Both the position numbers and the translations under genes were made by a program. Positions 1 to 64,000 of a DNA stretch of 64,000 nt are shown here, piece by piece. The notes under the pieces were generated by a model. The model was given only the letters and a program-made list of their open reading frames with translations. It was not told where the DNA came from and ran no database searches. Position 1 is the first letter of the stretch, and each line of letters starts with the position of its first letter. The stretch is taken from positions 3,968,001-4,032,000 of the forward strand of contig NZ_CP030840.1 of NCBI RefSeq assembly GCF_003330725.1, read 5' to 3'. The DNA comes from Acidisarcina polymorpha. Lineage in GTDB: Bacteria > Acidobacteriota > Terriglobia > Terriglobales > Acidobacteriaceae.

Positions 1-1
1 T

Positions 2-2446
2 CATGATGTCTTCCAGCCGGACCAGACCGCCGAATACGATGTGGTCACCCGCGATTTTGCGGGTAGGCCGGTTATCGCCGACCTCAGCTTTGGGGTGGTG
101 GATGAAGCGATCTATTCGCTCTATCCCGACACCAGCGGCGACATGGTGAGCCGGCTGTATCCCCAGCGCTACGGATACAGCCAGGTCGACTCATCTCTGA
201 CCTACTACTTCTATGGAGCAGCGGGCACGAAGTCTCCCCTGCTCGCCATGCGCAATCTCCGCTATCGCCCCCAGTTGGCTCAGGTGAAGCCTGGCAATGA
301 GGCGAAGCCGCGTGTGCGCAAGGCCTTTCCGGACACCGCCTATTGGAATCCTTCGGTCCGCACCGACGCCAGCGGCCATGCGCACGTGACTTTGAAATTT
401 CCCGACTCGCTCACCACCTGGCGGGCCACGGTGCACGCCATCACGGCAAACTCGCAGGCAGGTTCCGCTATCAGCCGCGTGTTGGTGCGCAAGAATATCC
501 TGGTGCGCATGGGCACGCCGCGCTTTCTACGCAACGGCGACGAGATCATGCTGCCGGTGATCGCCCACAATTATCTCGACACGGCAAAGCAGGCGAAACT
601 ATCGCTCAGTGTCGACGGGCTAGATGTCGTGAATGGCGCCGAGCAGAGCGTAAACATTCCCAGCAAGGGCGAGGCTACGGCGATCTGGCGGCTGCGCGCG
701 ACGAAGATGGGAACCGCGAAGCTGGTGGCGAGCGCGATCACGGACGCCGAATCCGACGCTCTGGCAATAAATTTTCCGGTGGAGCCAAATGGCGTCGCCA
801 AGGACATCCCTCTGAGCGGTATTCTTTCGGACGGCCCGCGAGTGGAGAAGAGTATTGTGTTTCCCGTAAACACGGAATCTGCCGCGCACTCGCTGCGGAT
901 CAACGTCAGTCCATCGATCTCGGGCTCGCTTTTCTCCGCGCTCGACTATCTCACCTCGTTCCCCTACGGCTGCACCGAGCAAACGATGTCGAGCTACCTG
1001 CCCAACGTCATCGTCGCGGAGACTTTGAGCCGCTTGAATGTTCCGGCAAGAATCGACCTGGCCGAGCTGCAGGCGAAGATGCAGGCCGGACTCGACCGTC
1101 TCGCAGACTACCAGCATGATGACGGCGGGTGGGGATGGTGGAAAGAGGACGTCAGCCAGGTCTACATGACCGCCTACGTGGTGAGCGGCATCGGCCAGGG
1201 CGCAAAGTTCGTTCCCTTGCGCGGCAACCAGCGGGCGATGCTAGAAAATGGCCAGCGGTATCTTCGGACCCAACTGGACCAGCATCCGAGGATGCGGCCG
1301 GAGTTGCGCTCGGCCGTTGTCTATGCACTCGCTGAATCCGGCGAGAAGAATATCCAGGTGCCGCTCGATCAACAGTGGTCGCGGCGAAACGACCTGCAGC
1401 CCGAGGCGCTGGCGATGACCGGCTTGGCGATGCTCGAGGCTGGAGACCATCGCGCCGTGCAGATCGCGACGCTGCTCGAATCCAGCACGAAAAAACAAGG
1501 CATCGTCGCTTATTGGAAAGGCTCCTATGCGCCGCTCTTGGATGCGGACTACGAGAACGATGCCGAGGCGACGGCGTTCGCGATCCGTCTGCTTGCCCGG
1601 GTCGATGCGAACAGTCCGCTGCTACCGGCCGCCGCGCAATGGCTGATGCTCAACCGCGATGGGGGCGTCTGGTGGGACTCGACTGAGCAGACCGCTATGG
1701 TGCTTTTCGGGCTGGTCGATTATCTGGCGGTTTCGCACGAGCTCGACTCCGACTTTACGGCGGAGGTCACCGTCAATGGCCGCTCCGCAGGTCAACGTCA
1801 CTTCACTCCCGCCGATGCGACCAGCGGCGCCTCGCTGAGCATCGATCTCGACGCCTCTTCGCTGCAGCCTGGCGCCAACAGCATTCGAATCGAACGTTCG
1901 AGCGGAACAGGACCTGTCTACTGGTCGATCGGCGGCACCTACTATACGACCGACAAGAGCCAGTATCAGGCGGGGACGATTTCGTTGAACCTGACTCGCG
2001 ACTACTACAAGCTGCAGCCCACCCAAAAAGACGGCAAGATCGTTTATAGCCTGCAACCCCTGCGCGGCGACGCGCAGATCGGCGACGTGCTGGCCGTTCA
2101 CGAGGCGATCAACGGCTCGCCGATGAAGTATCTACTACTGGAAGATCCGATCGCCGCCGGCACCGAGTTTGTCGCTAGCGAAGACAGCTACCCGCTCGAG
2201 CAGCGTCCCGGCGGTTGGTATGGCTGGTATACGAGGCGCGAATTCCGCGATGACCGGGCCGTTTTCTTCTCGACGACATTTAGCGGACGGCAGGAGATCT
2301 TCTATCTAGTCAAGGTGGTCAATCCGGGAAGCTTCGTCATCAGCCCGGCGAGGGTGCAGCCGATGTATCAACCTGGCATTCAGGCGACCAGCGACGAGCT
2401 TCAACTGCAGGTTCCGGCTCCCCCAGCCACGGGCGGCGCGCAATGA
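2..2446 (+). CDS. Alpha-2-macroglobulin family protein, C-terminal part (5' end outside window)
   Basis: The reading frame is open from the first bases of the window, so only the C-terminal ~814 residues are seen. It carries the macroglobulin thioester motif: CTEQ follows FPYG, with the cysteine codon at 971-973. A helical thioester-domain stretch rich in W and G (DDGGWGWWKED) follows, then a C-terminal receptor-binding-like beta domain. Bacterial homologues are periplasmic or lipid-anchored protease traps thought to cover breaches in the cell wall, often paired with PBP1c. The intact CxEQ suggests an active thioester. The stop overlaps the next start (ATGA), so the membrane protein downstream is translationally coupled. 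No defect is visible. Family assignment is firm; the missing N-terminus hides the signal peptide and bait region. Confidence 0.93.
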   Translation, partial: HDVFQPDQTAEYDVVTRDFAGRPVIADLSFGVVDEAIYSLYPDTSGDMVSRLYPQRYGYSQVDSSLTYYFYGAAGTKSPLLAMRNLRYRPQLAQVKPGNEAKPRVRKAFPDTAYWNPSVRTDASGHAHVTLKFPDSLTTWRATVHAITANSQAGSAISRVLVRKNILVRMGTPRFLRNGDEIMLPVIAHNYLDTAKQAKLSLSVDGLDVVNGAEQSVNIPSKGEATAIWRLRATKMGTAKLVASAITDAESDALAINFPVEPNGVAKDIPLSGILSDGPRVEKSIVFPVNTESAAHSLRINVSPSISGSLFSALDYLTSFPYGCTEQTMSSYLPNVIVAETLSRLNVPARIDLAELQAKMQAGLDRLADYQHDDGGWGWWKEDVSQVYMTAYVVSGIGQGAKFVPLRGNQRAMLENGQRYLRTQLDQHPRMRPELRSAVVYALAESGEKNIQVPLDQQWSRRNDLQPEALAMTGLAMLEAGDHRAVQIATLLESSTKKQGIVAYWKGSYAPLLDADYENDAEATAFAIRLLARVDANSPLLPAAAQWLMLNRDGGVWWDSTEQTAMVLFGLVDYLAVSHELDSDFTAEVTVNGRSAGQRHFTPADATSGASLSIDLDASSLQPGANSIRIERSSGTGPVYWSIGGTYYTTDKSQYQAGTISLNLTRDYYKLQPTQKDGKIVYSLQPLRGDAQIGDVLAVHEAINGSPMKYLLLEDPIAAGTEFVASEDSYPLEQRPGGWYGWYTRREFRDDRAVFFSTTFSGRQEIFYLVKVVNPGSFVISPARVQPMYQPGIQATSDELQLQVPAPPATGGAQ

Positions 2447-3231
2447 GATCTATCCTGCTCAATGCGCGCACCCGCCTGACCGCGAGGTTCGTGTTACTGC
2501 ATCTTGGCCTGGTAGTGATTGTTGCGATGCTCTTCGCGTTATGGCTACACATTCCGGACTCCAGTGTTTTAGCAGTGATCGGCACTGGTTTGCTGGGTTC
2601 TTTGATTTCGGTGTTGACCTTCGGCGGCGAAGCGGTGCTGCTGCGCCGACTAGCTGGCTCGACGCAAGGAAATCTGCTTGCCGGAGCGATCGCTCTGCTG
2701 TTGGCGGCCGCGCTTTGGCTCGCCAGTTGGTTATGGCTCAACCATATTGGCGAGAGCGACTTCTTCATGCAGGCGGCCGGTTATGCGAACTCGCGCTTTC
2801 CTCACTCGCTTCGTAACCTCTTTACCTTCGCAAATATATTGCGGTTGCTTGGCTGGGTGGCGCTTGCGCTGAAGTGGCTCAGCGCAGGAATCCTCTTGGC
2901 GATCGCCGTACCCTTTGCACAGAGCAAGCGCCCAGTACGTTCCAGCCTGCGAGTGCTCCTCTCGATCAGCTATTGGCTTGTCCTGGCGGCAAGTGCCATC
3001 GTCGTGACGATGATAACAGCAAGGCTGGTGGAGTGGACCCCGGGCCACGGGCTTCGCGTCGAAGCGTTAAGCCTGGTGCTTCGCCTCGTCGTGGTGGTGA
3101 TTGTCGATGCGGTCTTGGTCTGCTATGTGCTAGCCGTGATCGCTACACTGGTCGTCCGCTCGGAAGATGGTCAGGCGACTCCGGAGGGAAGTCCCGAGCG
3201 AAGCCAGCCGCGTAGCGTGGACATGCCATAA
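2443..3231 (+). CDS. Polytopic inner-membrane protein of unknown function
   Basis: A 262-residue protein with about six hydrophobic segments, at roughly residues 16-36, 40-62, 80-98, 130-152, 170-192 and 205-232, and a short charged C-terminal tail. I recognise no family. Its start overlaps the macroglobulin stop by the ATGA type, so it is co-translated with it and may anchor or assist the protease trap; that role is inference from position only. Its last 61 bases overlap the 3' end of the convergent SpoIID-type gene. Confidence 0.8.
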   Translation: MRSILLNARTRLTARFVLLHLGLVVIVAMLFALWLHIPDSSVLAVIGTGLLGSLISVLTFGGEAVLLRRLAGSTQGNLLAGAIALLLAAALWLASWLWLNHIGESDFFMQAAGYANSRFPHSLRNLFTFANILRLLGWVALALKWLSAGILLAIAVPFAQSKRPVRSSLRVLLSISYWLVLAASAIVVTMITARLVEWTPGHGLRVEALSLVLRLVVVVIVDAVLVCYVLAVIATLVVRSEDGQATPEGSPERSQPRSVDMP

Positions 3232-4928
3232 CGCTCAGCCAGCATGTGCACGCGGGCGCCGGCGGCTCGATGAGCGCGTTCACTCTCGCTCCAACTAGCT
3301 GCACTTCGCAAAGCGTTGTCGATAGCTTCGTGGGGCATGCTCGAGGCAGAACTAAGTGCCTCGTCGGATAACTCCTCCACCATCCCCTCGCGGAACCATA
3401 GCGGGGCGTGGTAGGTGGCCTCTGATTCCACCAGCAAATGCAGCATCTCATGCAGCATCACTTTTCTGATGCTGCCGCCCTTATTCAACACCGATGCCGG
3501 CTGCAGCACGAGCCGTGTTCCCTGGGTACTTGCCAGGACCCACCCCGGCAGCGACGTCAGCTGGCGAAAGAGTTCGGTGGATGGGGCGATAGTGATCTCT
3601 GGAGAGAGCTTGCCGTGCGGCGAGAATCGCTGCATTGCCTCTCGCCATATCCCCTCCAGTTCCTCTAGTTGAGCGGCTGATTCTATCTGTGTACTGCGCA
3701 CGGTGAAGGACGGCGTATGGGTAATTCGCCATCCCTGATCGTCGAGGCCGATGCGGACCGCTGTGCCAGGGAAATAGAATCCGAGGATCTCTTTGGTACT
3801 TTTGTGCTCGCTGGCCATCTCTGCCGCGCCCGTTTGGCAAAGGCCGACGCCGTGTCCGTATCCGTGTCCATCGAAGACGAGTATTCCGCCGCGCAGCGCG
3901 AGCTCGTACTGGTCGCTGCGGATCCGGTTCCAACCCAGAGTGCGATCGATGCCCAGCCGCAAGGCGCTCGCCATGAGCCATGTCGAATGTGAGTGAGCGT
4001 CGGAGAACTCAGCCTGAAGCGCTCGACTAGATCCGCTGCGCTGAACCACCTTTGCGGCGACTAGTGGTTCGGGCAGCTGCCATCCTTGCGCGGACGCAAT
4101 CGAGCTAAACTCTGCCGACGACACTTCGGTGTGCCAGGCTGCCGTACCGCGGCGAAGGCAATAAGGATCGGGATGCCTGCGGAGGTACGTTGCCCCGTGA
4201 AGACGAGGCCAGACCGTGGAGGCATCTTCGGTCATGCCTCCGCAGTGCTCGCTGAAGAAGACCTCTGCACGCCTGCCCTGAAACCACACGGTCTCACCCG
4301 CCGTGTCGCGGACCGCGTCGTCGATGGCGGCGGACACCTCTCCGAGACGCATCGCCTGACACCCGGTGCTGTCGCACAAGTCCGCGGGAAGATGTGCAGG
4401 CTGTGCGGAATAGTGTGGACCATTCAACGCATACGTACGTGCGACGATCGCCATTGCGCGCAGGGATTCGGGCGCCTCGTCGCCCGCTGTTTCCGCGTTC
4501 AGCACTGCCGCGACGTAGCGTTCGCTTGACAAAGTCAACACCACGTCGATTCCGTTGCGGTCCGATCTTAGATGCCATAGTCCGGCAGCGCTTTTTTGCT
4601 CGCCAGTGTCGTTGTCTATAACTTTGAGCGTGCCGCCGGCAGATAGCTCTCTCGGTCCGGTAAGTACCAGTGGCGCGGTCAACGGTTTGTGGACGCAAGA
4701 GGCGCAGGCGGAAATCCAGGTGTTCGAAGAGAGAGGCGTTAACGTGACGGCGGCGAGTCTGTGGGTCGAAAAGAGAAGTACGGAAACATCACGCCCACCG
4801 TCGTGTAGCGTGTCTGCAAGAGCTGGTGCACACGAGAGTGCCGAGACTAGAGCAAGAGTGGACAACCTTTTCAGTGCCGGTGGCCTCAGATTGGCGGATT
4901 TTACTCCGAATAAAGACGAGGGCCTCAT
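3171..4928 (-). CDS. SpoIID/LytB-domain protein with C-terminal gluzincin-like domain
   Basis: A 585-residue exported protein. A signal peptide lies near residues 20-39 (ending APALA). The central SpoIID/LytB domain shows the family blocks VAAVLNAETAGDEAPESLRA and GHGYGHGVGLCQTGAAEMA. SpoIID-type proteins are lytic transglycosylases acting on stem-less glycan strands. After about residue 400 a second domain contains HEMLHLLVES followed by WFREGMVEE, which resembles a peptidase-MA-like HExxH zinc site, here with HEMLH. The gene follows the transpeptidase gene with a 4-base overlap, so the two probably form a cell-wall operon. The combination of a glycan-cleaving and a putative metalloprotease domain is uncommon; whether the second domain is active cannot be told from sequence. 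Confidence 0.85.
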   Translation of the reverse strand: MRPSSLFGVKSANLRPPALKRLSTLALVSALSCAPALADTLHDGGRDVSVLLFSTHRLAAVTLTPLSSNTWISACASCVHKPLTAPLVLTGPRELSAGGTLKVIDNDTGEQKSAAGLWHLRSDRNGIDVVLTLSSERYVAAVLNAETAGDEAPESLRAMAIVARTYALNGPHYSAQPAHLPADLCDSTGCQAMRLGEVSAAIDDAVRDTAGETVWFQGRRAEVFFSEHCGGMTEDASTVWPRLHGATYLRRHPDPYCLRRGTAAWHTEVSSAEFSSIASAQGWQLPEPLVAAKVVQRSGSSRALQAEFSDAHSHSTWLMASALRLGIDRTLGWNRIRSDQYELALRGGILVFDGHGYGHGVGLCQTGAAEMASEHKSTKEILGFYFPGTAVRIGLDDQGWRITHTPSFTVRSTQIESAAQLEELEGIWREAMQRFSPHGKLSPEITIAPSTELFRQLTSLPGWVLASTQGTRLVLQPASVLNKGGSIRKVMLHEMLHLLVESEATYHAPLWFREGMVEELSDEALSSASSMPHEAIDNALRSAASWSESERAHRAAGARVHMLAERYGMSTLRGWLRSGLPSGVA

Positions 4929-5869
4929 CGAGGCGCCTCGTGACGCTGGAGTTCAAGAAAGAAGGTGTGGGCGAGCAGTGCCGCTGTTCCTCCATCGCCG
5001 TGAGGCACAAACACCACCAAGACCAGGCGGCCCGGCAAATATCCGGCAAACCATCCATGGGTCCATTGCTCGCCAGCGTTGCTGGCTGTACCCGTCTTTC
5101 CCAGGATTGTCACTCCCGGTAGCGCTGCCGCATTTGCCATGCCATACTTCACCGAATCGGCCAGTCCCAGCGCGACCGGACTATCGGCAGTCAAGCCGAG
5201 TGCCATCTGCCGATAGGCGCGAGCGAGTTGAAGCGGCGAGATCATCCCGCCCTTAAGACCCAGCACTACAAGCTCGCGGCCTTCAACGGTCGCAAGTTCG
5301 TGCGGGTCATGTGGGATGCCTGACTGACGCAGCGCGTCCTCCAGGTTTTCGGGCGAGAATCTCTTGGCTAGATCAGCGAAGTAAGTGTTGCAGGATTCGG
5401 CCAGTCCGGCTTCCGCGTCAAAGACAATTGCATCTCCGGGATGGGTACAAGGCAGATAGCGGCTCCCGACATGAAGGTCACGCTTGCAGAGCACCTCTGT
5501 ATTCGAATTCACAATGTGATGCCGTAACGCGTAGTCGAGGACCAGAGGCTTCAATGAAGAACCGGGAGTTCCCCGGCGCGTATCCCGCACTTCACCGAGC
5601 AACCGCCCCGTCTTGAAGTCGAGAATCAAAGCCGAAGCCTGGCTTCCGCGAAGAGCCTCGGCCAAAGGAGCTTGCATTGACTGGGCACATACTGCATGTT
5701 CACTACAGATGAGCAGAAGAAGAATAAGCGCAGAAATCTTTATAGATCCCGAGCAATGTATACCTCTGGGAAAGTCGGGGGATGTTTTGGCAACGGGAAT
5801 ACAGGGTAACGTTAAGTGGTCGCTAACAAAATTCGCGACAGCCGAAAGTTTTTGTTCATCCAAGCCCAA
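4925..5869 (-). CDS. Short penicillin-binding transpeptidase-domain protein
   Basis: A 314-residue protein with the three serine-acyltransferase motifs in order: SxxK in PGSSLKPL, SxN in AESCNTYF and KTG in LGKTGTAS. It is therefore a penicillin-binding or D,D-peptidase-like fold. It lacks the glycosyltransferase and pedestal domains, so it is much shorter than class A or B PBPs. A hydrophobic stretch near residues 43-62 is the likely signal or anchor; no better start with a ribosome-binding site is obvious downstream, so the first Met is kept. It overlaps the SpoIID-type gene by 4 bases and sits close to the macroglobulin gene, echoing the known pairing of bacterial macroglobulin with PBP1c. 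Confidence 0.82.
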   Translation of the reverse strand: MGLDEQKLSAVANFVSDHLTLPCIPVAKTSPDFPRGIHCSGSIKISALILLLLICSEHAVCAQSMQAPLAEALRGSQASALILDFKTGRLLGEVRDTRRGTPGSSLKPLVLDYALRHHIVNSNTEVLCKRDLHVGSRYLPCTHPGDAIVFDAEAGLAESCNTYFADLAKRFSPENLEDALRQSGIPHDPHELATVEGRELVVLGLKGGMISPLQLARAYRQMALGLTADSPVALGLADSVKYGMANAAALPGVTILGKTGTASNAGEQWTHGWFAGYLPGRLVLVVFVPHGDGGTAALLAHTFFLELQRHEAPR

Positions 5870-5912
5870 AGTGACCTTTCCTCGCTAATCAAGCAGCCCG
5901 CCTGCCGAACAT

Positions 5913-6119
5913 CTAAGCGATTGTAGTTAAGAGTACCCACAGATCTTCCATCCGAGTGTATCCAAAGCTGCTTGGAGCCTGAGCAATCTTGATCGTTGCG
6001 GCGGTACGCCCAGTCACGCTTACGCGGGCACCCTCGTTGATGAATAATTTGGCGGTCGCTAAGCCGATGCCGGTGGTTCCGCCTGTAATAAGCGCAGTTT
6101 TTCCTTTGAACCGATCCAT
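5913..6119 (-). pseudogene. Truncated N-terminal fragment of a short-chain dehydrogenase
   Basis: A 68-codon frame begins like a classical [22 protein letters not shown] carries the TGxxxGxG nucleotide-binding motif, and [13 protein letters not shown] follows as beta-2. After about residue 45 the SDR similarity stops and the frame ends 20 residues later. The catalytic Ser, Tyr and Lys region is absent, so it cannot be a working SDR. It is best read as a deletion remnant at the edge of the accessory region. Confidence 0.75.
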
Positions 6120-6225
6120 GTTGTCTCCTGTGTTTATCTGTTCTGAAGCATTTAGGAACGCGTGAGTGCATTAATCGCAGTCGTGCATTGTTCTCCGGCA
6201 GCGCCTGGTCTGCGTGGACTCTTCA

Positions 6226-7014
6226 TCATTTCTCCGCTACCTTGCGCGCAACCTCAAGCGCCGTCGCCCCGACCCTGGCGCCGAGTCGGTACGCCGTTTC
6301 ATTCACCGCCGAGATAATGCCCTGTGTCAGCGTTGACTCGCCATCACCAATACACGCCGAATCCGCGGAGACCGTAGCGGCGGCAATCCCATCCGAATCG
6401 AGAAGAGGAAGGCAGGCAGCGCCCGCGAGGTCGACGCCGAAGCCGGCATCGTTAAAGAAAACAAGGCGCGGCTTGAAGGAACGCGTAAATGGAGCAGCGC
6501 TTCTGCCGCCATGACTACCGCTTGCCACGACCAAGCCTGCATCTTCTGGAGTTGCGAATGAGATGGAGCCTATGCAGAGGATGCCGTCAACAAAGGCGCG
6601 TTCCTCTACCGGTGCCTCCACCTCTGCGTGGGGCCACGGGGCAGACTTCAGTAGCTCCACTGCTTGTGCGACGGTTTGACCGGTCTCTACGCCACAGGTG
6701 GCCGCAAGTTTGTTGACGCGACTGATGATCCCCCGATGGAGCATGTCTGCGGCGTCGCCGGCCCGGGCGCTGTGCGTCGCTGCGGCCGCCATAGCCATGC
6801 CATGCTGGTCCGCCCAAGGCAGACCGCTGACCCCCGCCTCATCCCGGCCGATGCCGCAGTCATGATGTATGGCAGCGCGAACACCGGCTCTGGCCGAGTA
6901 GTACGCCACGTAGGCCGTGGCATTCGAACCGCCAACAACGACGGCACCGTTTGCTTCAGGAGGAAGCTTTACAACCCCATCGACCACCAGAACAGGAACG
7001 TCTATTGAGAGCAC
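6226..7014 (-). CDS. Internally duplicated protein of unknown function
   Basis: A 262-residue soluble protein with a GTG start. GGAGG lies a few bases upstream, inside a 58-bp repeat shared with the next gene. I do not recognise the family. The protein is an internal tandem duplication: the first half has D-x-G-x-G-x-D-x-AG, then LPWADQHGMA, GD and GIISRVNKLA; the second half repeats DAGFGVDLAG, LPLLDSDGIA, GD and GIISAVNETA, each about 75 residues long. The conserved Asp and Gly residues suggest a ligand or metal pocket built from two pseudo-symmetric modules. It lies downstream of the VOC gene on the same strand and has its own copy of the leader. Confidence 0.7.
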   Translation of the reverse strand: MLSIDVPVLVVDGVVKLPPEANGAVVVGGSNATAYVAYYSARAGVRAAIHHDCGIGRDEAGVSGLPWADQHGMAMAAAATHSARAGDAADMLHRGIISRVNKLAATCGVETGQTVAQAVELLKSAPWPHAEVEAPVEERAFVDGILCIGSISFATPEDAGLVVASGSHGGRSAAPFTRSFKPRLVFFNDAGFGVDLAGAACLPLLDSDGIAAATVSADSACIGDGESTLTQGIISAVNETAYRLGARVGATALEVARKVAEK

Positions 7015-7020
7015 TTCCGA

Positions 7021-7078
7021 CCTCCGAAAAACTGTATGTGCTCACGCGAATCGCCCCCAGATAGGTACGTCATCCGCG
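7021..7078 (-). repeat. 58-bp leader repeat, copy 1 (upstream of the duplicated protein)
   Basis: This stretch aligns without gaps to 7524-7581 with about 9 mismatches in 58. Both copies lie directly 5' of a minus-strand gene and include the ribosome-binding site, which reads TTTTTCGGAGG on the minus strand. Shared cores on the plus strand are CCTCCGAAAAA, CGCGAATCG and AGATAGGTACGTC. It looks like a duplicated 5' leader or promoter segment. Confidence 0.75.
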
Positions 7079-7092
7079 TCAGCAGTTCGCCG

Positions 7093-7515
7093 CTACTTTT
7101 TCGCCTCGCCGACCTCGATGAGGTGGCCGTCGGGATCGCGCATATAGCACCGCGTCTCGGACTCATGAACCTTGGGTTCGGTGAGGAACTTCGCACCCGG
7201 ACCTTTCCAACGTTCGTAGCACTCCGCAATGTTCGCGACGCGGATGTTCATGAAGCTGCTGACAGCCTCGCCATCCTTCGGAGCCGAAAGGTAGACGGCC
7301 GGCTTGTCGTCGGTCGGCCCGCCGCCCACGTTGATGATGACCCAGGTGTTCTCGAGCTGGACGATGCACGGCGTGCCGTTTTCGCCGTCCATGACGACTA
7401 TCCCGCCGAGGATTTGCGAGTAAAAGTCCAGCGACTTCTTTATGTCCGCCGAAACGAGAAAGTGCGTCACGGTGAAGCCCGTGGTGGGGAAGATTTCGTA
7501 GTTGGTATTTGGCAT
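7093..7515 (-). CDS. VOC (glyoxalase/bleomycin-resistance fold) family protein
   Basis: A 140-residue single-subunit VOC protein. The N-terminal module has VTHFLVSADIKKSLDFYSQI and the C-terminal module ends RCYMRDPDGHLIEVGEAKK, the typical DPDGxxIE strand. Members bind a divalent metal and act as lyases, dioxygenases or drug-binding proteins; the substrate here is unknown. Its ATG follows a GGAGG carried on the second copy of the 58-bp leader. It is divergent from the TetR gene at 7669, which is a plausible regulator. Confidence 0.88.
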   Translation of the reverse strand: MPNTNYEIFPTTGFTVTHFLVSADIKKSLDFYSQILGGIVVMDGENGTPCIVQLENTWVIINVGGGPTDDKPAVYLSAPKDGEAVSSFMNIRVANIAECYERWKGPGAKFLTEPKVHESETRCYMRDPDGHLIEVGEAKK

Positions 7516-7523
7516 TTCTAGGC

Positions 7524-7581
7524 CCTCCGAAAAAGTGTGTGTGCGCTCGCGAATCGGACCGAGATAGGTACGTCGTCCACG
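7524..7581 (-). repeat. 58-bp leader repeat, copy 2 (upstream of the VOC gene)
   Basis: This is the partner of 7021-7078, aligning without gaps. It starts 8 bases upstream of the VOC start codon and carries that gene's Shine-Dalgarno sequence. It lies in the divergent region between the VOC gene and the TetR gene, so it may include a regulatory site as well as the leader. Confidence 0.75.
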
Positions 7582-7668
7582 ACCCCAGTTCTATATCGAA
7601 CGTTATATTACCCCTACGGAAAGTGTCAATGTTATGTAGTGCGTGGTATAGAATAGTACGGAGCAGCT

Positions 7669-8319
7669 ATGGGACGTCCACGCGAATTCGACATCGACAC
7701 GGCCATCAAGACGGCGACTGAACTTTTCTGGCGAAAGGGCTACGAAGGCACATCGCTTAGTGATCTCACCGGTGCTATGCGCATCACCGCGCCGAGCTTC
7801 TATTTTGCTTTTGGAAATAAGGAAAAGCTCTTCCGGGTAGTCATCGAGCGGTATTACGAAAAACAGCTAGAACTTCTTGAGAGTGCGCTTCGGGAACCGA
7901 CTGTGCGAGGTGTGGCGGAGAAGTTTCTCTATGGCTATGCCGACGTCCTCACCGGGCCATCTCACGCGCCTGGCTGCCTCGCTCTCAACAGTTCTCTTCC
8001 TTCTGCAGAAGATGACACAGTTCGCGCTTGGCTGGCCAAGTTGCGCGGCGAGTTGATCGTCCGACTTCGTAAACGAATTGCCAAGGCCCGTGGCACCACC
8101 GACCTTCCTGTAAATGCTGATCCCGATGTGCTCGCGCGTTACATCGCAGTAATCGCATGGGGGTTGGCGGTCGAAGCTCAATCGGGAGCCAAGCGCAAAG
8201 ACCTATACAGTGCAATCGCAGCGGGCCTCGCAGCGTGGCCTGCTGCTGCCGTTCCCGCCCCGGAGCGCCGCCTGCTGCCAACTACTCGTAAGAGCGCGTC
8301 CGCACACCGTCGGCAGTAG
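7669..8319 (+). CDS. TetR/AcrR family transcriptional regulator
   Basis: A 216-residue regulator. The N-terminal HTH runs over about residues 1-50: MGRPREFD, then ALFWRKGYEGTSL-type spacing, with recognition helix SFYFAFGNKEKLF. The rest is the helical ligand-binding domain. It contains SHAPGCLALNSSL, a GCL motif common in the subgroup that controls neighbouring redox enzymes. It is transcribed away from the VOC gene and probably controls that operon and itself; the effector is unknown. Confidence 0.92.
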   Translation: MGRPREFDIDTAIKTATELFWRKGYEGTSLSDLTGAMRITAPSFYFAFGNKEKLFRVVIERYYEKQLELLESALREPTVRGVAEKFLYGYADVLTGPSHAPGCLALNSSLPSAEDDTVRAWLAKLRGELIVRLRKRIAKARGTTDLPVNADPDVLARYIAVIAWGLAVEAQSGAKRKDLYSAIAAGLAAWPAAAVPAPERRLLPTTRKSASAHRRQ

Positions 8320-8486
8320 TGTCTTTGAATGCCCGGCGGTAGGCCTCCATCGGTCCGACGAAAGAAGGCTGCTCCTGGGGTCATGGGTCGTACCGCCGCT
8401 AATGCCCGCTACTAGAACCGTTGATGTCGGCTCGAGAGGGAACGCGCCCGACTCTGGCTAGAGACAACTCCCGTCTTGCAATGGAC

Positions 8487-8506
8487 GCCTCATGTCGGTG
8501 AGGCGC
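8487..8506. terminator. Small hairpin in a convergent intergenic region
   Basis: Perfect 7-bp arms CGCCTCA and TGAGGCG are separated by a 6-base loop. The hairpin lies between the convergent TetR gene and cupin gene and just before a stronger hairpin. No U-run follows, so it may only assist termination. Confidence 0.4.
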
Positions 8507-8520
8507 CACTTTATGGAAGC

Positions 8521-8545
8521 AGGTTTCTCACAGGGAGAAACCTGG
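8521..8545. terminator. Strong hairpin, probable bidirectional terminator
   Basis: A perfect 10-bp inverted repeat: CAGGTTTCTC and GAGAAACCTG with loop ACAGG. It lies between the TetR gene (ends 8319) and the end of the minus-strand cupin gene (8557), the expected place for a shared terminator. There is no clear T-tract on either side, so it could instead act as an mRNA-stabilising stem. Confidence 0.55.
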
Positions 8546-8556
8546 CGTGGAGTTTG

Positions 8557-9087
8557 CTAAGACGCTTTGCGCTCGGCTGCAAGAACGACAAAGAGAATGG
8601 TGGAAGGCTTAGTGGAACGGTTGTGCCAGCTATGGAATGTTCCGTTATTCACTAGCAGATCGCCCGCCTTGAGCGTGAGTTCGTGTACCTGACCATCTTC
8701 GCCAGGGTATCCGGCGTTCACTTCACCATCCATCACTATGGCAAGATCGATGCTGTCGGTGCGATGCATCCCGTCACCTTCTTTTCCTGGGACCATTCCT
8801 GGAGTGCCCATATCGATCGAAGCGGCAGCAGTACGTTGAAGCTCCGATGGTCCCTCTGCCATCTCAGGGGCTATCGTAAAGAGATCAACTCGAAGACCAC
8901 CGAGCGGACCAAACATCCCCAGCGGTTTATATTCGCCCAGAACCTGCTCTGGCGTTAGCGGTAGTTCGGGAACTTTGTCGAATCCCCAGATGTTGGTAAG
9001 GAAGTCGACTGTTGCTGTGTCAATGGTATCGACTTTGGTGGCTACGCCAGTTTTGCCCTCGGCAGTGATGATTCTTTGGATCTTCAT
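8557..9087 (-). CDS. Cupin-domain protein
   Basis: A 176-residue protein with a C-terminal cupin barrel. GDGMHRTDSIDLAIVMDGEV and GDLLVNNGTFHSWHNRS match cupin motifs 1 and 2, and the His residues could bind metal. The N-terminal half is specific to a subgroup often found beside SDRs. It follows the SDR gene by about 40 bases on the same strand, so the two are probably co-transcribed. The substrate is unknown. Confidence 0.85.
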   Translation of the reverse strand: MKIQRIITAEGKTGVATKVDTIDTATVDFLTNIWGFDKVPELPLTPEQVLGEYKPLGMFGPLGGLRVDLFTIAPEMAEGPSELQRTAAASIDMGTPGMVPGKEGDGMHRTDSIDLAIVMDGEVNAGYPGEDGQVHELTLKAGDLLVNNGTFHSWHNRSTKPSTILFVVLAAERKAS

Positions 9088-9127
9088 CTTGTTCTCTCCT
9101 GATTCGGTTGGAATGCTTTCGTCTCGG

Positions 9128-9877
9128 TTAAACAGCGCTCAATCCGCCGTCTACGACCAGATCAATGCCTGTAATAAAACTGGCCTCGCTCGATGCCAGG
9201 AAGAGCGCTGCCGCCGCGATCTCCTCGGGCCGGCCCATCCTGCCAAGCGGCGTGGCCTTGACGAACTGCGCCTTTCCCGCCTCGGTAGCCTCTTTCGAGC
9301 CGAACAAGCCGTCGAGGATCGGCGTCTCCGTGGCTCCGGGACTGAGGACATTTGAGCGAATGCCTCGATCCTTCAGTTCCATGGTCCAGGTGCGGACGAA
9401 AGCTCGCAGAGCTGCTTTGGTGCCGCTGTATGCGCTGCGGCCTGGAGTGGCCTTGTCCTTGCCCGCTGAAGTGATGAGGATGATCGAGCCGCCGTCGTTC
9501 ATCAATGGCAGCGCCTTCTGGACGGTGAAGAAAGCGCCGCGCGCATTCGTAGCGAAGGTCTGATCGAAAAACTCAGGTGTTGCAGTTGCGATTGGGCCCA
9601 TTCCGACGAAACCCGCATTTGCGACAACGACATCGATTTTCCGCCCCTCAGAAGAGACAACCGAATAGAGCCGATCCAAATCCTCCAGCTTTGAAACGTC
9701 GCCCTGAACCGCGGTGACGTTCTTGCCGATCTCGGCCACTGCCTTATCCAACTCCGATTGACGGCGGCTGGTGATGAAGACGTATGCGCCTTCCGACACA
9801 TAACGCTTTGCGATGGCGAGTCCGATTCCGCTACTGCCGCCAGTGATAATGGCGACCTTTCCCTGTAGTGCAGGCAT
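9128..9877 (-). CDS. SDR family oxidoreductase (classical)
   Basis: A 249-residue protein with a complete classical SDR set: GGSSGIG for cofactor binding, NAG in VVANAGFVG, the catalytic Ser in ILITSAG, and YxxxK in SAYSGTKAAL. The C-terminus ends FITGIDLVVDGGLSAV, as is usual for this family. It is predicted to be an NAD(P)H-dependent alcohol/ketone oxidoreductase of unknown substrate. It is the first gene of a minus-strand unit with the cupin gene and is divergent from the metallo-hydrolase gene; a perfect palindrome lies 29-50 bases upstream of its start. Confidence 0.92.
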   Translation of the reverse strand: MPALQGKVAIITGGSSGIGLAIAKRYVSEGAYVFITSRRQSELDKAVAEIGKNVTAVQGDVSKLEDLDRLYSVVSSEGRKIDVVVANAGFVGMGPIATATPEFFDQTFATNARGAFFTVQKALPLMNDGGSIILITSAGKDKATPGRSAYSGTKAALRAFVRTWTMELKDRGIRSNVLSPGATETPILDGLFGSKEATEAGKAQFVKATPLGRMGRPEEIAAAALFLASSEASFITGIDLVVDGGLSAV

Positions 9878-9905
9878 ATTGTGCCCTCCTGTGGCATCGA
9901 CGCGG

Positions 9906-9927
9906 TTGTATAGCGATAGCTATACAA
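9906..9927. promoter_or_regulatory. Perfect palindromic operator candidate
   Basis: Arms TTGTATAGC and GCTATACAA are perfect 9-bp inverted repeats around GATA. The site lies in the 181-bp divergent region between the SDR and metallo-hydrolase genes, 29 bases from the SDR start. Its size and symmetry fit a dimeric TetR, MarR or HxlR-type repressor. The binding protein is not identified. Confidence 0.65.
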
Positions 9928-10058
9928 AATTGACAACCTTCCCGATCGTACTATAGGGTTCGTTACAGTACAAGGGTTGGCGCGACCCTACGACATGCAA
10001 CAACAGCGAATCGGCTGTTAACTATTCACCAGCGGTCGGCTCCAAAGGAGGGTGTGGA

Positions 10059-10943
10059 ATGAGTAAAGAACAAGGCGCTGGATTCTACCGTTTCAACGTT
10101 GGAGAGTTCGAAGTTGCATCCGTCAGCGACGGATTTCTCCAGTTTGAGAATCTCAAGACCATGATCGCGGCAGGTGCCACCGATCAGGACTTTCAAGCTT
10201 TTATGGAGAGCAAGTTTCTGCCTTCCACAACGGCTTACTTTCAGATCAATTCACTGTATGTAGACACCGGAAAACACAAGGTACTTATCGACAACGGTAT
10301 GGGGTCATACCTTGGGCCATCCGGCGGACACCTGCCCAATCACCTCCGCAACCTCGGTGTCGCTCCAGAAGAAATTGACACCATCATCATCTCCCACGCA
10401 CATCTGGATCATGTGTTCGGTACCCTCGCATCCGATGGCTCCCAGGTTTTTCCGAACGCCCGCTATGTGGTCGGTGAGCAGGAGTGGACCTACTGGATGA
10501 AGCCAGACATTAAGCTTGGAAATCTCCTCCCGGATGAGTGGAAGCAAATGATTGTTGCGGGGGCGAAACGTCATCTTAGCGGAATCAAGGAGCGAGTCGA
10601 GTTCGTGAAGCCGGGTCAGGAGGTCGTGACCGGGATTGCCGCAGTGGAAGCGTTCGGCCACACGCCAGGTATGCTCGCCTTCAATATTTCATCGGGGTCG
10701 GAGAGCCTCTTCTATTCTGCGGACGCGTTGCATCATTTCGCCCTCAGCATTGCGCATCCCGAGTGGCACGTCGGATTCGACAACGATCAAGAATTGGGGG
10801 CTCGCACAAGGCTACGCGCCCTCAATCAGGTCATTGCTGAAAGATCGCTAGTGTTGGTGCCTCATTTTCCGTTCCCCGGACTTGGCCACATCACCCAACG
10901 AGGGCAAGTGCGAAGCTGGGAGCCGACAGTTTGGCACTGGTAA
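10059..10943 (+). CDS. MBL-fold metallo-hydrolase
   Basis: A 294-residue protein preceded by a strong AAAGGAGG. The metallo-beta-lactamase signature HAHLDH is at residues 113-118, with later metal ligands expected at GHTPG and DALHH. The overall arrangement resembles quorum-quenching lactonase-like or alkyl-hydrolase-like members. It is predicted to be a soluble binuclear zinc hydrolase; the substrate cannot be read from sequence. It is divergent from the SDR-cupin unit and shares its palindromic control region. Confidence 0.9.
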   Translation: MSKEQGAGFYRFNVGEFEVASVSDGFLQFENLKTMIAAGATDQDFQAFMESKFLPSTTAYFQINSLYVDTGKHKVLIDNGMGSYLGPSGGHLPNHLRNLGVAPEEIDTIIISHAHLDHVFGTLASDGSQVFPNARYVVGEQEWTYWMKPDIKLGNLLPDEWKQMIVAGAKRHLSGIKERVEFVKPGQEVVTGIAAVEAFGHTPGMLAFNISSGSESLFYSADALHHFALSIAHPEWHVGFDNDQELGARTRLRALNQVIAERSLVLVPHFPFPGLGHITQRGQVRSWEPTVWHW

Positions 10944-11167
10944 CAGGCTTCGTTCGAATCGTGCAGCACCTGTGTCTAGTGCTGGCGTGCATTCACGCTG
11001 GGGAAGTCATGCATGCAGTATCAAGTGCTTTTCGTCAGGCACCGCTCATTGGAGGGCGCGCCCCCTAGCGCAGAGTGCCGACCCGCCATGAGGTACCAGC
11101 CGTTACCAGTCGTCTGTGAGGACTTCGCGCCAAGGTCTCCCGCCTTGCGACTTCAACTCACTGACAA

Positions 11168-11399
11168 AGGGGATTTGCCGCCGCTTACGCAGAGGATACC
11201 GAGTGGCGAAACCGAATTGCGGCATCGCATGGCCGTGAAGTTCCAATATGAATGGCATGATGACGACGGCCGATCGTTCCGGTCGTACGGCAAGGAACTT
11301 TGAGAGTTTGCATCCTCCGGACTTATGCCACGGGGGAAAGGCAGCATCTATGACCTTGTCATCGCCGAGGCGTAGCGCAAGTTGTGGGCGTTCATTGGC
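11168..11399 (+). pseudogene. Decayed DUF1348 (NTF2-like) gene
   Basis: Fragments of a DUF1348 protein can be read in more than one frame. AAAYAEDTEWRNR (from about 11177) matches the family's AY.EDS.WRNR block. A deletion and frame change then lead to RMAVKFQYEWHDDDGRSF (from about 11227). The family's NWEF is interrupted because the Trp codon is now TGA (11301-11303). The frame continues EFASSGLMPRGKG and SIYDLVIAEA, then a second stop TAG at 11373-11375, then RKLW. At least two stops and one deletion make it non-functional. The stretch 10944-11167 upstream shows nothing else I can support. Confidence 0.7.
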
Positions 11400-12041
11400 C
11401 TACGGCACGGAGCCAGCGGATGCAGCCTTAGCCTGATCCATCGTTCGACCTGTCGACGCCAAAAGGCCTGTTGCTAAGAGGCGAAACGCCTCGACCGCTT
11501 TTGGGAGCACCGAGCGCGGATGGTCGCTAGCTGCCACCCACAAGGCAGCGTTCAGCGCTGCTCCACTGAGCAGGCGAGCAGCCGCTTCAACGTCTACGGG
11601 CTTCAATATACCTTCAGCGATTAGTTTCGCTACGGCCCGCTTGGTCATCTCCAGACACGCATTCTGGCTCGGCCAGAGCGACGGATCGCCGAGGAATGCG
11701 GGCCCATCGAGCAGCACAATTCGCCGCACTTCGGGGTCTAATGCCATCTCAATATATGCTGAACCCTCGGCGAGCAGCCCCTCCCAATCGTTCTCTGCGA
11801 CCGCTCCGGCTTGTTTCGCACACGCGGCCATTTCCGCATCAATCTCCGCCACGACAGCGCCAAGCAGCCCCTTCTTGTCGCCAAAATGGTGATACAGCGC
11901 GCCTCGCGTCAATCCAGCATCTGCTGTGAGTTGATCCATCGATGACGCGGCAAACCCGACGGAAGCGAATGCCTTTCGTGCCGCCGCGATCAGCTTGATG
12001 CGGTTCTTTTCCATTGTCTCGATGCGACGCTTTGGAGCCAC
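11400..12041 (-). CDS. TetR/AcrR family transcriptional regulator
   Basis: A 213-residue TetR protein with N-terminal HTH: AARKAFASVGFAASSMDQLT and recognition helix TRGALYHHFGDKKGL, the best-conserved part of the family. The C-terminal domain (MALDPEVRRIVLLDGPAFLG) belongs to a common subgroup of unknown effector. It is divergent from the tandem RidA gene with two palindromes between them, so it is the likely repressor of that gene and of itself. Confidence 0.93.
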   Translation of the reverse strand: MAPKRRIETMEKNRIKLIAAARKAFASVGFAASSMDQLTADAGLTRGALYHHFGDKKGLLGAVVAEIDAEMAACAKQAGAVAENDWEGLLAEGSAYIEMALDPEVRRIVLLDGPAFLGDPSLWPSQNACLEMTKRAVAKLIAEGILKPVDVEAAARLLSGAALNAALWVAASDHPRSVLPKAVEAFRLLATGLLASTGRTMDQAKAASAGSVP

Positions 12042-12077
12042 AGCACCTTCCTATCAGGAGATTACCAATCCTATTTC

Positions 12078-12122
12078 ATGTACGGAGCGTATGTAGTATC
12101 TTTTGACATACGTAGCGTATGT
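12078..12122. promoter_or_regulatory. Paired operator palindromes between TetR and RidA genes
   Basis: The second site (12106-12122) is a perfect repeat: ACATACG, TAG, CGTATGT. The first (12078-12094) is ATGTACG, GAG, CGTATGT, matching at 5 of 7 arm positions. Their centres are 28 bp apart, close to three helical turns, so two repressor dimers could bind one face of the DNA. The perfect site overlaps a good place for the RidA gene promoter. The TetR protein at 11400 is the natural candidate. Confidence 0.7.
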
Positions 12123-12184
12123 AAAGTGACCTATGCCGAATTGGCCCCTCCGGGCGAAGACTACACAGAACCTGAAAGGATTTT

Positions 12185-12982
12185 ATGACCCAACGTGATC
12201 CTGTATTTCCAGCGAACCCCCATGCGCTTTACGCTGCACACGGCTATTCACCTGCCATCAGATCCGAGAACCTGCTTTTTGTGTCCGGCCAAGTTGGAAG
12301 CCGAAGCGATGGCTCGCCGGAACCAGACTTTGGGGATCAGGTCCGTTTGGCGTTTGCCAACTTGACAGCGACTTTGCTCGCAGCCGGATGTTCCTTCGAT
12401 GACATCGTCGACGTAACGACATTCCATACTGATCCCGAGAACCAGTTTGAGACGATAACGGCCGTCAAGAACGAGATTTTCAAACAAAGGCCTTACCCGA
12501 ACTGGACGGCGGTCGGCGTCAACTGGCTCGCCGGCTTCGACTTCGAGATCAAGGTAATCGCCCGCATTCCGTCTCGTCCTTCAGCGTCGGTGAGCCGCCG
12601 CAACCCTCCTACCATGTGGGATATGGCCTCGGTCGGATTCTCGCACATCAGTGTCACGGAACCAGGCCGCCTCGCTTTCTTGTCCGGCCAGGTCGCTTGG
12701 CGGCCCAGCGGTGAGGCCGCTCCCAAGGACATCGCCGGCCAGGCAAAGATCGCTAGTGCCAACCTCGCGGCCGCACTCAAGGAACTGGAGGCGTCGCCGC
12801 AAGACATTGTGATGCTGCGCGTCTATGTCGTGGATGCGACCACGGAAGCGTTCCAGCAGGTCCTCCCGGCTCTCCATGAACTGGTTGGGAACGCGATGCC
12901 AAGCATCACGACAATTGGCGTTCAGGCACTCTATACGCCGGAAATTATGGTCGAGATTGAAATGGTGGTACGTCTTCCTTAA
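12185..12982 (+). CDS. Tandem-domain RidA (YjgF/YER057c) family protein
   Basis: A 265-residue protein made of two RidA-like domains, roughly residues 5-135 and 145-265. Each has the family pattern, for example LLFVSGQVGSRSDGSPEPDF in the first and LAFLSGQVAWRPSGEAAPKD in the second. Each then has an LxxAGCSFDDIV- or LEASPQDIVML-type helix. Single-domain RidA proteins are trimeric imine/enamine deaminases; a fused pair is about twice the usual 125-130 residues. Whether the catalytic Arg is kept in both halves should be checked by alignment. It is controlled by the adjacent operator pair. Confidence 0.85.
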   Translation: MTQRDPVFPANPHALYAAHGYSPAIRSENLLFVSGQVGSRSDGSPEPDFGDQVRLAFANLTATLLAAGCSFDDIVDVTTFHTDPENQFETITAVKNEIFKQRPYPNWTAVGVNWLAGFDFEIKVIARIPSRPSASVSRRNPPTMWDMASVGFSHISVTEPGRLAFLSGQVAWRPSGEAAPKDIAGQAKIASANLAAALKELEASPQDIVMLRVYVVDATTEAFQQVLPALHELVGNAMPSITTIGVQALYTPEIMVEIEMVVRLP

Positions 12983-13607
12983 AGTTTGTTTTTCGGCAAC
13001 GGCGATGTCAATTGTCGTTGGGTTACAGCTAGCGACAGTCGAGCGGATGCTTGGCTTGACGTTTGAATTCGGCGACTGCTTGATGCAAATGAAAATTTGA
13101 AGAATGTCTTCAGACTTTGGAGGACGCTGAGCGAAATCTTTGGGGGCCGATCGCAAGCCAAACGATTTCAAATTCAAAAATAGATACATATTCGGTCCAC
13201 CAACTGTTTACATACAGCGAATACCATGCCGGGTGACAGGCGCTGGGTCCCGATGTACATATGATGAATGCTGTCTCAGCAGTTCTTGGCTTTACAAATC
13301 CGTATGGATGAATTGCTCTTCAATCAAGCGATTGAGCGGCGAAGAAAGGAGTATTTGATTCAATTTCACAGTGCAATTATGGCTGCACAGGCGAATGGTG
13401 TCCCACCCGAAAATAAGAAGAGTTCTGGATATTTTAGATCCCACTACCCAGATGCGCCTGAACGAGGCTGACCTGGGCTTAACCGCGGGTGCGGTTTGCG
13501 AGGAAATTCGAAACCGATGCGCGCCCCAAACATAGCAGCAGGCCTTATCGTGAAGTTTTCGTCCATGCCATCGAAGCTGACCGCGAAACATTACCCATTG
13601 CCTACCA
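12983..13607. other. Gene-poor stretch
   Basis: I find no supported gene here. A 67-codon frame (13268-13471, plus) has no convincing ribosome-binding site or relatives I recognise. The stretch runs into the 3' end of the decayed DUF2075 gene and may be more of the same decayed insertion. Confidence 0.5.
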
Positions 13608-14013
13608 TCAGTCGAGCGTAGTGATGCCGCACGAGCGAAGATAATCGAATGTGCCATCGTAGAATGAGCGGGGTCGTGTGATCGGAGGTGTTTCCTTTTG
13701 GAACGAAGACGATCATCCCCTGCCGAGCTCGCCTCAAGATCACTCGATATGCGTTCTTCAGGTACAGTCGCCTGGAATCGTCCTTGATGGATTGCCACTT
13801 GGTGCCCTTGAAGGTCTGGTAGGCCCATTTCCCATTCTTGTGATGCAGGTCTCCATCCCAACATATTCCGACCCAATCCAGCTCAAGCCCCTATACGGCA
13901 AACTCACTTGCCACGTCGTCTGAATAGTATGACGATCGAACATCTGTGCTGGCGTTGAGAAACCAGTGTGCCGGCTCGATCTCTGCTTTGATTTGGATAC
14001 CTTCGGGCCGAAG
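13608..14013 (-). pseudogene. Decayed 3' end of a DUF2075 (Schlafen-type ATPase/helicase) gene
   Basis: Reading the minus strand from about 14013, one frame gives AEIEPAHWFLNASTDVRSSY and YSDDVASEFAV, then a TAG stop where the family has Gln. It continues GLELDWVGICWDGDLHHKNG, KWAYQTFKGTKW, RRLYLKNAYRVIL and RQGMIVFVPKGNTSD. A frame change follows, then FYDGTFDYLRSCGITTLD and a stop at 13608-13610. These are the C-terminal blocks of DUF2075 superfamily-1-like ATPases, which occur in defence and mobile contexts. With a nonsense codon, a frameshift and no N-terminus it is a remnant. Confidence 0.75.
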
Positions 14014-14143
14014 ACAGCGACTGTGCGATACTGAGAATACTTTGAGCGCAGGTGCAACCAAAGCTGCCGCAGGGGGCTTTTTGAAGCCGTCATCGTGATG
14101 CAGTAAGGAACGCTTAACTTATTCGATCTATTGCACTTGTAGA

Positions 14144-14230
14144 GCCGGGATGGCGGAACTGGCAGACGCAGCGGACTCAAAATCCGCCGGGCTTCGGCCC
14201 GTGGGGGTTCGACCCCCCCTCCCGGCACCA
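14144..14230 (+). tRNA. tRNA-Leu (anticodon CAA)
   Basis: An 87-base class II tRNA with encoded CCA. Acceptor GCCGGGA pairs with TCCCGGC. The anticodon stem GCGGA/TCCGC encloses loop CTCAAAA, giving anticodon CAA at 14178-14180 (codon UUG). A long variable arm (CGGGC TTC GGCCCG) and a T-arm with GGTTCGACC follow. It sits between a decayed DUF2075 gene and a gene-poor stretch, a common integration context. Confidence 0.97.
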
Positions 14231-14974
14231 TAGAATCCAGTTTAGTTTCAGTGTCTTACGAGAAGGCGACACAGAACTTCTAGTACACTTCGGGTACAAA
14301 ATAGGGTACAGTGCGCATCCTGCATATTTTGAATAGGTTAAGCATCTCTGGCACTTACTCTGCCCCAGCAATCTATGTCTAGTTAGCCTCGCTTTACGCT
14401 AGATGACGGAATGCGCAGCGGATAATCAGTCCGCCTAAGAGGAGCCTCTGACTATCTGACAGTTGGGCGCACTTTTTCACTGGTGTGTGCCTTTTGGCAG
14501 ATAGAGAAGAGGGAACAGCAATGGACCCTTACCCTCCAGGCTATTGTGGTTACAGGAACGTTGCGCTCACCCTAGATGAGCGACTCGCCCTGTTCTCGCC
14601 ATCGGCTAGCAGATAAGGAAGACAAGCCTCGCTTAGGGGATGAGTGTACCGGGACATGCGCTACGTTGTGGACCTGAGACATCCGTTACAAACCCGTTGC
14701 TGGGTAAGGGGTCTTCCCAATCTTCCGGACTGCGCTCGCGCAGAACAGATCCCGACGACTAACGGATAATCGGTCGCCTTTGGAGATCGTGCTTTCGACG
14801 GCCCATGGTGCGGCACTCGACTCGGTCCGCGTCAGTTGATCGATACTGCACCTTGCGCTTCTATGCGCCTGGACCAAGATGGATCTAGATGGCCGAATCC
14901 AATTGATTTTTGGCATTCGTTGCCCTTTCAGGTTCGCAATAATCAGACTTCAGAATCAAACGCGAGTTCAAGCT
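14231..14974. other. Gene-poor stretch downstream of tRNA-Leu
   Basis: There is no supported gene between the tRNA and the first GlxA-like regulator. I looked for an integrase next to the tRNA and for a second copy of the tRNA 3' end elsewhere in the window and saw neither. At 14910-14940 there is a weak relative of the 31-bp motif described below (TTGGCA, then TTGCCC), 34 bases before the regulator start. Confidence 0.5.
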
Positions 14975-15979
14975 ATGTCCAGTCGCCCACGCGTCATCGC
15001 GTTCTTAGTTGCTTCGCCGTTCGAGCTTCTCGATTTGGCCGGGCCAGCTTCTGTATTTTCGTACCCTAAGGTGAACGCCAAACCCCACTACCTTCTAAAG
15101 ATTCTTTCGACGAACAGTGACACAGAGGTACAGAGCACTGCAGGGCTGGCGATTAACAATTCTGTCCATTTCTCCACGTACAAGGGGCCGATCGACACCC
15201 TCATCGCCGTTGGGGGAGAAGGCTCTCTTAGAAGGCAGGCGGACGATGTCATTCGCTGGATACGCAAACGGGCTTCGCACGCCCATCGCATTGCCTCTGT
15301 TTGCACTGGAGCTTTCATGCTTGCCCCGACAGGAGTGCTTGATGGAAGGCGCGTGACGACCCACTGGCGCTATCTCGATTTGTTGGCGGAAACTCACAAG
15401 CAATTGCTGATCGAACGCGATCCGATCTTCATCAAAGACGGCAAGGTCTACACGACGGCTGGGGTCAGCGCAGGAATCGATCTTGCACTGTATCTCGTCG
15501 AGGAAGACCTTGGGCAAACGGTGGCAGCATCTGTAGCTCGTGAAATGGTCCTGTTCTTGAGGCGACCTGGTAATCAAGCGCAATTCAGCACGTTGCTTGC
15601 TCAGCAAGCGTACGTGATTGGCACTCCGCTTCGCGATCTTCCGTCGTGGGCAAAAACACGTCTCGGGCAAAAGCTCGATGTGAGTACCCTAGCAAAAGCC
15701 GTCGCGATGACACCGAGGACCTTTGCCCGGCAGTTTGAACAACACTTTCGTACGACTCCGGCTCGTTGGATACAATCACTTCGGGTAGAGGCCGCACGAC
15801 AGCTGGTTGAAGCCCGCGAACTTCCTGTGAAGGCGATCGCCCGGAGCGTCGGATTTCGAGATGAACAAGCGATGCGTCGAGCGTTTCTCCAACAGCTTGC
15901 GATTACTCCAAAACAATATCGGGAACGCTTTGGAGTTCAAGAGGCCAGACGCTCTCAGTCGATCGCGCCCATTGGATGA
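14975..15979 (+). CDS. GlxA-like regulator: DJ-1/PfpI domain plus AraC HTH (copy 1)
   Basis: The ATG at 14975 is chosen because paralogues start at the same place (RPRVIAFLVASPFELLDLAG). The product is 335 residues. Residues 1-190 form a DJ-1/PfpI class I glutamine-amidotransferase-like domain with the nucleophile-elbow Cys at about residue 110 (SVCTGAFMLAP). Residues 215-320 form the AraC double HTH (AMTPRTFARQFEQHFRTTPA and RSVGFRDEQAMRRAFLQQ). Such proteins are cytoplasmic activators, often of nitrogen-compound or detoxification genes. Its stop overlaps the glycosylase start (ATGA), so both are one operon. Confidence 0.92.
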   Translation: MSSRPRVIAFLVASPFELLDLAGPASVFSYPKVNAKPHYLLKILSTNSDTEVQSTAGLAINNSVHFSTYKGPIDTLIAVGGEGSLRRQADDVIRWIRKRASHAHRIASVCTGAFMLAPTGVLDGRRVTTHWRYLDLLAETHKQLLIERDPIFIKDGKVYTTAGVSAGIDLALYLVEEDLGQTVAASVAREMVLFLRRPGNQAQFSTLLAQQAYVIGTPLRDLPSWAKTRLGQKLDVSTLAKAVAMTPRTFARQFEQHFRTTPARWIQSLRVEAARQLVEARELPVKAIARSVGFRDEQAMRRAFLQQLAITPKQYRERFGVQEARRSQSIAPIG

Positions 15980-16896
15980 CCTCTCATTCTAAAATCTCGC
16001 CGGGCGGCAAACCGATGATACGAGACATCTCGTACGCTCAGCCATACGACTGGCAGTCGATGCTCGCATTTTTTCGTGCTCATCACCTTCCGCATCTGGA
16101 GTCAGTAGATAGCTCGGGGTATGAGCGTATCGCACACACGCGCGCTGGACTCGGCTGGTTTCGTGTTGAACACCACGATAGCCTTCACGCCATTCGTCTT
16201 TCTGTCTGGAACGCTACTGAAGAGGACGTCGTCGAAATCTCTGCGACGGTGGAAGATATGTTCGATCTCAGAGCACAACCTGACATTCTCGATAAAGCGA
16301 TGAGCAGCGACTCTTCTTTGTTTCAGCTATGGACCCAGTCCCCAGGACTCCGTGTCGGTCGCGCTTGGAATGGCGTTGAATCGATGTTTACTACGGTTCT
16401 CGGGCAATTGGTATCCGTGAGCTTCGGTCGAACTTTGATTAACGAGTTGATGAGAACCGCTGAATCGAAAGCGCGTCATCCGAAAACATCTGACGGTATT
16501 TATCTATTTCCGACCGCAGAGCAGATCATTGACGCAGACTTGTCGAGTGTTCGTACTTCGGAAGATCGCAGGTCAACTATCCGCACCCTGGCGACGCTCC
16601 TTAGAAATGGTTCGATCGATTGGAGCAAAACGGGATCAACGAGCGAGCAAAAAAGGACTCTTCTTGCCATTCCGGGCGTGGGTAGTTGGACAGCAGAGTA
16701 TATAGCGATGAGGGCTTTCCACGATAATGATGCATTCCCTGCAACAGACTATGGATTAAAGAAGGTGTTGAAGCAACATCCCGAGATTGAGGTCAAACGA
16801 GTTCGTCCTTGGCGCGCATATGCCGCATCGGCGCTCTGGAGGAGCTTCGCCGAAGGAAAAGCTATTAGTAATCTCCATACACTTCCCAGGGTTTGA
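15976..16896 (+). CDS. AlkA-like DNA-3-methyladenine glycosylase (HhH-GPD)
   Basis: A 306-residue protein. The helix-hairpin-helix lies in LLAIPGVGSWTAEYIAMRAF, followed by the catalytic Asp of the HhH-GPD superfamily at residue 258 (ATDYGLKK). The N-terminal half matches the AlkA N-terminal fold, without the Ada zinc domain. It removes alkylated purines from DNA and starts base excision repair. It is coupled to the GlxA-like regulator by ATGA and overlaps the convergent ATL gene by 32 bases. With ATL and Ogt nearby it forms an alkylation-repair set. Confidence 0.9.
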   Translation: MTSHSKISPGGKPMIRDISYAQPYDWQSMLAFFRAHHLPHLESVDSSGYERIAHTRAGLGWFRVEHHDSLHAIRLSVWNATEEDVVEISATVEDMFDLRAQPDILDKAMSSDSSLFQLWTQSPGLRVGRAWNGVESMFTTVLGQLVSVSFGRTLINELMRTAESKARHPKTSDGIYLFPTAEQIIDADLSSVRTSEDRRSTIRTLATLLRNGSIDWSKTGSTSEQKRTLLAIPGVGSWTAEYIAMRAFHDNDAFPATDYGLKKVLKQHPEIEVKRVRPWRAYAASALWRSFAEGKAISNLHTLPRV

Positions 16897-17299
16897 ACAA
16901 ATGTTCGAACTCGTCCATATTTACTCGTTTTCCTTCGAATTCCACGCCTTCGAGCTTTAGCCGTGAGCGTTGTTCGTGAGCTGCATCGCCGCGCAGTTTG
17001 ATCTCGCCGCCGGCACCCAGAATTCGATGCCACGGCAATTGGTCTACCGGGTCAATCCGAAGAAGCTTGGCGACGGCTCTATGATATCGGGGGTAACCTG
17101 CAGCGGCAGCGACGCTGCCGTAGGTGCTGACCTTGCCGACCGGAATTGACAAGATCATCCTTCGAAATGCTATATCGCGCTCCTCGTTGGGTCGAAGCGC
17201 CTCACGAAGTAAGCCTCGTTTGCTCCGTTCGATTGACAGCTGTTCGAATACAATCCTTGGCGGCGCTGTTCGGCGTTTTGATTTGGACTGGGCACTCAT
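16865..17299 (-). CDS. Alkyltransferase-like (ATL) DNA-binding protein, Cys replaced by Trp
   Basis: A 144-residue protein of the MGMT fold: FRRMILSIPVGKVSTYGSVA, then AAGYPRYHRAVAKLL. The active-site motif PCHR of O6-alkylguanine transferases reads PWHR here (LPWHRILGAGGEI), so it cannot accept an alkyl group. Such ATL proteins bind O6-alkylguanine and recruit nucleotide excision repair. A nonstandard C-terminus (MDEFEHLFKPWE) follows the fold. It is convergent with the glycosylase gene. Confidence 0.9.
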   Translation of the reverse strand: MSAQSKSKRRTAPPRIVFEQLSIERSKRGLLREALRPNEERDIAFRRMILSIPVGKVSTYGSVAAAAGYPRYHRAVAKLLRIDPVDQLPWHRILGAGGEIKLRGDAAHEQRSRLKLEGVEFEGKRVNMDEFEHLFKPWEVYGDY

Positions 17300-17696
17300 A
17301 TGTATTTGTTAGATAACCAGGAGTCCAATTAGGTCGCAGCTCTAGCAAATGCAATGGCCTTGGTATTCGTCTTTCTGCCAGCTGCTTGAAGAGTCGGCGA
17401 TCACTCGGACTGGAGTCCTGAAGAACGCCCTAGCGATTCAGGGTAGACAGCCATGACACTCAATGGAAGTCTCGTCGGGCAATACCATCTGGTATTCCGT
17501 AGCGAGTGTCTTGGTAAGGAGATTGCCTGGCGAGTAGTGTGGTTTAGCGGAGCTTTCCTACGTCAGAATCATCAATCGACATCCAATCTCACTTGAAGAG
17601 CGATTGGCAGGATATGCATGCTTTTTGGCATATCCTGCCGCACTGCGCTCTCATCTATCGCTTAGTACGTAAGACTGGTTCATTAAGGAGGACGCG
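17300..17696. other. Intergenic stretch with a long palindrome
   Basis: There is no supported gene. Its main content is the 17604-17639 element described separately, which lies about 60 bases before the small gene at 17697. The rest shows no repeat or frame I can support. Confidence 0.5.
17604..17639 (+). promoter_or_regulatory. 31-bp motif, site 1, embedded in a 12-bp-arm palindrome
   Basis: 17604-17634 aligns without gaps to the sites at 18579, 22703 and 26351 (TGGCAGGAT, then GC, a T-run, G and CA). Here the motif also forms a perfect inverted repeat, GGCAGGATATGC and GCATATCCTGCC with a 10-base spacer (17606-17639). The site ends about 60 bases before the start of the small gene at 17697. 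It is either a regulator site or a hairpin; its membership of the motif set favours the first. Confidence 0.65.
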
Positions 17697-17936
17697 ATGA
17701 AAGCCGAGGCTCAGAGTGTTGCAACGTTGAAAGAACTTTCCCATGACCCAGTGCAAGAAGGTTTAGAAGAATTAGAAAAATACCTACGTTCTACGCCTCG
17801 GTGCGTCGCCAGTGGGCACGCAGAACGAGCCACGGAAGTGCCTCTTGCTTCCACGGAGGATCTGCTACATGACGGTTTCGACCAGTTGGAAAGAACCTTG
17901 AAGGCAGCTCGGCTTGATGCGACCACGCATTGCTAA
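17697..17936 (+). CDS. Small protein with an internal repeat, unknown function
   Basis: A 79-residue acidic, helical protein with a strong AAGGAGG 6-7 bases before its ATG. It seems to be two copies of one helix: DPVQEGLEELEKYLRST near residues 17-33 and DLLHDGFDQLERTLKAA near 54-71. I know no family. It lies downstream of site 1 of the shared motif and 67 bases before ogt, with which it may be co-transcribed. The ribosome-binding site and repeat support it being real. Confidence 0.6.
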   Translation: MKAEAQSVATLKELSHDPVQEGLEELEKYLRSTPRCVASGHAERATEVPLASTEDLLHDGFDQLERTLKAARLDATTHC

Positions 17937-18003
17937 AGAGCATCTACTCCCGCTATGCGAGGCAAAAACTCATTAGAACGTCTGGCAAATTAGAAGGAGC
18001 AGC

Positions 18004-18501
18004 ATGAGTTTGTCATACAAAATCGTTGCGTCTCCCATCGGACCGCTGAAAGTGGTCGCCAGCGAGACGGGACTGGTGGCTATTCTTTGGGAAAACGACA
18101 GTCCCCGGCGTGTTCGCCTGTCAGAGCTGGTAGAACGTCCGGATCATGCCCTCTTGACTCGCACAGAGAAGGAGCTAGACGAATACTTCGCCGGCAAGCG
18201 AGATGCATTCACAGTGCCTCTCGATATGAGAGGTACGCAATTCCAAAAGGAAGTATGGGCAGCACTCCTAGAAATTCCGTTTGGAGAGACTCGCACCTAC
18301 GGTCAGCTTGCTATTCAACTCGGCAACCCGAAAGCAACACGAGCGGTGGGTGCAGCGAACGGACGGAATCCTCTAGCAATCCTCGTACCCTGCCATCGCG
18401 TCATCGGTTTTTCCGGAAAGCTCACCGGGTTCGCAGGCGGGCTAGATGCTAAGGCTCATCTTCTTCGGCTTGAGGGTCGCGACGAAATGCTGTTCTCGTG
18501 A
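18004..18501 (+). CDS. ogt: Methylated-DNA-[protein]-cysteine S-methyltransferase
   Basis: A 165-residue suicidal DNA repair protein. The acceptor Cys is residue 130 in LVPCHRVIG; upstream FGETRTYGQLA and NPKATRAVGAANGRNPLAI form the HTH and Asn hinge, and GFAGGLDAK follows. It transfers alkyl groups from O6-alkylguanine to itself. An AGAAGGAG-type ribosome-binding site precedes the start. Together with the AlkA-like glycosylase and ATL protein it covers the main cytosolic alkylation-repair routes. Confidence 0.95.
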   Translation: MSLSYKIVASPIGPLKVVASETGLVAILWENDSPRRVRLSELVERPDHALLTRTEKELDEYFAGKRDAFTVPLDMRGTQFQKEVWAALLEIPFGETRTYGQLAIQLGNPKATRAVGAANGRNPLAILVPCHRVIGFSGKLTGFAGGLDAKAHLLRLEGRDEMLFS

Positions 18502-18578
18502 AGACGAACAGTTCGAAGCACTTCGAACAAAAGACGGTTGCGGATTCTGAGACAGTCAGAAGGCTCGGCGATCTCAAG

Positions 18579-18609
18579 TTGGCAGGATTCGCCCTGTTTT
18601 TGTCACGAC
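18579..18609 (+). promoter_or_regulatory. 31-bp motif, site 2 (upstream of MFS gene)
   Basis: It starts TTGGCAGGATTCGCCC and ends TTTTTGTCACGAC. It aligns without gaps to three other sites and lies 48 bases before the MFS start. GGC and GCC form a short inverted repeat in its left half. Confidence 0.7.
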
Positions 18610-18657
18610 AGGTTTTTCCCTTGGATCATCATAAGCCTGTTTCGCTTGGAGGTTAGG

Positions 18658-20127
18658 ATGGATCGACGTTTACTTGTACTTGCGCTCGGGATGTTCGCTC
18701 TCGGCACCGACAGTTTTGTCGTAGCAGGCGTGCTACCAGAGATTTCACGCCACTTCCATATCAGCATCGGCGCTGCTGGACAGATGACAACTGCATATGC
18801 GATCACCTACGCCCTCATGGCACCACTACTTGCGGCGGTGGCAGCGCACGTTCCACGGAAAGGCATGTTGCTAACGGGGCTCTGTATCTTCGTCATCGCT
18901 AACCTGGTTACGGCAGCGTCACCGAATTTTGCCCTCGCTATCGCGAGCCGAATCTTTGCTGGCATAGGCGCCGCAATGTTTGCGCCGACCGCCACGGGTG
19001 CCGCTGCTACTCTGGTTCCGCCCGAACGGCGCGGTTATGCGCTGTCGATCGTGATCGCCGGGCTGACTGCCTCTACGGCTCTTGGTTCACCTATTGGTGC
19101 TGTTATCGGCGGACTGGGGGACTGGCGGTGGACGATGGTATTCGTATCAGCTCTCGCCGCAGCGTCGTTGGTGGGTGTTGCTCTTATGTTGGCTCAAGTT
19201 CCACCGCCGCCCAAGATCTCTCTCTTCCAGCGCATAAAGCCTGTGGGAGACCCCCGGGTGGCGTTTACGCTCCTCACCACTTGGCTTTATCAAAGCGGGC
19301 AGTTTGTCACTTACACGTACTTTACGGTTGTCTTCGATAGAGCTATTGGCCACAACTCTGTATTGGTCGGACTGCTCCTGGTTGCATTTGGGCTTAGTGG
19401 AACAGTCGCAAACCTATTCGTCGGGCGGTTGGCGGATTCCATGGGCAATCGCAGGCTAATTTTCGGAATGCTCATTATGCTCACAATCGTTCTTGCGTCC
19501 CTCTCTTGGGCGAGCGCGACTTTGTGGACCGCCATCCCTGCTTTGATCCTCTGGGGCGCCTGCGGCTGGGGTCTTCTAGCGCCGCAGCAGCATCGGCTAG
19601 TTGCAGTAGCTCCCCAGACGGCCCCTGTTGTACTCGGATTGAACACTTCATGCACATACTTCGGTGTTACAACCGCTGGTGTAATTGGGGCGCTCACCAT
19701 CAATGTTCTTGGACCTCATCATCTTGGGTATCTAGGTGCGGTCTTCGTAGTTGTTGCATTGGGCGTCGCAGAACTTGCTACCTGGCGAATCAACGTATCG
19801 GACAGAGAATTCTCCGTGCTGAAGGGCTGGCTAAGGCCTGATCCACCTATATTGCAAACTGAACCATCACGTCGCCGCCGGTTCTCCCTGAGAATCGGAT
19901 CTAAGATCGCTCGCCATGAAGGCACCAAACTGTTCTCGGTGTTCACGGGTGTCATTGACAGTTGTTGCACAAAGGCACAACGCAGGGATTGCTCGTCACG
20001 AAAGCCGGTAAGCCTTGCAATGGCCTTGACGGGCAACGCTTGCGCTTCGAGACGTCCACATGCTGCCTCTACGCGTAGTGACTGCAGCCAACGAGCCGGT
20101 GTTGTACGAAAATGCACCTCGAACTGA
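18658..20127 (+). CDS. MFS drug/arabinose-type exporter with a read-through tail
   Basis: The start at 18658 follows TTGGAGG. Residues 1-385 hold about 12 membrane segments of the DHA1/AraJ-like MFS type (GTDSFVVAGVLPEI, then ASRIFAGIGAAMFAPTATG with the antiporter-type motif). From about residue 400 (after WRINVSDREF) the frame runs on for some 90 residues as the antisense of the decayed GlxA-like copy 2, so the native stop was probably lost when that gene fused in. The tail is low-quality protein. Its substrate is probably a small organic compound or drug; it is likely controlled through site 2. Confidence 0.85.
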   Translation: MDRRLLVLALGMFALGTDSFVVAGVLPEISRHFHISIGAAGQMTTAYAITYALMAPLLAAVAAHVPRKGMLLTGLCIFVIANLVTAASPNFALAIASRIFAGIGAAMFAPTATGAAATLVPPERRGYALSIVIAGLTASTALGSPIGAVIGGLGDWRWTMVFVSALAAASLVGVALMLAQVPPPPKISLFQRIKPVGDPRVAFTLLTTWLYQSGQFVTYTYFTVVFDRAIGHNSVLVGLLLVAFGLSGTVANLFVGRLADSMGNRRLIFGMLIMLTIVLASLSWASATLWTAIPALILWGACGWGLLAPQQHRLVAVAPQTAPVVLGLNTSCTYFGVTTAGVIGALTINVLGPHHLGYLGAVFVVVALGVAELATWRINVSDREFSVLKGWLRPDPPILQTEPSRRRRFSLRIGSKIARHEGTKLFSVFTGVIDSCCTKAQRRDCSSRKPVSLAMALTGNACASRRPHAASTRSDCSQRAGVVRKCTSN

Positions 20128-20885
20128 CCAGCGAAGGTGCGGGTCGTCATTGCGACGACTTTGGCTAACGAGTGAACGTCAAGTCTCTGATTAAGACGAG
20201 CCATGGCCCAAGCTGGAAGGTCTTGCATTGGCGTCCCGCTAACGTCGGCCTGCTGACTGAGAATAGTACTGTACTGTGCTTCGCTACCGGGGCAACGCCT
20301 GTATAACACCAACTCACGGGCGATAGAAGTAGCAACTTCGTGCACGAGATCTTCTTCGACGAACCCGAGTGCCAGATCGATCCCTGCAGCCACGCCCGCA
20401 GTCGTGTAAACATTCCCGTCCTTGATATAAATAGTGTCTTTCTCGACCCGCAGATGTGGATAAAGCTTTGTGAGCTTGTCGACATGATGCCAATGGGTCG
20501 TTATTCGCTTTCCATCTAGAACTCCTGTTGGTGCGAGCATGAGCGTTCCAGTACACACAGAGGCGATTCGGCGGACGCGAGCTGCACGCTTACGTATCCA
20601 ACGGAACAGATCTGGTGATAATTCGCCGAGTGCCCCTTCTCCGCTAATGGCTATAAGCGTGTCTATGGGACCGTTACATTCGGAAAACAATACTCCGTTG
20701 CTCACAGAGATGCCGGCCGTGCACTGTACCTCGGGCTCGGGACTTGTCGATAAAATCTTGAGCGCGTATCACGGCTTCCCCTCAACTGCGGGGTAGGAGA
20801 ACAACAACGAGGCGATCCCTATCAAGTTAAGAAGATCGACTGGCGGAGCAACGATAAAAGCGATGACTCGTGGGCGACTAGGCAT
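19866..20885 (-). pseudogene. GlxA-like regulator (copy 2), inactivated
   Basis: The coding sequence starts MPSRPRVIAFIVAP at 20885 like copy 1, but a TGA at 20769-20771 interrupts it (GKP, stop, YALKILST). The frame resumes through VCTGTLMLAPTGVLDG and the AraC HTH, where a single-base deletion after MTP shifts the frame; restoring it gives EHREQFGAFMASDLR and a stop at 19866-19868. The longest intact frame starts only at 20705 and lacks the first 60 residues of the DJ-1 domain. Two independent lesions argue for decay, not one sequencing error. Confidence 0.75.
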
Positions 20886-21156
20886 AGCATGATCTCGAAC
20901 GAACAGAATTGCATTTTCCCACGTGTTTTCATCGGTTCGCTACCAACCGGTTCACCTGTCGTCCGACCGCAGCCTACGGCCTAATTCGCTCGACATCACG
21001 GCTTGAAGAATGCGCCTCGCACCGTGGCACAAAATGATTGGTTATTGGCAGCATTTGCAACCTCCAATCGGTGAATATAAGTCCGAGAGAATTTGACGTG
21101 TATCGAATTCCCTCGCAGTATTGGCGAGCCGCATTGAAGCTCGAAGGGAGAGGAAG

Positions 21157-21831
21157 ATGGATAGGGCGATCTGTGATTCCAACCGGTTAGATGACAGCAT
21201 AAATGAGGTCGCTGCGTCGGAAGATCTTGTGCAATTAGCTCAGGCCGGCTCCCACGATGCCTTTGAAGAGTTGCAAACAACGTACTCACAGCGGTTATTC
21301 AAACAGATCATCGCGATCACCAGACATCACGAAGACGCAGAGGACGCCCTGCAGGACGCTTTATATAAAGCCTACGTTGCATTGCCCCAATTTGGTGGTC
21401 GATGCCACATCTACACCTGGATGAGCAGAATCGCTATCAATTGCGCCCTAATGAAAGTCCGGAAGCGGAAGGTTCTTCGAGAATATTCATTGAGCGATCA
21501 AAGCCATTCGGATGACCGGGAGCCTATCAAGGAGATCCCGGACCATAAGTGGTCTCCGGAAGAGATCTGCAGAGCCGAAGAATGGCTCCGGCATATTGCC
21601 ACGGCTTCCCAAACGCTTGATCCAGTGTCGAGACATGCCCTTATGCTACGGGTAAATAACGACTACACGTTAGAGGAAATCGCTGACGCCCTAGACGTTT
21701 CAGTATGTGCGGCAAAAGCGAGGTTGTACCGTGCCCGACATCGCCTTAGAGTATTTTGTCCCGACCCCGATGAATGTCGTCCACAACAATCATCTCTTGC
21801 CTCTAGCTCATCTCGAACGAGCTCGAAATGA
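21157..21831 (+). CDS. ECF-type RNA polymerase sigma factor
   Basis: A 224-residue product from the ATG at 21157 after GGGAGAGG; an earlier TTG is possible. Region 2 is visible in AFEELQTTYSQRLFKQIIAI and DAEDALQDALYKAY. Region 4 is visible in HALMLRVNNDYTLEEIADAL and VCAAKARLYRARHRLR. No anti-sigma gene is adjacent. It is convergent with the DUF1272/ArsR pair, and its target promoters are unknown. Confidence 0.92.
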   Translation: MDRAICDSNRLDDSINEVAASEDLVQLAQAGSHDAFEELQTTYSQRLFKQIIAITRHHEDAEDALQDALYKAYVALPQFGGRCHIYTWMSRIAINCALMKVRKRKVLREYSLSDQSHSDDREPIKEIPDHKWSPEEICRAEEWLRHIATASQTLDPVSRHALMLRVNNDYTLEEIADALDVSVCAAKARLYRARHRLRVFCPDPDECRPQQSSLASSSSRTSSK

Positions 21832-21854
21832 AGTGCTACGCGTCTTAACATAAT

Positions 21855-22049
21855 TCAGCTGAGGGCCCGGACAGGGCGCCGAATCAGTTCGCCTCCACAA
21901 TTCGGACATCGGCTCTTTAGGACTTCAACCGTGCATTTTCGAAAAAACGTGCATTCGAAGGAGCAGATCATCGCATCTAGCGAATCCTGTGGCAGCTCTC
22001 CGCCGCAACGTTCGCAATTGCATTTCATCCCTAACATAGCCCGACCCAT
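21855..22049 (-). CDS. DUF1272 small zinc-ribbon-like protein
   Basis: A 64-residue protein with eight or more cysteines in pairs: CNCERCGGELP, ICSFECTFFRKC and CPNCGGELIRRP, matching DUF1272. It is probably a structural zinc protein of unknown role. It starts 3 bases after the ArsR gene ends, so the two are co-translated. Met at residue 5 or 8 may be the real start. Confidence 0.85.
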   Translation of the reverse strand: MGRAMLGMKCNCERCGGELPQDSLDAMICSFECTFFRKCTVEVLKSRCPNCGGELIRRPVRALS

Positions 22050-22052
22050 TCC

Positions 22053-22427
22053 TTAGTGCTGTACAGCCGGCGGCACCCGCCTCGTAGCGGTAGAGATCTT
22101 CCGCAGTGGCCGCCCCTCAGATTCAAGCATCCGGAGATATCTCCAATATGCTCTCAGACTGTTTGGAACCGTGCGATAGTACACTCCTTGGCCCTCCCTT
22201 CGCGATTCAATCAAACCGGACTCTGACAGTACCTTTAGGTGATGGGAGACGGTTGAAGCGCAGACTGAGGTGCCGAGGCAGATATCTTGGCACCGCATCT
22301 CATTCAGTTCGGCGATATGTTTGTAGATCAAGAAGCGGGTGTGATCGCAAAATGCTCTTGCGATCTGCACCGCACGCAATTCATCCATCGAGTTCATCAA
22401 AGCGTCTCGACCCTCGCATCCCGGCAT
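22053..22427 (-). CDS. ArsR family transcriptional regulator
   Basis: A 124-residue winged-helix repressor with DHTRFLIYKHIAELNEMRCQ and the recognition helix CASTVSHHLKVLSESGLIES, then a wing REGQGVYYRT. The start is uncertain, since Met at residue 11 or 14 is equally good. It is paired with DUF1272. The upstream bases include CGCTCGCGAATC, a 12-mer also present in the leader repeat at 7524, possibly by chance. Confidence 0.9.
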   Translation of the reverse strand: MPGCEGRDALMNSMDELRAVQIARAFCDHTRFLIYKHIAELNEMRCQDICLGTSVCASTVSHHLKVLSESGLIESRREGQGVYYRTVPNSLRAYWRYLRMLESEGRPLRKISTATRRVPPAVQH

Positions 22428-22793
22428 AGTGTTTTAGTACGCTCGCGAATCTTTCGATGCCTAGGAAAGAGAAGAAGTCTCAGAGTCATCGTTATGGTAC
22501 TGACGCCGACGCGACGCTAGCGATAGCAGTTAACGGTGGCATGTTCGTCGCCCAACGAAGAGATGAACTGCCCACTTGCCACGTCGTACGAGCCGCGTCA
22601 GCATTGGCGTTTATCGCTCCACAGCATCATCGCGCTGACGGGTTCAGTGCCGGATATATGCGCCTCATCAACCTGTGTAGATCGGCGGTGGGCAAGTGTG
22701 GCCTGGCAGAATTTGCCTCTTTTTTGTCACAACGATGCTTTCCGATAGTCATCGAACAAGCGCAACGAATTCAGATCATCAAGGAGTTTGCCA
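22428..22793. other. Intergenic region carrying motif site 3
   Basis: There is no supported gene. A 142-codon plus-strand frame crosses it and runs into the hydrolase gene in another frame; its composition is unconvincing. The notable content is the motif at 22703-22733. Confidence 0.5.
22703..22733 (+). promoter_or_regulatory. 31-bp motif, site 3 (upstream of cysteine hydrolase)
   Basis: It starts CTGGCAGAATTTGCC and ends TTTTTTGTCACAAC, aligning without gaps to sites 1, 2 and 4. It lies 60 bases before the ATG at 22794. Confidence 0.7.
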
Positions 22794-23489
22794 ATGTTTA
22801 CGTTCACCCATCGCAACCCGGAGATGCAGATCGACAAGCCACATACCGCATTGGTCTTGGCCGACATCCAAAACGAATTTCTTGAAGAGAAGACCGGGAC
22901 GTATTACGAGCTGATCGCGGACGCGCTCAAGAAACGTAACGTAGTTGGGAATTTGGAGCAGCTCCTGAAGACTGCGCAGGAACTCGGCTACTACATCATC
23001 CATTCGCCACACTGGTACTACCCTACGGACCTCCAATGGAATGTCCCTCCCGGAGCCATCGCGGACTATCTCATTGGTATCGGTTTCTGTGGTCGCAAGG
23101 ATCCGGTTGATCTCGAAGGCTTCCACGGCTCGCGGTCGGACTATTATGAGCCGTTCAAGAAATATCTGATGGACGGGCATACCTGCAACACGTCACCTCA
23201 CAAGCATTTTGGCTGCGTAGCGAACGACGTGATCAAGCAATTGCACATGCGCAAGGTTCAGAAGGTAATCATGGCGGGCCCAGTCGCCAATATCTGTCTT
23301 GAATCCCACATGCGAGACATTATCGAGGCAGGTTTCGAAGTCGCGTTGGTGCGAGACGCGGTGGCGGCAGGCGTGAACGACGAAGGCGACGGCTACGAAG
23401 CGGCAATGGTTAACGCTCGCTTTATGGCGAACGCAATGTGGACCACTGACGAGGCCGTAAAGCGTATGAAGGCAGCGGCTTCGGCATAG
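22794..23489 (+). CDS. Isochorismatase-family cysteine hydrolase
   Basis: The ATG at 22794 is preferred because AAGGAG lies 7 bases upstream; a TTG at 22788 would be too close. The product has 231 residues. The catalytic triad positions are visible: Asp in LVLADIQNEFL, a Lys near the middle, and Cys in GPVANICLESHMRD. The family hydrolyses amide or ester bonds (isochorismate, nicotinamide, biuret). GlxA-like regulators often neighbour such hydrolases, which fits the shared motif upstream. Confidence 0.9.
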   Translation: MFTFTHRNPEMQIDKPHTALVLADIQNEFLEEKTGTYYELIADALKKRNVVGNLEQLLKTAQELGYYIIHSPHWYYPTDLQWNVPPGAIADYLIGIGFCGRKDPVDLEGFHGSRSDYYEPFKKYLMDGHTCNTSPHKHFGCVANDVIKQLHMRKVQKVIMAGPVANICLESHMRDIIEAGFEVALVRDAVAAGVNDEGDGYEAAMVNARFMANAMWTTDEAVKRMKAAASA

Positions 23490-23635
23490 CGACACTTTCG
23501 GCCGAGTCCTAATTTATAGGGCTTTGTTGCGTGCCGTTTATCAAGCATTGGCAAGAAATCGCGGGATCAATCGCCCACGTGATCTTCCTTAGAGATTGGA
23601 TGAAGGACAACACGGAAACTAAAGAGGAGTCTTAT

Positions 23636-24505
23636 ATGAGCAAGACAATTCTTATCACTGGCACGTCTAACGGCTTCGGAAAAGACGCAGCTATAACGCT
23701 TGCTACAGCAGGGCATCAGGTATTCGCATCAATGCGCGATCTGAGTGGTCGCAATCGCGGGGCCGCCGATGATCTGCGTTCCAAAGGTATTGAGGCGTTA
23801 GAACTGGACGTTACCAACGACGTCAGTGTTGGCGCTGCGTTCAGCGAGCTGTACAGGAAAACTGGTGGCAAGCTGGATGTCTTGATCAACAATGCAGGCT
23901 TGTTTGCTCAAGGGATTTCGGAAACATACACTCCCGAACAGGTCCGCGAAATGTTTGAGGTCAATGTTGTCGGGATTCAGCGTGTGACCCGAGCTGCTCT
24001 TCCTGATATGCGGAAGCAGCGATCCGGTCTGATTATCAATATCGGATCGATCCTCGGTCGCGTGACGATTCCATTCATCGGACTTTACGGTGCCTCTAAA
24101 TTCGCAGTGGAAGCTCTTACTGAGAGCTACCGCTATGAGTTGTCCCAGCTGGGTGTCGACGTCGTACTCGTTCAACCTAGCGCATATCCGACTGGCCTAT
24201 ACTCGGCGACCCAACAGCCCGCTGATGCCGGTCGAGCTCAGGAATATGGAGAGATCGCCACACTTCCAGGTGCATTTGTCCAATTCTTGTCGCGCGTCTT
24301 CAGCAGTGCCGAGGCGCCCGACTCCCACGATGTGGCAAAAGAGCTGGTCAAGCTGGTCGAGACGCCTGCAGGTCAGCGTCCTGACCGTCTGATCGTTGGC
24401 GCAGGATATGGCGCTGACGCAGTTAACGTCGCCGTGCAACCCATTCAGGCCCAAATGATCTCTGGCATCGGCTTCGATGGACTGACGAAATTGAACGTTC
24501 AGTAG
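23636..24505 (+). CDS. SDR family oxidoreductase
   Basis: The start at 23636 follows AGAGGAGT; the product has 289 residues. It has GTSNGFG for cofactor, INNAGLF, Ser in IINIGSILG and YxxxK in LYGASKFAV. The C-terminal 60 residues are longer than in the shortest SDRs, resembling the retinol-dehydrogenase-like subgroup. A weak relative of the 31-bp motif (TTGGCAAGAAATCGC) lies near 23549. It probably forms a transcription unit with the hydrolase upstream or with the next SDR. Confidence 0.9.
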   Translation: MSKTILITGTSNGFGKDAAITLATAGHQVFASMRDLSGRNRGAADDLRSKGIEALELDVTNDVSVGAAFSELYRKTGGKLDVLINNAGLFAQGISETYTPEQVREMFEVNVVGIQRVTRAALPDMRKQRSGLIINIGSILGRVTIPFIGLYGASKFAVEALTESYRYELSQLGVDVVLVQPSAYPTGLYSATQQPADAGRAQEYGEIATLPGAFVQFLSRVFSSAEAPDSHDVAKELVKLVETPAGQRPDRLIVGAGYGADAVNVAVQPIQAQMISGIGFDGLTKLNVQ

Positions 24506-24639
24506 TTCAGTCGGAGTTTGAGTCTGTCTTCGTTCATCGACAAGCGAAGACGGGGAACAGGCTCACGCCAGACGCTCGAACCCTCCGCAGCGTCCGAACA
24601 TAGACCCCGGCAAGCCAACCCTTGGAGTGAGGAAATCAA

Positions 24640-25350
24640 ATGAGTGAAGAGCGAAAAGTCTTGGTCGTAACCGGATCGTCGCAGGGATTGGGCGCGGCGT
24701 TCGTAAAGTCTTATAGAGCGCGCGGATGGCGTGTTGTTGGAAATGCGCGTGAGATTAAGCCATCCGATGACGCCGACTACATCACGGTCCCCGGTGACAT
24801 CGGCGACCCCATTATTGCCAGGAAAGTCGTTCAAACGGCGCTAGACCGCTTCGGTAGAGTCGACACTCTCATCAACAATGCAGGCATCTGGCGTCCAGGA
24901 CCGATTGCGTCGATCTCTGAAGAGATGTATCGAAGAGTGATGGCGACCAACGTGGATGCCGTCTTCTTCGCAACTCAAGTCGCCGTGCCGGCCATGCAAA
25001 AGCAAGGCGGAGGCCACATCATCCAAGTCCTGACGAGCTTGGTTGAACATGCGCTTCAAGATGTGCCCGCTGTCCTGGCCTCTCTATCGAAAGGAGCCTG
25101 TGCTTCCGCGACTCGCGGACTTGCGATGGAACTAGCCAGAGACAACATCCGAGTAAATGCTGTATCGCTTGGCATCATCGATACACCGCTCCATGATCCT
25201 TCATCTCTGGAGGGAAAGAAGTCGTTCGCCCCGCTAAACCGATATGGGACGGTGGCCGACGTTGTGCGCGCGGTCAACTATCTCGAAGATTCAGATTTTG
25301 TCACTGGCGAAATCTCTTATATCGATGGCGGTCGTACGGCTGGTCACTGA
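24640..25350 (+). CDS. SDR-fold protein lacking the catalytic tyrosine
   Basis: A 236-residue protein with a clear SDR fold: VVTGSSQGLGAAFV, INNAGIW, and the typical C-terminus FVTGEISYIDGGRTAGH. Where classical SDRs have YxxxK, it reads AVLASLSKGAC, with Lys kept and Tyr replaced. This ASLSK or ASLTK variant occurs in a known atypical SDR subgroup. It may bind a cofactor without normal catalysis or use another acid. GGAGTGAGG lies upstream of the start. Confidence 0.87.
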   Translation: MSEERKVLVVTGSSQGLGAAFVKSYRARGWRVVGNAREIKPSDDADYITVPGDIGDPIIARKVVQTALDRFGRVDTLINNAGIWRPGPIASISEEMYRRVMATNVDAVFFATQVAVPAMQKQGGGHIIQVLTSLVEHALQDVPAVLASLSKGACASATRGLAMELARDNIRVNAVSLGIIDTPLHDPSSLEGKKSFAPLNRYGTVADVVRAVNYLEDSDFVTGEISYIDGGRTAGH

Positions 25351-25446
25351 GATCTCCGTTGCGGGCGGCGGAACCCTCTCGCAGCGGACAATTTATTGCG
25401 TGCTTAAACCTCCCGCGCCGGGACTGATAGCGAGTATGGAAAAAGC

Positions 25447-26235
25447 ATGTCGATGAAATCGTCCTTACAGGAACACTGGCCCGAGTATCTGATAGAGATC
25501 GCACTGTTGGCGGTCTTTATGGTCTCGGTTGGGGTTCTCGTAACTGTGTTTGAGGCGCCCCGATCGCTTCTCTACTCGCTCATCCCGAACACAACCCTAC
25601 GCATTGTCCTGATGGCGACGTCAATCAGCATGGTTTTGGGACTTCTGATTCAATCTCCGTGGGGTAAGCGCTCAGGCGCCCACATGAACCCTGCGATCAC
25701 AATAGCGTTTCTCCTATTAGAGAAGGTTCACCCCTGGGACGCACTGTTTTACGTCCTCGCACAAACGATGGGTGGAACTCTCGGCATTGCTCTTGTCGCT
25801 TTGGCCATGGGGAGCCTGTTTACCGATCCGCCGGTCAGTTATGCCATGACGATGCCAGGCCCCGGTGGTGAAATGATCGCCTTCACGGCAGAGACGCTAA
25901 TTTCGTTCCTTCTCATGGCAACGATCTTGATTTGTGTCTCCTCGCCTCGTCTGATCCGTTTCACGGCATTGGCTATTGGTGTTCTTGTGGATGTCCTAAT
26001 CATCATCGAGGCGCCATTGTCCGGAACAAGTATGAACCCGGCTCGAACACTTGCTTCCGCTGTGCCAGGGATGATGTGGCAGCATATCTGGGTGTACCTC
26101 GCTGGACCACCTTTGGGGATGTTTGTGGCGGCACAACTGCATAAGCACAGTCTCAAAAATGCGGAGTATGGATGTGCGAAGCTCCTGCATCCACCCAATG
26201 TTCGTTGCATTCATTGTGGATATCTATGCGACTGA
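25447..26235 (+). CDS. MIP family channel (aquaporin/glyceroporin-like)
   Basis: A 262-residue inner-membrane protein with six membrane segments and both NPA boxes: AHMNPAITIAF and TSMNPARTLAS. The selectivity-filter residues cannot be assigned with certainty by eye. The C-terminal tail (EYGCAKLLH, then CIHCGYLCD) carries several cysteines, which is unusual. A second Met two codons in may be the real start. Confidence 0.88.
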   Translation: MSMKSSLQEHWPEYLIEIALLAVFMVSVGVLVTVFEAPRSLLYSLIPNTTLRIVLMATSISMVLGLLIQSPWGKRSGAHMNPAITIAFLLLEKVHPWDALFYVLAQTMGGTLGIALVALAMGSLFTDPPVSYAMTMPGPGGEMIAFTAETLISFLLMATILICVSSPRLIRFTALAIGVLVDVLIIIEAPLSGTSMNPARTLASAVPGMMWQHIWVYLAGPPLGMFVAAQLHKHSLKNAEYGCAKLLHPPNVRCIHCGYLCD

Positions 26236-26350
26236 AAGACTGACTCGTTCCAAATGCATTCCGGGTCCCTGCAGTGTTTCGCCGATCTCCCGTGAGACAG
26301 CCCAGGAACAGAATACTGTCGGCAAACTCGTTCCCGGCTACGCCGACATT

Positions 26351-26381
26351 GTGGCAGGATTTGCCCCTTATATGTCAGATC
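26351..26381 (+). promoter_or_regulatory. 31-bp motif, site 4 (upstream of PEP-mutase-family gene)
   Basis: It starts GTGGCAGGATTTGCCCC and ends TATGTCAGATC. It aligns without gaps to the other three sites. It lies 115 bases before the start at 26497, farther away than in the other cases. Confidence 0.65.
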
Positions 26382-26496
26382 GTCAGTTTTCGATGCGCGT
26401 CTATAAATCGCTAGCACTTATTTAGATAGTTCCGCGGCATTGGGAACCGACGTGCGACTGCGAGCGCGACATTCAAGAAAGGGCAGGTGAAAGCAC

Positions 26497-27288
26497 ATGA
26501 CGACAAAAGCGGGAAATGTACCTAAAGAGAAATTAGCCGAGAAGATCGAAGTGTTTAGGAAGCTGCATGTTCCCGGAACGCCGCTCATCCTCTACAACAT
26601 CTGGGACGCGGGCAGCGCACGGGCAGTTGCCAGGTCCGGAGCAAGAGCAATTGCAACTAGCAGTTGGGCTGTCGCAAAGGCTCATGGATTCGAAGATGGT
26701 GAGCAGATACCCTACGAGCTGGCACTTCAGAGCCTTCGCCAAGTCGTAGAAGCAGTGGATTTGCCAGTAAGCTTTGATCTCGAAAGCGCCTACGGCGAGA
26801 ACCCGAAGGAAGTGGAGAAAAACTTCTCCCTTGCTATCAGTGCGGGAGCGGTAGGGTGCAACTTTGAGGACAGTGTGCCCGGTACCAGGACGATTCGGGA
26901 TATAGCGACGCAGGTAGGCCGTATTCGCGCCGCACGCAGAGCCTCGGACGCAGCTGATGTTGAATTCTTCATCAACGCTAGATGTGACCTTTTCTTCCAA
27001 GGTCCATCCGTCAAGCACGATGAGGATTTGCTTGCCAAGGTTCTAGATCGAGCATCCGCATATGCAGAAGCCGGAGCGGACGGCCTCTTTGTGCCGGGGT
27101 TGACGACGATATCGCTCATCTCCCAACTCGCGAAGAGAAGCCAAATCCCAATAAACATCTTGGCTGATTCATCAACCTCGGTTCAAATGCTGGCCGATAG
27201 CGGTGTATCCCGCGTGAGCTATGGGGCAGGCCCCTACATCGAGGCGCTTAATGCTTTGGAACAGGCAGCTCGTGCGGTCACCAGATAG
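26497..27288 (+). CDS. Isocitrate lyase/PEP mutase family enzyme
   Basis: A 263-residue TIM-barrel protein. PLILYNIWDAGSARAVARSG, SFDLESAYG, GCNFEDSVPG and FFINARCDLF are the metal- and substrate-binding blocks of the PEP mutase/oxaloacetate hydrolase group. The KKCGH catalytic loop of isocitrate lyase is absent. It is probably a carboxy-acid C-C lyase or a phosphonopyruvate-type enzyme of unknown substrate. Confidence 0.88.
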   Translation: MTTKAGNVPKEKLAEKIEVFRKLHVPGTPLILYNIWDAGSARAVARSGARAIATSSWAVAKAHGFEDGEQIPYELALQSLRQVVEAVDLPVSFDLESAYGENPKEVEKNFSLAISAGAVGCNFEDSVPGTRTIRDIATQVGRIRAARRASDAADVEFFINARCDLFFQGPSVKHDEDLLAKVLDRASAYAEAGADGLFVPGLTTISLISQLAKRSQIPINILADSSTSVQMLADSGVSRVSYGAGPYIEALNALEQAARAVTR

Positions 27289-27434
27289 GCAAGGAATCAT
27301 GGCGTGTGTCGCACCGTTCAGTTCGAGGACAACGCAATAAGTCCATTTACTCGGTCCGTCGGTGAGCACCACGGCTGAAACCGGGCTCCGAAACCTTCAA
27401 AGAACGACGCAAAACACCTCACACGAGAGAGACC

Positions 27435-28667
27435 ATGGAAAACACAATCACCGAGACAACGACGGGTTCCGCAAACGCGCAGAGTTCGCTCCACCATAGC
27501 CCAAGGCTCTACGTGGGAGTTGCAACTCTGCTCGTATTAGTCTTAGCGGCTGCGATAGTCGGCCCGAAACTTTTCCACGAATCAGCTGTCAGTGCCGCGG
27601 CACCTGCCCCAACTGTTATCGTCAGCGAGCCTTTGCAACGAGAGCTTAACGGAAGGCTCCAGTTCTTGGGCCAATTCTCGCCAGTAGAGCAAGTCGAGTT
27701 GCGAGCTCAAGTCGGTGGGATACTGACGTACATCGGATTCAAGGACGGCGCCGTAGTCCCGAAGGGCACCCTTCTATTCGTCATTGATCCGACTCCCTAT
27801 CAGATCAAACTCGACGAAAGTACGGCTCAAGTGGAGAAAGCTCGTGCCCGGCTGGAGCTCTCAGCGACAGAGCTAGCACGTGCTCAAACACTGCAGAAGA
27901 CGGATGCCGGTACCGTCGAGAACGTAGATCAAAAGGCCGCAGAGCAAAGATCTGCTCAAGCCGCGCTTGAAGAATCAGAAGCCCTCGTTCGTGACGCGAA
28001 ATTCGATCTCGATCGCACGCGCGTCTATGCTCCATTTTCTGGACGTATGGGTACGCATCTTGTTTCTATTGGCAATCTCGTGTCTGGCAATCGGGGTGGA
28101 GGCAGTTCGACGACACTTCTAGCGACTGTCGTTTCCGTCGATCCTATCTACCTAAACTTCGACATGAGCGAAGGCGACTATCTCAACTTCCAGCGCGAGC
28201 GGGCATCGCAGAGGAGCGCCCTAGCCAACAGAGTTGATATCTCGCTGAGTGACGAAAGCCAATTCAAGCGCCAAGGCACGTTGAATTTTCTCGATAACAC
28301 TCTTGATCGTTCGAGCGGAACCATACATGCGCGAGCGACCGTTCCGAACTCAGATCTTCTGCTGGCGCCAGGATCGTTCGGTCGGGTTCGCGTGAACCTG
28401 CAGTCTTCAAACCAAGTCTTCCTCGTCCCGGACGCTGCTGTAAGAGCCGATCAGACAGACCGCATGGTTCTAGTTGTTGGACCGGACGGCGTAGCGAAGG
28501 AAAAGAAAGTCCAGACCGGAGGCCTTCGCTTTGGCCTGCGCGTTGTTTACTCCGGTCTCACGTCTTCGGATCGAGTTGTTATCGGGGGAACGCCCGTCGC
28601 CCCAGGAGCAAAGGTATCGAGTCAGGGCGGCACGATTGCTGCTAGCGCAGATGAAGGGAGCAACTAG
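27435..28667 (+). CDS. RND efflux periplasmic adaptor (membrane fusion protein)
   Basis: A 410-residue protein with an N-terminal membrane anchor at residues ~27-48. The barrel-sandwich half follows (GQFSPVEQVELRAQVGGILT), then a coiled-coil hairpin around residues 115-190 rich in Ala, Glu and Arg, a second half YAPFSGRMGTHLVSIGNLVS, and the beta-barrel. It links the inner-membrane pump to the outer-membrane channel. It is the first gene of an operon with the permease. Confidence 0.95.
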   Translation: MENTITETTTGSANAQSSLHHSPRLYVGVATLLVLVLAAAIVGPKLFHESAVSAAAPAPTVIVSEPLQRELNGRLQFLGQFSPVEQVELRAQVGGILTYIGFKDGAVVPKGTLLFVIDPTPYQIKLDESTAQVEKARARLELSATELARAQTLQKTDAGTVENVDQKAAEQRSAQAALEESEALVRDAKFDLDRTRVYAPFSGRMGTHLVSIGNLVSGNRGGGSSTTLLATVVSVDPIYLNFDMSEGDYLNFQRERASQRSALANRVDISLSDESQFKRQGTLNFLDNTLDRSSGTIHARATVPNSDLLLAPGSFGRVRVNLQSSNQVFLVPDAAVRADQTDRMVLVVGPDGVAKEKKVQTGGLRFGLRVVYSGLTSSDRVVIGGTPVAPGAKVSSQGGTIAASADEGSN

Positions 28668-28675
28668 GTCTAGCC

Positions 28676-30334
28676 ATGAAACTTACTCATTTCTTCATCG
28701 AACACCCACGGTTCGCGATTGTTCTCAACGTGTTCATCGTGCTGGCCGGACTGGCAACGATGTTGTCGTTGCCAATCGCCCAATATCCGAACATTGTCCC
28801 CCCGACCATTAAGATCACAACGCTCTTCCCAGGTGCTTCCGCGGATGTTATCGCCCGTACTGTGGCGACACCCCTTGAGCAAGCAATCAATGGCGTAGAA
28901 GGCATGGAGTACATCAGCAGCCAATCCACCGGCAACGGCCAGCTAACGATCACGGTCATATTCAAGATTGGGAGCGACGCTGACATTGACCTGTTCCGCA
29001 CCAATACGCGAGTTCAAAATACACTCTCCCGCCTTCCACAAGAGGTTCAGCTTCAAGGAGTGCAGGTGAAGAAGACGATCGACGATCTTCTGTTGGGTGT
29101 GCACGTATATTCGCCCGATGGCTCTCGTTCACCTGAATATCTTTCGAATTACATGGTTCATATTCGCGACGAGATTGCCCGGCTTCCCGGCGTTGCGGAC
29201 TTCCAACTGTTCGGTGATCGCCAATACGCCATGCGTATTTGGGTTGACCCTGACAAGGCAGCGGCTTACAACATCAGCTCCACCGAGATCCTCGCTGCTC
29301 TCCGCGCACAGAACGCCCAAATCTCTGCGGGCGTGTTGAATCAACCGCCGGTGTCCACTAAAGGGGCCTATCAGATCAATGTCGAAGCGTTGGGCCGCCT
29401 CAGCACACCAGAGCAATTCGAGGACGTGATTGTCAAGAATGACAGCCAAGGACGTATTACCCGAATCCGCGATATCGGTCGTGCGGAGCTGGGGTCCGCC
29501 GACTATAGCTCACTCGCTTACGCGGATAGATATCCCGGCGCTCCCTTTTTTGTGACTCCGACACCGGATGCAAACGTGGTTCAGTTGGAACATGCCATCT
29601 GGAAGAAAATGGCTGAATTCAAAAAGACGTTCCCTCCAGGTGTGGATTACATCAAGATCTATGACCCGACGACATTTGTAGGACAGTCGATTGAGGAGGT
29701 GATTAAGACAGTTGCTATTGCAATCGTCCTTGTTGTTTTTGTTGTCTTCATTTTCCTGCAGAACTGGAGAGCGACGATCATTCCTGTCGTCGCGATCCCG
29801 GTATCGCTGATAGGCACATTCTCCATCTTGACCATGATGGGCGGATCGGTTAACAACCTGTCTCTTTTTGGATTGGTACTTGCCGTCGGTATTGTCGTCG
29901 ACGATGCCATCGTTGTAGTCGAAAATGTCGAGCGTAATATGGCGCGCGGCTTGTCTCCACTCGAAGCAGCCCACGAGACGATGACCGAAGTGTCAACGGC
30001 TCTTATTGCGATCGCTTTGACACTGTGCGCCGTGTTCGTCCCAGTCGCTTTCATCTCCGGAATCCCGGGGCTCTTCTTTAAGCAGTTCGCCATAACGATC
30101 GCGGGCTCGACAATCATCTCGTGCTTTGTTTCGCTCACTCTCAGTCCTGCTCTCTGCGCGATCCTCTTGAAACCCCACGCAGTTGGGACCGAGCATGACA
30201 GGATTACCGGTTTAGCTCGCCTTTTGAACCCGATCTTCTCGGGCTTCAACGCAGTATTTGATTGGTTGTCTACCAGCTACGGCAACCTGACAAGTCGTCT
30301 TGTCCGCATCACCGGCGTCATCCTTCTGGTCTAA
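28676..30334 (+). CDS. RND efflux permease, N-terminal part ended by a premature stop
   Basis: A 552-residue frame with the HAE1-type RND start (MKLTHFFIEHPRFAIVLNVF), periplasmic porter domains and membrane segments 2-7. This includes LAVGIVVDDAIVVVENVERN, which carries the proton-relay Asp pair. It stops at TAA (30332-30334) inside a conserved membrane segment (GVILLV, stop, VTLIGLTGF). The same frame continues at once and the following ORF begins ten codons later. A full pump needs read-through, suppression or re-initiation. Confidence 0.9.
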   Translation: MKLTHFFIEHPRFAIVLNVFIVLAGLATMLSLPIAQYPNIVPPTIKITTLFPGASADVIARTVATPLEQAINGVEGMEYISSQSTGNGQLTITVIFKIGSDADIDLFRTNTRVQNTLSRLPQEVQLQGVQVKKTIDDLLLGVHVYSPDGSRSPEYLSNYMVHIRDEIARLPGVADFQLFGDRQYAMRIWVDPDKAAAYNISSTEILAALRAQNAQISAGVLNQPPVSTKGAYQINVEALGRLSTPEQFEDVIVKNDSQGRITRIRDIGRAELGSADYSSLAYADRYPGAPFFVTPTPDANVVQLEHAIWKKMAEFKKTFPPGVDYIKIYDPTTFVGQSIEEVIKTVAIAIVLVVFVVFIFLQNWRATIIPVVAIPVSLIGTFSILTMMGGSVNNLSLFGLVLAVGIVVDDAIVVVENVERNMARGLSPLEAAHETMTEVSTALIAIALTLCAVFVPVAFISGIPGLFFKQFAITIAGSTIISCFVSLTLSPALCAILLKPHAVGTEHDRITGLARLLNPIFSGFNAVFDWLSTSYGNLTSRLVRITGVILLV

Positions 30335-30364
30335 GTAACTCTCATAGGGCTGACCGGATTTCAG

Positions 30365-33271
30365 ATGTCTAGGATGGCGACCGGCTTCATCCCCCAGCAG
30401 GACATCGGCTACCTCGCTGTCGTGTGCCAGCTTCCTCCAGGGTCAAGCTTGGAGCGAACCGATGAAGTCGTGCGTCGTGTGAATGAAATCGTGCTTACGA
30501 CTCGCGGAGGTCGTCACACCTCGCCCGTAACGGGACTCGACGTTACCACCAACACTGTTGCGCCGAACGTCGGCACCGTCTTCACTTCGCTGCCTTCCCT
30601 CTATGGAGAGCACCTCGAAGGAGTCAACGCAGCATCCATGGTGGCTACTCTTCGCAAGAAATTTGCAGGGTTCAAGGACGCCAATATACTCGTCGTGAAT
30701 CCACCTGCTGTGAAAGGACTCGGATCGGCTGGTGGTTTCAAAATGATGCTTGAGGACCGTGCAGAACTAGGACCACAAGCGTTGGCCGATGCTACGAATA
30801 AGCTCGTGGCGGCGGCTCGAAAAGATCCATCTTTCGCTGCTGTATATACGCTCTACAACGCTGGCTCGCCCAGTGTCTATGCAGACATCGACCGTGAAAA
30901 AGCGGAGAAAGTCGGACTTTCTACCGCAGATATCTTTCCCACTCTTGAACTCTACATGGGCTCGCAGTATGTGAACGATTTCAATCTTCTCGGACGTACC
31001 TACCCAGTTTTTGTGCAGGGAGATCAACAGTTCCGCCAAACACCAGACGAAATCGGAAGGTTGAAGGCTCGCAACTCAAGTGGTGAGATGGTTCCGATCA
31101 GTACGGTTGCCACTTTCAAAGAAAAGACTGCCCCTTATCGTGTGCCCCGTTATAACCTCTATGCTGCTTCAGAAATCATGGGCGAGCCTGCTCCGAATGT
31201 CTCGTCAGGAGCCGCGCTCAAACGCATCGAAGAGTTGGCCAAGGAGAACCTTCCCCCAGGTATTACGTTTGAGTGGACGGACCTCGCCTATCAGCAGGCA
31301 AAAAAAGGCATCCCTACAGCAGCGATTTTCGGTGCCTCTGCTCTGTTTGTGTTCCTCGTGCTGACTGCGCAGTATGAAAGCTGGAAGATTCCTCTGGCGA
31401 TCGTGCTGATCGTGCCGATGTGCCTGCTCGCGGCAACGACGGGCCTCAATATCCGGACAATGCCGATTGACATCCTCGCACAGATTGGATTCGTTGTACT
31501 GCTTGGTTTAGCCGCTAAGAACGCAATCTTGATCGTCGAGTTTGCCAAGCAGCGGCAAGACCACGATGGAGTGCATGCTCAAGAAGCAGCTGTACACGCA
31601 GCCCATGTTCGTCTTCGTCCAATTCTGATGACCTCCTTCGCGTTTATCGCAGGTGTGGGGCCGCTTGTGGTCGCGCATGGCGCGGGCGCGGAGATGCGGC
31701 AATCACTCGGGACCACAGTGTTCTTTGGAATGCTCGGTGTAACAGCCTTTGGCCTCCTCTTTACACCAGCCTTTTACGCACTTGTGCGCAAGGGTGAGGC
31801 GAAGAAGAAGAGGAAAGTTGGACTTCCCGAGTCGGCTCTTACCACTGCTGCAATCGTTAGCGTATTGGTACTGAGTGTGTTTCTCCAAGGCTGCTCAGTC
31901 GGCCCAAAATACAAGGCGCCATCGGGAGCGGCATTAGCCCCTTTTCATAACAGGCAAGAGAGTTCGAACTCCGGCAAAACGCCTGCTCCATCACTCGACG
32001 AATGGTGGACCGGCTTCAATGATCCCATGCTCGTCACGATCGAGCAGCGGGCTCTAAGCCAGAACCTCGACCTTGCCGCATCGCTTGAAAGAGTGAATCA
32101 AGCGAGAGCAGTTGCCGTTGGGGCTGGCGCCAGATTGTATCCGACCGGCGAACTGGACGCCTCAGCGACTGCTGAGCACCAGAGTTTAGAGGGAAACCTC
32201 GGGAATGTTTCTCGTAACGTTCCAAGCTTCCGGCGCAATATCCACGAATACACAATCGGTCCTGTCGCAAGCTGGGAGCTGGATGTGGCGGGCGGAATCC
32301 GCCACAACGCTGCGGCAGCACGTGATGAGGTACAAGTTGCCGAAGCGAGTCAGATCGGGACGCGTATCACGGTCGCAGCTGACGCCGCGGACGCATACAT
32401 GCAAATTCGCGGATATCAAGCGAGGATCGCAATCGCGAATAACCAGGTGGAGACAGACAAACACCTGTTGAAGCTGGTGGAGAACCGACTCGATGCAGGT
32501 GCTGCCACGAAACGCGAAATCGCGCAGGCAGAGGCGCTCTTACGGCAAGCTCGTTCAACCCTTCCTCCGCTGCGATTAGCCCTTGAGAAGCAATTGAACC
32601 GCTTGGATATCTTGATGGTAGCGCAACCAGGCACGTACGCCCACGAACTCGATGCGGTAACACCTGTACCCTCTATTCCCAACATCGCGAACCAGGAACC
32701 AACTGACATGCTACGTCGTCGCCCTGACATCATTGCAGCGGAGAGACGTCTTGCCGCCTCGAACGAACGTATTGGGGTTGCCATTGCTGAGTACTATCCG
32801 AAGATTTCGCTGTCGGGAGTTCTAGGTTTTGATAGTTTGAACTCAGGGAGTCTTTTCACCGGGGCCGCTTTTCAACCTGCTGCTGTAGGCGGCTTGCGCT
32901 GGCGTCTGTTCGATTTTGGCAGAGTCAATGCTGAAGTGAGACAGGCTCGTGGCGTGAATGCCGAATCTCTCATCGACTACAGGTTGGCTGTGCTGAAGGC
33001 TGCGGAAGATGTCGAAAACGCGCTTGCCTCGCTTGCTGAAACAGAGGCTTATAGCACTGAGGTGCAAGCCGAAGTGCAGTCGCTGACAAGATCTCGTGAT
33101 CTGTCCCAAGAGGCTTACAAAGCTGGTTCAATCACGCTCACCGATGTGCTGGATGCGGACCGTCAATTGCTGACAGCCCAGGACGAATTGGCCTCTAATC
33201 GAACCGACGCATCTCGCGCAGCTATAACAGTGTTCCGCTCGTTCGGCGGCGGTTGGCATCCATCCGACTAA
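30365..33271 (+). CDS. RND permease C-terminal half fused to a NodT-type outer-membrane factor
   Basis: The 968-residue ORF is in the same frame as the permease part before it. Residues 1-480 hold the second RND half, with the FIPQQDIGYL motif and six membrane segments ending FYALVRKGEAKKKRKV. A new hydrophobic segment then leads to a lipobox, FLQGC, with Cys at residue 510, followed by SVGPKYKAP, DEWWTGFNDP and two OEP repeats of a TolC/NodT outer-membrane lipoprotein. Normally these are two proteins in two membranes; here no stop separates them. Confidence 0.9.
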   Translation: MSRMATGFIPQQDIGYLAVVCQLPPGSSLERTDEVVRRVNEIVLTTRGGRHTSPVTGLDVTTNTVAPNVGTVFTSLPSLYGEHLEGVNAASMVATLRKKFAGFKDANILVVNPPAVKGLGSAGGFKMMLEDRAELGPQALADATNKLVAAARKDPSFAAVYTLYNAGSPSVYADIDREKAEKVGLSTADIFPTLELYMGSQYVNDFNLLGRTYPVFVQGDQQFRQTPDEIGRLKARNSSGEMVPISTVATFKEKTAPYRVPRYNLYAASEIMGEPAPNVSSGAALKRIEELAKENLPPGITFEWTDLAYQQAKKGIPTAAIFGASALFVFLVLTAQYESWKIPLAIVLIVPMCLLAATTGLNIRTMPIDILAQIGFVVLLGLAAKNAILIVEFAKQRQDHDGVHAQEAAVHAAHVRLRPILMTSFAFIAGVGPLVVAHGAGAEMRQSLGTTVFFGMLGVTAFGLLFTPAFYALVRKGEAKKKRKVGLPESALTTAAIVSVLVLSVFLQGCSVGPKYKAPSGAALAPFHNRQESSNSGKTPAPSLDEWWTGFNDPMLVTIEQRALSQNLDLAASLERVNQARAVAVGAGARLYPTGELDASATAEHQSLEGNLGNVSRNVPSFRRNIHEYTIGPVASWELDVAGGIRHNAAAARDEVQVAEASQIGTRITVAADAADAYMQIRGYQARIAIANNQVETDKHLLKLVENRLDAGAATKREIAQAEALLRQARSTLPPLRLALEKQLNRLDILMVAQPGTYAHELDAVTPVPSIPNIANQEPTDMLRRRPDIIAAERRLAASNERIGVAIAEYYPKISLSGVLGFDSLNSGSLFTGAAFQPAAVGGLRWRLFDFGRVNAEVRQARGVNAESLIDYRLAVLKAAEDVENALASLAETEAYSTEVQAEVQSLTRSRDLSQEAYKAGSITLTDVLDADRQLLTAQDELASNRTDASRAAITVFRSFGGGWHPSD

Positions 33272-33432
33272 CCTTAGGTTGCGCGGTGACTTCCTTCATC
33301 TAAGGAGACGTGCGGGCTCGAATGATCGTGCCCCGGCACGGTGTCCCAGAGCGCGATATGAAACCTTTGCAAAAGGGCGCGCGACCCGACGAATCACCCG
33401 GAAATCGCCCAATTCTGGGGTAATATCGTACC

Positions 33433-34458
33433 ATGACGGAGCGCCGCCATCCCGTTATCGCTTTTCTTGTGCCGTCTCCGTTCGAGATCCTCGATCTGAC
33501 GGGGCCGGTCTCAGTTTTTGAGCGCGCTACAAAGAATGGCGAACGCCATTACTTGATTCAAATCCTCTCCACCCGATCGGGTGGCACAGTCGAGACTGCA
33601 GGCGGGATGTCTATCGGCAACGCCCTCAAATTCTCTGACTATGTGGGACCAATCGATACGCTGATTGCCATCGGAGGCGACGGAGCCGTCGCCGAGCAGT
33701 CACCTGAATTGCCGAAATGGCTGCAAGAGCGTGCCCCTTATATTCGCCGTATCGCATCCATCTGTACAGGGGCGTTTATTCTGGCAGGTGCTGGCCTGCT
33801 CGATGGGCATCGCGTTGCTACACATTGGCTTTGGTGCGATCTTTTCAAGAACCGCTATAAGCATCTCAGGGTGGAACGCGATCCCATCTTCATCAAAGAG
33901 GGCAAGTTTTACACCACCGCCGGTGTGACGGCGGGTATTGATCTGTCTCTCGCACTTGTCGAAGAAGATCTTGGACATGCGGTAGCTGCTGAGATTGCCA
34001 GGATATTGGTCCTGTTTCTGAGGCGGCCTGGAGGGCAATCTCAGTACAGCACTTTGTTGGCGCAGCAAGAAGAGATAGAAGACGCGAGGATGCGCGATCT
34101 TCCTGTTTGGGTCAAAGCGCATCTAAACCGAAAACTCGACGTTGAAGATCTTGCGAGAGCCGCCGCGATGAGTCCACGGACTTTCATGCGTCAATTCAAA
34201 ACTCAGTTTGATACGACTCCCGCGCGCTGGGTGCAATCACTTCGCGTCGAAGCCGTGATGCAACATCTTGAAGAGCGCAGTACCTCGCTTAGCAAGATTG
34301 CTCACATGACGGGGTTCCGCGACGAACAGGCGTTACGTAGAGCACTTCGACAGCAAATTGGGCTGACGCCGAATCAGTACCGTGAACGATTTGGGGAGTT
34401 GGGTCGCGATCGTGGACTACTCCCAGAGCGGCTCTTCGAAGACGAAGCGAGGGTCTAA
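33433..34458 (+). CDS. GlxA-like regulator: DJ-1/PfpI domain plus AraC HTH (copy 3, intact)
   Basis: A 341-residue protein. DJ-1/PfpI domain with SICTGAFILAGAGLLDGHRV; AraC HTH with AMSPRTFMRQFKTQFDTTPA and HMTGFRDEQALRRAL, ending TPNQYRERFGELG. It is full length and shows no lesions. It lies just downstream of the RND operon on the same strand and is followed by a decayed copy of itself. It is the likely activator of the RND operon or of the other motif-bearing promoters. Confidence 0.92.
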   Translation: MTERRHPVIAFLVPSPFEILDLTGPVSVFERATKNGERHYLIQILSTRSGGTVETAGGMSIGNALKFSDYVGPIDTLIAIGGDGAVAEQSPELPKWLQERAPYIRRIASICTGAFILAGAGLLDGHRVATHWLWCDLFKNRYKHLRVERDPIFIKEGKFYTTAGVTAGIDLSLALVEEDLGHAVAAEIARILVLFLRRPGGQSQYSTLLAQQEEIEDARMRDLPVWVKAHLNRKLDVEDLARAAAMSPRTFMRQFKTQFDTTPARWVQSLRVEAVMQHLEERSTSLSKIAHMTGFRDEQALRRALRQQIGLTPNQYRERFGELGRDRGLLPERLFEDEARV

Positions 34459-34562
34459 TTTAGTTGCCGCGTCGGCTTTGTCGCCAAATCGATTGCTGAA
34501 TCTGGAAAGGCTCGTGCTCATTAGACCGACGGTCGAGGGACGTCTGTTCGGCCCACATTTCC

Positions 34563-34835
34563 AGTGAACGGAGTTCGCCGATGCGTCACATCCCGTGGTC
34601 GTTTTCGGTGTGCCGTATCCGTTCGAGATTCTCGATCTGACAGGCCCTGCTTCAGTTTTCGAGCGTCTGTAGTCAATGGAGAGCGATATTATTCGATCCG
34701 AATTTTGTACACTCGATCGAACGGCGCTGTGACAACAGAAGGCGGAATGATCATCGCTGATTCCTGCAAATATGCTGACTATGTGGGACCGATCGACACC
34801 CTCATTGTGAGCGGGGTGTGGGCGCTGTCACCCCA
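34563..34835 (+). pseudogene. GlxA-like regulator remnant (copy 4)
   Basis: One frame gives HPVVVFGVPYPFEILDLTGP and ASVFERL, then TAG. Another frame carries on with NGERYYSIRILYTRSNGAV, GGMIIADSCKYADYV and GPIDTLIVSG, closely matching copy 3. After this the similarity stops; the Cys elbow and the whole HTH are missing. It looks like a tandem duplicate of copy 3 that was truncated. The bases up to 35046 form an open frame (ending with EIKRDGLRSDR) that I cannot assign. Confidence 0.75.
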
Positions 34836-35067
34836 CATGCGATACAAGCTATCTTCGAAGGTGAAGAGATGCCAGGTTTTGAAGGCCGCCCTCGACACAC
34901 TGGCACTTGGCAGTCTGTTTGCTCTTAGCTTGTGGGAAAAGAGGTTGAAGCGCAAACTCGAAGGACGCCCACTCGAGCCTGAAAACGTGATCGATTTTCG
35001 CGGGTCGAGCGAAATCAAGAGAGATGGGCTTCGTTCCGATAGGTGATTGACGCGCATTGCGTAAAGG

Positions 35068-36414
35068 CTATTTTACAAATTCTGGATTTATAACTTTTGT
35101 GAGCACTTGAGAAAAGCTGGTCCAATCGCATGGGTAACCAACCGCGCCGCCACTACAGCCTGGTAGAAAAATGCTTGCCCTTGCAGGAGCTCTATCCAGG
35201 TTTAACGGAGTGAGGCTGCGCATCTGTTCGAGCGTTTGCGCTACGTAGTAGATATAAACTCGACTTTCGAATTCGCCTGGACGCTGCCGGAGTTCAAAGA
35301 CTAAGGCGCCGCCAGGTGGCGTATCGTCACGGCGCCCATCCAGGAGCCAGTTCAGGTTCAAGGCGCCGGCGATATTGGTGAGGTTAGTATCGTGACCTAC
35401 GAGGATGACTGCCTTGTCTCCGCGCTTGCCCAGTGCGCCGGGGATGGCCTTGCCGGTTTCGGCCTGCTCCAGCGTCTGGAGAATGTGGGCGAGCGTGTTG
35501 GAGGCCTGGACGGTGGCCAGGTACGAGGTTCGCCGGGTGAGATCCGATGCTGCGGTGTGCAGGTTCATCAGCTGCTTTAGTGTCGGAAGGTCGACACGGC
35601 TCCAGGCGACCTGGTCCATCGGCATGCCGTCGGCATATTCGAGCAGGAAATTCTCCGTGATTGTCGATGCCGTATTGAGCGGGCCTTTTAGTTCCGCGAG
35701 ATGGTCGCTCTTGCCGCCATCGAGGCTGGCTGGAATAGCCAGCAAAGTCTTCGCTGCAGTGTGGCCGGGGCTAGGACATGGAGTGGATGGCGTGCAGGCT
35801 AGGAGAATGCGCTGCAGGGCTTCCAGCTGAGCCCCGTATGCCTCGGTGATGCCGTCCGGATCGGCGCCGATGCGGCCGGCGATGGAGGCTACGGCGCGAT
35901 CGTGATCGGGCTTGCCGAGTCCGGCGGAGAGCGAGTGGAAGAGCGGATCCTCTTCGCCCTCCGCGAGAAAATGATGCTCCGGCTGCTTGTCATCGCAGCC
36001 CGGAAACATGCCCGCGATGAGCGACTTTCCGGTCTCAACCGTGCGCTGGTCTGAATCTGAATAGAAGGAGATGCGCCCGGCATCGGCACAGCCCTGAGCG
36101 GCGAAGAGACCTTGCTGAGTATAGTAGGACCGATAGTAGGCGCCGAAGAGGTTCATCAGTCTGGCGCCATGAGGAGTAAGGTGACCAGGAGGAACGTCCC
36201 ACTTCGGCCACGGTTGGGATGAGTATTGGTTCAGTTGTTCGGCACTTCCAGACGGGGAGCGTACACCATGCCGGCTAAAGATGAGTACGAACTTAACCGT
36301 ACCTAGTGCTTCCGCTTTCTTCTGCGCATAATTGGGCGGCGCGGCGACGGTCGCGATAAGCAGCAGTGCTAGAACTTGCACCAACCTGGTGGTGTAGATT
36401 TTTTTTCTGGTCAT
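35068..36414 (-). CDS. Histidine-type acid phosphatase (branch 2, phytase/AppA-like)
   Basis: A 448-residue secreted protein with a signal peptide (residues 1-30, ending NYAQ). The phosphohistidine motif RHGVR is at residues 48-52 and the proton-donor motif GHDTN is in the C-terminal half. It hydrolyses phosphomonoesters in the periplasm, possibly phytate or sugar phosphates. It is the last gene of a minus-strand unit with the YncE-like protein and the TonB receptor, which suggests phosphate-ester scavenging. Confidence 0.93.
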   Translation of the reverse strand: MTRKKIYTTRLVQVLALLLIATVAAPPNYAQKKAEALGTVKFVLIFSRHGVRSPSGSAEQLNQYSSQPWPKWDVPPGHLTPHGARLMNLFGAYYRSYYTQQGLFAAQGCADAGRISFYSDSDQRTVETGKSLIAGMFPGCDDKQPEHHFLAEGEEDPLFHSLSAGLGKPDHDRAVASIAGRIGADPDGITEAYGAQLEALQRILLACTPSTPCPSPGHTAAKTLLAIPASLDGGKSDHLAELKGPLNTASTITENFLLEYADGMPMDQVAWSRVDLPTLKQLMNLHTAASDLTRRTSYLATVQASNTLAHILQTLEQAETGKAIPGALGKRGDKAVILVGHDTNLTNIAGALNLNWLLDGRRDDTPPGGALVFELRQRPGEFESRVYIYYVAQTLEQMRSLTPLNLDRAPARASIFLPGCSGGAVGYPCDWTSFSQVLTKVINPEFVK

Positions 36415-36459
36415 GGAAAGAGTTGTTCGCCCCGGTTCTTTGTTCGATGGGTTGATGGA

Positions 36460-37476
36460 CTACTTCGTCGAATACAAGCGGATCTCTGCCGGCTTGCCGC
36501 CGGTGGCAGCAGCGCCGATGTAGAGGGCGTGTTGCGAGGGGACGAGAAGGCCGGTTTTCGCGCCCTGCGAGGTGTGGACGACACCGATCGAGCGAACGGT
36601 TTTGTCGGCGGCGACTTCGTATGCGTCGATGGCGCCCGCGCCGGCGATGAGGTAAACGCGATGCAGTTCGGCGTCGTAGAAGATATCGTCAGCGCCGGCG
36701 TCGGAGGGCAGGTCGGAGAGTTCTTTGCCGGAGTTGCCGTCGAGGACGAGCAGCTTGCCTGGGGTGCGGCAGGCGACGAAGAGCAGCTGATGTTCCTCGT
36801 CATAGGCGAGGGGCACATTGTCCTTTGCGCGGGTAAGCTTCCATGTTGCGGACTGCGTGTGGGTCGCACCGTCGAGGACGGCGACTTCCGCAGAGTCGGC
36901 GATGTTGACGAAGATGCGGTCTTTCGCATTATCGATGTCAAGACCTTCCGGATGGGTGGCGACTGAGAGCTGCGTCACCAGCGATTGGCTGGTCGTGTCG
37001 ATGACCGCAACGCTGGCTGGATTCGCAGCATCTCCGCCGCCGTGACCGACATATAACAGCTTCGTCTTGGCGTCGTAGACCATATCGTCAGCGTCGTCGG
37101 AGAGCTTGATCGACCTGGCTATCTTCAGAGGCGAGTTTTCATAGATTTTGAGGTCGGCTTGTGAGCCGTCGGAGGCATAGAGACGGCTCGTCTCTGAGAG
37201 CCACGCGAGGCCGTGCGGTTTGCCAAGGCCGGTGATCGTCTCGTTGACTTTACCGCTGGCGAGGTCCAGGACCTCAATGGTGTGGTTGCCGGTTGCGGCA
37301 ATGAAGAGCCGGCTTGCGGAGAGGTCTACTGCGAAATGGTCGAACTTGCCGGTTCCTTCGGGGAGTGTGAAGGTCTTCCTGAGGGTGAGTTGCGAGAAGG
37401 CTGCGGGCGTTAAAGCTGCCAAGACTAAGCTTGTGGCCAACTTGGAAATCAAGACATGAGACATGGGACGAAGCAT
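36460..37476 (-). CDS. YncE-like beta-propeller protein, periplasmic
   Basis: A 338-residue protein with an N-terminal signal peptide and repeated 40-residue blades, for example LFIAATGNHTIEVLDLASGK, LYVGHGGGDAANPASVAVID and LYIGAAATGG. YncE-type propellers often sit next to TonB receptors. The ligand is unknown. It is 45 bases upstream of the phosphatase gene and 81 bases downstream of the TonB receptor gene. Confidence 0.9.
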   Translation of the reverse strand: MLRPMSHVLISKLATSLVLAALTPAAFSQLTLRKTFTLPEGTGKFDHFAVDLSASRLFIAATGNHTIEVLDLASGKVNETITGLGKPHGLAWLSETSRLYASDGSQADLKIYENSPLKIARSIKLSDDADDMVYDAKTKLLYVGHGGGDAANPASVAVIDTTSQSLVTQLSVATHPEGLDIDNAKDRIFVNIADSAEVAVLDGATHTQSATWKLTRAKDNVPLAYDEEHQLLFVACRTPGKLLVLDGNSGKELSDLPSDAGADDIFYDAELHRVYLIAGAGAIDAYEVAADKTVRSIGVVHTSQGAKTGLLVPSQHALYIGAAATGGKPAEIRLYSTK

Positions 37477-37518
37477 GGATTACTCTTTTCACTTGAATTG
37501 GAATTGCAGCCAAAAGGC

Positions 37519-37540
37519 AGGCCCCGGAAGCAAGGGGCCT
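37519..37540 (-). terminator. Hairpin after the TonB receptor gene
   Basis: Perfect 7-bp GC-rich arms AGGCCCC and GGGGCCT enclose an 8-base loop. On the minus strand a short CCTTTTGG tract follows. It sits between the receptor gene and the YncE-like gene, so it may partly terminate transcription and lower expression of the downstream genes. Confidence 0.5.
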
Positions 37541-37557
37541 TGAATCAAGAATTGCGA

Positions 37558-40494
37558 CTACTTTTCTCTGCTGAGTGACCACCGTACGCCAGCGGCTACA
37601 GTGGGCTGATAGAACTCGCGTTGAACAACATTTGTCGTGCTTCCGTTATAGAAGCCAAAGACTTCATTATTAAGGTTCAGTCCATAGGCGTAAACCGAGA
37701 TCGGTCCTTTGATGTGGTAGGAACCCTGTAAGTCGATCTGGGTATGGGTATAGAAGTAGTTGTCGCCGTTAGGCCCCTTAATTCCAAGTGGGACAGGATT
37801 GGGAATGACAATCGGATTCCCATTTCCATCCAGAACAGGATTCCCTGTCTTTGGATCCGTCTGATACTGCTCGTTTTGGTATTGATAGAAGTCAATATTG
37901 GCCTGGTTGTAGGTGACGCCCAAGCGGACGGATAACGAGCCTTTGTCGTAAGTGGGACTCAAGTTGAAGGTGTTAGGCGATTGCCGGAGAAGATGTGGCT
38001 GATCGGTGCGAAGCAAGAGGCCCCGGGCTAGGGAATCTGTATAACTGTAATTCCCTGAAAATCCAAAACCGCTAAATAGCCCCGGCAAGAAACTAAATTT
38101 TTGTTCATAAGCGACTTCAAAGCCCCAAAGCCAAGCGCTCGTGCCGTTAACGGACTGGTCATAACGATAATTTGGGTATTCTTGATAGAGCGAGTCACCC
38201 GGAACTACATAACGTTGAGTAGCATAGATCGGACTGGTTATGTCTTTGTAGAAAATACCTGCTTGAAAGAGTCCGAAGGGCTTCAGTTCGGTTTCGTAAA
38301 GAAGGTCGTAATTATTCGAATGGGTTGGCTTCAGATTCGGGTTTCCGGCTGAGATGGTGCCACTACCCCCGCCCGTGGCCAGGTTGATTTGAAGTGAAGG
38401 GGGAAGATCCTGGTAGTCAGGACGAGCAAAGCCGCGGCCATACACAAACCTGACGCTCGAGCCAGAGGGAAGAGCGTAGCGGAGCTGCATCGTTGGCAAC
38501 ACGTCCACGTAGCTCGGGTGCGTCACCTGGTTGCTGACTGTCGGCGCACTGCCGTCCGCCGGGAAAATTACAACATTCCCTTGCAGTCGCTCGCTCGTGC
38601 TTTCGAATCGAAGCCCGGTGTAAAGCTCGAACTTGCCCATAGTGATGGAGTTCGAGAAGTATCCAGCAGGAATGAACTCATCGAAGCTGAAATTTCCGCC
38701 AGCGTTGCCGAGCAGCGTGCCGAGCGGGTCGACAGCAATAACTCCGGGATTGTTGCGGATAAACTTGAAGAGAGTACTTACGTCTGTAACTGGACCAAAC
38801 TGGTACTCGCCGCCGTTGTAGTAATGGTTGTTGCGGAACGAGTCTGGAAACTGGGTAAAAGGAATCGCTGGATTCGTCTCTGGGTTCAGAGCGTATTGGA
38901 TGTCATTGCTGTTTTGAAATTTGTGCACGTTGCGAAACTTGGCGCCGAACTCGACGATGCCGTGATGATCGCCTACGGAGTAGTTCTCGGTAAAACCAGC
39001 GCCACCCTGGACATTCACCTGAGGACCGTAGCTGTAGTCAATGTCGGCTTTTTGCAGGAAGTATTGAGTCGGATCGTAAATGTTGACGCCATTTAGAACG
39101 GGGAAGCGCGGTACCAGCGGTTTACTAAGGTCTACTCCAAACTGGACATTATTAATAGGCGCGGTCGAGTCGCTGTTCCCGAACGTGGCGTTTTGATAGC
39201 CATGCTCATCGGTGGCTGCACGACCAACTGCAACCTCATAGTTAATAACTGAATTCTTGAAAAACTGGTTTCCGCCAATTGCAAGGCTTCCGATTACCTG
39301 GACAGGCCGGCGTTGTTCGGCGCCAAAAGCGACATTGCCGGGGAAACCTGCACCGCCGGGTGCGTCGAACGCTGTGCTACCGTCTACGCTGGAGAGGTTG
39401 TAGTCCCAGCGGTCGCCGAAGTTGTTGAAGTGCGAGTAGAGCAGGTGGGCATAGATGTTGGACTGGTCAGTGAGCTTATAGTCAAAGCTGCCCGCGTATC
39501 CGTAGCGGTCGCGATAGTAGCGGTATTCACGAAGATCGGCCTGCGCGTAGCTGGCAACATAACTGCCATCTGCGAGTTGATTCGCGACCGGGACGGGTTC
39601 CACGTCGTCGATACCGCGTCCGTTAAAGTCATAGGTGAAGCCGCCAATGACACCGAGCCTTTTCGTCGCGCCAAATCGCCTGCCGAGAGTGATGCCAAAC
39701 TGACTTTCGGTACGGCCATTGATAATCGGCGTGTAACCGCCCTGGCTGAAGGCTTCAATCGTAGGACGCTCATTTGCGGTTTTCGTGCGGAGGTTGATGG
39801 ATCCACCAATTGCGTCTCCGTCGGAATGAGCCAAGAGAGTCTTATTAATTTCAACAGATTCGACGAGGTCGGCGGGTACGATGTCGAGCTTGATCTGGCG
39901 GACATTCTCCGGGGAAGGCACATTCACGCCGTCAATGGTTACGTTGCTAAAGCGCGGCTCGGTCCCACGAATCTGAACGTACTTGCCTTCACCTTCATCG
40001 CGCTCCAATGTAACGCTAGGGAGTCTGCCGATGGCGTCTGCCACGTTCGCGTTCGGAAGGCTGGTGATGATGTCGTGCGGTAGTACCTGCAGGATGTTCT
40101 CTGCTGTCAGCTCTCGATTGACGGCCTCGGCCTCTCCATGGGCGCGGTTCGCGGTTACCAGGACTTGCTGGTTGGAGTTAGAAACCGCGAGGGTGGCAGT
40201 CAGAGTGGTCGTCTGCGTCCCTACAGTAACATTGCTGGTGTACGGAGAGAAGCCAACAAACGTCACCTTGATGGTGTATGACCCAGGAACCAGGTTCAGG
40301 AAATGAAAACTTCCTTGAGTATCGGAGGAAGTGGTTTGGCCGCCTGGCTGGAGTTCGACTCTTGCTCCCTGCAATACGGCATTGACGGCGTCAACGACCG
40401 TTCCTTGAATGGAGCCTCGGGTGGATTGTCCCTGCGCGTACGAGGACATGAAGAGGACGAGCAGCGTCAACGAGAGTAGAACTTTGATTTTCAA
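37558..40494 (-). CDS. TonB-dependent receptor with N-terminal carboxypeptidase-regulatory-like domain
   Basis: The TTG at 40494 is chosen: it follows AGGAG and starts a signal peptide (LLSLTLLVLFMSSYAQGQ). A longer open frame to 40809 would run over the divergent regulator gene and shows no signal peptide. The product has about 978 residues. Domains: a carboxypeptidase-regulatory beta-sandwich (GSIQGTVVDAVNAVLQGARV), a plug with PNANVADAIGRLPSV and VQIRGTEPRFSNVTIDGV, then a 22-strand-size barrel ending VAAGVRWSLS. It imports a ligand across the outer membrane; the neighbours suggest a phosphate ester. Confidence 0.95.
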   Translation of the reverse strand: MKIKVLLSLTLLVLFMSSYAQGQSTRGSIQGTVVDAVNAVLQGARVELQPGGQTTSSDTQGSFHFLNLVPGSYTIKVTFVGFSPYTSNVTVGTQTTTLTATLAVSNSNQQVLVTANRAHGEAEAVNRELTAENILQVLPHDIITSLPNANVADAIGRLPSVTLERDEGEGKYVQIRGTEPRFSNVTIDGVNVPSPENVRQIKLDIVPADLVESVEINKTLLAHSDGDAIGGSINLRTKTANERPTIEAFSQGGYTPIINGRTESQFGITLGRRFGATKRLGVIGGFTYDFNGRGIDDVEPVPVANQLADGSYVASYAQADLREYRYYRDRYGYAGSFDYKLTDQSNIYAHLLYSHFNNFGDRWDYNLSSVDGSTAFDAPGGAGFPGNVAFGAEQRRPVQVIGSLAIGGNQFFKNSVINYEVAVGRAATDEHGYQNATFGNSDSTAPINNVQFGVDLSKPLVPRFPVLNGVNIYDPTQYFLQKADIDYSYGPQVNVQGGAGFTENYSVGDHHGIVEFGAKFRNVHKFQNSNDIQYALNPETNPAIPFTQFPDSFRNNHYYNGGEYQFGPVTDVSTLFKFIRNNPGVIAVDPLGTLLGNAGGNFSFDEFIPAGYFSNSITMGKFELYTGLRFESTSERLQGNVVIFPADGSAPTVSNQVTHPSYVDVLPTMQLRYALPSGSSVRFVYGRGFARPDYQDLPPSLQINLATGGGSGTISAGNPNLKPTHSNNYDLLYETELKPFGLFQAGIFYKDITSPIYATQRYVVPGDSLYQEYPNYRYDQSVNGTSAWLWGFEVAYEQKFSFLPGLFSGFGFSGNYSYTDSLARGLLLRTDQPHLLRQSPNTFNLSPTYDKGSLSVRLGVTYNQANIDFYQYQNEQYQTDPKTGNPVLDGNGNPIVIPNPVPLGIKGPNGDNYFYTHTQIDLQGSYHIKGPISVYAYGLNLNNEVFGFYNGSTTNVVQREFYQPTVAAGVRWSLSREK

Positions 40495-40700
40495 TGTAGA
40501 TCTCCTGGCGTTGGGAACGCCGGTGATAAGTGCAAACACATTCAAACTGGCATCCGGAGAGAAAGCACCCACGGCCACGGTAGCGTTCGAAGTTAAAGCG
40601 ACGTTAAGCGGACAGTGAATCTTTTCTAAGATTGCGGAAGGCGGGCCGTATGTCGGAAGGAATATGCTGGAATGAATAGAGGAGAGCTCGATCGAAACCG

Positions 40701-41414
40701 ATGCGCATCCTGGTGATTGAAGACGAACCTCGCATGCTACAGCTGCTCCGGCGCGGCCTCTCGGAGCATGGGCATGACGTAATGGTCGCAGTGGATGGGC
40801 CGCAGGCATTGAAGGTCACGCTCGATCACGAGTTCGATGTGGTGCTGCTCGACGTGGGACTTCCAGGATTGAGCGGCTACGATGTGGCACAGGTATTGCG
40901 CGAGAGAAAGTATTCGGCTTCGATCCTGATGCTCACCGCATTCAACAAAGAAGACGAGATTGTGCGGGGGCTGAATCTGGGCGCGGATGATTATTTGACG
41001 AAGCCATTTTCATTTCCTGAATTGCTGGCGAGGCTTCGTGCCGTAACGCGGCCGGTGCCTGAAGCCGCTTCGACAATCTATGAACTGGACGACTTGACGA
41101 TCGATCGAGCGCATCGCAAGGTGTGTCGCGAGGGTCGCTCGATTGAGCTGACGAAGACCGAGTTCACATTGCTGGAGCTGCTCGTTCATCGCATAGGACA
41201 GGTGGCGCCGCGAAGAGTGCTAATCGAAGGGATCTGGGGCATCGATAGCGACATCGGTCATGGCGCCCTGGATGTACTGGTGAATTCGCTGCGCAGTAAG
41301 CTGGATGCACCGTTTCATCGCCGCCTGATACATACGGCGCGAGGGCAGGGATATTCGCTTCACTCAGAGGCCGGCGGTCCCGAAACGATGACCCGACAGG
41401 CAGCGATACGATGA
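40701..41414 (+). CDS. OmpR/PhoB family response regulator
   Basis: A 237-residue protein. The receiver domain has acidic pocket IEDEPRM, phospho-Asp in VVLLDVGLPG, Thr in LMLTAFNKE and Lys in YLTKPFSF. A winged HTH C-terminus follows (ELTKTEFTLLELLVHRIGQV and RRLIHTARGQGYSL). It is divergent from the TonB receptor and overlaps the kinase gene by 4 bases. It probably controls the receptor-propeller-phosphatase operon. Confidence 0.95.
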   Translation: MRILVIEDEPRMLQLLRRGLSEHGHDVMVAVDGPQALKVTLDHEFDVVLLDVGLPGLSGYDVAQVLRERKYSASILMLTAFNKEDEIVRGLNLGADDYLTKPFSFPELLARLRAVTRPVPEAASTIYELDDLTIDRAHRKVCREGRSIELTKTEFTLLELLVHRIGQVAPRRVLIEGIWGIDSDIGHGALDVLVNSLRSKLDAPFHRRLIHTARGQGYSLHSEAGGPETMTRQAAIR

Positions 41415-42877
41415 AGCCGCTGACGATTCGTCTTCGCCTGACACTTTGGTATTTTGTAACGTTCGCAGCCGCGGCGGCGCTGTTGAGCGTGGCGAGTTGG
41501 TGGATGCTGCAGAGCAGCGTCGGCACTACGCAGTACTACGAGTTGCAGGAACGCGCGGAAGACGTGCAGGCACTGCTCAAGAGTTACGGACCGGCGATGA
41601 GTGTTGAGGAACTCCAAAGAAATCTGCGAGAAATTTACGGACTGAAGGACGATGGCAAATACCTCGAAATAGCCGATGCGCAGGGCCATTGGCTCTATCG
41701 CTCACAGCGTATGGCAGATTGGGGTGTTCCACTGCCACTGGCGAACCAGCTTCCGAACGGCGGAGTATCTTCGGATCTGCATAGGGGAAGCTGGAATATC
41801 CGTATGCTGGCCTATCCCATCGATGTAAATGGACGGACATATTCAGTGATCGCAGGACTTTCGCTGAGGAGATCGCGCTATCTGCTCTCCGCGTTCACGA
41901 CACAACTATTGCTTCTGACGCCGGGGGTGCTGTTGCTTGCGGCGATCACCGGCCACTTCATGAGCAGGAAGGCGCTCCAGCCCGTTGCAGCGATCGCGAC
42001 GGAAGCACGACGCATCAACGATCGCAACCTTGACATTCGCTTGCCGGTGTCGGCGACCCACGACGAAATTTCGCACCTGTCGGAGACACTGAACCAGATG
42101 CTGGAACGGGTTGAGGCGGGAGTGCGCAGTATTCGCGATTTTACTGCGAATGCAGCACATGAATTGAGAACGCCGCTGGCGTTGATCCGGACCGAAGTCG
42201 AGGTCGCTTTGTCTTTACCGCGCTCGAACGAAGAGTATTGCGAAGCCTGCGAACAGGTGCAGAAGGAGACGGTGCGAATGACCCGTCTTATTGATAGCCT
42301 GTTGATGTTAGCCCGCGTTGACGCCGGTACGGAGACGCTGCGGTTTGAGCCAGTCGATCTGAACCAACTCGCACAGCAGCTCGGCGAGAGATGGAAGGTC
42401 CCCATGCAACTGGCAGTTCTGGGACTTATCGTCCATATCGACCCGAATCCGGCGTTTGTTTCAGCCGACTTAAGCAGCCTGCAAAGGCTGCTGACGATAC
42501 TGCTCGATAATGCCTCTCGCTATACTCCGCCGGGCGGCTCGGTGGAGCTTCGAGTCAAACAGGAAGAAGGCCGGGTGATCGTCTCTGTTTCGGATACCGG
42601 CATAGGGATAGCGCCTGAACATCAGCTCCGGGTTTTCGACCGGTTCTATCGAGTCGGCCGGTTTGGTAGCGGAAATACAGGCGGATCGGGATTGGGTTTG
42701 GCGCTCGCAAAGTGGATCGCAGAGAAACACGGCACCAGTCTCATGCTGAAGAGCGCCGTAGGCGAAGGGGCTTGCTTCCAGTTCTCGATCGCCGGGTCGT
42801 CGCGACCCGAAGCCATCAAATTCAGTGAAGCTCTTGTAGCAGATCACAGGATTGAATCTACAATGCCTGGCAAATAG
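41411..42877 (+). CDS. Membrane sensor histidine kinase
   Basis: A 488-residue kinase with two membrane segments (about residues 12-32 and 160-185) around a periplasmic sensor, followed by HAMP. The dimerisation helix has phospho-acceptor His250 in ANAAHELRTPL, and the ATPase domain has N-box LLDNASRYTPPGG and G-boxes SDTGIGIAPEHQ and GGSGLGLALAK. It is coupled to the response regulator by ATGA. The signal is unknown. Confidence 0.94.
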   Translation: MKPLTIRLRLTLWYFVTFAAAAALLSVASWWMLQSSVGTTQYYELQERAEDVQALLKSYGPAMSVEELQRNLREIYGLKDDGKYLEIADAQGHWLYRSQRMADWGVPLPLANQLPNGGVSSDLHRGSWNIRMLAYPIDVNGRTYSVIAGLSLRRSRYLLSAFTTQLLLLTPGVLLLAAITGHFMSRKALQPVAAIATEARRINDRNLDIRLPVSATHDEISHLSETLNQMLERVEAGVRSIRDFTANAAHELRTPLALIRTEVEVALSLPRSNEEYCEACEQVQKETVRMTRLIDSLLMLARVDAGTETLRFEPVDLNQLAQQLGERWKVPMQLAVLGLIVHIDPNPAFVSADLSSLQRLLTILLDNASRYTPPGGSVELRVKQEEGRVIVSVSDTGIGIAPEHQLRVFDRFYRVGRFGSGNTGGSGLGLALAKWIAEKHGTSLMLKSAVGEGACFQFSIAGSSRPEAIKFSEALVADHRIESTMPGK

Positions 42878-43046
42878 CTCCGAATACGAGCTGCTGCTCC
42901 GGCGCGATGGTTGCTAGTTGCTGCGCGACGTCACAAGCCTGCTTCGATGGTGTGCAAATCCGATCAAGGCTACTGGGCTGCAACCGGCCTTCAGGAACAT
43001 GACCGCAAGCCGCAGAGGATTGCGCCGCGAGTAAGTTGAGCAAATG

Positions 43047-43346
43047 TCAAATCTCTATGTTCAGTAGAACAAAACCGAGGGTCTTGCCGTGCGCATCGAG
43101 CGCAAGGGAGCGCGTTACACTTTCGCCCGGCGGGCGGTGCAAAACAAAATTAAGAGCGCCGAGGCCCGGGATGCAAAAGCGTTCGACCGGGCAAGTGATC
43201 ATCGAAGCGAAGAGGTCGGTGACCCGCTGCACAGTCACTTGCTGCTCGAGCAACGGATAATCGTCATCGCGATAGGCGATCAGCGAGATGTTGACGAGAT
43301 TGCCTTTGTCGCCAGTGCGAGCGTGTGCGATCTCTCGGAGTTTCAT
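43047..43346 (-). CDS. AtuA-like C-terminal domain protein (DUF1446 partner)
   Basis: A 99-residue protein: LREIAHARTGDKGNLVNISL is the opening of the AtuA-like ferredoxin-fold domain, which is fused to the C-terminus of DUF1446 in single-chain AtuA proteins. Here it is a separate gene that overlaps the DUF1446 gene by 4 bases, so the two subunits are made together. Confidence 0.88.
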   Translation of the reverse strand: MKLREIAHARTGDKGNLVNISLIAYRDDDYPLLEQQVTVQRVTDLFASMITCPVERFCIPGLGALNFVLHRPPGESVTRSLALDAHGKTLGFVLLNIEI

Positions 43347-44656
43347 GAAGCCACCTCAATGCCAATCGTCGGCCTAACTAGACTTCGGGAGAGGAAGGTC
43401 GCGTCCATCGCAATGTTTTCGCGGATCGAGGTGACGACGCCTCCCCCGCCCGCGGGGCCATTGACGTAAAGGCTCTCCACTTCGTGCATCAGACGGCGGG
43501 CGTCGCTCTCGTCAAAGAACCGGCCAGCCGCACGAAGGCGAACTTCATAAGGCTCGCGGCCGGACTCCGAGAGGGCCGCCCCATGCATGGAATCGATGCC
43601 GATGAAATCCATACGCAGGTCGCCAGGGGAGATCCATCCCAATCGACTCTCAAGGATGTGACGAGCAAGCCGAGCACGCGGCAAGGCCCCAACTCCGGCA
43701 TAGGATATCTGGCCCTCCGCAATCGAGCCAGCCGCAAAACCGGCGGACACCTTCAGGTTTATCGGCCGCTCTACGCCACGCGCGCCTGAGACATGGATCC
43801 TGTTGGGCCCGAGTTCGGCGAAGCAGGTCGTGCTGAAATCGGCGGTGACGTCCGGAGTTAGATAGCGCGAGGGGTCCTGCACCTCGTACAGGATTTGCTC
43901 CTTGCAGTTGCGGACGGTGAGCGCACCCCCGGCGCCGTCGAGTTTCGAGAGCAGCGCTTCTCCGGTTTCGCTGACTTCGGCAATCGGAAAGCCTATGCGG
44001 TCGAGGTCAGGCACATTTTTGAAGCCCGGGTCGGCGAAGTATCCGCCCGTGAGTTGCCCCGCGCACTCCAGCAAGTGGCCGATGGCGGTTCCCTGGCCGA
44101 GATGAGTCCAATCATCGAGCGCCCATCCGAACTCATGCACCATCGGCGCAAGGAAGAGCGACGGGTCCGCCACTCGTCCGGTAATAATGACGTGCGCGTT
44201 GCCGCGCAGGCAGTCGACGATAGGCTCGATGCCGAGATAAGCATTCGCCGATACAAGATGCTCCCGCGGGTCATGGGAAGCATGGTCCGCAAGAAGATGC
44301 ATCACATCGTCACCGGAGATCCATGCGACCCGGATTCCGGAAAGACCTAGCGATTGAGCGACTGAGATGGTCTCTCGAGCGGCAGCTTCCGGATTCGCCG
44401 CACCCATGTTCGTGATGATGCGAGTACGATTGGCGACGCACAATGGGAGCACGGCTTCCATACGCATCCGCAGCATTGGATCGAAGCCCGGGCTGCGATT
44501 CTGGCGCTTGGCCAGTTGTGCCAGCGCGATGGTCCGCTCGGCCAGGCACTCGAAGACGAGGTAATCGAGCTTCCCGTCGCGGGCAAGATCAATTGCAGGG
44601 TCGATGCGGTCCCCCGCGAATCCCGCCCCTGCCCCGATCCGGATCGTCTTCATCAA
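43343..44656 (-). CDS. Acyclic terpene utilisation AtuA-like (DUF1446) protein
   Basis: A 437-residue protein with IRIGAGAGFAGDRIDPAIDL at its start, IITNMGAANPEAAARE, and a glycine-rich GPAGGGGVVTS near the end, as in DUF1446/AtuA. The biochemical reaction of the family is not established; members occur in acyclic terpene and carboxylate degradation clusters. It lies 8 bases after the CitMHS gene and is divergently controlled by a LysR protein, so a role in catabolism of an imported acid is inferred. Confidence 0.9.
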   Translation of the reverse strand: MMKTIRIGAGAGFAGDRIDPAIDLARDGKLDYLVFECLAERTIALAQLAKRQNRSPGFDPMLRMRMEAVLPLCVANRTRIITNMGAANPEAAARETISVAQSLGLSGIRVAWISGDDVMHLLADHASHDPREHLVSANAYLGIEPIVDCLRGNAHVIITGRVADPSLFLAPMVHEFGWALDDWTHLGQGTAIGHLLECAGQLTGGYFADPGFKNVPDLDRIGFPIAEVSETGEALLSKLDGAGGALTVRNCKEQILYEVQDPSRYLTPDVTADFSTTCFAELGPNRIHVSGARGVERPINLKVSAGFAAGSIAEGQISYAGVGALPRARLARHILESRLGWISPGDLRMDFIGIDSMHGAALSESGREPYEVRLRAAGRFFDESDARRLMHEVESLYVNGPAGGGGVVTSIRENIAMDATFLSRSLVRPTIGIEVAS

Positions 44657-44664
44657 TCCTCACT

Positions 44665-45950
44665 CTAAAAGGAGAAAATGCCGAACGCCACAGCAGCCAA
44701 GGCCATCACCAACGATGCCAGAAAGAGGAACGGACCCGAGAAACGCTGGTGCTCGCCAAGGTCAACTTCGGTGAGGCCGGTCACGAGGAACGTTGCGGGA
44801 GTAAGCGGGCTGACGGGGAACCCTGTAGTGTGCACGCCGAGAAGCGAGGCCTGAGCAACAGTTATCGGCGCGACTCCATAGGCTCCCGCAGTAGTAGCAA
44901 TCACAGGAAGCACGCCGAAGTAGAAGGAGTCGGGATCGAAGACAAGGCTAAGCGGCATGGCCACGAGCGCCAGCAGGAACGGGATATGAGTTCCGAGACG
45001 GGCGGGAATGATATGCACGCAGGCAGTCGCCATGGCCGCGAGCATCCCCGTTCCTTTGAGGATGCCGGTGAAGCACCCGCTGCGCAGAGAATCGCAGTCA
45101 TCGTGATTGCGGCCTTCGCATGCGCCTCGATTTGGATGCGCTGTCGCTCAGCATTGGGAACGTTCACGATGAGTGCAACCACGGTCCCCACCATGAAGCA
45201 GACCGCGGGTTCAACTTTTCCGGTGACCGCTGCGGCGAGAACGACGAGCGTGAGCGCAACATTGATGGCGAAGCGAACGCTGCTCCGAGGCGGTGTTGAT
45301 ACCGGCGCATGAATCATCGTTCCATTTTCGACGCGACCAAGGCGACGTCCCTCCCGATAGCCCAGCCACGTGCAGATACCCAGAGCAAAAAGCAAACCAA
45401 CGATTTGTACCGGAAGGAGCGGGCGGAATAGAGAGATCGTGGAGACATGCAGCGATGCAGCGGCCCGGATGGTAGGACCGGTCCAGGGAAGGAAGTTGAC
45501 GCCGGCGGCGAGCGATGCGGCACAGGCGAGAATGCGGCGGTCGATGCCAACCTCGTCGTAAAGAGGCAGCAGCGCAGGCATCGTGATAAGAAAGACTACG
45601 GCGCCCGATCCGTCGAGGTGGATCAGTAGCGCAAGCAGAAACGTCCCTGGAACGATGCGAATGGGGCTCTTCCCAACGATGCGAAGAATCCAGTGGATCA
45701 AGGGATTCAGCATTCCCCCGTCGGTCAGCACTCCGAAAAAAAGGATGGCAAAGACGAACATGGAGATGACCGAAGCCATGCTCTGAATGCCGCTGATGAT
45801 GAAGCCTGAAGTGCGCAACCCAAAGCCACTGGCCAAAGATGTGAGGACGGGAATGAGCACCAATGCGGCAAGCGGAGAGAGCCTGCGGAGGAGAATGGCC
45901 GCAAGCACGCCCGCAATCGTTACCGCTCCCCACAGTGCCACGAGCGACAC
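44665..45950 (-). pseudogene. CitMHS family citrate-metal symporter, frameshifted
   Basis: The start is a GTG at 45950 after GGAGAGGAC. Ten or more membrane segments are present, with HLDGSGAVVFLITMPALLPL and GVNFLPWTGPTIRAA typical of CitMHS. Near 45073 one base is missing: the frame reads ILCAAGASPASSK, while the next frame gives FTGILKGTGMLAAMA, the expected continuation. It then runs properly to the natural end (44665). A single indel separates it from an intact gene, so a sequencing error is possible. Confidence 0.8.
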
Positions 45951-46048
45951 GTCCTCTCCGTTACGCAAAGTCGAAATCGTGCTGAGTATAGGGAGCGCGG
46001 AGCTTATCTGTACATTGAATATTCGCGCCGCTATAATCGCGTTCTTCG

Positions 46049-46984
46049 ATGAGACACGAGTTGCGGCAGGTCCGTGCATTCCTCAAGGTCGCCGAGCTGC
46101 AAAGCTTCACGCGCGCGGCCGCGGAGCTGCATGTTTCGCAGTCGGCGCTTACCGTGCAGGTAAAACAACTGGAGGAAGAGCTGGGAGTGCTGCTCTTCGA
46201 CCGTAACAAGCGTGGCGTCGCCATTACAGCGGCCGGTCTAGACTTGCTGGGCCCGCTCCAGCGCATCGTCCTGGACTCTGAAGCTATCGTGGGCTACGCC
46301 AGAGACATATCCGCTGTGCGCACCGGCAATCTTGCTTTGGCGGCGTTGCCAACGATAGCGGCCGATCTGCTGCCGCGCGCGATGGATGCCTTCCTGCGAA
46401 CGAATCCTGAGGTTCGCATCACGGTGCATGATGTGGTTGCCGACCGCGTTCGCGAGCTGGTTACGAAAGCTGCGGTTGATTTCGGCTTAGGCACGGCCAG
46501 TCGGCAAGACAAAGAGCTTCAGGCGTATCCGCTATACCACGACCATCTCGCAGCCTTCGTGCCGGCTTCTCACGATCTGGCAAGGAGAGACGAGGTCACG
46601 CTTCGGGAGCTGGCAGACTGTGATTTGATCCTGCCGAACCGCGAAAGCAGCGTGCGCAGTATCGTCGAGGCCACGTTTGCGCGCGCACATGTTCAAGCCG
46701 CAGTCCGGTATGAGACGAACTACATGCCTACGGCGATTGCGTTCGTGCGAAGAGGTCTGGGGATTGCGATTCTGCCGACGTCGGCTCGGGATGACAACCA
46801 TGAGCAAGTAGTCTGTGTGCGCATCCGGAAGCCCGCGATGAGTCGCCAAATCTGCCTGCTTCAGAGAGTGGATCGTAGCCTCTCTCCCGCGGCGACAAGC
46901 TTTCTGCATACACTACGCGCGGAGATCGCAAGCAGGAATACGCAACGTCGGATGGTTCCGGATCCTCTTCCGGAAAAGCGATGA
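46049..46984 (+). CDS. LysR family transcriptional regulator
   Basis: A 311-residue protein. N-terminal HTH: FLKVAELQSFTRAAAELHVS and QSALTVQVKQLEEELGVLLF. The C-terminal periplasmic-binding-like effector domain runs from about residue 90. It is divergent from CitMHS-AtuA with 98 bases between starts, the standard arrangement for a LysR activator of a carboxylate uptake operon. Confidence 0.94.
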   Translation: MRHELRQVRAFLKVAELQSFTRAAAELHVSQSALTVQVKQLEEELGVLLFDRNKRGVAITAAGLDLLGPLQRIVLDSEAIVGYARDISAVRTGNLALAALPTIAADLLPRAMDAFLRTNPEVRITVHDVVADRVRELVTKAAVDFGLGTASRQDKELQAYPLYHDHLAAFVPASHDLARRDEVTLRELADCDLILPNRESSVRSIVEATFARAHVQAAVRYETNYMPTAIAFVRRGLGIAILPTSARDDNHEQVVCVRIRKPAMSRQICLLQRVDRSLSPAATSFLHTLRAEIASRNTQRRMVPDPLPEKR

Positions 46985-47082
46985 GTGTATTGAGAAAACC
47001 GCAATATACGCAAGCATCGCTGCGGTCGTATAGTTGGCACTCGAATGGCGAAACGCAATTCTCCGTCGGGTTTAGGAGTTAC

Positions 47083-48666
47083 ATGCAAATTCAGTACGCT
47101 TCCAGGTCGATCCAGCTTATCGGCATTTTCTTCGTGGTCGCGACCTTCGTATTGCCGGGAATCATGAAGTCGCAAACGGTCAACACGGAATCCGGCCCGG
47201 TGAAAGGCGCGACTGCTGATGGGGTCATCTCCTATAAGGGAATTCCATACGCGGCCCCACCCGTCGGAGCTCTCCGTTGGCGCGCCCCGCAGCCCCCGGC
47301 AAAGTGGTCTACGCCCCTTGCTGCGACCAGCTATGGCCACGATTGCATGCAGCTGCCCTTCCCTAGCGACGCCGCGCCACTGGGGACCACTCCCGCGGAG
47401 GATTGCCTTGTTTTGAATATCTGGGCGCCGGAAAAGGCGCAGGCGAAGAAGCTCCCGGTAATGTTTTGGATTTATGGCGGCGGTTGGGTGAACGGCGGTA
47501 GCTCGCCCGCGGTCTATGACGGCAGCCAGTTTGCGAAAGGCGGAGTGGTTCTGGTCAGCTTTAACTACAGACTAGGCCGCTTTGGCTTCTTTGCTCATCC
47601 AGCTCTAACGAAAGAAAACCCAGCAGAAGCGCTGGGCAACTACGGGTACATGGATCAGATCGCGGCCCTCAAATGGGTCCGCCGCAACATCGCCGCCTTC
47701 GGTGGAGACCCCGACAACATCACCATCTTCGGCGAATCGGCCGGCGGCTTTTCTGTCCATATGATGATGACCACCAAGCTGACCGATGGACTCTTCCAGC
47801 GGGCCATTGTCGAGTCCGGCGGGGGCCGGGCGGGGCTCAACAGCCCTCGGCTTCACGATCCCTCTGCGGGTGGTCGTCCCTCTGCCGAGAGCATTGGTGT
47901 CGCCTTTGCCAAAAAGAACGGGATCGAGGGGGAAGACGCCGCAGCACTCGCAAAGCTCCGTGCGCTGCCTGCACCGGCTGTCGTCGACGGGCTGAATATG
48001 GCCAGCATGGGTCCGGCTGCGTCCACCTACCCAGGTCCAATGATCGATGGCGTCATTGTGCGTGACGAGCTAGGCGCAATGTACGCGGCTGGCATGCAGC
48101 ATCCTTTGCCAATGATTGTGGGCGCCAACAGCATGGACATCGGCTTCGCCAGCGCTAAAACCAAGGAAGAACTCTTTGCTACCTTTGGGCCGAATGCCAA
48201 AGCTGCGCAGCAAGCCTATGATCCAGACGGTACGGCCGACCTGCGCCTCGTAGCTTTTGAGGTGGGGGGAGACCAGTTCATGGTCGAGCCCGCCCGGTTC
48301 GTCGCACGCGAGGTCTCCGCCGCCGGCCCAACAGCGTATGAATTCAAGTTCTCCTATGTCGCCGACTCCGTGCGCAAAGAATGGCCCGGCGCACCCCATG
48401 CGACCGAGATTCCTTTCGTCTTCAACACGGTCAGCGCCAGATATGAAAAAGCACTGACTGATGCCGACGAGAAGATGGCGAACAGTGTCAACGCCTATTG
48501 GATCAACTTTGCGAAGAACGGCAATCCTAACGGAGCTGGCTTACCGAACTGGCCGGCCTACAAAGCCGATTCCGATCAACTCATGAATTTCGCGAACGAC
48601 GGACCGAAAGCAATGGCAGATCCATTGAAGATTCGTCTCGATGTCGCAGAAGCCAAAGCGAAATGA
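47083..48666 (+). CDS. Type B carboxylesterase, exported
   Basis: The ATG at 47083 is chosen because it follows TTTAGGAGTTAC and opens a signal peptide (residues 8-30). An ATG at 46981 that overlaps the LysR stop is also possible but adds a poor leader. The product is 527 residues with nucleophile Ser219 in FGESAGGFSVH, an oxyanion hole in YGGGWVNGG, and acid/His expected near NSMDIGFAS and APHATEIPFVF. It hydrolyses short-chain esters in the periplasm or outside. Confidence 0.92.
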   Translation: MQIQYASRSIQLIGIFFVVATFVLPGIMKSQTVNTESGPVKGATADGVISYKGIPYAAPPVGALRWRAPQPPAKWSTPLAATSYGHDCMQLPFPSDAAPLGTTPAEDCLVLNIWAPEKAQAKKLPVMFWIYGGGWVNGGSSPAVYDGSQFAKGGVVLVSFNYRLGRFGFFAHPALTKENPAEALGNYGYMDQIAALKWVRRNIAAFGGDPDNITIFGESAGGFSVHMMMTTKLTDGLFQRAIVESGGGRAGLNSPRLHDPSAGGRPSAESIGVAFAKKNGIEGEDAAALAKLRALPAPAVVDGLNMASMGPAASTYPGPMIDGVIVRDELGAMYAAGMQHPLPMIVGANSMDIGFASAKTKEELFATFGPNAKAAQQAYDPDGTADLRLVAFEVGGDQFMVEPARFVAREVSAAGPTAYEFKFSYVADSVRKEWPGAPHATEIPFVFNTVSARYEKALTDADEKMANSVNAYWINFAKNGNPNGAGLPNWPAYKADSDQLMNFANDGPKAMADPLKIRLDVAEAKAK

Positions 48667-48862
48667 CTTCCAACCGATTGCCGAATGAGTTCTGCGTCCA
48701 TCGACAGGCCGAGTCACTCACCGAGATGCTATTCGATTTGAGAAGTCTACGACGTCTCTCGGCTGCTGGCGGACGAAGTGCTGTGAAAACGGGCTTCCAG
48801 GTAAGTTCACCGGGCGATCCGGAAGATCACTCATAACGGCAAACGAAGTGAGTGCCGTTGGA

Positions 48863-50626
48863 CTAAAGATCTAGTTCGACCGCCGTCTGCGGAGTCGAGC
48901 AACAAATCAAAACGTTCGCTTCGACAGGTCGATCGAGCGGCTCGGGCGCGTAGCTAATCCGTCCATCGATCAACCCGGACTCGCATGTGTGGCAGACACC
49001 TACTCGGCACGCCCACCTAACGGGAACGTCACAGGCTTCCGCCAGTTCGAGAAGACTTCCATACCGCGAGTCCCACGGCACCGTGAGACCGCTGCGTGTA
49101 AAGGAAACACCAGGGCCAGCGCCAACGCTTTCGGCCGGCGGATGCGGGGGGACGGATGTGGTGGGCGCGATTCCCGGTGTTATGGCCGATTCAGAGCCGA
49201 ACACTTCGGAGTGTATATAGGAGTCGTGAATACCCCACGATTTCAAATCCGCGACAAAGTCGCGAAGGAAAGCAGCTGGTCCACAGAGATAGAAGTCCGC
49301 CTCCTTCGGGACCTGAAGCTGTTGCAGTGATGAGAGATTCAGGCGTCCGGAGACGTCGTAATCCTTACCTGACTGATCGCCATCTTCCGGCTTGCTATAA
49401 GCGACGAAAGAATGACCGTGAGGAAGACCACTGAGAAGGGTTCGCACCTCCGCCACAAATGGGTGCTCCTTGCCATTTCGAGTGCCGTAACACCACCACA
49501 CTTCTCGCATCGAGTTTGCGGCACTATCCGCGAGCGAGTGAAGCATTGAGAGTACCGGGGTCGCCCCGATACCGGCGCTGAGCAAGACAACAGGTAGGTC
49601 GCCCGGAGCGAGCGTGAAGCTGCCTCTCGGCGCGCTCACCTGAAGCAGGTCGCCAGCTCGAATAGAGTCATGAAAGTAGCGGCTCCCTGCGCCAGCAGCC
49701 CGCTTCACGCTGATACGATACGTTCCTGTACCACTTGGACCGGACATCGAATAGCTTCGGAGGATTGGATCTGAGTCCTTGTCCAGCTTGAGTTTGAAGA
49801 TTAAGAATTGACCGGGAAGAGGCGTCGGTAATGGGTTGCGGTCCTCGGATTCTAGAACAAACGAAAGTACGTCGACACTCTCGGGATGTACCGCCGCAAC
49901 TCGCAGTGTGCGGAACCCGCGCCACATCGGCGGTGTTGTGAAAGATGGGGCTAGTCCCGCATTTCCACCTTGTCCAGGCTTCTCCTCGGCATCGGCCAGC
50001 GCTGCTAGCGATCCCTTCCAACCGGCGCTGAGTGATGGAACCCGCAAAGCACGTTGCAGTTGTTCCCGCGTGCGGCCGGGCAGGTAAAGCAGTCCATCGA
50101 TTTCCTGGACTGTGACATGCTCCGGGCCCTCGGCAACCTTCACGATCTCGTCGCCCGCGCCAATCTCCCCTTCCTCGATGACACGACAATAAAAGCCTGG
50201 CCGCTTATGCGAGACCAGGAGCGCTGGCATCTGCGGGTTGTTCATCCGTATGCCGACTCGATAGCAGGTGACGCGCGGCTGCGTCACTTCAAACAGCGCG
50301 CCTCCGATCTGGTAGCGATCTCCGATGCACACCTCATCATCGCCAAGACCATCAACTGTCAGGTTTTCGCCGAACTGGCCATACTCGAAGTCGTGGCGCG
50401 CGAGGTGTGTCTCCCAGTAGCGATAGGAATCGAGCTGATACACCATCACCGCGCGGTGCTCTCCACCGTGGCCCGCGAGGTCGCCCTGGCCATCACCGTC
50501 AAGGTTAAGACGGCGCGCCATCACCCTGCCGGCTACAGGTCGCTTCCAGACAGCGGTGTGGACTACTTTGCCTTGCCATTCAATATCGACTGGAAGGCCG
50601 ACGTTCACAGAGACAAGCAAGCTCAC
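48863..50626 (-). CDS. MOSC domain fused to ferredoxin-reductase and 2Fe-2S ferredoxin domains
   Basis: A 587-residue protein with a GTG start. Residues ~1-210 are YiiM-type MOSC (GDLAGHGGEHRAVMVYQLDS, FGENLTVDGL, TQPRVTCYRVG with a Cys ligand). Residues ~235-470 are FAD/NAD oxidoreductase (ILRSYSMSGPSG and LLSAGIGATPVLSML). The last 90 residues hold a plant-type 2Fe-2S cluster (CDVPVRWACRVGVCHTCESG). YiiM-like MOSC handles molybdenum-dependent reduction of N-hydroxylated bases; the fusion supplies its own electron chain. Confidence 0.92.
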   Translation of the reverse strand: MSLLVSVNVGLPVDIEWQGKVVHTAVWKRPVAGRVMARRLNLDGDGQGDLAGHGGEHRAVMVYQLDSYRYWETHLARHDFEYGQFGENLTVDGLGDDEVCIGDRYQIGGALFEVTQPRVTCYRVGIRMNNPQMPALLVSHKRPGFYCRVIEEGEIGAGDEIVKVAEGPEHVTVQEIDGLLYLPGRTREQLQRALRVPSLSAGWKGSLAALADAEEKPGQGGNAGLAPSFTTPPMWRGFRTLRVAAVHPESVDVLSFVLESEDRNPLPTPLPGQFLIFKLKLDKDSDPILRSYSMSGPSGTGTYRISVKRAAGAGSRYFHDSIRAGDLLQVSAPRGSFTLAPGDLPVVLLSAGIGATPVLSMLHSLADSAANSMREVWWCYGTRNGKEHPFVAEVRTLLSGLPHGHSFVAYSKPEDGDQSGKDYDVSGRLNLSSLQQLQVPKEADFYLCGPAAFLRDFVADLKSWGIHDSYIHSEVFGSESAITPGIAPTTSVPPHPPAESVGAGPGVSFTRSGLTVPWDSRYGSLLELAEACDVPVRWACRVGVCHTCESGLIDGRISYAPEPLDRPVEANVLICCSTPQTAVELDL

Positions 50627-50991
50627 GGTGCACTTTCTTTCGTATAAAGACTATAGGAATCGCACTTCACCCGGCACAACGTTGCCGCAGGTGCTCTTTC
50701 CATTCGAGCTCAATTCTCCATTACGCAATCCGCTCAACCCATTGGCCCGACAGCATGATTCGCAGGCTTGTCAGCAGGCGCTTGCGGCCAATACTACACG
50801 GGGCCAAGCGGCGTAGCCAACCTGTCGAGCGCACACATACGCCTGGCTATCTCGCTGTCGCCGGCAAACAGTGACTCGATCAACTCCCTCTTGCCAGGCT
50901 CCATCTCCAGTACTCTCCATCGCGGCGGCAGACGTGCGCTTACATCTCACGTTTTGGCGGTTCGTCTACGCGCCGCGGTCCCTGACGGCTC
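50627..50991. other. Gene-poor stretch
   Basis: It lies between the MOSC fusion start and the 3' end of the DUF1624 gene. No frame, repeat or hairpin here convinced me. It must contain the promoter of the MOSC fusion gene, near 50640-50700. Confidence 0.5.
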
Positions 50992-52209
50992 TCACAGATA
51001 AGCAAGCCACCAGTCCTTTCGCCGGTCTTTAAGGCGGCTGAACCACCTGCACAACGGGTAGAGCGAGAACACGACAAAGATGTAGATGAGATAGACCACT
51101 GGGAGGGAGTAACCCCAGCCAGCGAAATGACTTGTAAATACGACATCCGGAGTGATCCAGAAACGCCAGTTAGGACTGGTAGCGCGCGCTACCAGAAGGG
51201 CAAGAGCATGAATGAGGAAGATATGCAGGGTATAGAAGAAGAAGGGCACCCGGCCATACACGTTAAAGAAGGACCTCAGGCGCGGCGCCCAGCCACGCTC
51301 GACCGCTGTGTCGAAGAGCGAAAAGAGCAGCAGGACAATTCCAAGCGTAACCAGCAGGTAGTGCAATGAGGGCGGGTATTTCTGGACGGAGAAGAACGAC
51401 ATAACTGTCTGGGCCGGTGTTCCAAGATGATTGAAGCCGGGGCCTGGGTCGCCGTAGCTGTGAGTAAAACGCAGCAGCGCGAATCCTGCGAGACTGAGAG
51501 CCCCGATTAAGGCCGCGAGATGCTGCCGCCGCTCAGGTGATAGAGTGACTACCGCGCCAAAACAGTAACCCAGGGCCATGACCCCGACCCAGGGGAGCAC
51601 CGGGTAGCCGTAAAGCGCGATGGGATGTTCATGGAAGGTAAGTAGTCCACGTTCGTGAAAAATGCGCCACACATCGGACCAGTCACCCAGCTTGCTGGCA
51701 TGGACAGGATCAAGGAGATTGTGTCCGAAGATCACGGCAATCGCGAAAAGCGCGATCACCGACACTGGGAGCCATTGCAGCGCGGCCAGCGCAATCATGG
51801 AGATGCCAATGACCCAGATGACCTGCAGGATCGGCATCCCGAAGCCGAAAGACCATCCGAAGCTGATGACGGTAATCTCGAAAAAGATTAGCCACAGCCC
51901 ACGGAGGATGAGGGTGCGGGTGAGAATGGCTGCGCTCTTCCGCTGACGCTGGAGGTAAACGCTGGCCCCAGCCAGCAGAATGAAGCCTGGTGCGCAAATG
52001 TGTGTTATCCAGCGAGTGATGAAGAGCGCCGTCCAGGAATGGATCGGATCAGTCGGGTCGATCCCTGCACTCGAGAAATAGTCGCGGGTGTGATCGAGCG
52101 CCATGATCACCATCAAGAGGCCGCGGAGTACGTCCAGCGACTGGACTCGGTAATTGCGTCCCGAGTGGGCCAGCGTCGGACTTGTATCGACAGCGACAGA
52201 AGTATCCAT
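50992..52209 (-). CDS. DUF1624 heparan-glucosaminide acetyltransferase-like membrane protein
   Basis: A 405-residue polytopic protein with about ten membrane helices. It has the DUF1624 entry RVQSLDVLRGLLMVIMALDH and the conserved TRDYF with acidic residues after it. Homologues transfer acetyl groups across membranes, or are unassigned. It starts 2 bases after the EamA gene ends, so both are co-expressed. Confidence 0.9.
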   Translation of the reverse strand: MDTSVAVDTSPTLAHSGRNYRVQSLDVLRGLLMVIMALDHTRDYFSSAGIDPTDPIHSWTALFITRWITHICAPGFILLAGASVYLQRQRKSAAILTRTLILRGLWLIFFEITVISFGWSFGFGMPILQVIWVIGISMIALAALQWLPVSVIALFAIAVIFGHNLLDPVHASKLGDWSDVWRIFHERGLLTFHEHPIALYGYPVLPWVGVMALGYCFGAVVTLSPERRQHLAALIGALSLAGFALLRFTHSYGDPGPGFNHLGTPAQTVMSFFSVQKYPPSLHYLLVTLGIVLLLFSLFDTAVERGWAPRLRSFFNVYGRVPFFFYTLHIFLIHALALLVARATSPNWRFWITPDVVFTSHFAGWGYSLPVVYLIYIFVVFSLYPLCRWFSRLKDRRKDWWLAYL

Positions 52210-52211
52210 GG

Positions 52212-53117
52212 CTAATCTGCAGTTGCTTCCACCAACCTGGGCGTGGGACGGGCCGGCCGGTTCATGAGAGCAAGTCCGGCAATCACGACAATAACTCCTC
52301 CGTAGGCGAGCGGAGCGACGATCTCATGCGCGACCATACCCCAGAAGATTCCCCAGACCGGCAGCAGGTAGGTGACGGCGGCGACCTGAGTGGCTGAGAT
52401 ATGCGAAAGCAGATTATAGTACAAAAGATACGCGACGCCGCTCCCTGCGAATCCTAGGACAAGAATTGAAAGTATTGGGGCTGGGCTGATTACAGCCGGG
52501 TGTGGGCCGACGAGAGCCAACGGAGTAAGCATGAGTGCCGCGAGGGAGAGCTGCGCGGTTGCAAGTCCGAGGGGATTAAGCGCCTTCAGTTTTGTTTTGG
52601 CGATGACAGTCGCTATCGCGTAGCCGAGTGCTCCGAGCGCGATGATCAAAATGCCGAACAGCATACTACCGTGTTCTCGCGGCGTGACCTGCGTTGATGG
52701 GCGAGAGAATACAACCAGCGCCACCCCGGCAAAGCCAATAATCACGCCAAGGATGACGTGTAGTGATGCACGAGTGCGACTGACGGCTAAAGAAAGCAGC
52801 AGCGTCCAGATCGGAGTCGTGGCGTTCACCACCGCGGCCATGCTGCTTGGTACCGTTCGCTCTCCCCAGGCAAAGAAGCTGAAGGGAATGGCATTATTGA
52901 AAAGCGCAACCAGAAAAAGCCAAGGGAAGAGCCTGCGGGGCGGTAGTTTATAACCACTCGCCAGCAAAACAATCCAGAGAAGCAATGCGCCTGTGGATGC
53001 GCGAAGAAAGCCAACCCAGACCGGCGGAAAGACCGAAGCCGCAATACGGATCATCAGGAAAGAGACTCCCCAGATCGCTGAGAGCAGAATCAACTCCGCC
53101 AAATAACGCGTCTTCAT
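52212..53117 (-). CDS. EamA/DMT family exporter
   Basis: The Met at 53117 (MKTRYLAELILLSAIWGVSF) is preferred over one at 53153, which adds a hydrophilic leader. The product has about 301 residues and ten membrane helices as two EamA repeats, with WGVSFLMIRIA in the first. It is probably an amino acid or metabolite exporter. It is divergent from the LysR gene with a palindrome between them. Confidence 0.92.
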   Translation of the reverse strand: MKTRYLAELILLSAIWGVSFLMIRIAASVFPPVWVGFLRASTGALLLWIVLLASGYKLPPRRLFPWLFLVALFNNAIPFSFFAWGERTVPSSMAAVVNATTPIWTLLLSLAVSRTRASLHVILGVIIGFAGVALVVFSRPSTQVTPREHGSMLFGILIIALGALGYAIATVIAKTKLKALNPLGLATAQLSLAALMLTPLALVGPHPAVISPAPILSILVLGFAGSGVAYLLYYNLLSHISATQVAAVTYLLPVWGIFWGMVAHEIVAPLAYGGVIVVIAGLALMNRPARPTPRLVEATAD

Positions 53118-53150
53118 AGATAAAGCGTGGCAGTGAATGGCCATCGTGTC

Positions 53151-53171
53151 CAATGATTGATATGATCATTG
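53151..53171. promoter_or_regulatory. LysR-type operator palindrome
   Basis: Perfect 7-bp arms CAATGAT and ATCATTG enclose TGATATG, matching the T-N11-A form of LysR sites. It lies in the 69-bp gap between the divergent EamA and LysR starts, so the LysR protein probably binds it to control both. Confidence 0.7.
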
Positions 53172-53186
53172 CCATCGGAGATTTCG

Positions 53187-54092
53187 ATGGAAGGTCTTCT
53201 TGATCTACGCCAAATTCGAACCTTTATCGAAGTAGCGCGGACCCGCAGTTTCACTAAGGCTGCGGCGCAGCTCTACTATGCACAGTCGAGTATTACCGCA
53301 CAAGTGCAGGCCCTCGAAAAGGACCTTGGGCTTCCTCTCTTCAATCGTCTCGGGCGGCAGGTAGAGCTCACTGAAATGGGGCGTCAATTCCTCGGTCATG
53401 CGGAAAAGTTGATATGCGTGGCCGAGGAGGCGCGACTCTCCGTCCAAAAGAACGGCAACATTGTAGGACCATTAGTGGTGAGCGCGGCAGAGAGCCTGTT
53501 GACATACAGGCTGCCCGCGCTTCTACAGGGATTTCAGTCGGCATATCCTGACGTGCAATTAATCCTTCACACCGGCGCATCCTGCTCATCGATCGCCCCG
53601 CTGGAGGCAGGCGTGGATCTTGGCATCACGATCGATGAGCCGGTAGAGGTGCCGCAGCTTCTGGTGCAGAGGGTTCGCAGCGAGCGCATGTTGACGGTAG
53701 TTGCGGCTGAACATGCGTTAAGCAAGCGAAAGGAGATCTCCGCAGTGGAGATTGCCGAGCAGCAGATCTTGTTGACCGAGCATGGGTGCAGTTATCGTGG
53801 TCTGTTCGAGCGCACCTTGATGCAGCAGGGTGGACGGGTGAACAAGTTACTGGAGTTCGCCAGCGTGGAAGCTTTAAAGCAGTGCGCAGTAGCGCGAATG
53901 GGCGTGGCCGTTCTGCCCGAGATGGTGGTTGCAGAAGAACTCAAGCGAGGCGTGTTGGTTGCACTGCCCTGGCCGCAAAAACGCATGCACGTGTATACAC
54001 AACTCGTTCGCCACAGGGACAAGTGGTTCTCGCCGGTGATGAGTGCGTTTTGGACGATGGCAACACAGTTGTTACGCGAACCGACCGAATGA
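53187..54092 (+). CDS. LysR family transcriptional regulator
   Basis: The ATG at 53187 follows CGGAG; the product has 301 residues. N-terminal HTH: FIEVARTRSFTKAAAQLYYA and QSSITAQVQALEKDLGLPLF. The effector domain runs from about residue 90 and is typical of the family. It is the regulator of the divergent EamA-DUF1624 unit. A rho-independent terminator follows at 54131. Confidence 0.94.
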   Translation: MEGLLDLRQIRTFIEVARTRSFTKAAAQLYYAQSSITAQVQALEKDLGLPLFNRLGRQVELTEMGRQFLGHAEKLICVAEEARLSVQKNGNIVGPLVVSAAESLLTYRLPALLQGFQSAYPDVQLILHTGASCSSIAPLEAGVDLGITIDEPVEVPQLLVQRVRSERMLTVVAAEHALSKRKEISAVEIAEQQILLTEHGCSYRGLFERTLMQQGGRVNKLLEFASVEALKQCAVARMGVAVLPEMVVAEELKRGVLVALPWPQKRMHVYTQLVRHRDKWFSPVMSAFWTMATQLLREPTE

Positions 54093-54130
54093 GGTCTCAT
54101 CCATGGCACGCGCCGTGGCGCGGCCCAATC

Positions 54131-54155
54131 AAAGCGCCACGTTCTGGCGCTTTTT
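54131..54155 (+). terminator. Rho-independent terminator after LysR
   Basis: Perfect 9-bp arms AAAGCGCCA and TGGCGCTTT with loop CGTTC are followed by a T-run (TTTTT). It is 39 bases after the LysR stop. Confidence 0.85.
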
Positions 54156-54361
54156 CCATGACTGCTTGCGTACCTGCAGAAAACCCGGATCGCTCCGCCC
54201 AGTCGGCGGCGGCCGCACAGCAGCAGTAGCATGCCTAGATCAAAATCCCATGGAAACCAAACCTCATCGCTGAGCACATAGCGGGTACTTTGATAATTGA
54301 ATGACCATTCGATGACAAACGAGTCGCAATTGCCAATCGCAAGCCCAACTACGATGAAATT

Positions 54362-56482
54362 ATGGATCGATTGCGGGATCGCGGCACTGTCTATTGGGTT
54401 GAGCGAAGCACGCTGGTCCTTCTCGTGTTCTACATGTTTGCGCACAGCATACCGCGAGCATGGAGTACTCTGAACACCGACTTTCCGAACTACTACATGA
54501 CCGCGCGGCTGGCGCATGAGGGATACGACACCAGCCGCATCTATGAGTGGGTTTGGCTGCAGCGCGAGAAGGATCATCGCGCGGTCGACGACAGGATTAT
54601 TGGACTCATTCCAATTACCCCGTTTTCGACGCTGGTTATGTGGCCTCTGACGGCTCTGCAGCCGCTTGCGGCCAAACATGCCTGGCTGTTGTTGAACCTC
54701 GCTCTGCTGGTTCCTCTTGGCTGCATACTACGCTCGATGACTGGATTACGGTATCAGCGCATTGCGCTGGTCTTCTTGCTAAGCTTCCCGCTCCATCGCA
54801 ATTTCTTGTTTGGACAGTTCTATGTCTTTCTTTTGTTGTTGATCGCATCAGCCTGCTGGGCCTATCTGCGGGAGTTGTATGTGCTGGCTGGCGTGCTAGT
54901 AGCGGTTGCCGCGGCCTGCAAGATCTTTCCCGTCCTGTTTTTTGTCTTTTTCCTGCAGCGCAGATCCTGGAGGGCTTTGACTGCGGGAGTGGTCACGGGG
55001 CTGGCAACTGCTGGTACGTCGATCGCCGTCTTTGGCTGGAACCTGCATCGCACCTATTTGCATGAGATCCTGCCATGGACACTGCATGGCGAAGGTCTGC
55101 CTCCATATGTGACTTCGAGTGCTTCGATCTCCAGCGTGCTGCATTTTCTTTTGCTCCGCGAGCCCCAGTGGAATCCGCATCCTTGGCACAACTCTCCGCT
55201 GTGTTACTCACTATTGCAGCCTGTGCTGCAGATGCTTGTGTTAGCTCCGGCAATTCTACTCATTCGTAAGAACGACCGTACTCGGGACCGGATCTTGTTG
55301 GAGTGGTCTGCGCTGCTGGTGGCGTCGCTTGCCATCTCCACCATCCCAGCGTCCTACCATTTTGTGCTCATCGCGCTGCCTATGTGCGTACTCATGGCGA
55401 GACTGCTGCAAGGCAGGCAGTATCGGTGGGTAGCAATTCTATCAATTGTTTATGTTGGAATCGGTTTTCCCATGCCCAGTCCAAGCAAAACGTTGGGACT
55501 TGCGGTCCTGTTCTATGTGCCTCGTCTGTTTCTGATGCTTGCACTTCTATGCGGACACTATCTTCTGCTATGGCGCGACCGTCCGGTTAGAGCTTCTTCG
55601 CGGGACTGGACGCACTACGCGTGGGCGGCTTTCATGTGCGCTTCGGTAGTCCTCAATGTGTCGTCCACTCTTCATCGAGAACGGGCCGTCCGGCAGGAGT
55701 ACGCCTTTCGAGTGCCGTTACAAACGCAAGCGTTTATGCAGGCAGACCCGCAGTCTGCGGGTACCGAGGTTCGTTACATTGCGCTGAACCAGAGCGGGTA
55801 TCACTTGATGACGGCGGAAGGGGATAAGGCCTGGATTGATCCGTTCTTGAACGACGATCTGTCCTTCAGCGGCAACTCGGCAATCGGTAGCACGCCGCAG
55901 GTTTGGATAGAGCGGGCGCTTAGTCCTCGTTCAAAGGTGGTCGATCTGCGGGATCTCTCGCATGTTGTGCTCGACGATGCGCGTGAGCCGATGCTTTCTG
56001 CCGACGGCCAGAGCCTTGGCTTTGTACGCGACTACCGCGGCCGAGGGCGGCTCATGGTGCAAAGAGGCTTCAAGTCCAATTCCGCGACCGAAGGCGCGCT
56101 CACCGCCGCCTCGCTCAACATCTACGAGGCGTCGTTTCTCTCCGAAAAGGAATACGCATTTTCCGCAGTAGAGAATGGAGGACCTCCGCAGATCTATGTG
56201 ACCGATGGGGAGCACTCAAACGCGCTGCTCTCGCTTGGAGAATCCCGCTATCCAGCACTGTCCCCCGATGGCCGTTGGATGGCATATAGTCACCTTGAAC
56301 ATGGGGTGTGGAACCTATGGATCCGCGATGAGAGTAGCGGGGCAATACGGCGTGTAGTTGATGTGCCGTGCAATCAGATTCAATCATCATGGGAGAGTGA
56401 CTCGAAGACGCTGATCTACGGCACCGACTGCGGCCGCAGCCTGTGGTTCACAGCCGTCGCCCGGCGGCGCGTCATCCCTTGA
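54362..56482 (+). CDS. GT87-type (DUF2029) membrane glycosyltransferase fused to a TolB-like propeller
   Basis: A 706-residue protein. Residues 1-440 hold about ten membrane helices of the GT-C fold, with the DUF2029 pattern DFPNYYMTARLAHEGYD and FPLHRNFLFGQFYVFLLLLI. From about residue 460 it is soluble and carries PD40/TolB-like blades: EPMLSADGQSLGFVRD, YPALSPDGRWMAYSHL and SSWESDSKTLIYGTD. GT87 enzymes use polyprenyl-phosphate mannose. A fused outer propeller is unusual and may bind the acceptor. Confidence 0.82.
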   Translation: MDRLRDRGTVYWVERSTLVLLVFYMFAHSIPRAWSTLNTDFPNYYMTARLAHEGYDTSRIYEWVWLQREKDHRAVDDRIIGLIPITPFSTLVMWPLTALQPLAAKHAWLLLNLALLVPLGCILRSMTGLRYQRIALVFLLSFPLHRNFLFGQFYVFLLLLIASACWAYLRELYVLAGVLVAVAAACKIFPVLFFVFFLQRRSWRALTAGVVTGLATAGTSIAVFGWNLHRTYLHEILPWTLHGEGLPPYVTSSASISSVLHFLLLREPQWNPHPWHNSPLCYSLLQPVLQMLVLAPAILLIRKNDRTRDRILLEWSALLVASLAISTIPASYHFVLIALPMCVLMARLLQGRQYRWVAILSIVYVGIGFPMPSPSKTLGLAVLFYVPRLFLMLALLCGHYLLLWRDRPVRASSRDWTHYAWAAFMCASVVLNVSSTLHRERAVRQEYAFRVPLQTQAFMQADPQSAGTEVRYIALNQSGYHLMTAEGDKAWIDPFLNDDLSFSGNSAIGSTPQVWIERALSPRSKVVDLRDLSHVVLDDAREPMLSADGQSLGFVRDYRGRGRLMVQRGFKSNSATEGALTAASLNIYEASFLSEKEYAFSAVENGGPPQIYVTDGEHSNALLSLGESRYPALSPDGRWMAYSHLEHGVWNLWIRDESSGAIRRVVDVPCNQIQSSWESDSKTLIYGTDCGRSLWFTAVARRRVIP

Positions 56483-56783
56483 ATGGTAAGTCATAGGGCA
56501 GGAATGGGCGTTCAAATCGAGAGCGATCGGGGCTTCACAAAGGGAAGGTAATTCATTCGCCACATTGAGACGGCGGCTGCAAGATCGCTGCGGAAGGCGT
56601 AGAAGTGATTGCCCGTTCCACCGCTGCTATTGTCTCCCGCCGCTCAATGAACCTCTCATTTTTTGGAGCTCCTTGCCGATCCAGCCAGCGATCGACACAA
56701 TCCGATGACAATCTTGTGACGGTAGCTTGACACCCCGCGGCGCCCCGCGAGGCAATCTCTTAGTGAGGGTGTGCTGACTACAA
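56483..56783. other. Intergenic region upstream of the radical SAM operon
   Basis: There is no supported gene. It should contain the operon promoter. I looked for a cobalamin riboswitch, since the downstream enzymes are of the B12-binding type, and saw no B12-box consensus or a related fold. Confidence 0.5.
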
Positions 56784-58307
56784 ATGCCGAAATCTACTAG
56801 TCCATCTAAGAAGGTGGTGTTTTTCTTTCCATCGTTTGCGAGTTCTGAGGCGACAGCCCCACTCGGTGTTTTGGCCGTAGCCACACCCCTGATCCGGGCC
56901 GGATATCAGATTACCCTTATCGATTCGACGATCACGCCAGACTACAAGAAACGGGTGCTTCAAGAGGTCCGGGATGCCGTTTGCCTCGGCATCTCGCTTG
57001 TCACCGGACCTATGATTCGGGAGACAGTTGAGATTGCGCGAGCAGTCAAAGAGTGGAATCCGGACTTCCCCATCATCCTCGGCGGATGGCATCCATCCCT
57101 GCTTCCCGACCAGACACTGCAAGCCGATTGCGTCGATTACATCGTGCGCGGACAGGGTGAAGATGCGCTGCTCGAATTGGTCCAGCATCTCGAAACGAAG
57201 GCCGCGCCGGATCTCATCCCGGGCATCGGCTTCAAGCGCGGCGGCAAGCTCATCCTTACTCCGGAACGGCCACTTAAGCCTTTGGTAGACATGCCTCCAA
57301 AGGCGTATCACATAGCAGACTTCGATGCCTATGAGCGTGGTTGCGGCAAAAGGTGGGCCATGTACACCTCCAGCCTGGCATGCCCGTTTAACTGTGCGTA
57401 TTGCACCAACGCAGGCGTCTATGGACGCAAGTGGAACGCTTTGCCGCCCGAGCAGTTCGTTGAAGAGACCGTCGATCTAACGAGGCGATATCGTCTCGAA
57501 ATGCTCTGGGTGGTCGACGACAACTTCATGGTCGATCTCGACCGCGCCCGCGGCATCGCGGAAGGGCTAGTGCGCGCAGGGTCGCAGTTCAAATGGAGCA
57601 TACAGGCGACAACCAACATGGTCGCGCGGCTCACGCCAGAGGATCTCAAGCTGATGCGGCGTGCGGGCCTTCACCAGATATGCCAGGGTGTCGACTCAGG
57701 ATCTCCCAAGATTCTGCAGTTGATGAACAAGACCTTTCAGGATTTCGATCAGATCTACGAGAGCGCCGCTCGCTGCCTCGCCGCCGATATACGGCCGTCT
57801 TTCAATATCATCTTTGCATTCCCTGGTGAAGGCCCGAAGGAACGCAGGGAGACAGTCAGCTTCATGATGGACGTCTGCCGGCGCTTTCCTGGAGCCGAAT
57901 TCTGGACCAACATTTTCACTCCATATCCTGGCTCGCCCATCTTCCAGAAATGCGCCGAATTGGGCATTGAGCCACCTAAGAGCCTTGAGGGCTGGGCCGA
58001 CTTCTTTCCTCGTTATACACAGCTTCCTTGGCTGAAGGGGCGTGACCATGAAGAGCTGCAGGTCACGCGCGATTACCTTCGCATCGCCTTCGACAGGATT
58101 CCCATTGCGACCGATACCCGCGGTCCGATTACCAGAATCGTTCAGAAGTCGATCTCGTTGCCGGCCCGCTGGCGTCTGGACCACGATGTTTACAGGTATC
58201 CCGTCGAGATATGGCTTAACAATAAGCTGAAGAAGCGGATGGCTTCGAGCAAGCCCGCGGTTGACGCCAAGAGGCTGGCCAACACACCAGCGGAGGCAGC
58301 TTGCTGA
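56784..58307 (+). CDS. B12-binding-domain radical SAM protein (RS1)
   Basis: A 507-residue protein. The N-terminal ~160 residues are a Rossmann-like cobalamin-binding-type domain (LGISLVTGPMIRETVEI, GGWHPSLLPDQ, VRGQGEDALL), without the DxHxxG His ligand. The radical SAM core has C200-x3-C204-x2-C207 (CPFNCAYC) and a later SGSP block. The C-terminus reads WRLDHDVYRYPVEIWLNNKL, a pattern shared with RS2 and RS4. It is the first gene of a coupled operon and overlaps RS2 by 7 bases. The reaction is unknown; methylation or C-C coupling are the usual options. Confidence 0.9.
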   Translation: MPKSTSPSKKVVFFFPSFASSEATAPLGVLAVATPLIRAGYQITLIDSTITPDYKKRVLQEVRDAVCLGISLVTGPMIRETVEIARAVKEWNPDFPIILGGWHPSLLPDQTLQADCVDYIVRGQGEDALLELVQHLETKAAPDLIPGIGFKRGGKLILTPERPLKPLVDMPPKAYHIADFDAYERGCGKRWAMYTSSLACPFNCAYCTNAGVYGRKWNALPPEQFVEETVDLTRRYRLEMLWVVDDNFMVDLDRARGIAEGLVRAGSQFKWSIQATTNMVARLTPEDLKLMRRAGLHQICQGVDSGSPKILQLMNKTFQDFDQIYESAARCLAADIRPSFNIIFAFPGEGPKERRETVSFMMDVCRRFPGAEFWTNIFTPYPGSPIFQKCAELGIEPPKSLEGWADFFPRYTQLPWLKGRDHEELQVTRDYLRIAFDRIPIATDTRGPITRIVQKSISLPARWRLDHDVYRYPVEIWLNNKLKKRMASSKPAVDAKRLANTPAEAAC

Positions 58308-59800
58308 CACGAGGCAAGGTAGTACTCTTCTACCCGCCATACGACGGACCTCCGCTTGGCGCCCCACTCTCGTTGTTGTCGTTGGCGGGCACGCTCCGCG
58401 CAGCCAACTTCGACGTCGTGCTGATCGACGCTGCGATTGAGCCGCGATATCTGGAGCGCATCGCCGAGGAGTGCCAGTCGGCGCTCTGCATCGGCATCTC
58501 CGTTCTCACGGGTCCCATGATCCGTGGAGCCATCGACGCGGCCTCCTTTGTCAAGAGCCACGCTCGTGGAGTCTGCATCGTCTTTGGTGGATGGCACCCC
58601 ACGCTCTGTCCCGAGTCGACTCTGCGTGAGCCGTACGTGGATGTTGTGGTGCGCGGACAAGGGGAGATTACTATAGTTGAACTCGCCACCGCACTCGCTG
58701 CCCAGCAGCCCCTGGACCTGATCGCGGGTATCTCCTGGAAGAAGCAGGGGCGCCTCATACAGAACTTCGAACGGCGCGTTCAGCCCGTCGACACGTTTCC
58801 TCCCCCTGCCTACGACCTGACCGACTTCGATGCATATGAGCGGGTCGCGGGCAAGCGCGAGTTGGCCTACGCGACGAGCATTGGTTGTCCCTATGCCTGT
58901 AACTATTGCACCGATATGGTGGTGTACAAACGCCGTTTTAACGCGTACTCGGCCGAACATGTGGTCGCTGAGCTCGTTAACCTCGTTGAGCGCTATCGCG
59001 TTACCAACGTAGCCCTTCTCGACTCGAACTTTCCCGTCGATTTGAAGCGGGCAATCGCCATTGCCAGAGGCATACGCGACTCCGGCGTGAAGTTCACCTG
59101 GACCTTCCAGGCATCCACAGACTTCATCTGCCGCATGAGCCAGGAAGAGGTTCAGTTGCTGGCCGACAGCGGCGTAAGCTACATGGGCTTCGGCACCGAA
59201 TCGACGTCACCGGCGGTTTTGAAGATGATGAACAAGCGCCACCAGCGCGTCGACGAGATGTATGAGACTGCACGCAAAGCTAACCTCGCCGGTATCCGCG
59301 TCACCTTCAACCTGATCCTTGGCTATCCGGGTGAAACCGAGGCCGACAGGCTCATCACCTTCAGGACCATGAGCGACATCGGCCGCCAGTTCAGCAATGT
59401 TCGCTTCTCTCCGAACATCTTCACACCCTACCCCGGTATTCCGATCTGGCCTCAGCTTCGGGAACTCGGTGTTGTCGAACCGCAGACGCTTGAGGAATGG
59501 ATGACGATGCCACTCGGAGCCAACCTGTTGCGTTGGCTGAAAGGCCGCGAGCTGGCGCGTCTCGATCGGATGCTCGCTTATTTCCTATTGCTGAATCAGA
59601 TTCGACGCTCGCAGAAGACTTCGCTCATTCGAAAGCTTACCAGCCTCCTTGTCCAGGCCTCAATTCGATGGCGTCTGGACTCCAGCTTCCTTTCTTTTCC
59701 TTGGGAGATGTGGGTCGCGCAACTCACCGAGCACATCGTTAAGCGCCGTTCTCTTGTCACGGGCCAGGCATTGCCCGCGGAGCAAACAAATGTTTGCTGA
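58301..59800 (+). CDS. B12-binding-domain radical SAM protein (RS2)
   Basis: A TTG start 4-5 bases after CGGAGG, inside the end of RS1; 499 residues. It has the same layout as RS1: IGISVLTGPMIRGAIDA, GGWHPTLCPES, VVRGQGEITI, then CPYACNYC (C196, C200, C203), and the C-terminal WRLDSSFLSFPWEMWVAQL. RS1 and RS2 are clear paralogues, perhaps acting on successive positions of one substrate. Confidence 0.9.
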   Translation: MLTRGKVVLFYPPYDGPPLGAPLSLLSLAGTLRAANFDVVLIDAAIEPRYLERIAEECQSALCIGISVLTGPMIRGAIDAASFVKSHARGVCIVFGGWHPTLCPESTLREPYVDVVVRGQGEITIVELATALAAQQPLDLIAGISWKKQGRLIQNFERRVQPVDTFPPPAYDLTDFDAYERVAGKRELAYATSIGCPYACNYCTDMVVYKRRFNAYSAEHVVAELVNLVERYRVTNVALLDSNFPVDLKRAIAIARGIRDSGVKFTWTFQASTDFICRMSQEEVQLLADSGVSYMGFGTESTSPAVLKMMNKRHQRVDEMYETARKANLAGIRVTFNLILGYPGETEADRLITFRTMSDIGRQFSNVRFSPNIFTPYPGIPIWPQLRELGVVEPQTLEEWMTMPLGANLLRWLKGRELARLDRMLAYFLLLNQIRRSQKTSLIRKLTSLLVQASIRWRLDSSFLSFPWEMWVAQLTEHIVKRRSLVTGQALPAEQTNVC

Positions 59801-59825
59801 AATATTTTCCCGCGGAGGTTGGCCA

Positions 59826-60047
59826 ATGACTGAGTTACAGCTGACTCACTCATACCACTTACCCTGCAATGGGCCTGACGAGAACTTCTATGAGGAAGAC
59901 CTCAGCTTTGACGTCGAGAGATGGCTCGAGATGGAGCTTCTGTACCCAAATAGAAATCTACGCTCTCTGACGCCAGGGTTTTCTCACAGTAGCATGCAAA
60001 ACGCGCTTGGGACGCTTGAAGAGACCGCGGGGAGGAAAAGATTCTAA
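59826..60047 (+). CDS. Small 73-residue protein in the radical SAM operon (possible peptide substrate)
   Basis: The ATG at 59826 follows GCGGAGG; an ATG at 59790 overlapping the RS2 end is possible. It ends in a TAATG overlap with RS3, so it is coupled. The N-terminal half is acidic (NFYEEDLSFDVERWLEME), while the C-terminal half is basic with NLRSLTPGFSHSSMQNALG. That leader/core-like charge change and the size fit a RiPP precursor, but I see no known leader family. It could also be a small subunit of the radical SAM enzymes. The element LTP-GFS-H recurs in the 50-residue product at 62289. Confidence 0.65.
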   Translation: MTELQLTHSYHLPCNGPDENFYEEDLSFDVERWLEMELLYPNRNLRSLTPGFSHSSMQNALGTLEETAGRKRF

Positions 60048-61456
60048 TGCCATCTCTGCTGCTTACACACGGTTACTTTCTCTACGAAGACCCCAAAGAG
60101 GTGCAGATCATGAAGCCGTATGCGCCTCTTGGAATTCTCTATCTCTGCTCCCACTTGCGCCAGCAGGGTTTTGACGTGGAGGTCTTTGATACGACTTTTT
60201 CAAGCCGTGAGTCCCTCTTCAATCACTTGCAGAGTGAGAAGCCATCCGTGCTTGGAATCTACGCAAATCTGATGACACGCGGCAACGTGGTAGAAATTAT
60301 CCGCGTCGCTCGCGAAGCCGGCTGGCGCGTCATCGTTGGTGGGCCCGAGCCCGGTGCATATGCGCAGGAGTTTCTGGAGTCAGGCGCAGAATTTGTCGTC
60401 TTTGGTGAAGGCGAGTCCACGATGCAAGAGCTACTGACAGCCCTGCGCGATGGCTCTGACAAGTCCGGCGGGGATTGGAAGTCAAAGATCGCTGGTACAG
60501 CGTATCTCGATGAAGAAGGGATCTTTCATCAGAATCCGCCGCGTACGCAAATCGCTGATCTTGACGCCCAACCGTGGCCTGCCCGTCAGGCCATCGACCT
60601 GCATCGCTACGTCGATACATGGCGAACTCACCATCGACAAGGCTCAGTCAACTTTATTACCGCGCGCGGGTGCCCTTATAAATGTCGCTGGTGCAGCCAT
60701 CAAGTCTATGGCCAGACACATCGTCGTCGCAATCCCATCAAGGTTGTCGATGAGCTGGAGTGGCTGTTGACCGAGTACACGCCGGACATCGCCTGGGTGT
60801 CTGACGATGTATTCACCATCAACCATGACTGGATCCGCAAGTATGCCGCGGAGATGCGCCGGCGTAGCCTGCACATCCCGTTCGAGTGCATCTCGCGCGC
60901 GGACCGGCTCAACGAAGAGATGCTGGACCTGCTCGCTGAACTCGGTTGCTTCCGTATCTGGATCGGCTCAGAGAGTGGTTCGCAGCGATTGCTCGATTCC
61001 ATGGATCGCGGTGTGAAGGTAGAGCAAGTACAGCGAGCTGTCGAGATGAGCCGCGCGCGGAAGATCGAAAGCGGGATGTTTCTGATGTGGGGATACGAAG
61101 GAGAGGAGATGGAAGACATTGAGGCCACCGTCCGTCATGTCAGCAAGGCCAAGCCTGACATCTTCTTCACCACTGTCTCCTATCCGATTAAAGGCACTCC
61201 TTACTATCAGCAGGTGCAGAGCAAGCTGGTCCAGCTGAAGCCCTGGGCCCAGACCTCTGATCGCGAGATCAAGATCGCCGGGCGTCATTCGCGGGCTTAT
61301 TACGCGCATGCCGATAGACTCCTGCGCGATGAAGTGCAATTGGCAAAGCTGCGAGAGAGCGGTGCCGGTAACTCCGCACTTCTCCAGGAGCTCGAGGTGA
61401 ACATCCGGGCCTCCCGGGAAGGTCTGCTCGCCACCCAGAGCGAGGTGGAAGCATGA
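60047..61456 (+). CDS. B12-binding-domain radical SAM protein, divergent type (RS3)
   Basis: A 469-residue protein with GGAGG before its ATG. It has an N-terminal B12-type domain (PYAPLGILYLCSHLRQQGFD, VGGPEPGAYAQEF, VVFGEGESTM) and CPYKCRWC (C209, C213, C216), followed by HQVYGQTHRR. It lacks the LTGPMI and C-terminal FPxE patterns of RS1, RS2 and RS4, so it belongs to another branch, nearer to BchE-like or methylthio-type members. It is followed by an ATGA overlap with the methyltransferase. Confidence 0.9.
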   Translation: MPSLLLTHGYFLYEDPKEVQIMKPYAPLGILYLCSHLRQQGFDVEVFDTTFSSRESLFNHLQSEKPSVLGIYANLMTRGNVVEIIRVAREAGWRVIVGGPEPGAYAQEFLESGAEFVVFGEGESTMQELLTALRDGSDKSGGDWKSKIAGTAYLDEEGIFHQNPPRTQIADLDAQPWPARQAIDLHRYVDTWRTHHRQGSVNFITARGCPYKCRWCSHQVYGQTHRRRNPIKVVDELEWLLTEYTPDIAWVSDDVFTINHDWIRKYAAEMRRRSLHIPFECISRADRLNEEMLDLLAELGCFRIWIGSESGSQRLLDSMDRGVKVEQVQRAVEMSRARKIESGMFLMWGYEGEEMEDIEATVRHVSKAKPDIFFTTVSYPIKGTPYYQQVQSKLVQLKPWAQTSDREIKIAGRHSRAYYAHADRLLRDEVQLAKLRESGAGNSALLQELEVNIRASREGLLATQSEVEA

Positions 61457-62292
61457 GCGCGGAAAGCACGGCTTTTCCGCTCGCGGATTATCCCAGAACT
61501 GCCAGCGGCTCAGCCTTCGACCGGATCGCAGAGGACTACGATCAAATATTTACTGACTCTCTGATTGGACGAGCGCAACGTGATTCGGTGTGGAAGGTGC
61601 TCACCAAGACCTTCCGAGAGCACGATCACGTTCTCGAGCTCAATTGTGGCACTGGCGAAGATGCCATCTTCCTGGCCGGCAAAGGCATTTCCGTCTTTGC
61701 CTGTGATGCTTCCAGACAAATGATCGCAAGGGCCGAGCAGCGCCTCCGGCACATTTCATCTCAGCTGCCCGCGGTCTTCTGTGAATTACCGATAGAGCGA
61801 CTTAGAGAACTTCAGCCAAAGACCCAATTCGATGGCGCCTTTTCGAACTTCTCCGGGTTGAACTGCGTTGCCGATCTCAGCGAGGTCGCAAGCTCGCTGT
61901 CGCATTTAGTCAAACGCGATGGGCGACTGGTTCTATGCTTTTCGACACGCTTCTGTCTCATTGAAATCTTGCACTACCTCGTTCTCGGACAGTGGCGCAA
62001 AGCGTTCAGACGTTGCAAAGGCCACACCCGGGTGACGCTCGACGATGTGCAGTTCACGGTTTACTATCCCACCATTCGTCAGATACGCCGATCGTTTGCG
62101 CCCTATTTTAGTCTCTACTCCTATACCGGAGTTGGTGTGGCTGTGCCGCCGTCATATCTTGAACGATGGGCTCGCCGGCATCCTGACGTCTTTCGCTTTC
62201 TCCGCCGCCTAGAAGGACTTGTTGCGCGCCTGCCAATTCTCCGGAGCACGGGCGACCACGTGCTGCTCTGCTTCGAGAGGGTATCCGGATGA
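61453..62292 (+). CDS. Class I SAM-dependent methyltransferase (MT1)
   Basis: A 279-residue protein with FDRIAEDYDQIF, SAM motif I in VLELNCGTGEDAIFLAGKGI, motif II DASRQMIARAEQRL and motif post-II FSNFSGLNCVADL. It is coupled to RS3 and to the next 50-codon gene by ATGA overlaps. The substrate is not known; it may methylate the product of the radical SAM steps. The C-terminal ~80 residues (about 198-279) are basic. Confidence 0.88.
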   Translation: MSAESTAFPLADYPRTASGSAFDRIAEDYDQIFTDSLIGRAQRDSVWKVLTKTFREHDHVLELNCGTGEDAIFLAGKGISVFACDASRQMIARAEQRLRHISSQLPAVFCELPIERLRELQPKTQFDGAFSNFSGLNCVADLSEVASSLSHLVKRDGRLVLCFSTRFCLIEILHYLVLGQWRKAFRRCKGHTRVTLDDVQFTVYYPTIRQIRRSFAPYFSLYSYTGVGVAVPPSYLERWARRHPDVFRFLRRLEGLVARLPILRSTGDHVLLCFERVSG

Positions 62293-62441
62293 CCATGACA
62301 ATGCACATGCCTGACCAAATCTCCAGCCTTGGACGTCTCACTCCAAGTCGCCGGCATCATTCACAAAACGTATTTGCATTTGAACGGAACTATGTAAGCC
62401 GAGTTTACGGAGTTAGCTGTGCCGGGCAGGTGAGCGCGTGA
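62289..62441 (+). CDS. 50-residue protein between MT1 and RS4 (possible peptide substrate)
   Basis: A short open frame whose ATG overlaps the MT1 stop (ATGA at 62289-62292) and whose TGA overlaps the RS4 GTG start (GTGA at 62438-62441). It exactly fills the gap in the operon. The product starts MTMTMHMPDQISSLGRLTPS and has a basic middle, RRHHSQNVFAFERN, and a C-terminus with one Cys (VYGVSCAGQVSA). Its LTP-SRR-H-HSQN matches LTP-GFS-H-SSMQN of the 73-residue product. No family is known. It is below the size cut-off of common gene callers. Confidence 0.55.
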   Translation: MTMTMHMPDQISSLGRLTPSRRHHSQNVFAFERNYVSRVYGVSCAGQVSA

Positions 62442-63907
62442 TCATCCTCTATCATCCGCGTGCTACCCGGCCTCGCAGCCGACGGTTGCCGCTTGCCGTC
62501 CTCGCTCTTGCTGCCGCGCTCGAAGGCAAGGAGCAATACGAGATCGTCGACGGGAATCTTGAAGACGATCCGACCGCCCGCATTCTGGAACTGATCGCGC
62601 GGCATAAGATTGAGCTGCTGGGGGTCTCCGCAATGCCCGGTCCGCAGATGGTGGCGGCCATGGAGACCTCTCGAGAGATTCGCCGTCTTCACCCGCACGT
62701 CCCTATCTGCTGGGGCGGCTACTTCCCATCTATCTACCCGGATGCTGCGCTGAATGCACGCTACGTGGACTTTGTTGTTCGCGGACAGGGTGAGGATACT
62801 CTGTTGGAACTCCTTGACGCGCTACGAGGGAATCGATCGCTTGATTCCGTAAAGGGTCTTTCCTACAAAGATATGTTCGGACTGCGCCACGACAATGGGG
62901 AGCGGCCAATGAAAGGACCAGATGAGTTTCCATGGTCGCCGTTTCACCGTCTGCCCGTCGAAAAATACCTAGGTCCATCCTTCTTCGGAAAGCGCACTGC
63001 CGTTCATCATGCGAGCATTGGTTGTCCGTTCAACTGTAGCTTCTGTGGTGTTCATGCGGCTTATGGCAATAAAGAGAAGATGGAGTCCCCGGAGCGCACA
63101 GTCGCCATCTTGACTCATCTCGTCGAGTGCTACGGAGCAGACTCGGTTCAGTTCTACGACATGAATTTTTTCCTGCGCGAGGATCACGCTCGAGAGCTCT
63201 GTGATCGCATGGCGCACTTGAATCTCCGTTGGTGGTGCGAAGCCCGCGTCGACATCATGTCCCGCTACTCGGACGAAACCTTTGCGGCGATCAAGCGGGC
63301 TGGCTGCGCGATGATATTTTTCGGTGCGGAATCCGGATCCGACTGGGTTCTCGAGGAGATGCAAAAAGGCATCACTACCCAACAGACCCTCGAGATTGCC
63401 CGGCGAACCCGCCAGTTCGGCATCATTCCGGAATTCTCCTTTGTCATTGGCAATCCTAATGATCCGGATCGAGATACACGCGAGACACTGCGCTTCATTC
63501 GCAAGATTAAACGCATCAATCCGGATTCAGAGATCATCATCCAGCACTACACGCCTACACCTCAGCCACACGACGCGGGTGGCGAGATGTATGGCAAGAT
63601 TGAGGTCCCGTTTCCAGATTCACCGGCCGGATGGGCAGCCAAGGAGTGGATGAACTTTACCCTTCGCATCGACACCAATGCTCCATGGCTCAAGCGGCGC
63701 ACCAAGAAGCTCATCGACAACTTTGAGATTGTCGTTGGTTCGCGTTGGCCGACGGTTCAGGATATCCGGGCTCCGCGCTGGAGCCGCATCTTCCTGCAGG
63801 TTCTCAGTGCGTGGCGCTACGCCTTGCATTTCTACAACTTTCCTTTTGAGCTTCATCTTGCAAACCAGTTCATCTCTCTGCGAAAGCCTAAGCGGGAGAG
63901 CCTATGA
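62438..63907 (+). CDS. B12-binding-domain radical SAM protein (RS4)
   Basis: A GTG start, coupled; 489 residues. The B12-type domain has LGVSAMPGPQMVAAMET, WGGYFPSIYPDAAL and VVRGQGEDTLLELL. The radical SAM core has CPFNCSFC (C196, C200, C203) and YDMNFFLRED. The C-terminus reads WRYALHFYNFPFELHLANQF. It is a paralogue of RS1 and RS2, though more distant. It overlaps the next methyltransferase by ATGA. Confidence 0.9.
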   Translation: MIILYHPRATRPRSRRLPLAVLALAAALEGKEQYEIVDGNLEDDPTARILELIARHKIELLGVSAMPGPQMVAAMETSREIRRLHPHVPICWGGYFPSIYPDAALNARYVDFVVRGQGEDTLLELLDALRGNRSLDSVKGLSYKDMFGLRHDNGERPMKGPDEFPWSPFHRLPVEKYLGPSFFGKRTAVHHASIGCPFNCSFCGVHAAYGNKEKMESPERTVAILTHLVECYGADSVQFYDMNFFLREDHARELCDRMAHLNLRWWCEARVDIMSRYSDETFAAIKRAGCAMIFFGAESGSDWVLEEMQKGITTQQTLEIARRTRQFGIIPEFSFVIGNPNDPDRDTRETLRFIRKIKRINPDSEIIIQHYTPTPQPHDAGGEMYGKIEVPFPDSPAGWAAKEWMNFTLRIDTNAPWLKRRTKKLIDNFEIVVGSRWPTVQDIRAPRWSRIFLQVLSAWRYALHFYNFPFELHLANQFISLRKPKRESL

Positions 63908-64000
63908 GTACAGGCGCTGGAGCGACGATGGCCTCTTCGATTCAAAGCGGGCCCGGTGTCTTCGATCGTTGGGCAGAGGTCTATGACGCGCAATCGAACC
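63904..64000 (+). CDS. SAM-dependent methyltransferase-like protein (MT2), start only
   Basis: The ATG overlaps the RS4 stop. The visible 32 residues (MSTGAGATM, then GVFDRWAEVYDAQSN) match the N-terminal FDRxAxxYD helix of class I methyltransferases, as in MT1 (FDRIAEDYDQ). The gene runs off the window end. Confidence 0.6.
   Translation, partial: MSTGAGATMASSIQSGPGVFDRWAEVYDAQSN

Follow-up and report, generated by a model that had tools for sequence, protein, structure and literature searches.

Operators of AraC-family regulators are typically laid out as direct repeats, and the XylS/Pm and AraC/araBAD sites have a 21-bp period. In Escherichia coli, the AraC-type regulator Ada governs alkA and an O6-alkylguanine alkyltransferase. 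The available part of one report describes the sites of XylS/Pm and AraC/araBAD as two head-to-tail half-sites, each composed of a box A and a box B (PMC5481539). The operator type discussed below is already known from CdhR and GbdR; the operator of CdhR, according to the available section of its description, consists of direct GGTCGC repeats separated by 15 bp, which places them 21 bp apart, and has a 34-bp footprint (PMC5806209). For AdpA of Streptomyces, the consensus given in the accessible text is TGGCSNGWWY (PMC9952706).

The window analysed here is a 64,000-nucleotide stretch of the Acidisarcina polymorpha genome. The first-pass annotation had described an ungapped 31-bp motif at four promoters, and the 31-mers are found at all four positions (17604, 18579, 22703 and 26351). 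Their shared positions read TGGCAGNATNNGCNNNNTNTNTGNCA, a pattern matched exactly four times in the window; when up to three mismatches are allowed, it occurs at six places versus 0.50 expected, and at least six were reached in none of 100 shuffles. In a whole-genome scan with this pattern, these four are the sole exact matches in 7.6 Mb (five contigs), all inside one 8.8-kb stretch. There is a single one-mismatch match (C1:3069943), about 0.9 Mb from the island and 10 bp upstream of the gene for another DJ-1/AraC-like regulator, and a reversed-pattern control gave no match in the whole genome at up to one mismatch. Two mismatches occur at six places genome-wide (three for the reversed control), four within open frames and two not; no DJ-1/AraC gene lies in any of the six corresponding 3-kb loci, and these places look like chance matches. 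The four window sites are confirmed as a real shared motif.

All four sites lie on the forward strand. Site 1 (17605-17630) precedes a 79-aa ORF and the MGMT (OGT) gene, an O6-alkylguanine DNA alkyltransferase with PCHR present (18004-18501, +). Site 2 (18580-18605) precedes the MFS efflux transporter gene (18658-20127, +, with its ATG at 18658; MFS_1; Cmx/CmrA 194 bits of 400), and the MFS promoters of genomes G168, G330, G100 and G187 also have the motif. Site 3 (22704-22729) is found before the isochorismatase-family (cysteine) hydrolase gene (22794-23489, +, likely ATG at 22794) and two SDR genes, with counterparts at the isochorismatase promoter in the same four genomes. Site 4 (26352-26377) precedes the PEP-mutase/isocitrate-lyase-family gene (26497-27288, +) and RND pump genes, and the same promoter carries it in G330 and G187. 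Besides these, a sequence at 21025-21050 (+, 15.3 bits), absent from the first-pass annotation, precedes the ECF sigma factor gene (21157-21831, +); the sigma ortholog in G330 is preceded by a 20.9-bit counterpart, and 21025-21050 is probably a fifth site. The weaker relatives named earlier fared less well: the one at 23549 does not reach 11 bits and is unsupported as a site, and the one at 14910 is in the wrong register. A better fit there is 14890-14915 (+), which is marginal on its own (13.2 bits, or 18.8 bits with a 28-site matrix) and stands before the gene pair of GlxA1 and AlkA. A further match, at 33996 (11.7 bits), falls within the GlxA2 gene and was taken as chance.

Two intact DJ-1/PfpI plus AraC HTH regulators are encoded in the island, both scoring above the cut-offs of the Pfam models DJ-1_PfpI and HTH_18. 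The stop of GlxA1 (14975-15979, +) overlaps the start of the AlkA-type 3-methyladenine DNA glycosylase gene (15976-16896, +; AlkA_N; PRK10308 116 bits of 229). GlxA2 (33433-34458, +) has a counterpart in all five islands, with the elbow Cys kept in five of five. A third copy, GlxA3 (19719-20885, -), is broken by an in-frame stop and has Gly in place of the second HTH1 Arg, and an open frame at 34564-35046 (+) holds a remnant of a fourth copy with no Pfam match. Of the label GlxA-like, the DJ-1/AraC type stands and the name is loose, because FtrA and GbdR are nearer by score, both far under the NCBIfam equivalog cut-offs (GlxA1: FtrA 225 of 425, GbdR 123 of 480). Also in the island is Ogt2 (16865-17299, -; an ORF with DNA_binding_1), in which PWHR replaces PCHR and which we take to be an alkyltransferase-like (ATL) protein. 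The HTH of GlxA1 aligns with the AdpA structure 3w6v (E 8.5e-13) with the HTH1 Arg pair kept. In AdpA, as stated in the available part of the structural work, Arg262 and Arg266 of HTH1 read DNA (PMC8994273), and the GlxA1 pair, which has the same spacing, would correspond to them. The helix itself differs between the copies, being RTFMR in GlxA2 and RTFAR in GlxA1.

The motif is a direct repeat of TGGCA and TGKCA, with starts 21 bp apart, as in operators of GATase1/DJ-1-type AraC regulators. T1, G2 and C4 as well as T22, G23 and C25 are invariant in 30 aligned sites, an invariance that is partly built in because the sites were picked by score. At most island promoters a promoter-like element, CRTCNAAA, follows at a fixed 20-21 bp past the proximal half.

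The same motif occurs before orthologous genes in four further genera of the family. A loose pattern with one mismatch matched 65 of 398 family genomes; most of these matches are chance-like, so a longer pattern was used, which is found in six of the 398 (reversed control 0/398). Among the loose-pattern matches listed for genome contigs, most are scattered single matches across phyla. Two of the listed loci were inspected: L070 is the island of Acidicapsa dinghuensis, and at L106 the island genes are absent. The island is also absent at the single loose matches L164 (G301) and L165 (G200). DJ-1/AraC proteins scoring at least 350 bits against the local copy occur in five of the 398 genomes, counting the best five first-look candidates per genome, and all five are among the six motif-bearing ones. 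The remaining genome, G319, lacks GlxA1 though the adjoining 2.7 kb are 92% identical; there, site 1 has lost its left half by a 27-bp deletion and G6 of site 2 is changed to C. At the order level, five out of 298 genomes were found, all in the same family, with 0 of 14 in the other family, so that this search brought nothing new.

Family genomes were scanned by pattern, and a matrix from the four sites was applied to 202 kb, made up of island regions and DNA of the own genome. It found 23 further sites of at least 20 bits, against a chance expectation of about 0.25 for a threshold of 18 bits; 11 of these sites had themselves led to the regions scanned. As read from the island maps, 25 of the 30 sites are followed within 400 bp by a labelled gene on the same strand, and five are not. 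The five genomes with the island are also those with isochorismatase orthologs, all five orthologs having 29-42 bits at sites that are themselves part of the matrix. The paralogs (39-46% identity, 18 loci) served as a control: 17 loci are without a match of at least 6 bits, and the remaining one has a 13.5-bit match more than 1 kb from the paralog gene. The earlier idea of a local regulon is too narrow: other genera have sites before the orthologs, so that the putative regulon is conserved, and the own genome has a site some 0.9 Mb away.

Furthermore, the motif is found at DJ-1/AraC genes outside the island. In this set of 101 genes, which retains some near relatives, sites of at least 14 bits occur in 18 upstream regions versus one of 100 downstream regions, in none of the 101 gene bodies and in none of 2,020 simulated upstream regions; 83 of the 101 are without such a site within 350 bp. 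Directly repeated TGKC pairs spaced by exactly 21 bp are present in 35 of 92 non-redundant upstream regions, compared with at most 17 of 92 at any other spacing from 12 to 40, and with seven downstream and six in gene bodies. The DNA-reading helix and base 3 of the site vary together (12/12 versus 0/19), a rule that was framed post hoc with two loci with mixed sites set aside and that reflects two independent changes only (sign test p 0.5).

The 21-bp repeat, the co-occurrence with the regulators in one clade, the motif at outside DJ-1/AraC genes and the covariation of helix and site support the first-pass proposal of an AraC binding site. We infer, with a probability of roughly 85%, that the island DJ-1/PfpI-AraC regulators use the motif as their operator; GlxA2 is the most likely binder, and GlxA1 may share the site. 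A pair of subunits would sit head to tail on the DNA, 21 bp or two helical turns apart, the first helix-turn-helix of each reading TGGC or TGTC. Since CRTCNAAA stands at a fixed distance, binding would control initiation of the gene set, which would comprise the alkyltransferase, the MFS efflux transporter, the isochorismatase and SDR enzymes, the PEP-mutase-like enzyme and the RND pump, and probably also the ECF sigma factor. As the signal, the DJ-1 domain may sense a small reactive compound, electrophilic or alkylating.

It is very improbable that the motif is instead a promoter of the ECF sigma factor, with TGGCAG as -35 and GTCA as -10. Such a promoter would be suited by the 16 bp between them, and the sigma gene is itself an island gene, with orthologs in G330, G187 and G100; G168, however, has four sites of at least 20 bits and no close sigma ortholog (best 144 bits, elsewhere in the genome), so the sites are not confined to genomes that encode this sigma factor. 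In several sites GG stands where the supposed -10 has GT, the halves resemble each other, the motif adjoins DJ-1/AraC genes outside the island, and the downstream CRTC element would be left unexplained. Slightly less credible still is an operator of the ArsR-type repressor (22053-22427, -). Each of the five island genomes has an ortholog of it and G319 has none, and because the island genes travel together, co-occurrence alone cannot separate it from the DJ-1/AraC proteins. ArsR proteins usually bind dyads, whereas the sites are direct repeats, only site 1 being partly a dyad (CGGCAGGATATGC inverted at 17628-17640), and the recurrence upstream of outside DJ-1/AraC genes also speaks against it. 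We give just as small a chance to non-regulatory sites, either copies of a dispersed repeat or a conserved leader with another role; regulation is here read from sequence, but conservation stops at the motif edges and resumes only at the CRTC element, and flanks and genes differ while the sites are tied to promoters and one regulator family. A sigma-54 promoter, suggested by TGGC and TTGC, was rejected, as the elements are 2 bp too close for the -24/-12 consensus.

The DJ-1/AraC operator reading would provide a predicted operator for a large, mostly uncharacterised group of regulators of soil Acidobacteriaceae, whose target genes could then be predicted from sequence. It points to a stress regulon coupling DNA-alkylation repair with efflux and detoxification, a combination not found in the literature searched. 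More tentatively, and in our view doubtful, a DJ-1/AraC sensor may run an adaptive response to alkylating or electrophilic poisons, with a family-wide 21-bp code in which R-x-F-x-R sets base 3 of the half-site. If true, a single operator would govern two kinds of DNA repair (base excision and direct reversal) together with efflux and detoxifying enzymes, and a DJ-1 cysteine sensor would do what Ada does through its own methyltransferase. The helix-to-base rule gives a simple bench prediction.

Compared with known systems, CdhR, GbdR, SouR and ArgR of Pseudomonas belong to the same two-domain GATase1-type AraC subfamily as the island regulators; their targets serve amine or arginine use, whereas the predicted targets in the island are repair, efflux and detoxification genes. 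As far as the available CdhR text goes, its operator has the same 21-bp direct repeats, GGTC there aligning with TGKC here, and the half-site is GGTCGC rather than TGGCAG. The head-to-tail pair is likewise shared with XylS/Pm and AraC/araBAD in the accessible portion of that source, while XylS and AraC lack the DJ-1 domain. In araBAD the promoter element is about one helical turn farther from the half-site than the CRTC element, and this nearer position makes repression possible. AdpA combines a DJ-1-like domain with an AraC HTH, as the island regulators do, but controls development globally through hundreds of targets; TGGCAGGATT fits nine of the ten positions of its consensus as given in the available excerpt, the fifth base being A instead of C/G. 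Finally, Ada is itself an alkyltransferase, whereas GlxA1 and GlxA2 are without a methyltransferase domain and have a DJ-1 domain instead, and the gene set of the island exceeds that of Ada by efflux and detoxification enzymes.

The four 31-bp sites described by the first-pass annotation were found again, at 17605..17630 before a 79-aa ORF and the alkyltransferase gene (18004..18501), and at 18580, 22704 and 26352 before the MFS, isochorismatase-family and PEP-mutase-family genes. Scanning the whole 7.6-Mb genome for the shared motif positions gave four exact matches, all inside window positions 17604-26381, and the reversed-pattern control had no match at up to one mismatch. Allowing one mismatch added a single place, C1:3069943 (locus L005); 10 bp downstream of it begins a 320-aa gene resembling DJ-1/AraC regulators (tblastn E 5e-27), which is divergent from a zinc-type alcohol dehydrogenase-like gene. 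A further site is probably located at 21025 before the ECF sigma gene (21157..21831), and 14890, before the DJ-1/AraC gene GlxA1 (14975-15979, plus strand) and AlkA (15976..16896), is a marginal candidate; the weaker relative proposed at 23549 is not a site by matrix score. We read the motif as the operator of the DJ-1/AraC regulators, with a probability of roughly 85%.

With a matrix built from the four window sites alone, sites of at least 20 bits were detected in the gene islands or remnants of five other family genomes (G168 four, G330 five, G100 four, G187 eight, G319 one) and once more near the second regulator of the own genome. These are 23 sites in 202 kb, of which 11 had themselves prompted the choice of the regions scanned, versus about 0.25 expected at 18 bits or more in first-order Markov sequences. 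Gene order is reshuffled among the islands, yet the sites remain with their genes: the isochorismatase and MFS genes keep theirs in G168, G330, G100 and G187, the PEP-mutase-family gene in G330 and G187, and the alkyltransferase gene in G168, G330 and, with a small ORF between, G187. As judged from the maps, a labelled gene on the same strand lies within 400 bp of 25 of the 30 sites, the exceptions being G100:19822, G100:3335, G187:16478, G187:44419 and G187:44473.

The extended motif occurs in 6 of 398 family genomes (control: 0). In a survey scoring the best five DJ-1/AraC candidates per genome, matches of at least 350 bits to GlxA1 were found in 5 of the 398, all among these six. Each of the five islands holds a counterpart of GlxA2 (33433-34458, plus strand), and all five retain the DJ-1 elbow cysteine, while one DJ-1/AraC copy each in G168, G100 and G187 has lost it (SVGSG, IVGSA and VVGSA). 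It is very improbable that the motif is the promoter of the local ECF sigma factor, as the sites persist in G168, which has no close ortholog of that gene. Also very improbable is an operator of the ArsR regulator (22053..22427, minus strand), whose gene is present in all five island genomes, a co-occurrence which alone does not separate ArsR from DJ-1/AraC.

The DJ-1/AraC operator reading was examined independently outside the island. A site of at least 14 bits lies within 350 bp upstream of 18 of 101 non-island DJ-1/AraC homologs, compared with 1/100 downstream regions, 0/101 gene bodies and 0/2020 simulated upstreams; seven upstreams score at least 25 bits. Once near-identical upstreams had been discarded, 35 of the remaining 92 carried TGKC direct repeats spaced by exactly 21 bp (controls: downstream 7, bodies 6), the next commonest spacing being 26 bp (17 upstreams). 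Twenty genes lying behind such sites were read, and 16 of them gave Pfam matches: six HD-domain proteins, two rhodaneses and one each of isochorismatase, TTHB210-like, aldehyde dehydrogenase, DJ-1, phenolic-acid-decarboxylase-like, tautomerase, alpha/beta hydrolase and glyoxalase. Many of these are predicted enzymes for small reactive compounds. A TGTC-class DJ-1/AraC gene divergent to a 220-aa HD-domain protein is a recurrent pair (L200, L235, L241, L248, L273, L198). Own contigs 4 and 5 (L283, L284) carry one DJ-1/AraC gene each with equal score and identity, possibly reflecting a duplicated segment.

An alignment of 30 sites taken from seven stretches yielded the consensus TGGCAG R A W T TGC Y Y N T TTTT TGKCA, in which TGGCA and TGKCA form a direct repeat, 21 bp from start to start. 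CRTC begins at position 46-49 in 19 of the 30 (mean 1.6/30 in 17 control windows) and at 47 or 48 in all four main window sites; among 37 sites beyond the island its count is below four at every position from 46 to 49. A Shine-Dalgarno-like sequence and then the start codon come shortly 3' of CRTC in the promoters of the MFS and isochorismatase genes. CRTC looks like a promoter element; the candidate operator would then overlap the -35 region or lie immediately upstream of it, and the regulator may either activate or repress. An inverted third half-site, CTGCCA, lies about 10 bp past many non-island sites (L181, L182, L183, L185, L196 and others); a similar CTGCCG is present at the first window site. 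In a spacing test on non-island DJ-1/AraC loci, spacings 10 and 31 of inverted TGKC-GMCA stand out.

A second site variant, TGTCC with TGTCG, is paired with regulators whose helix is of the R[HQ]F[ST]R type. Base 3 is T in 12/12 such regulators and G in 19/19 others, two loci with mixed sites being set aside; since the rule was framed after the table was seen and the tree holds two changes only, this rule is suggestive.

G319, the sixth motif-bearing genome (L162 with L206), belongs to a different genus than the window. Its 2.7-kb piece, which shares 92% identity with the window, stops just inside the 3' end of GlxA1 on one side and at the start of MFS on the other. GlxA1 is missing, MFS is truncated and the small ORF carries a frameshift. 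Site 1 has lost its left half to a 27-bp deletion, and in site 2 G6 is replaced by C. This one case fits site decay following regulator loss, and the identity suggests recent exchange before the decay.

In the window, a third DJ-1/AraC copy, GlxA3 (19719-20885, minus strand), looks like a dying one, with one in-frame TGA and the second HTH1 Arg replaced by Gly; the MFS reading frame extends into it from the opposite strand. Directly behind GlxA2, a remnant of a fourth copy (34564-35046) has 82% DNA identity over 77 nt and no Pfam match. An alkyltransferase-like protein with PWHR in place of PCHR (16865-17299, minus strand) adjoins AlkA and the full alkyltransferase.

Beyond the sites and their link to the DJ-1/AraC family, established at the sequence level, we infer compound sensing, the direction of control and the signal. 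A DJ-1/AraC dimer would sense a small reactive compound, possibly via the elbow cysteine, and would then bind, or alter its grip on, the 21-bp repeats, whereby repair, export and detoxification genes would be switched jointly. In AdpA, Cys62 is modified by reactive sulfur (PMC9952706).

A literature search limited to open-licence papers found no paper on a regulon joining these genes. With AlkA, O6-alkylguanine alkyltransferase, an alkyltransferase-like protein and MFS and RND pumps, the proposed regulon is reminiscent of the Ada response under a different kind of regulator. The GATase1-type AraC regulator CdhR recognises direct repeats of GGTCGC separated by a 15-bp spacer, similarly to GbdR, SouR and ArgR, giving the same 21-bp period as here (PMC5806209). 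AdpA, also DJ-1 plus AraC, has TGGCSNGWWY read by two HTH1 arginines (PMC9952706 and PMC8994273); GlxA1 aligns to the AdpA structure and keeps an Arg pair. By its likeness to CdhR and AdpA, the operator type is already known and the site here is an added case.
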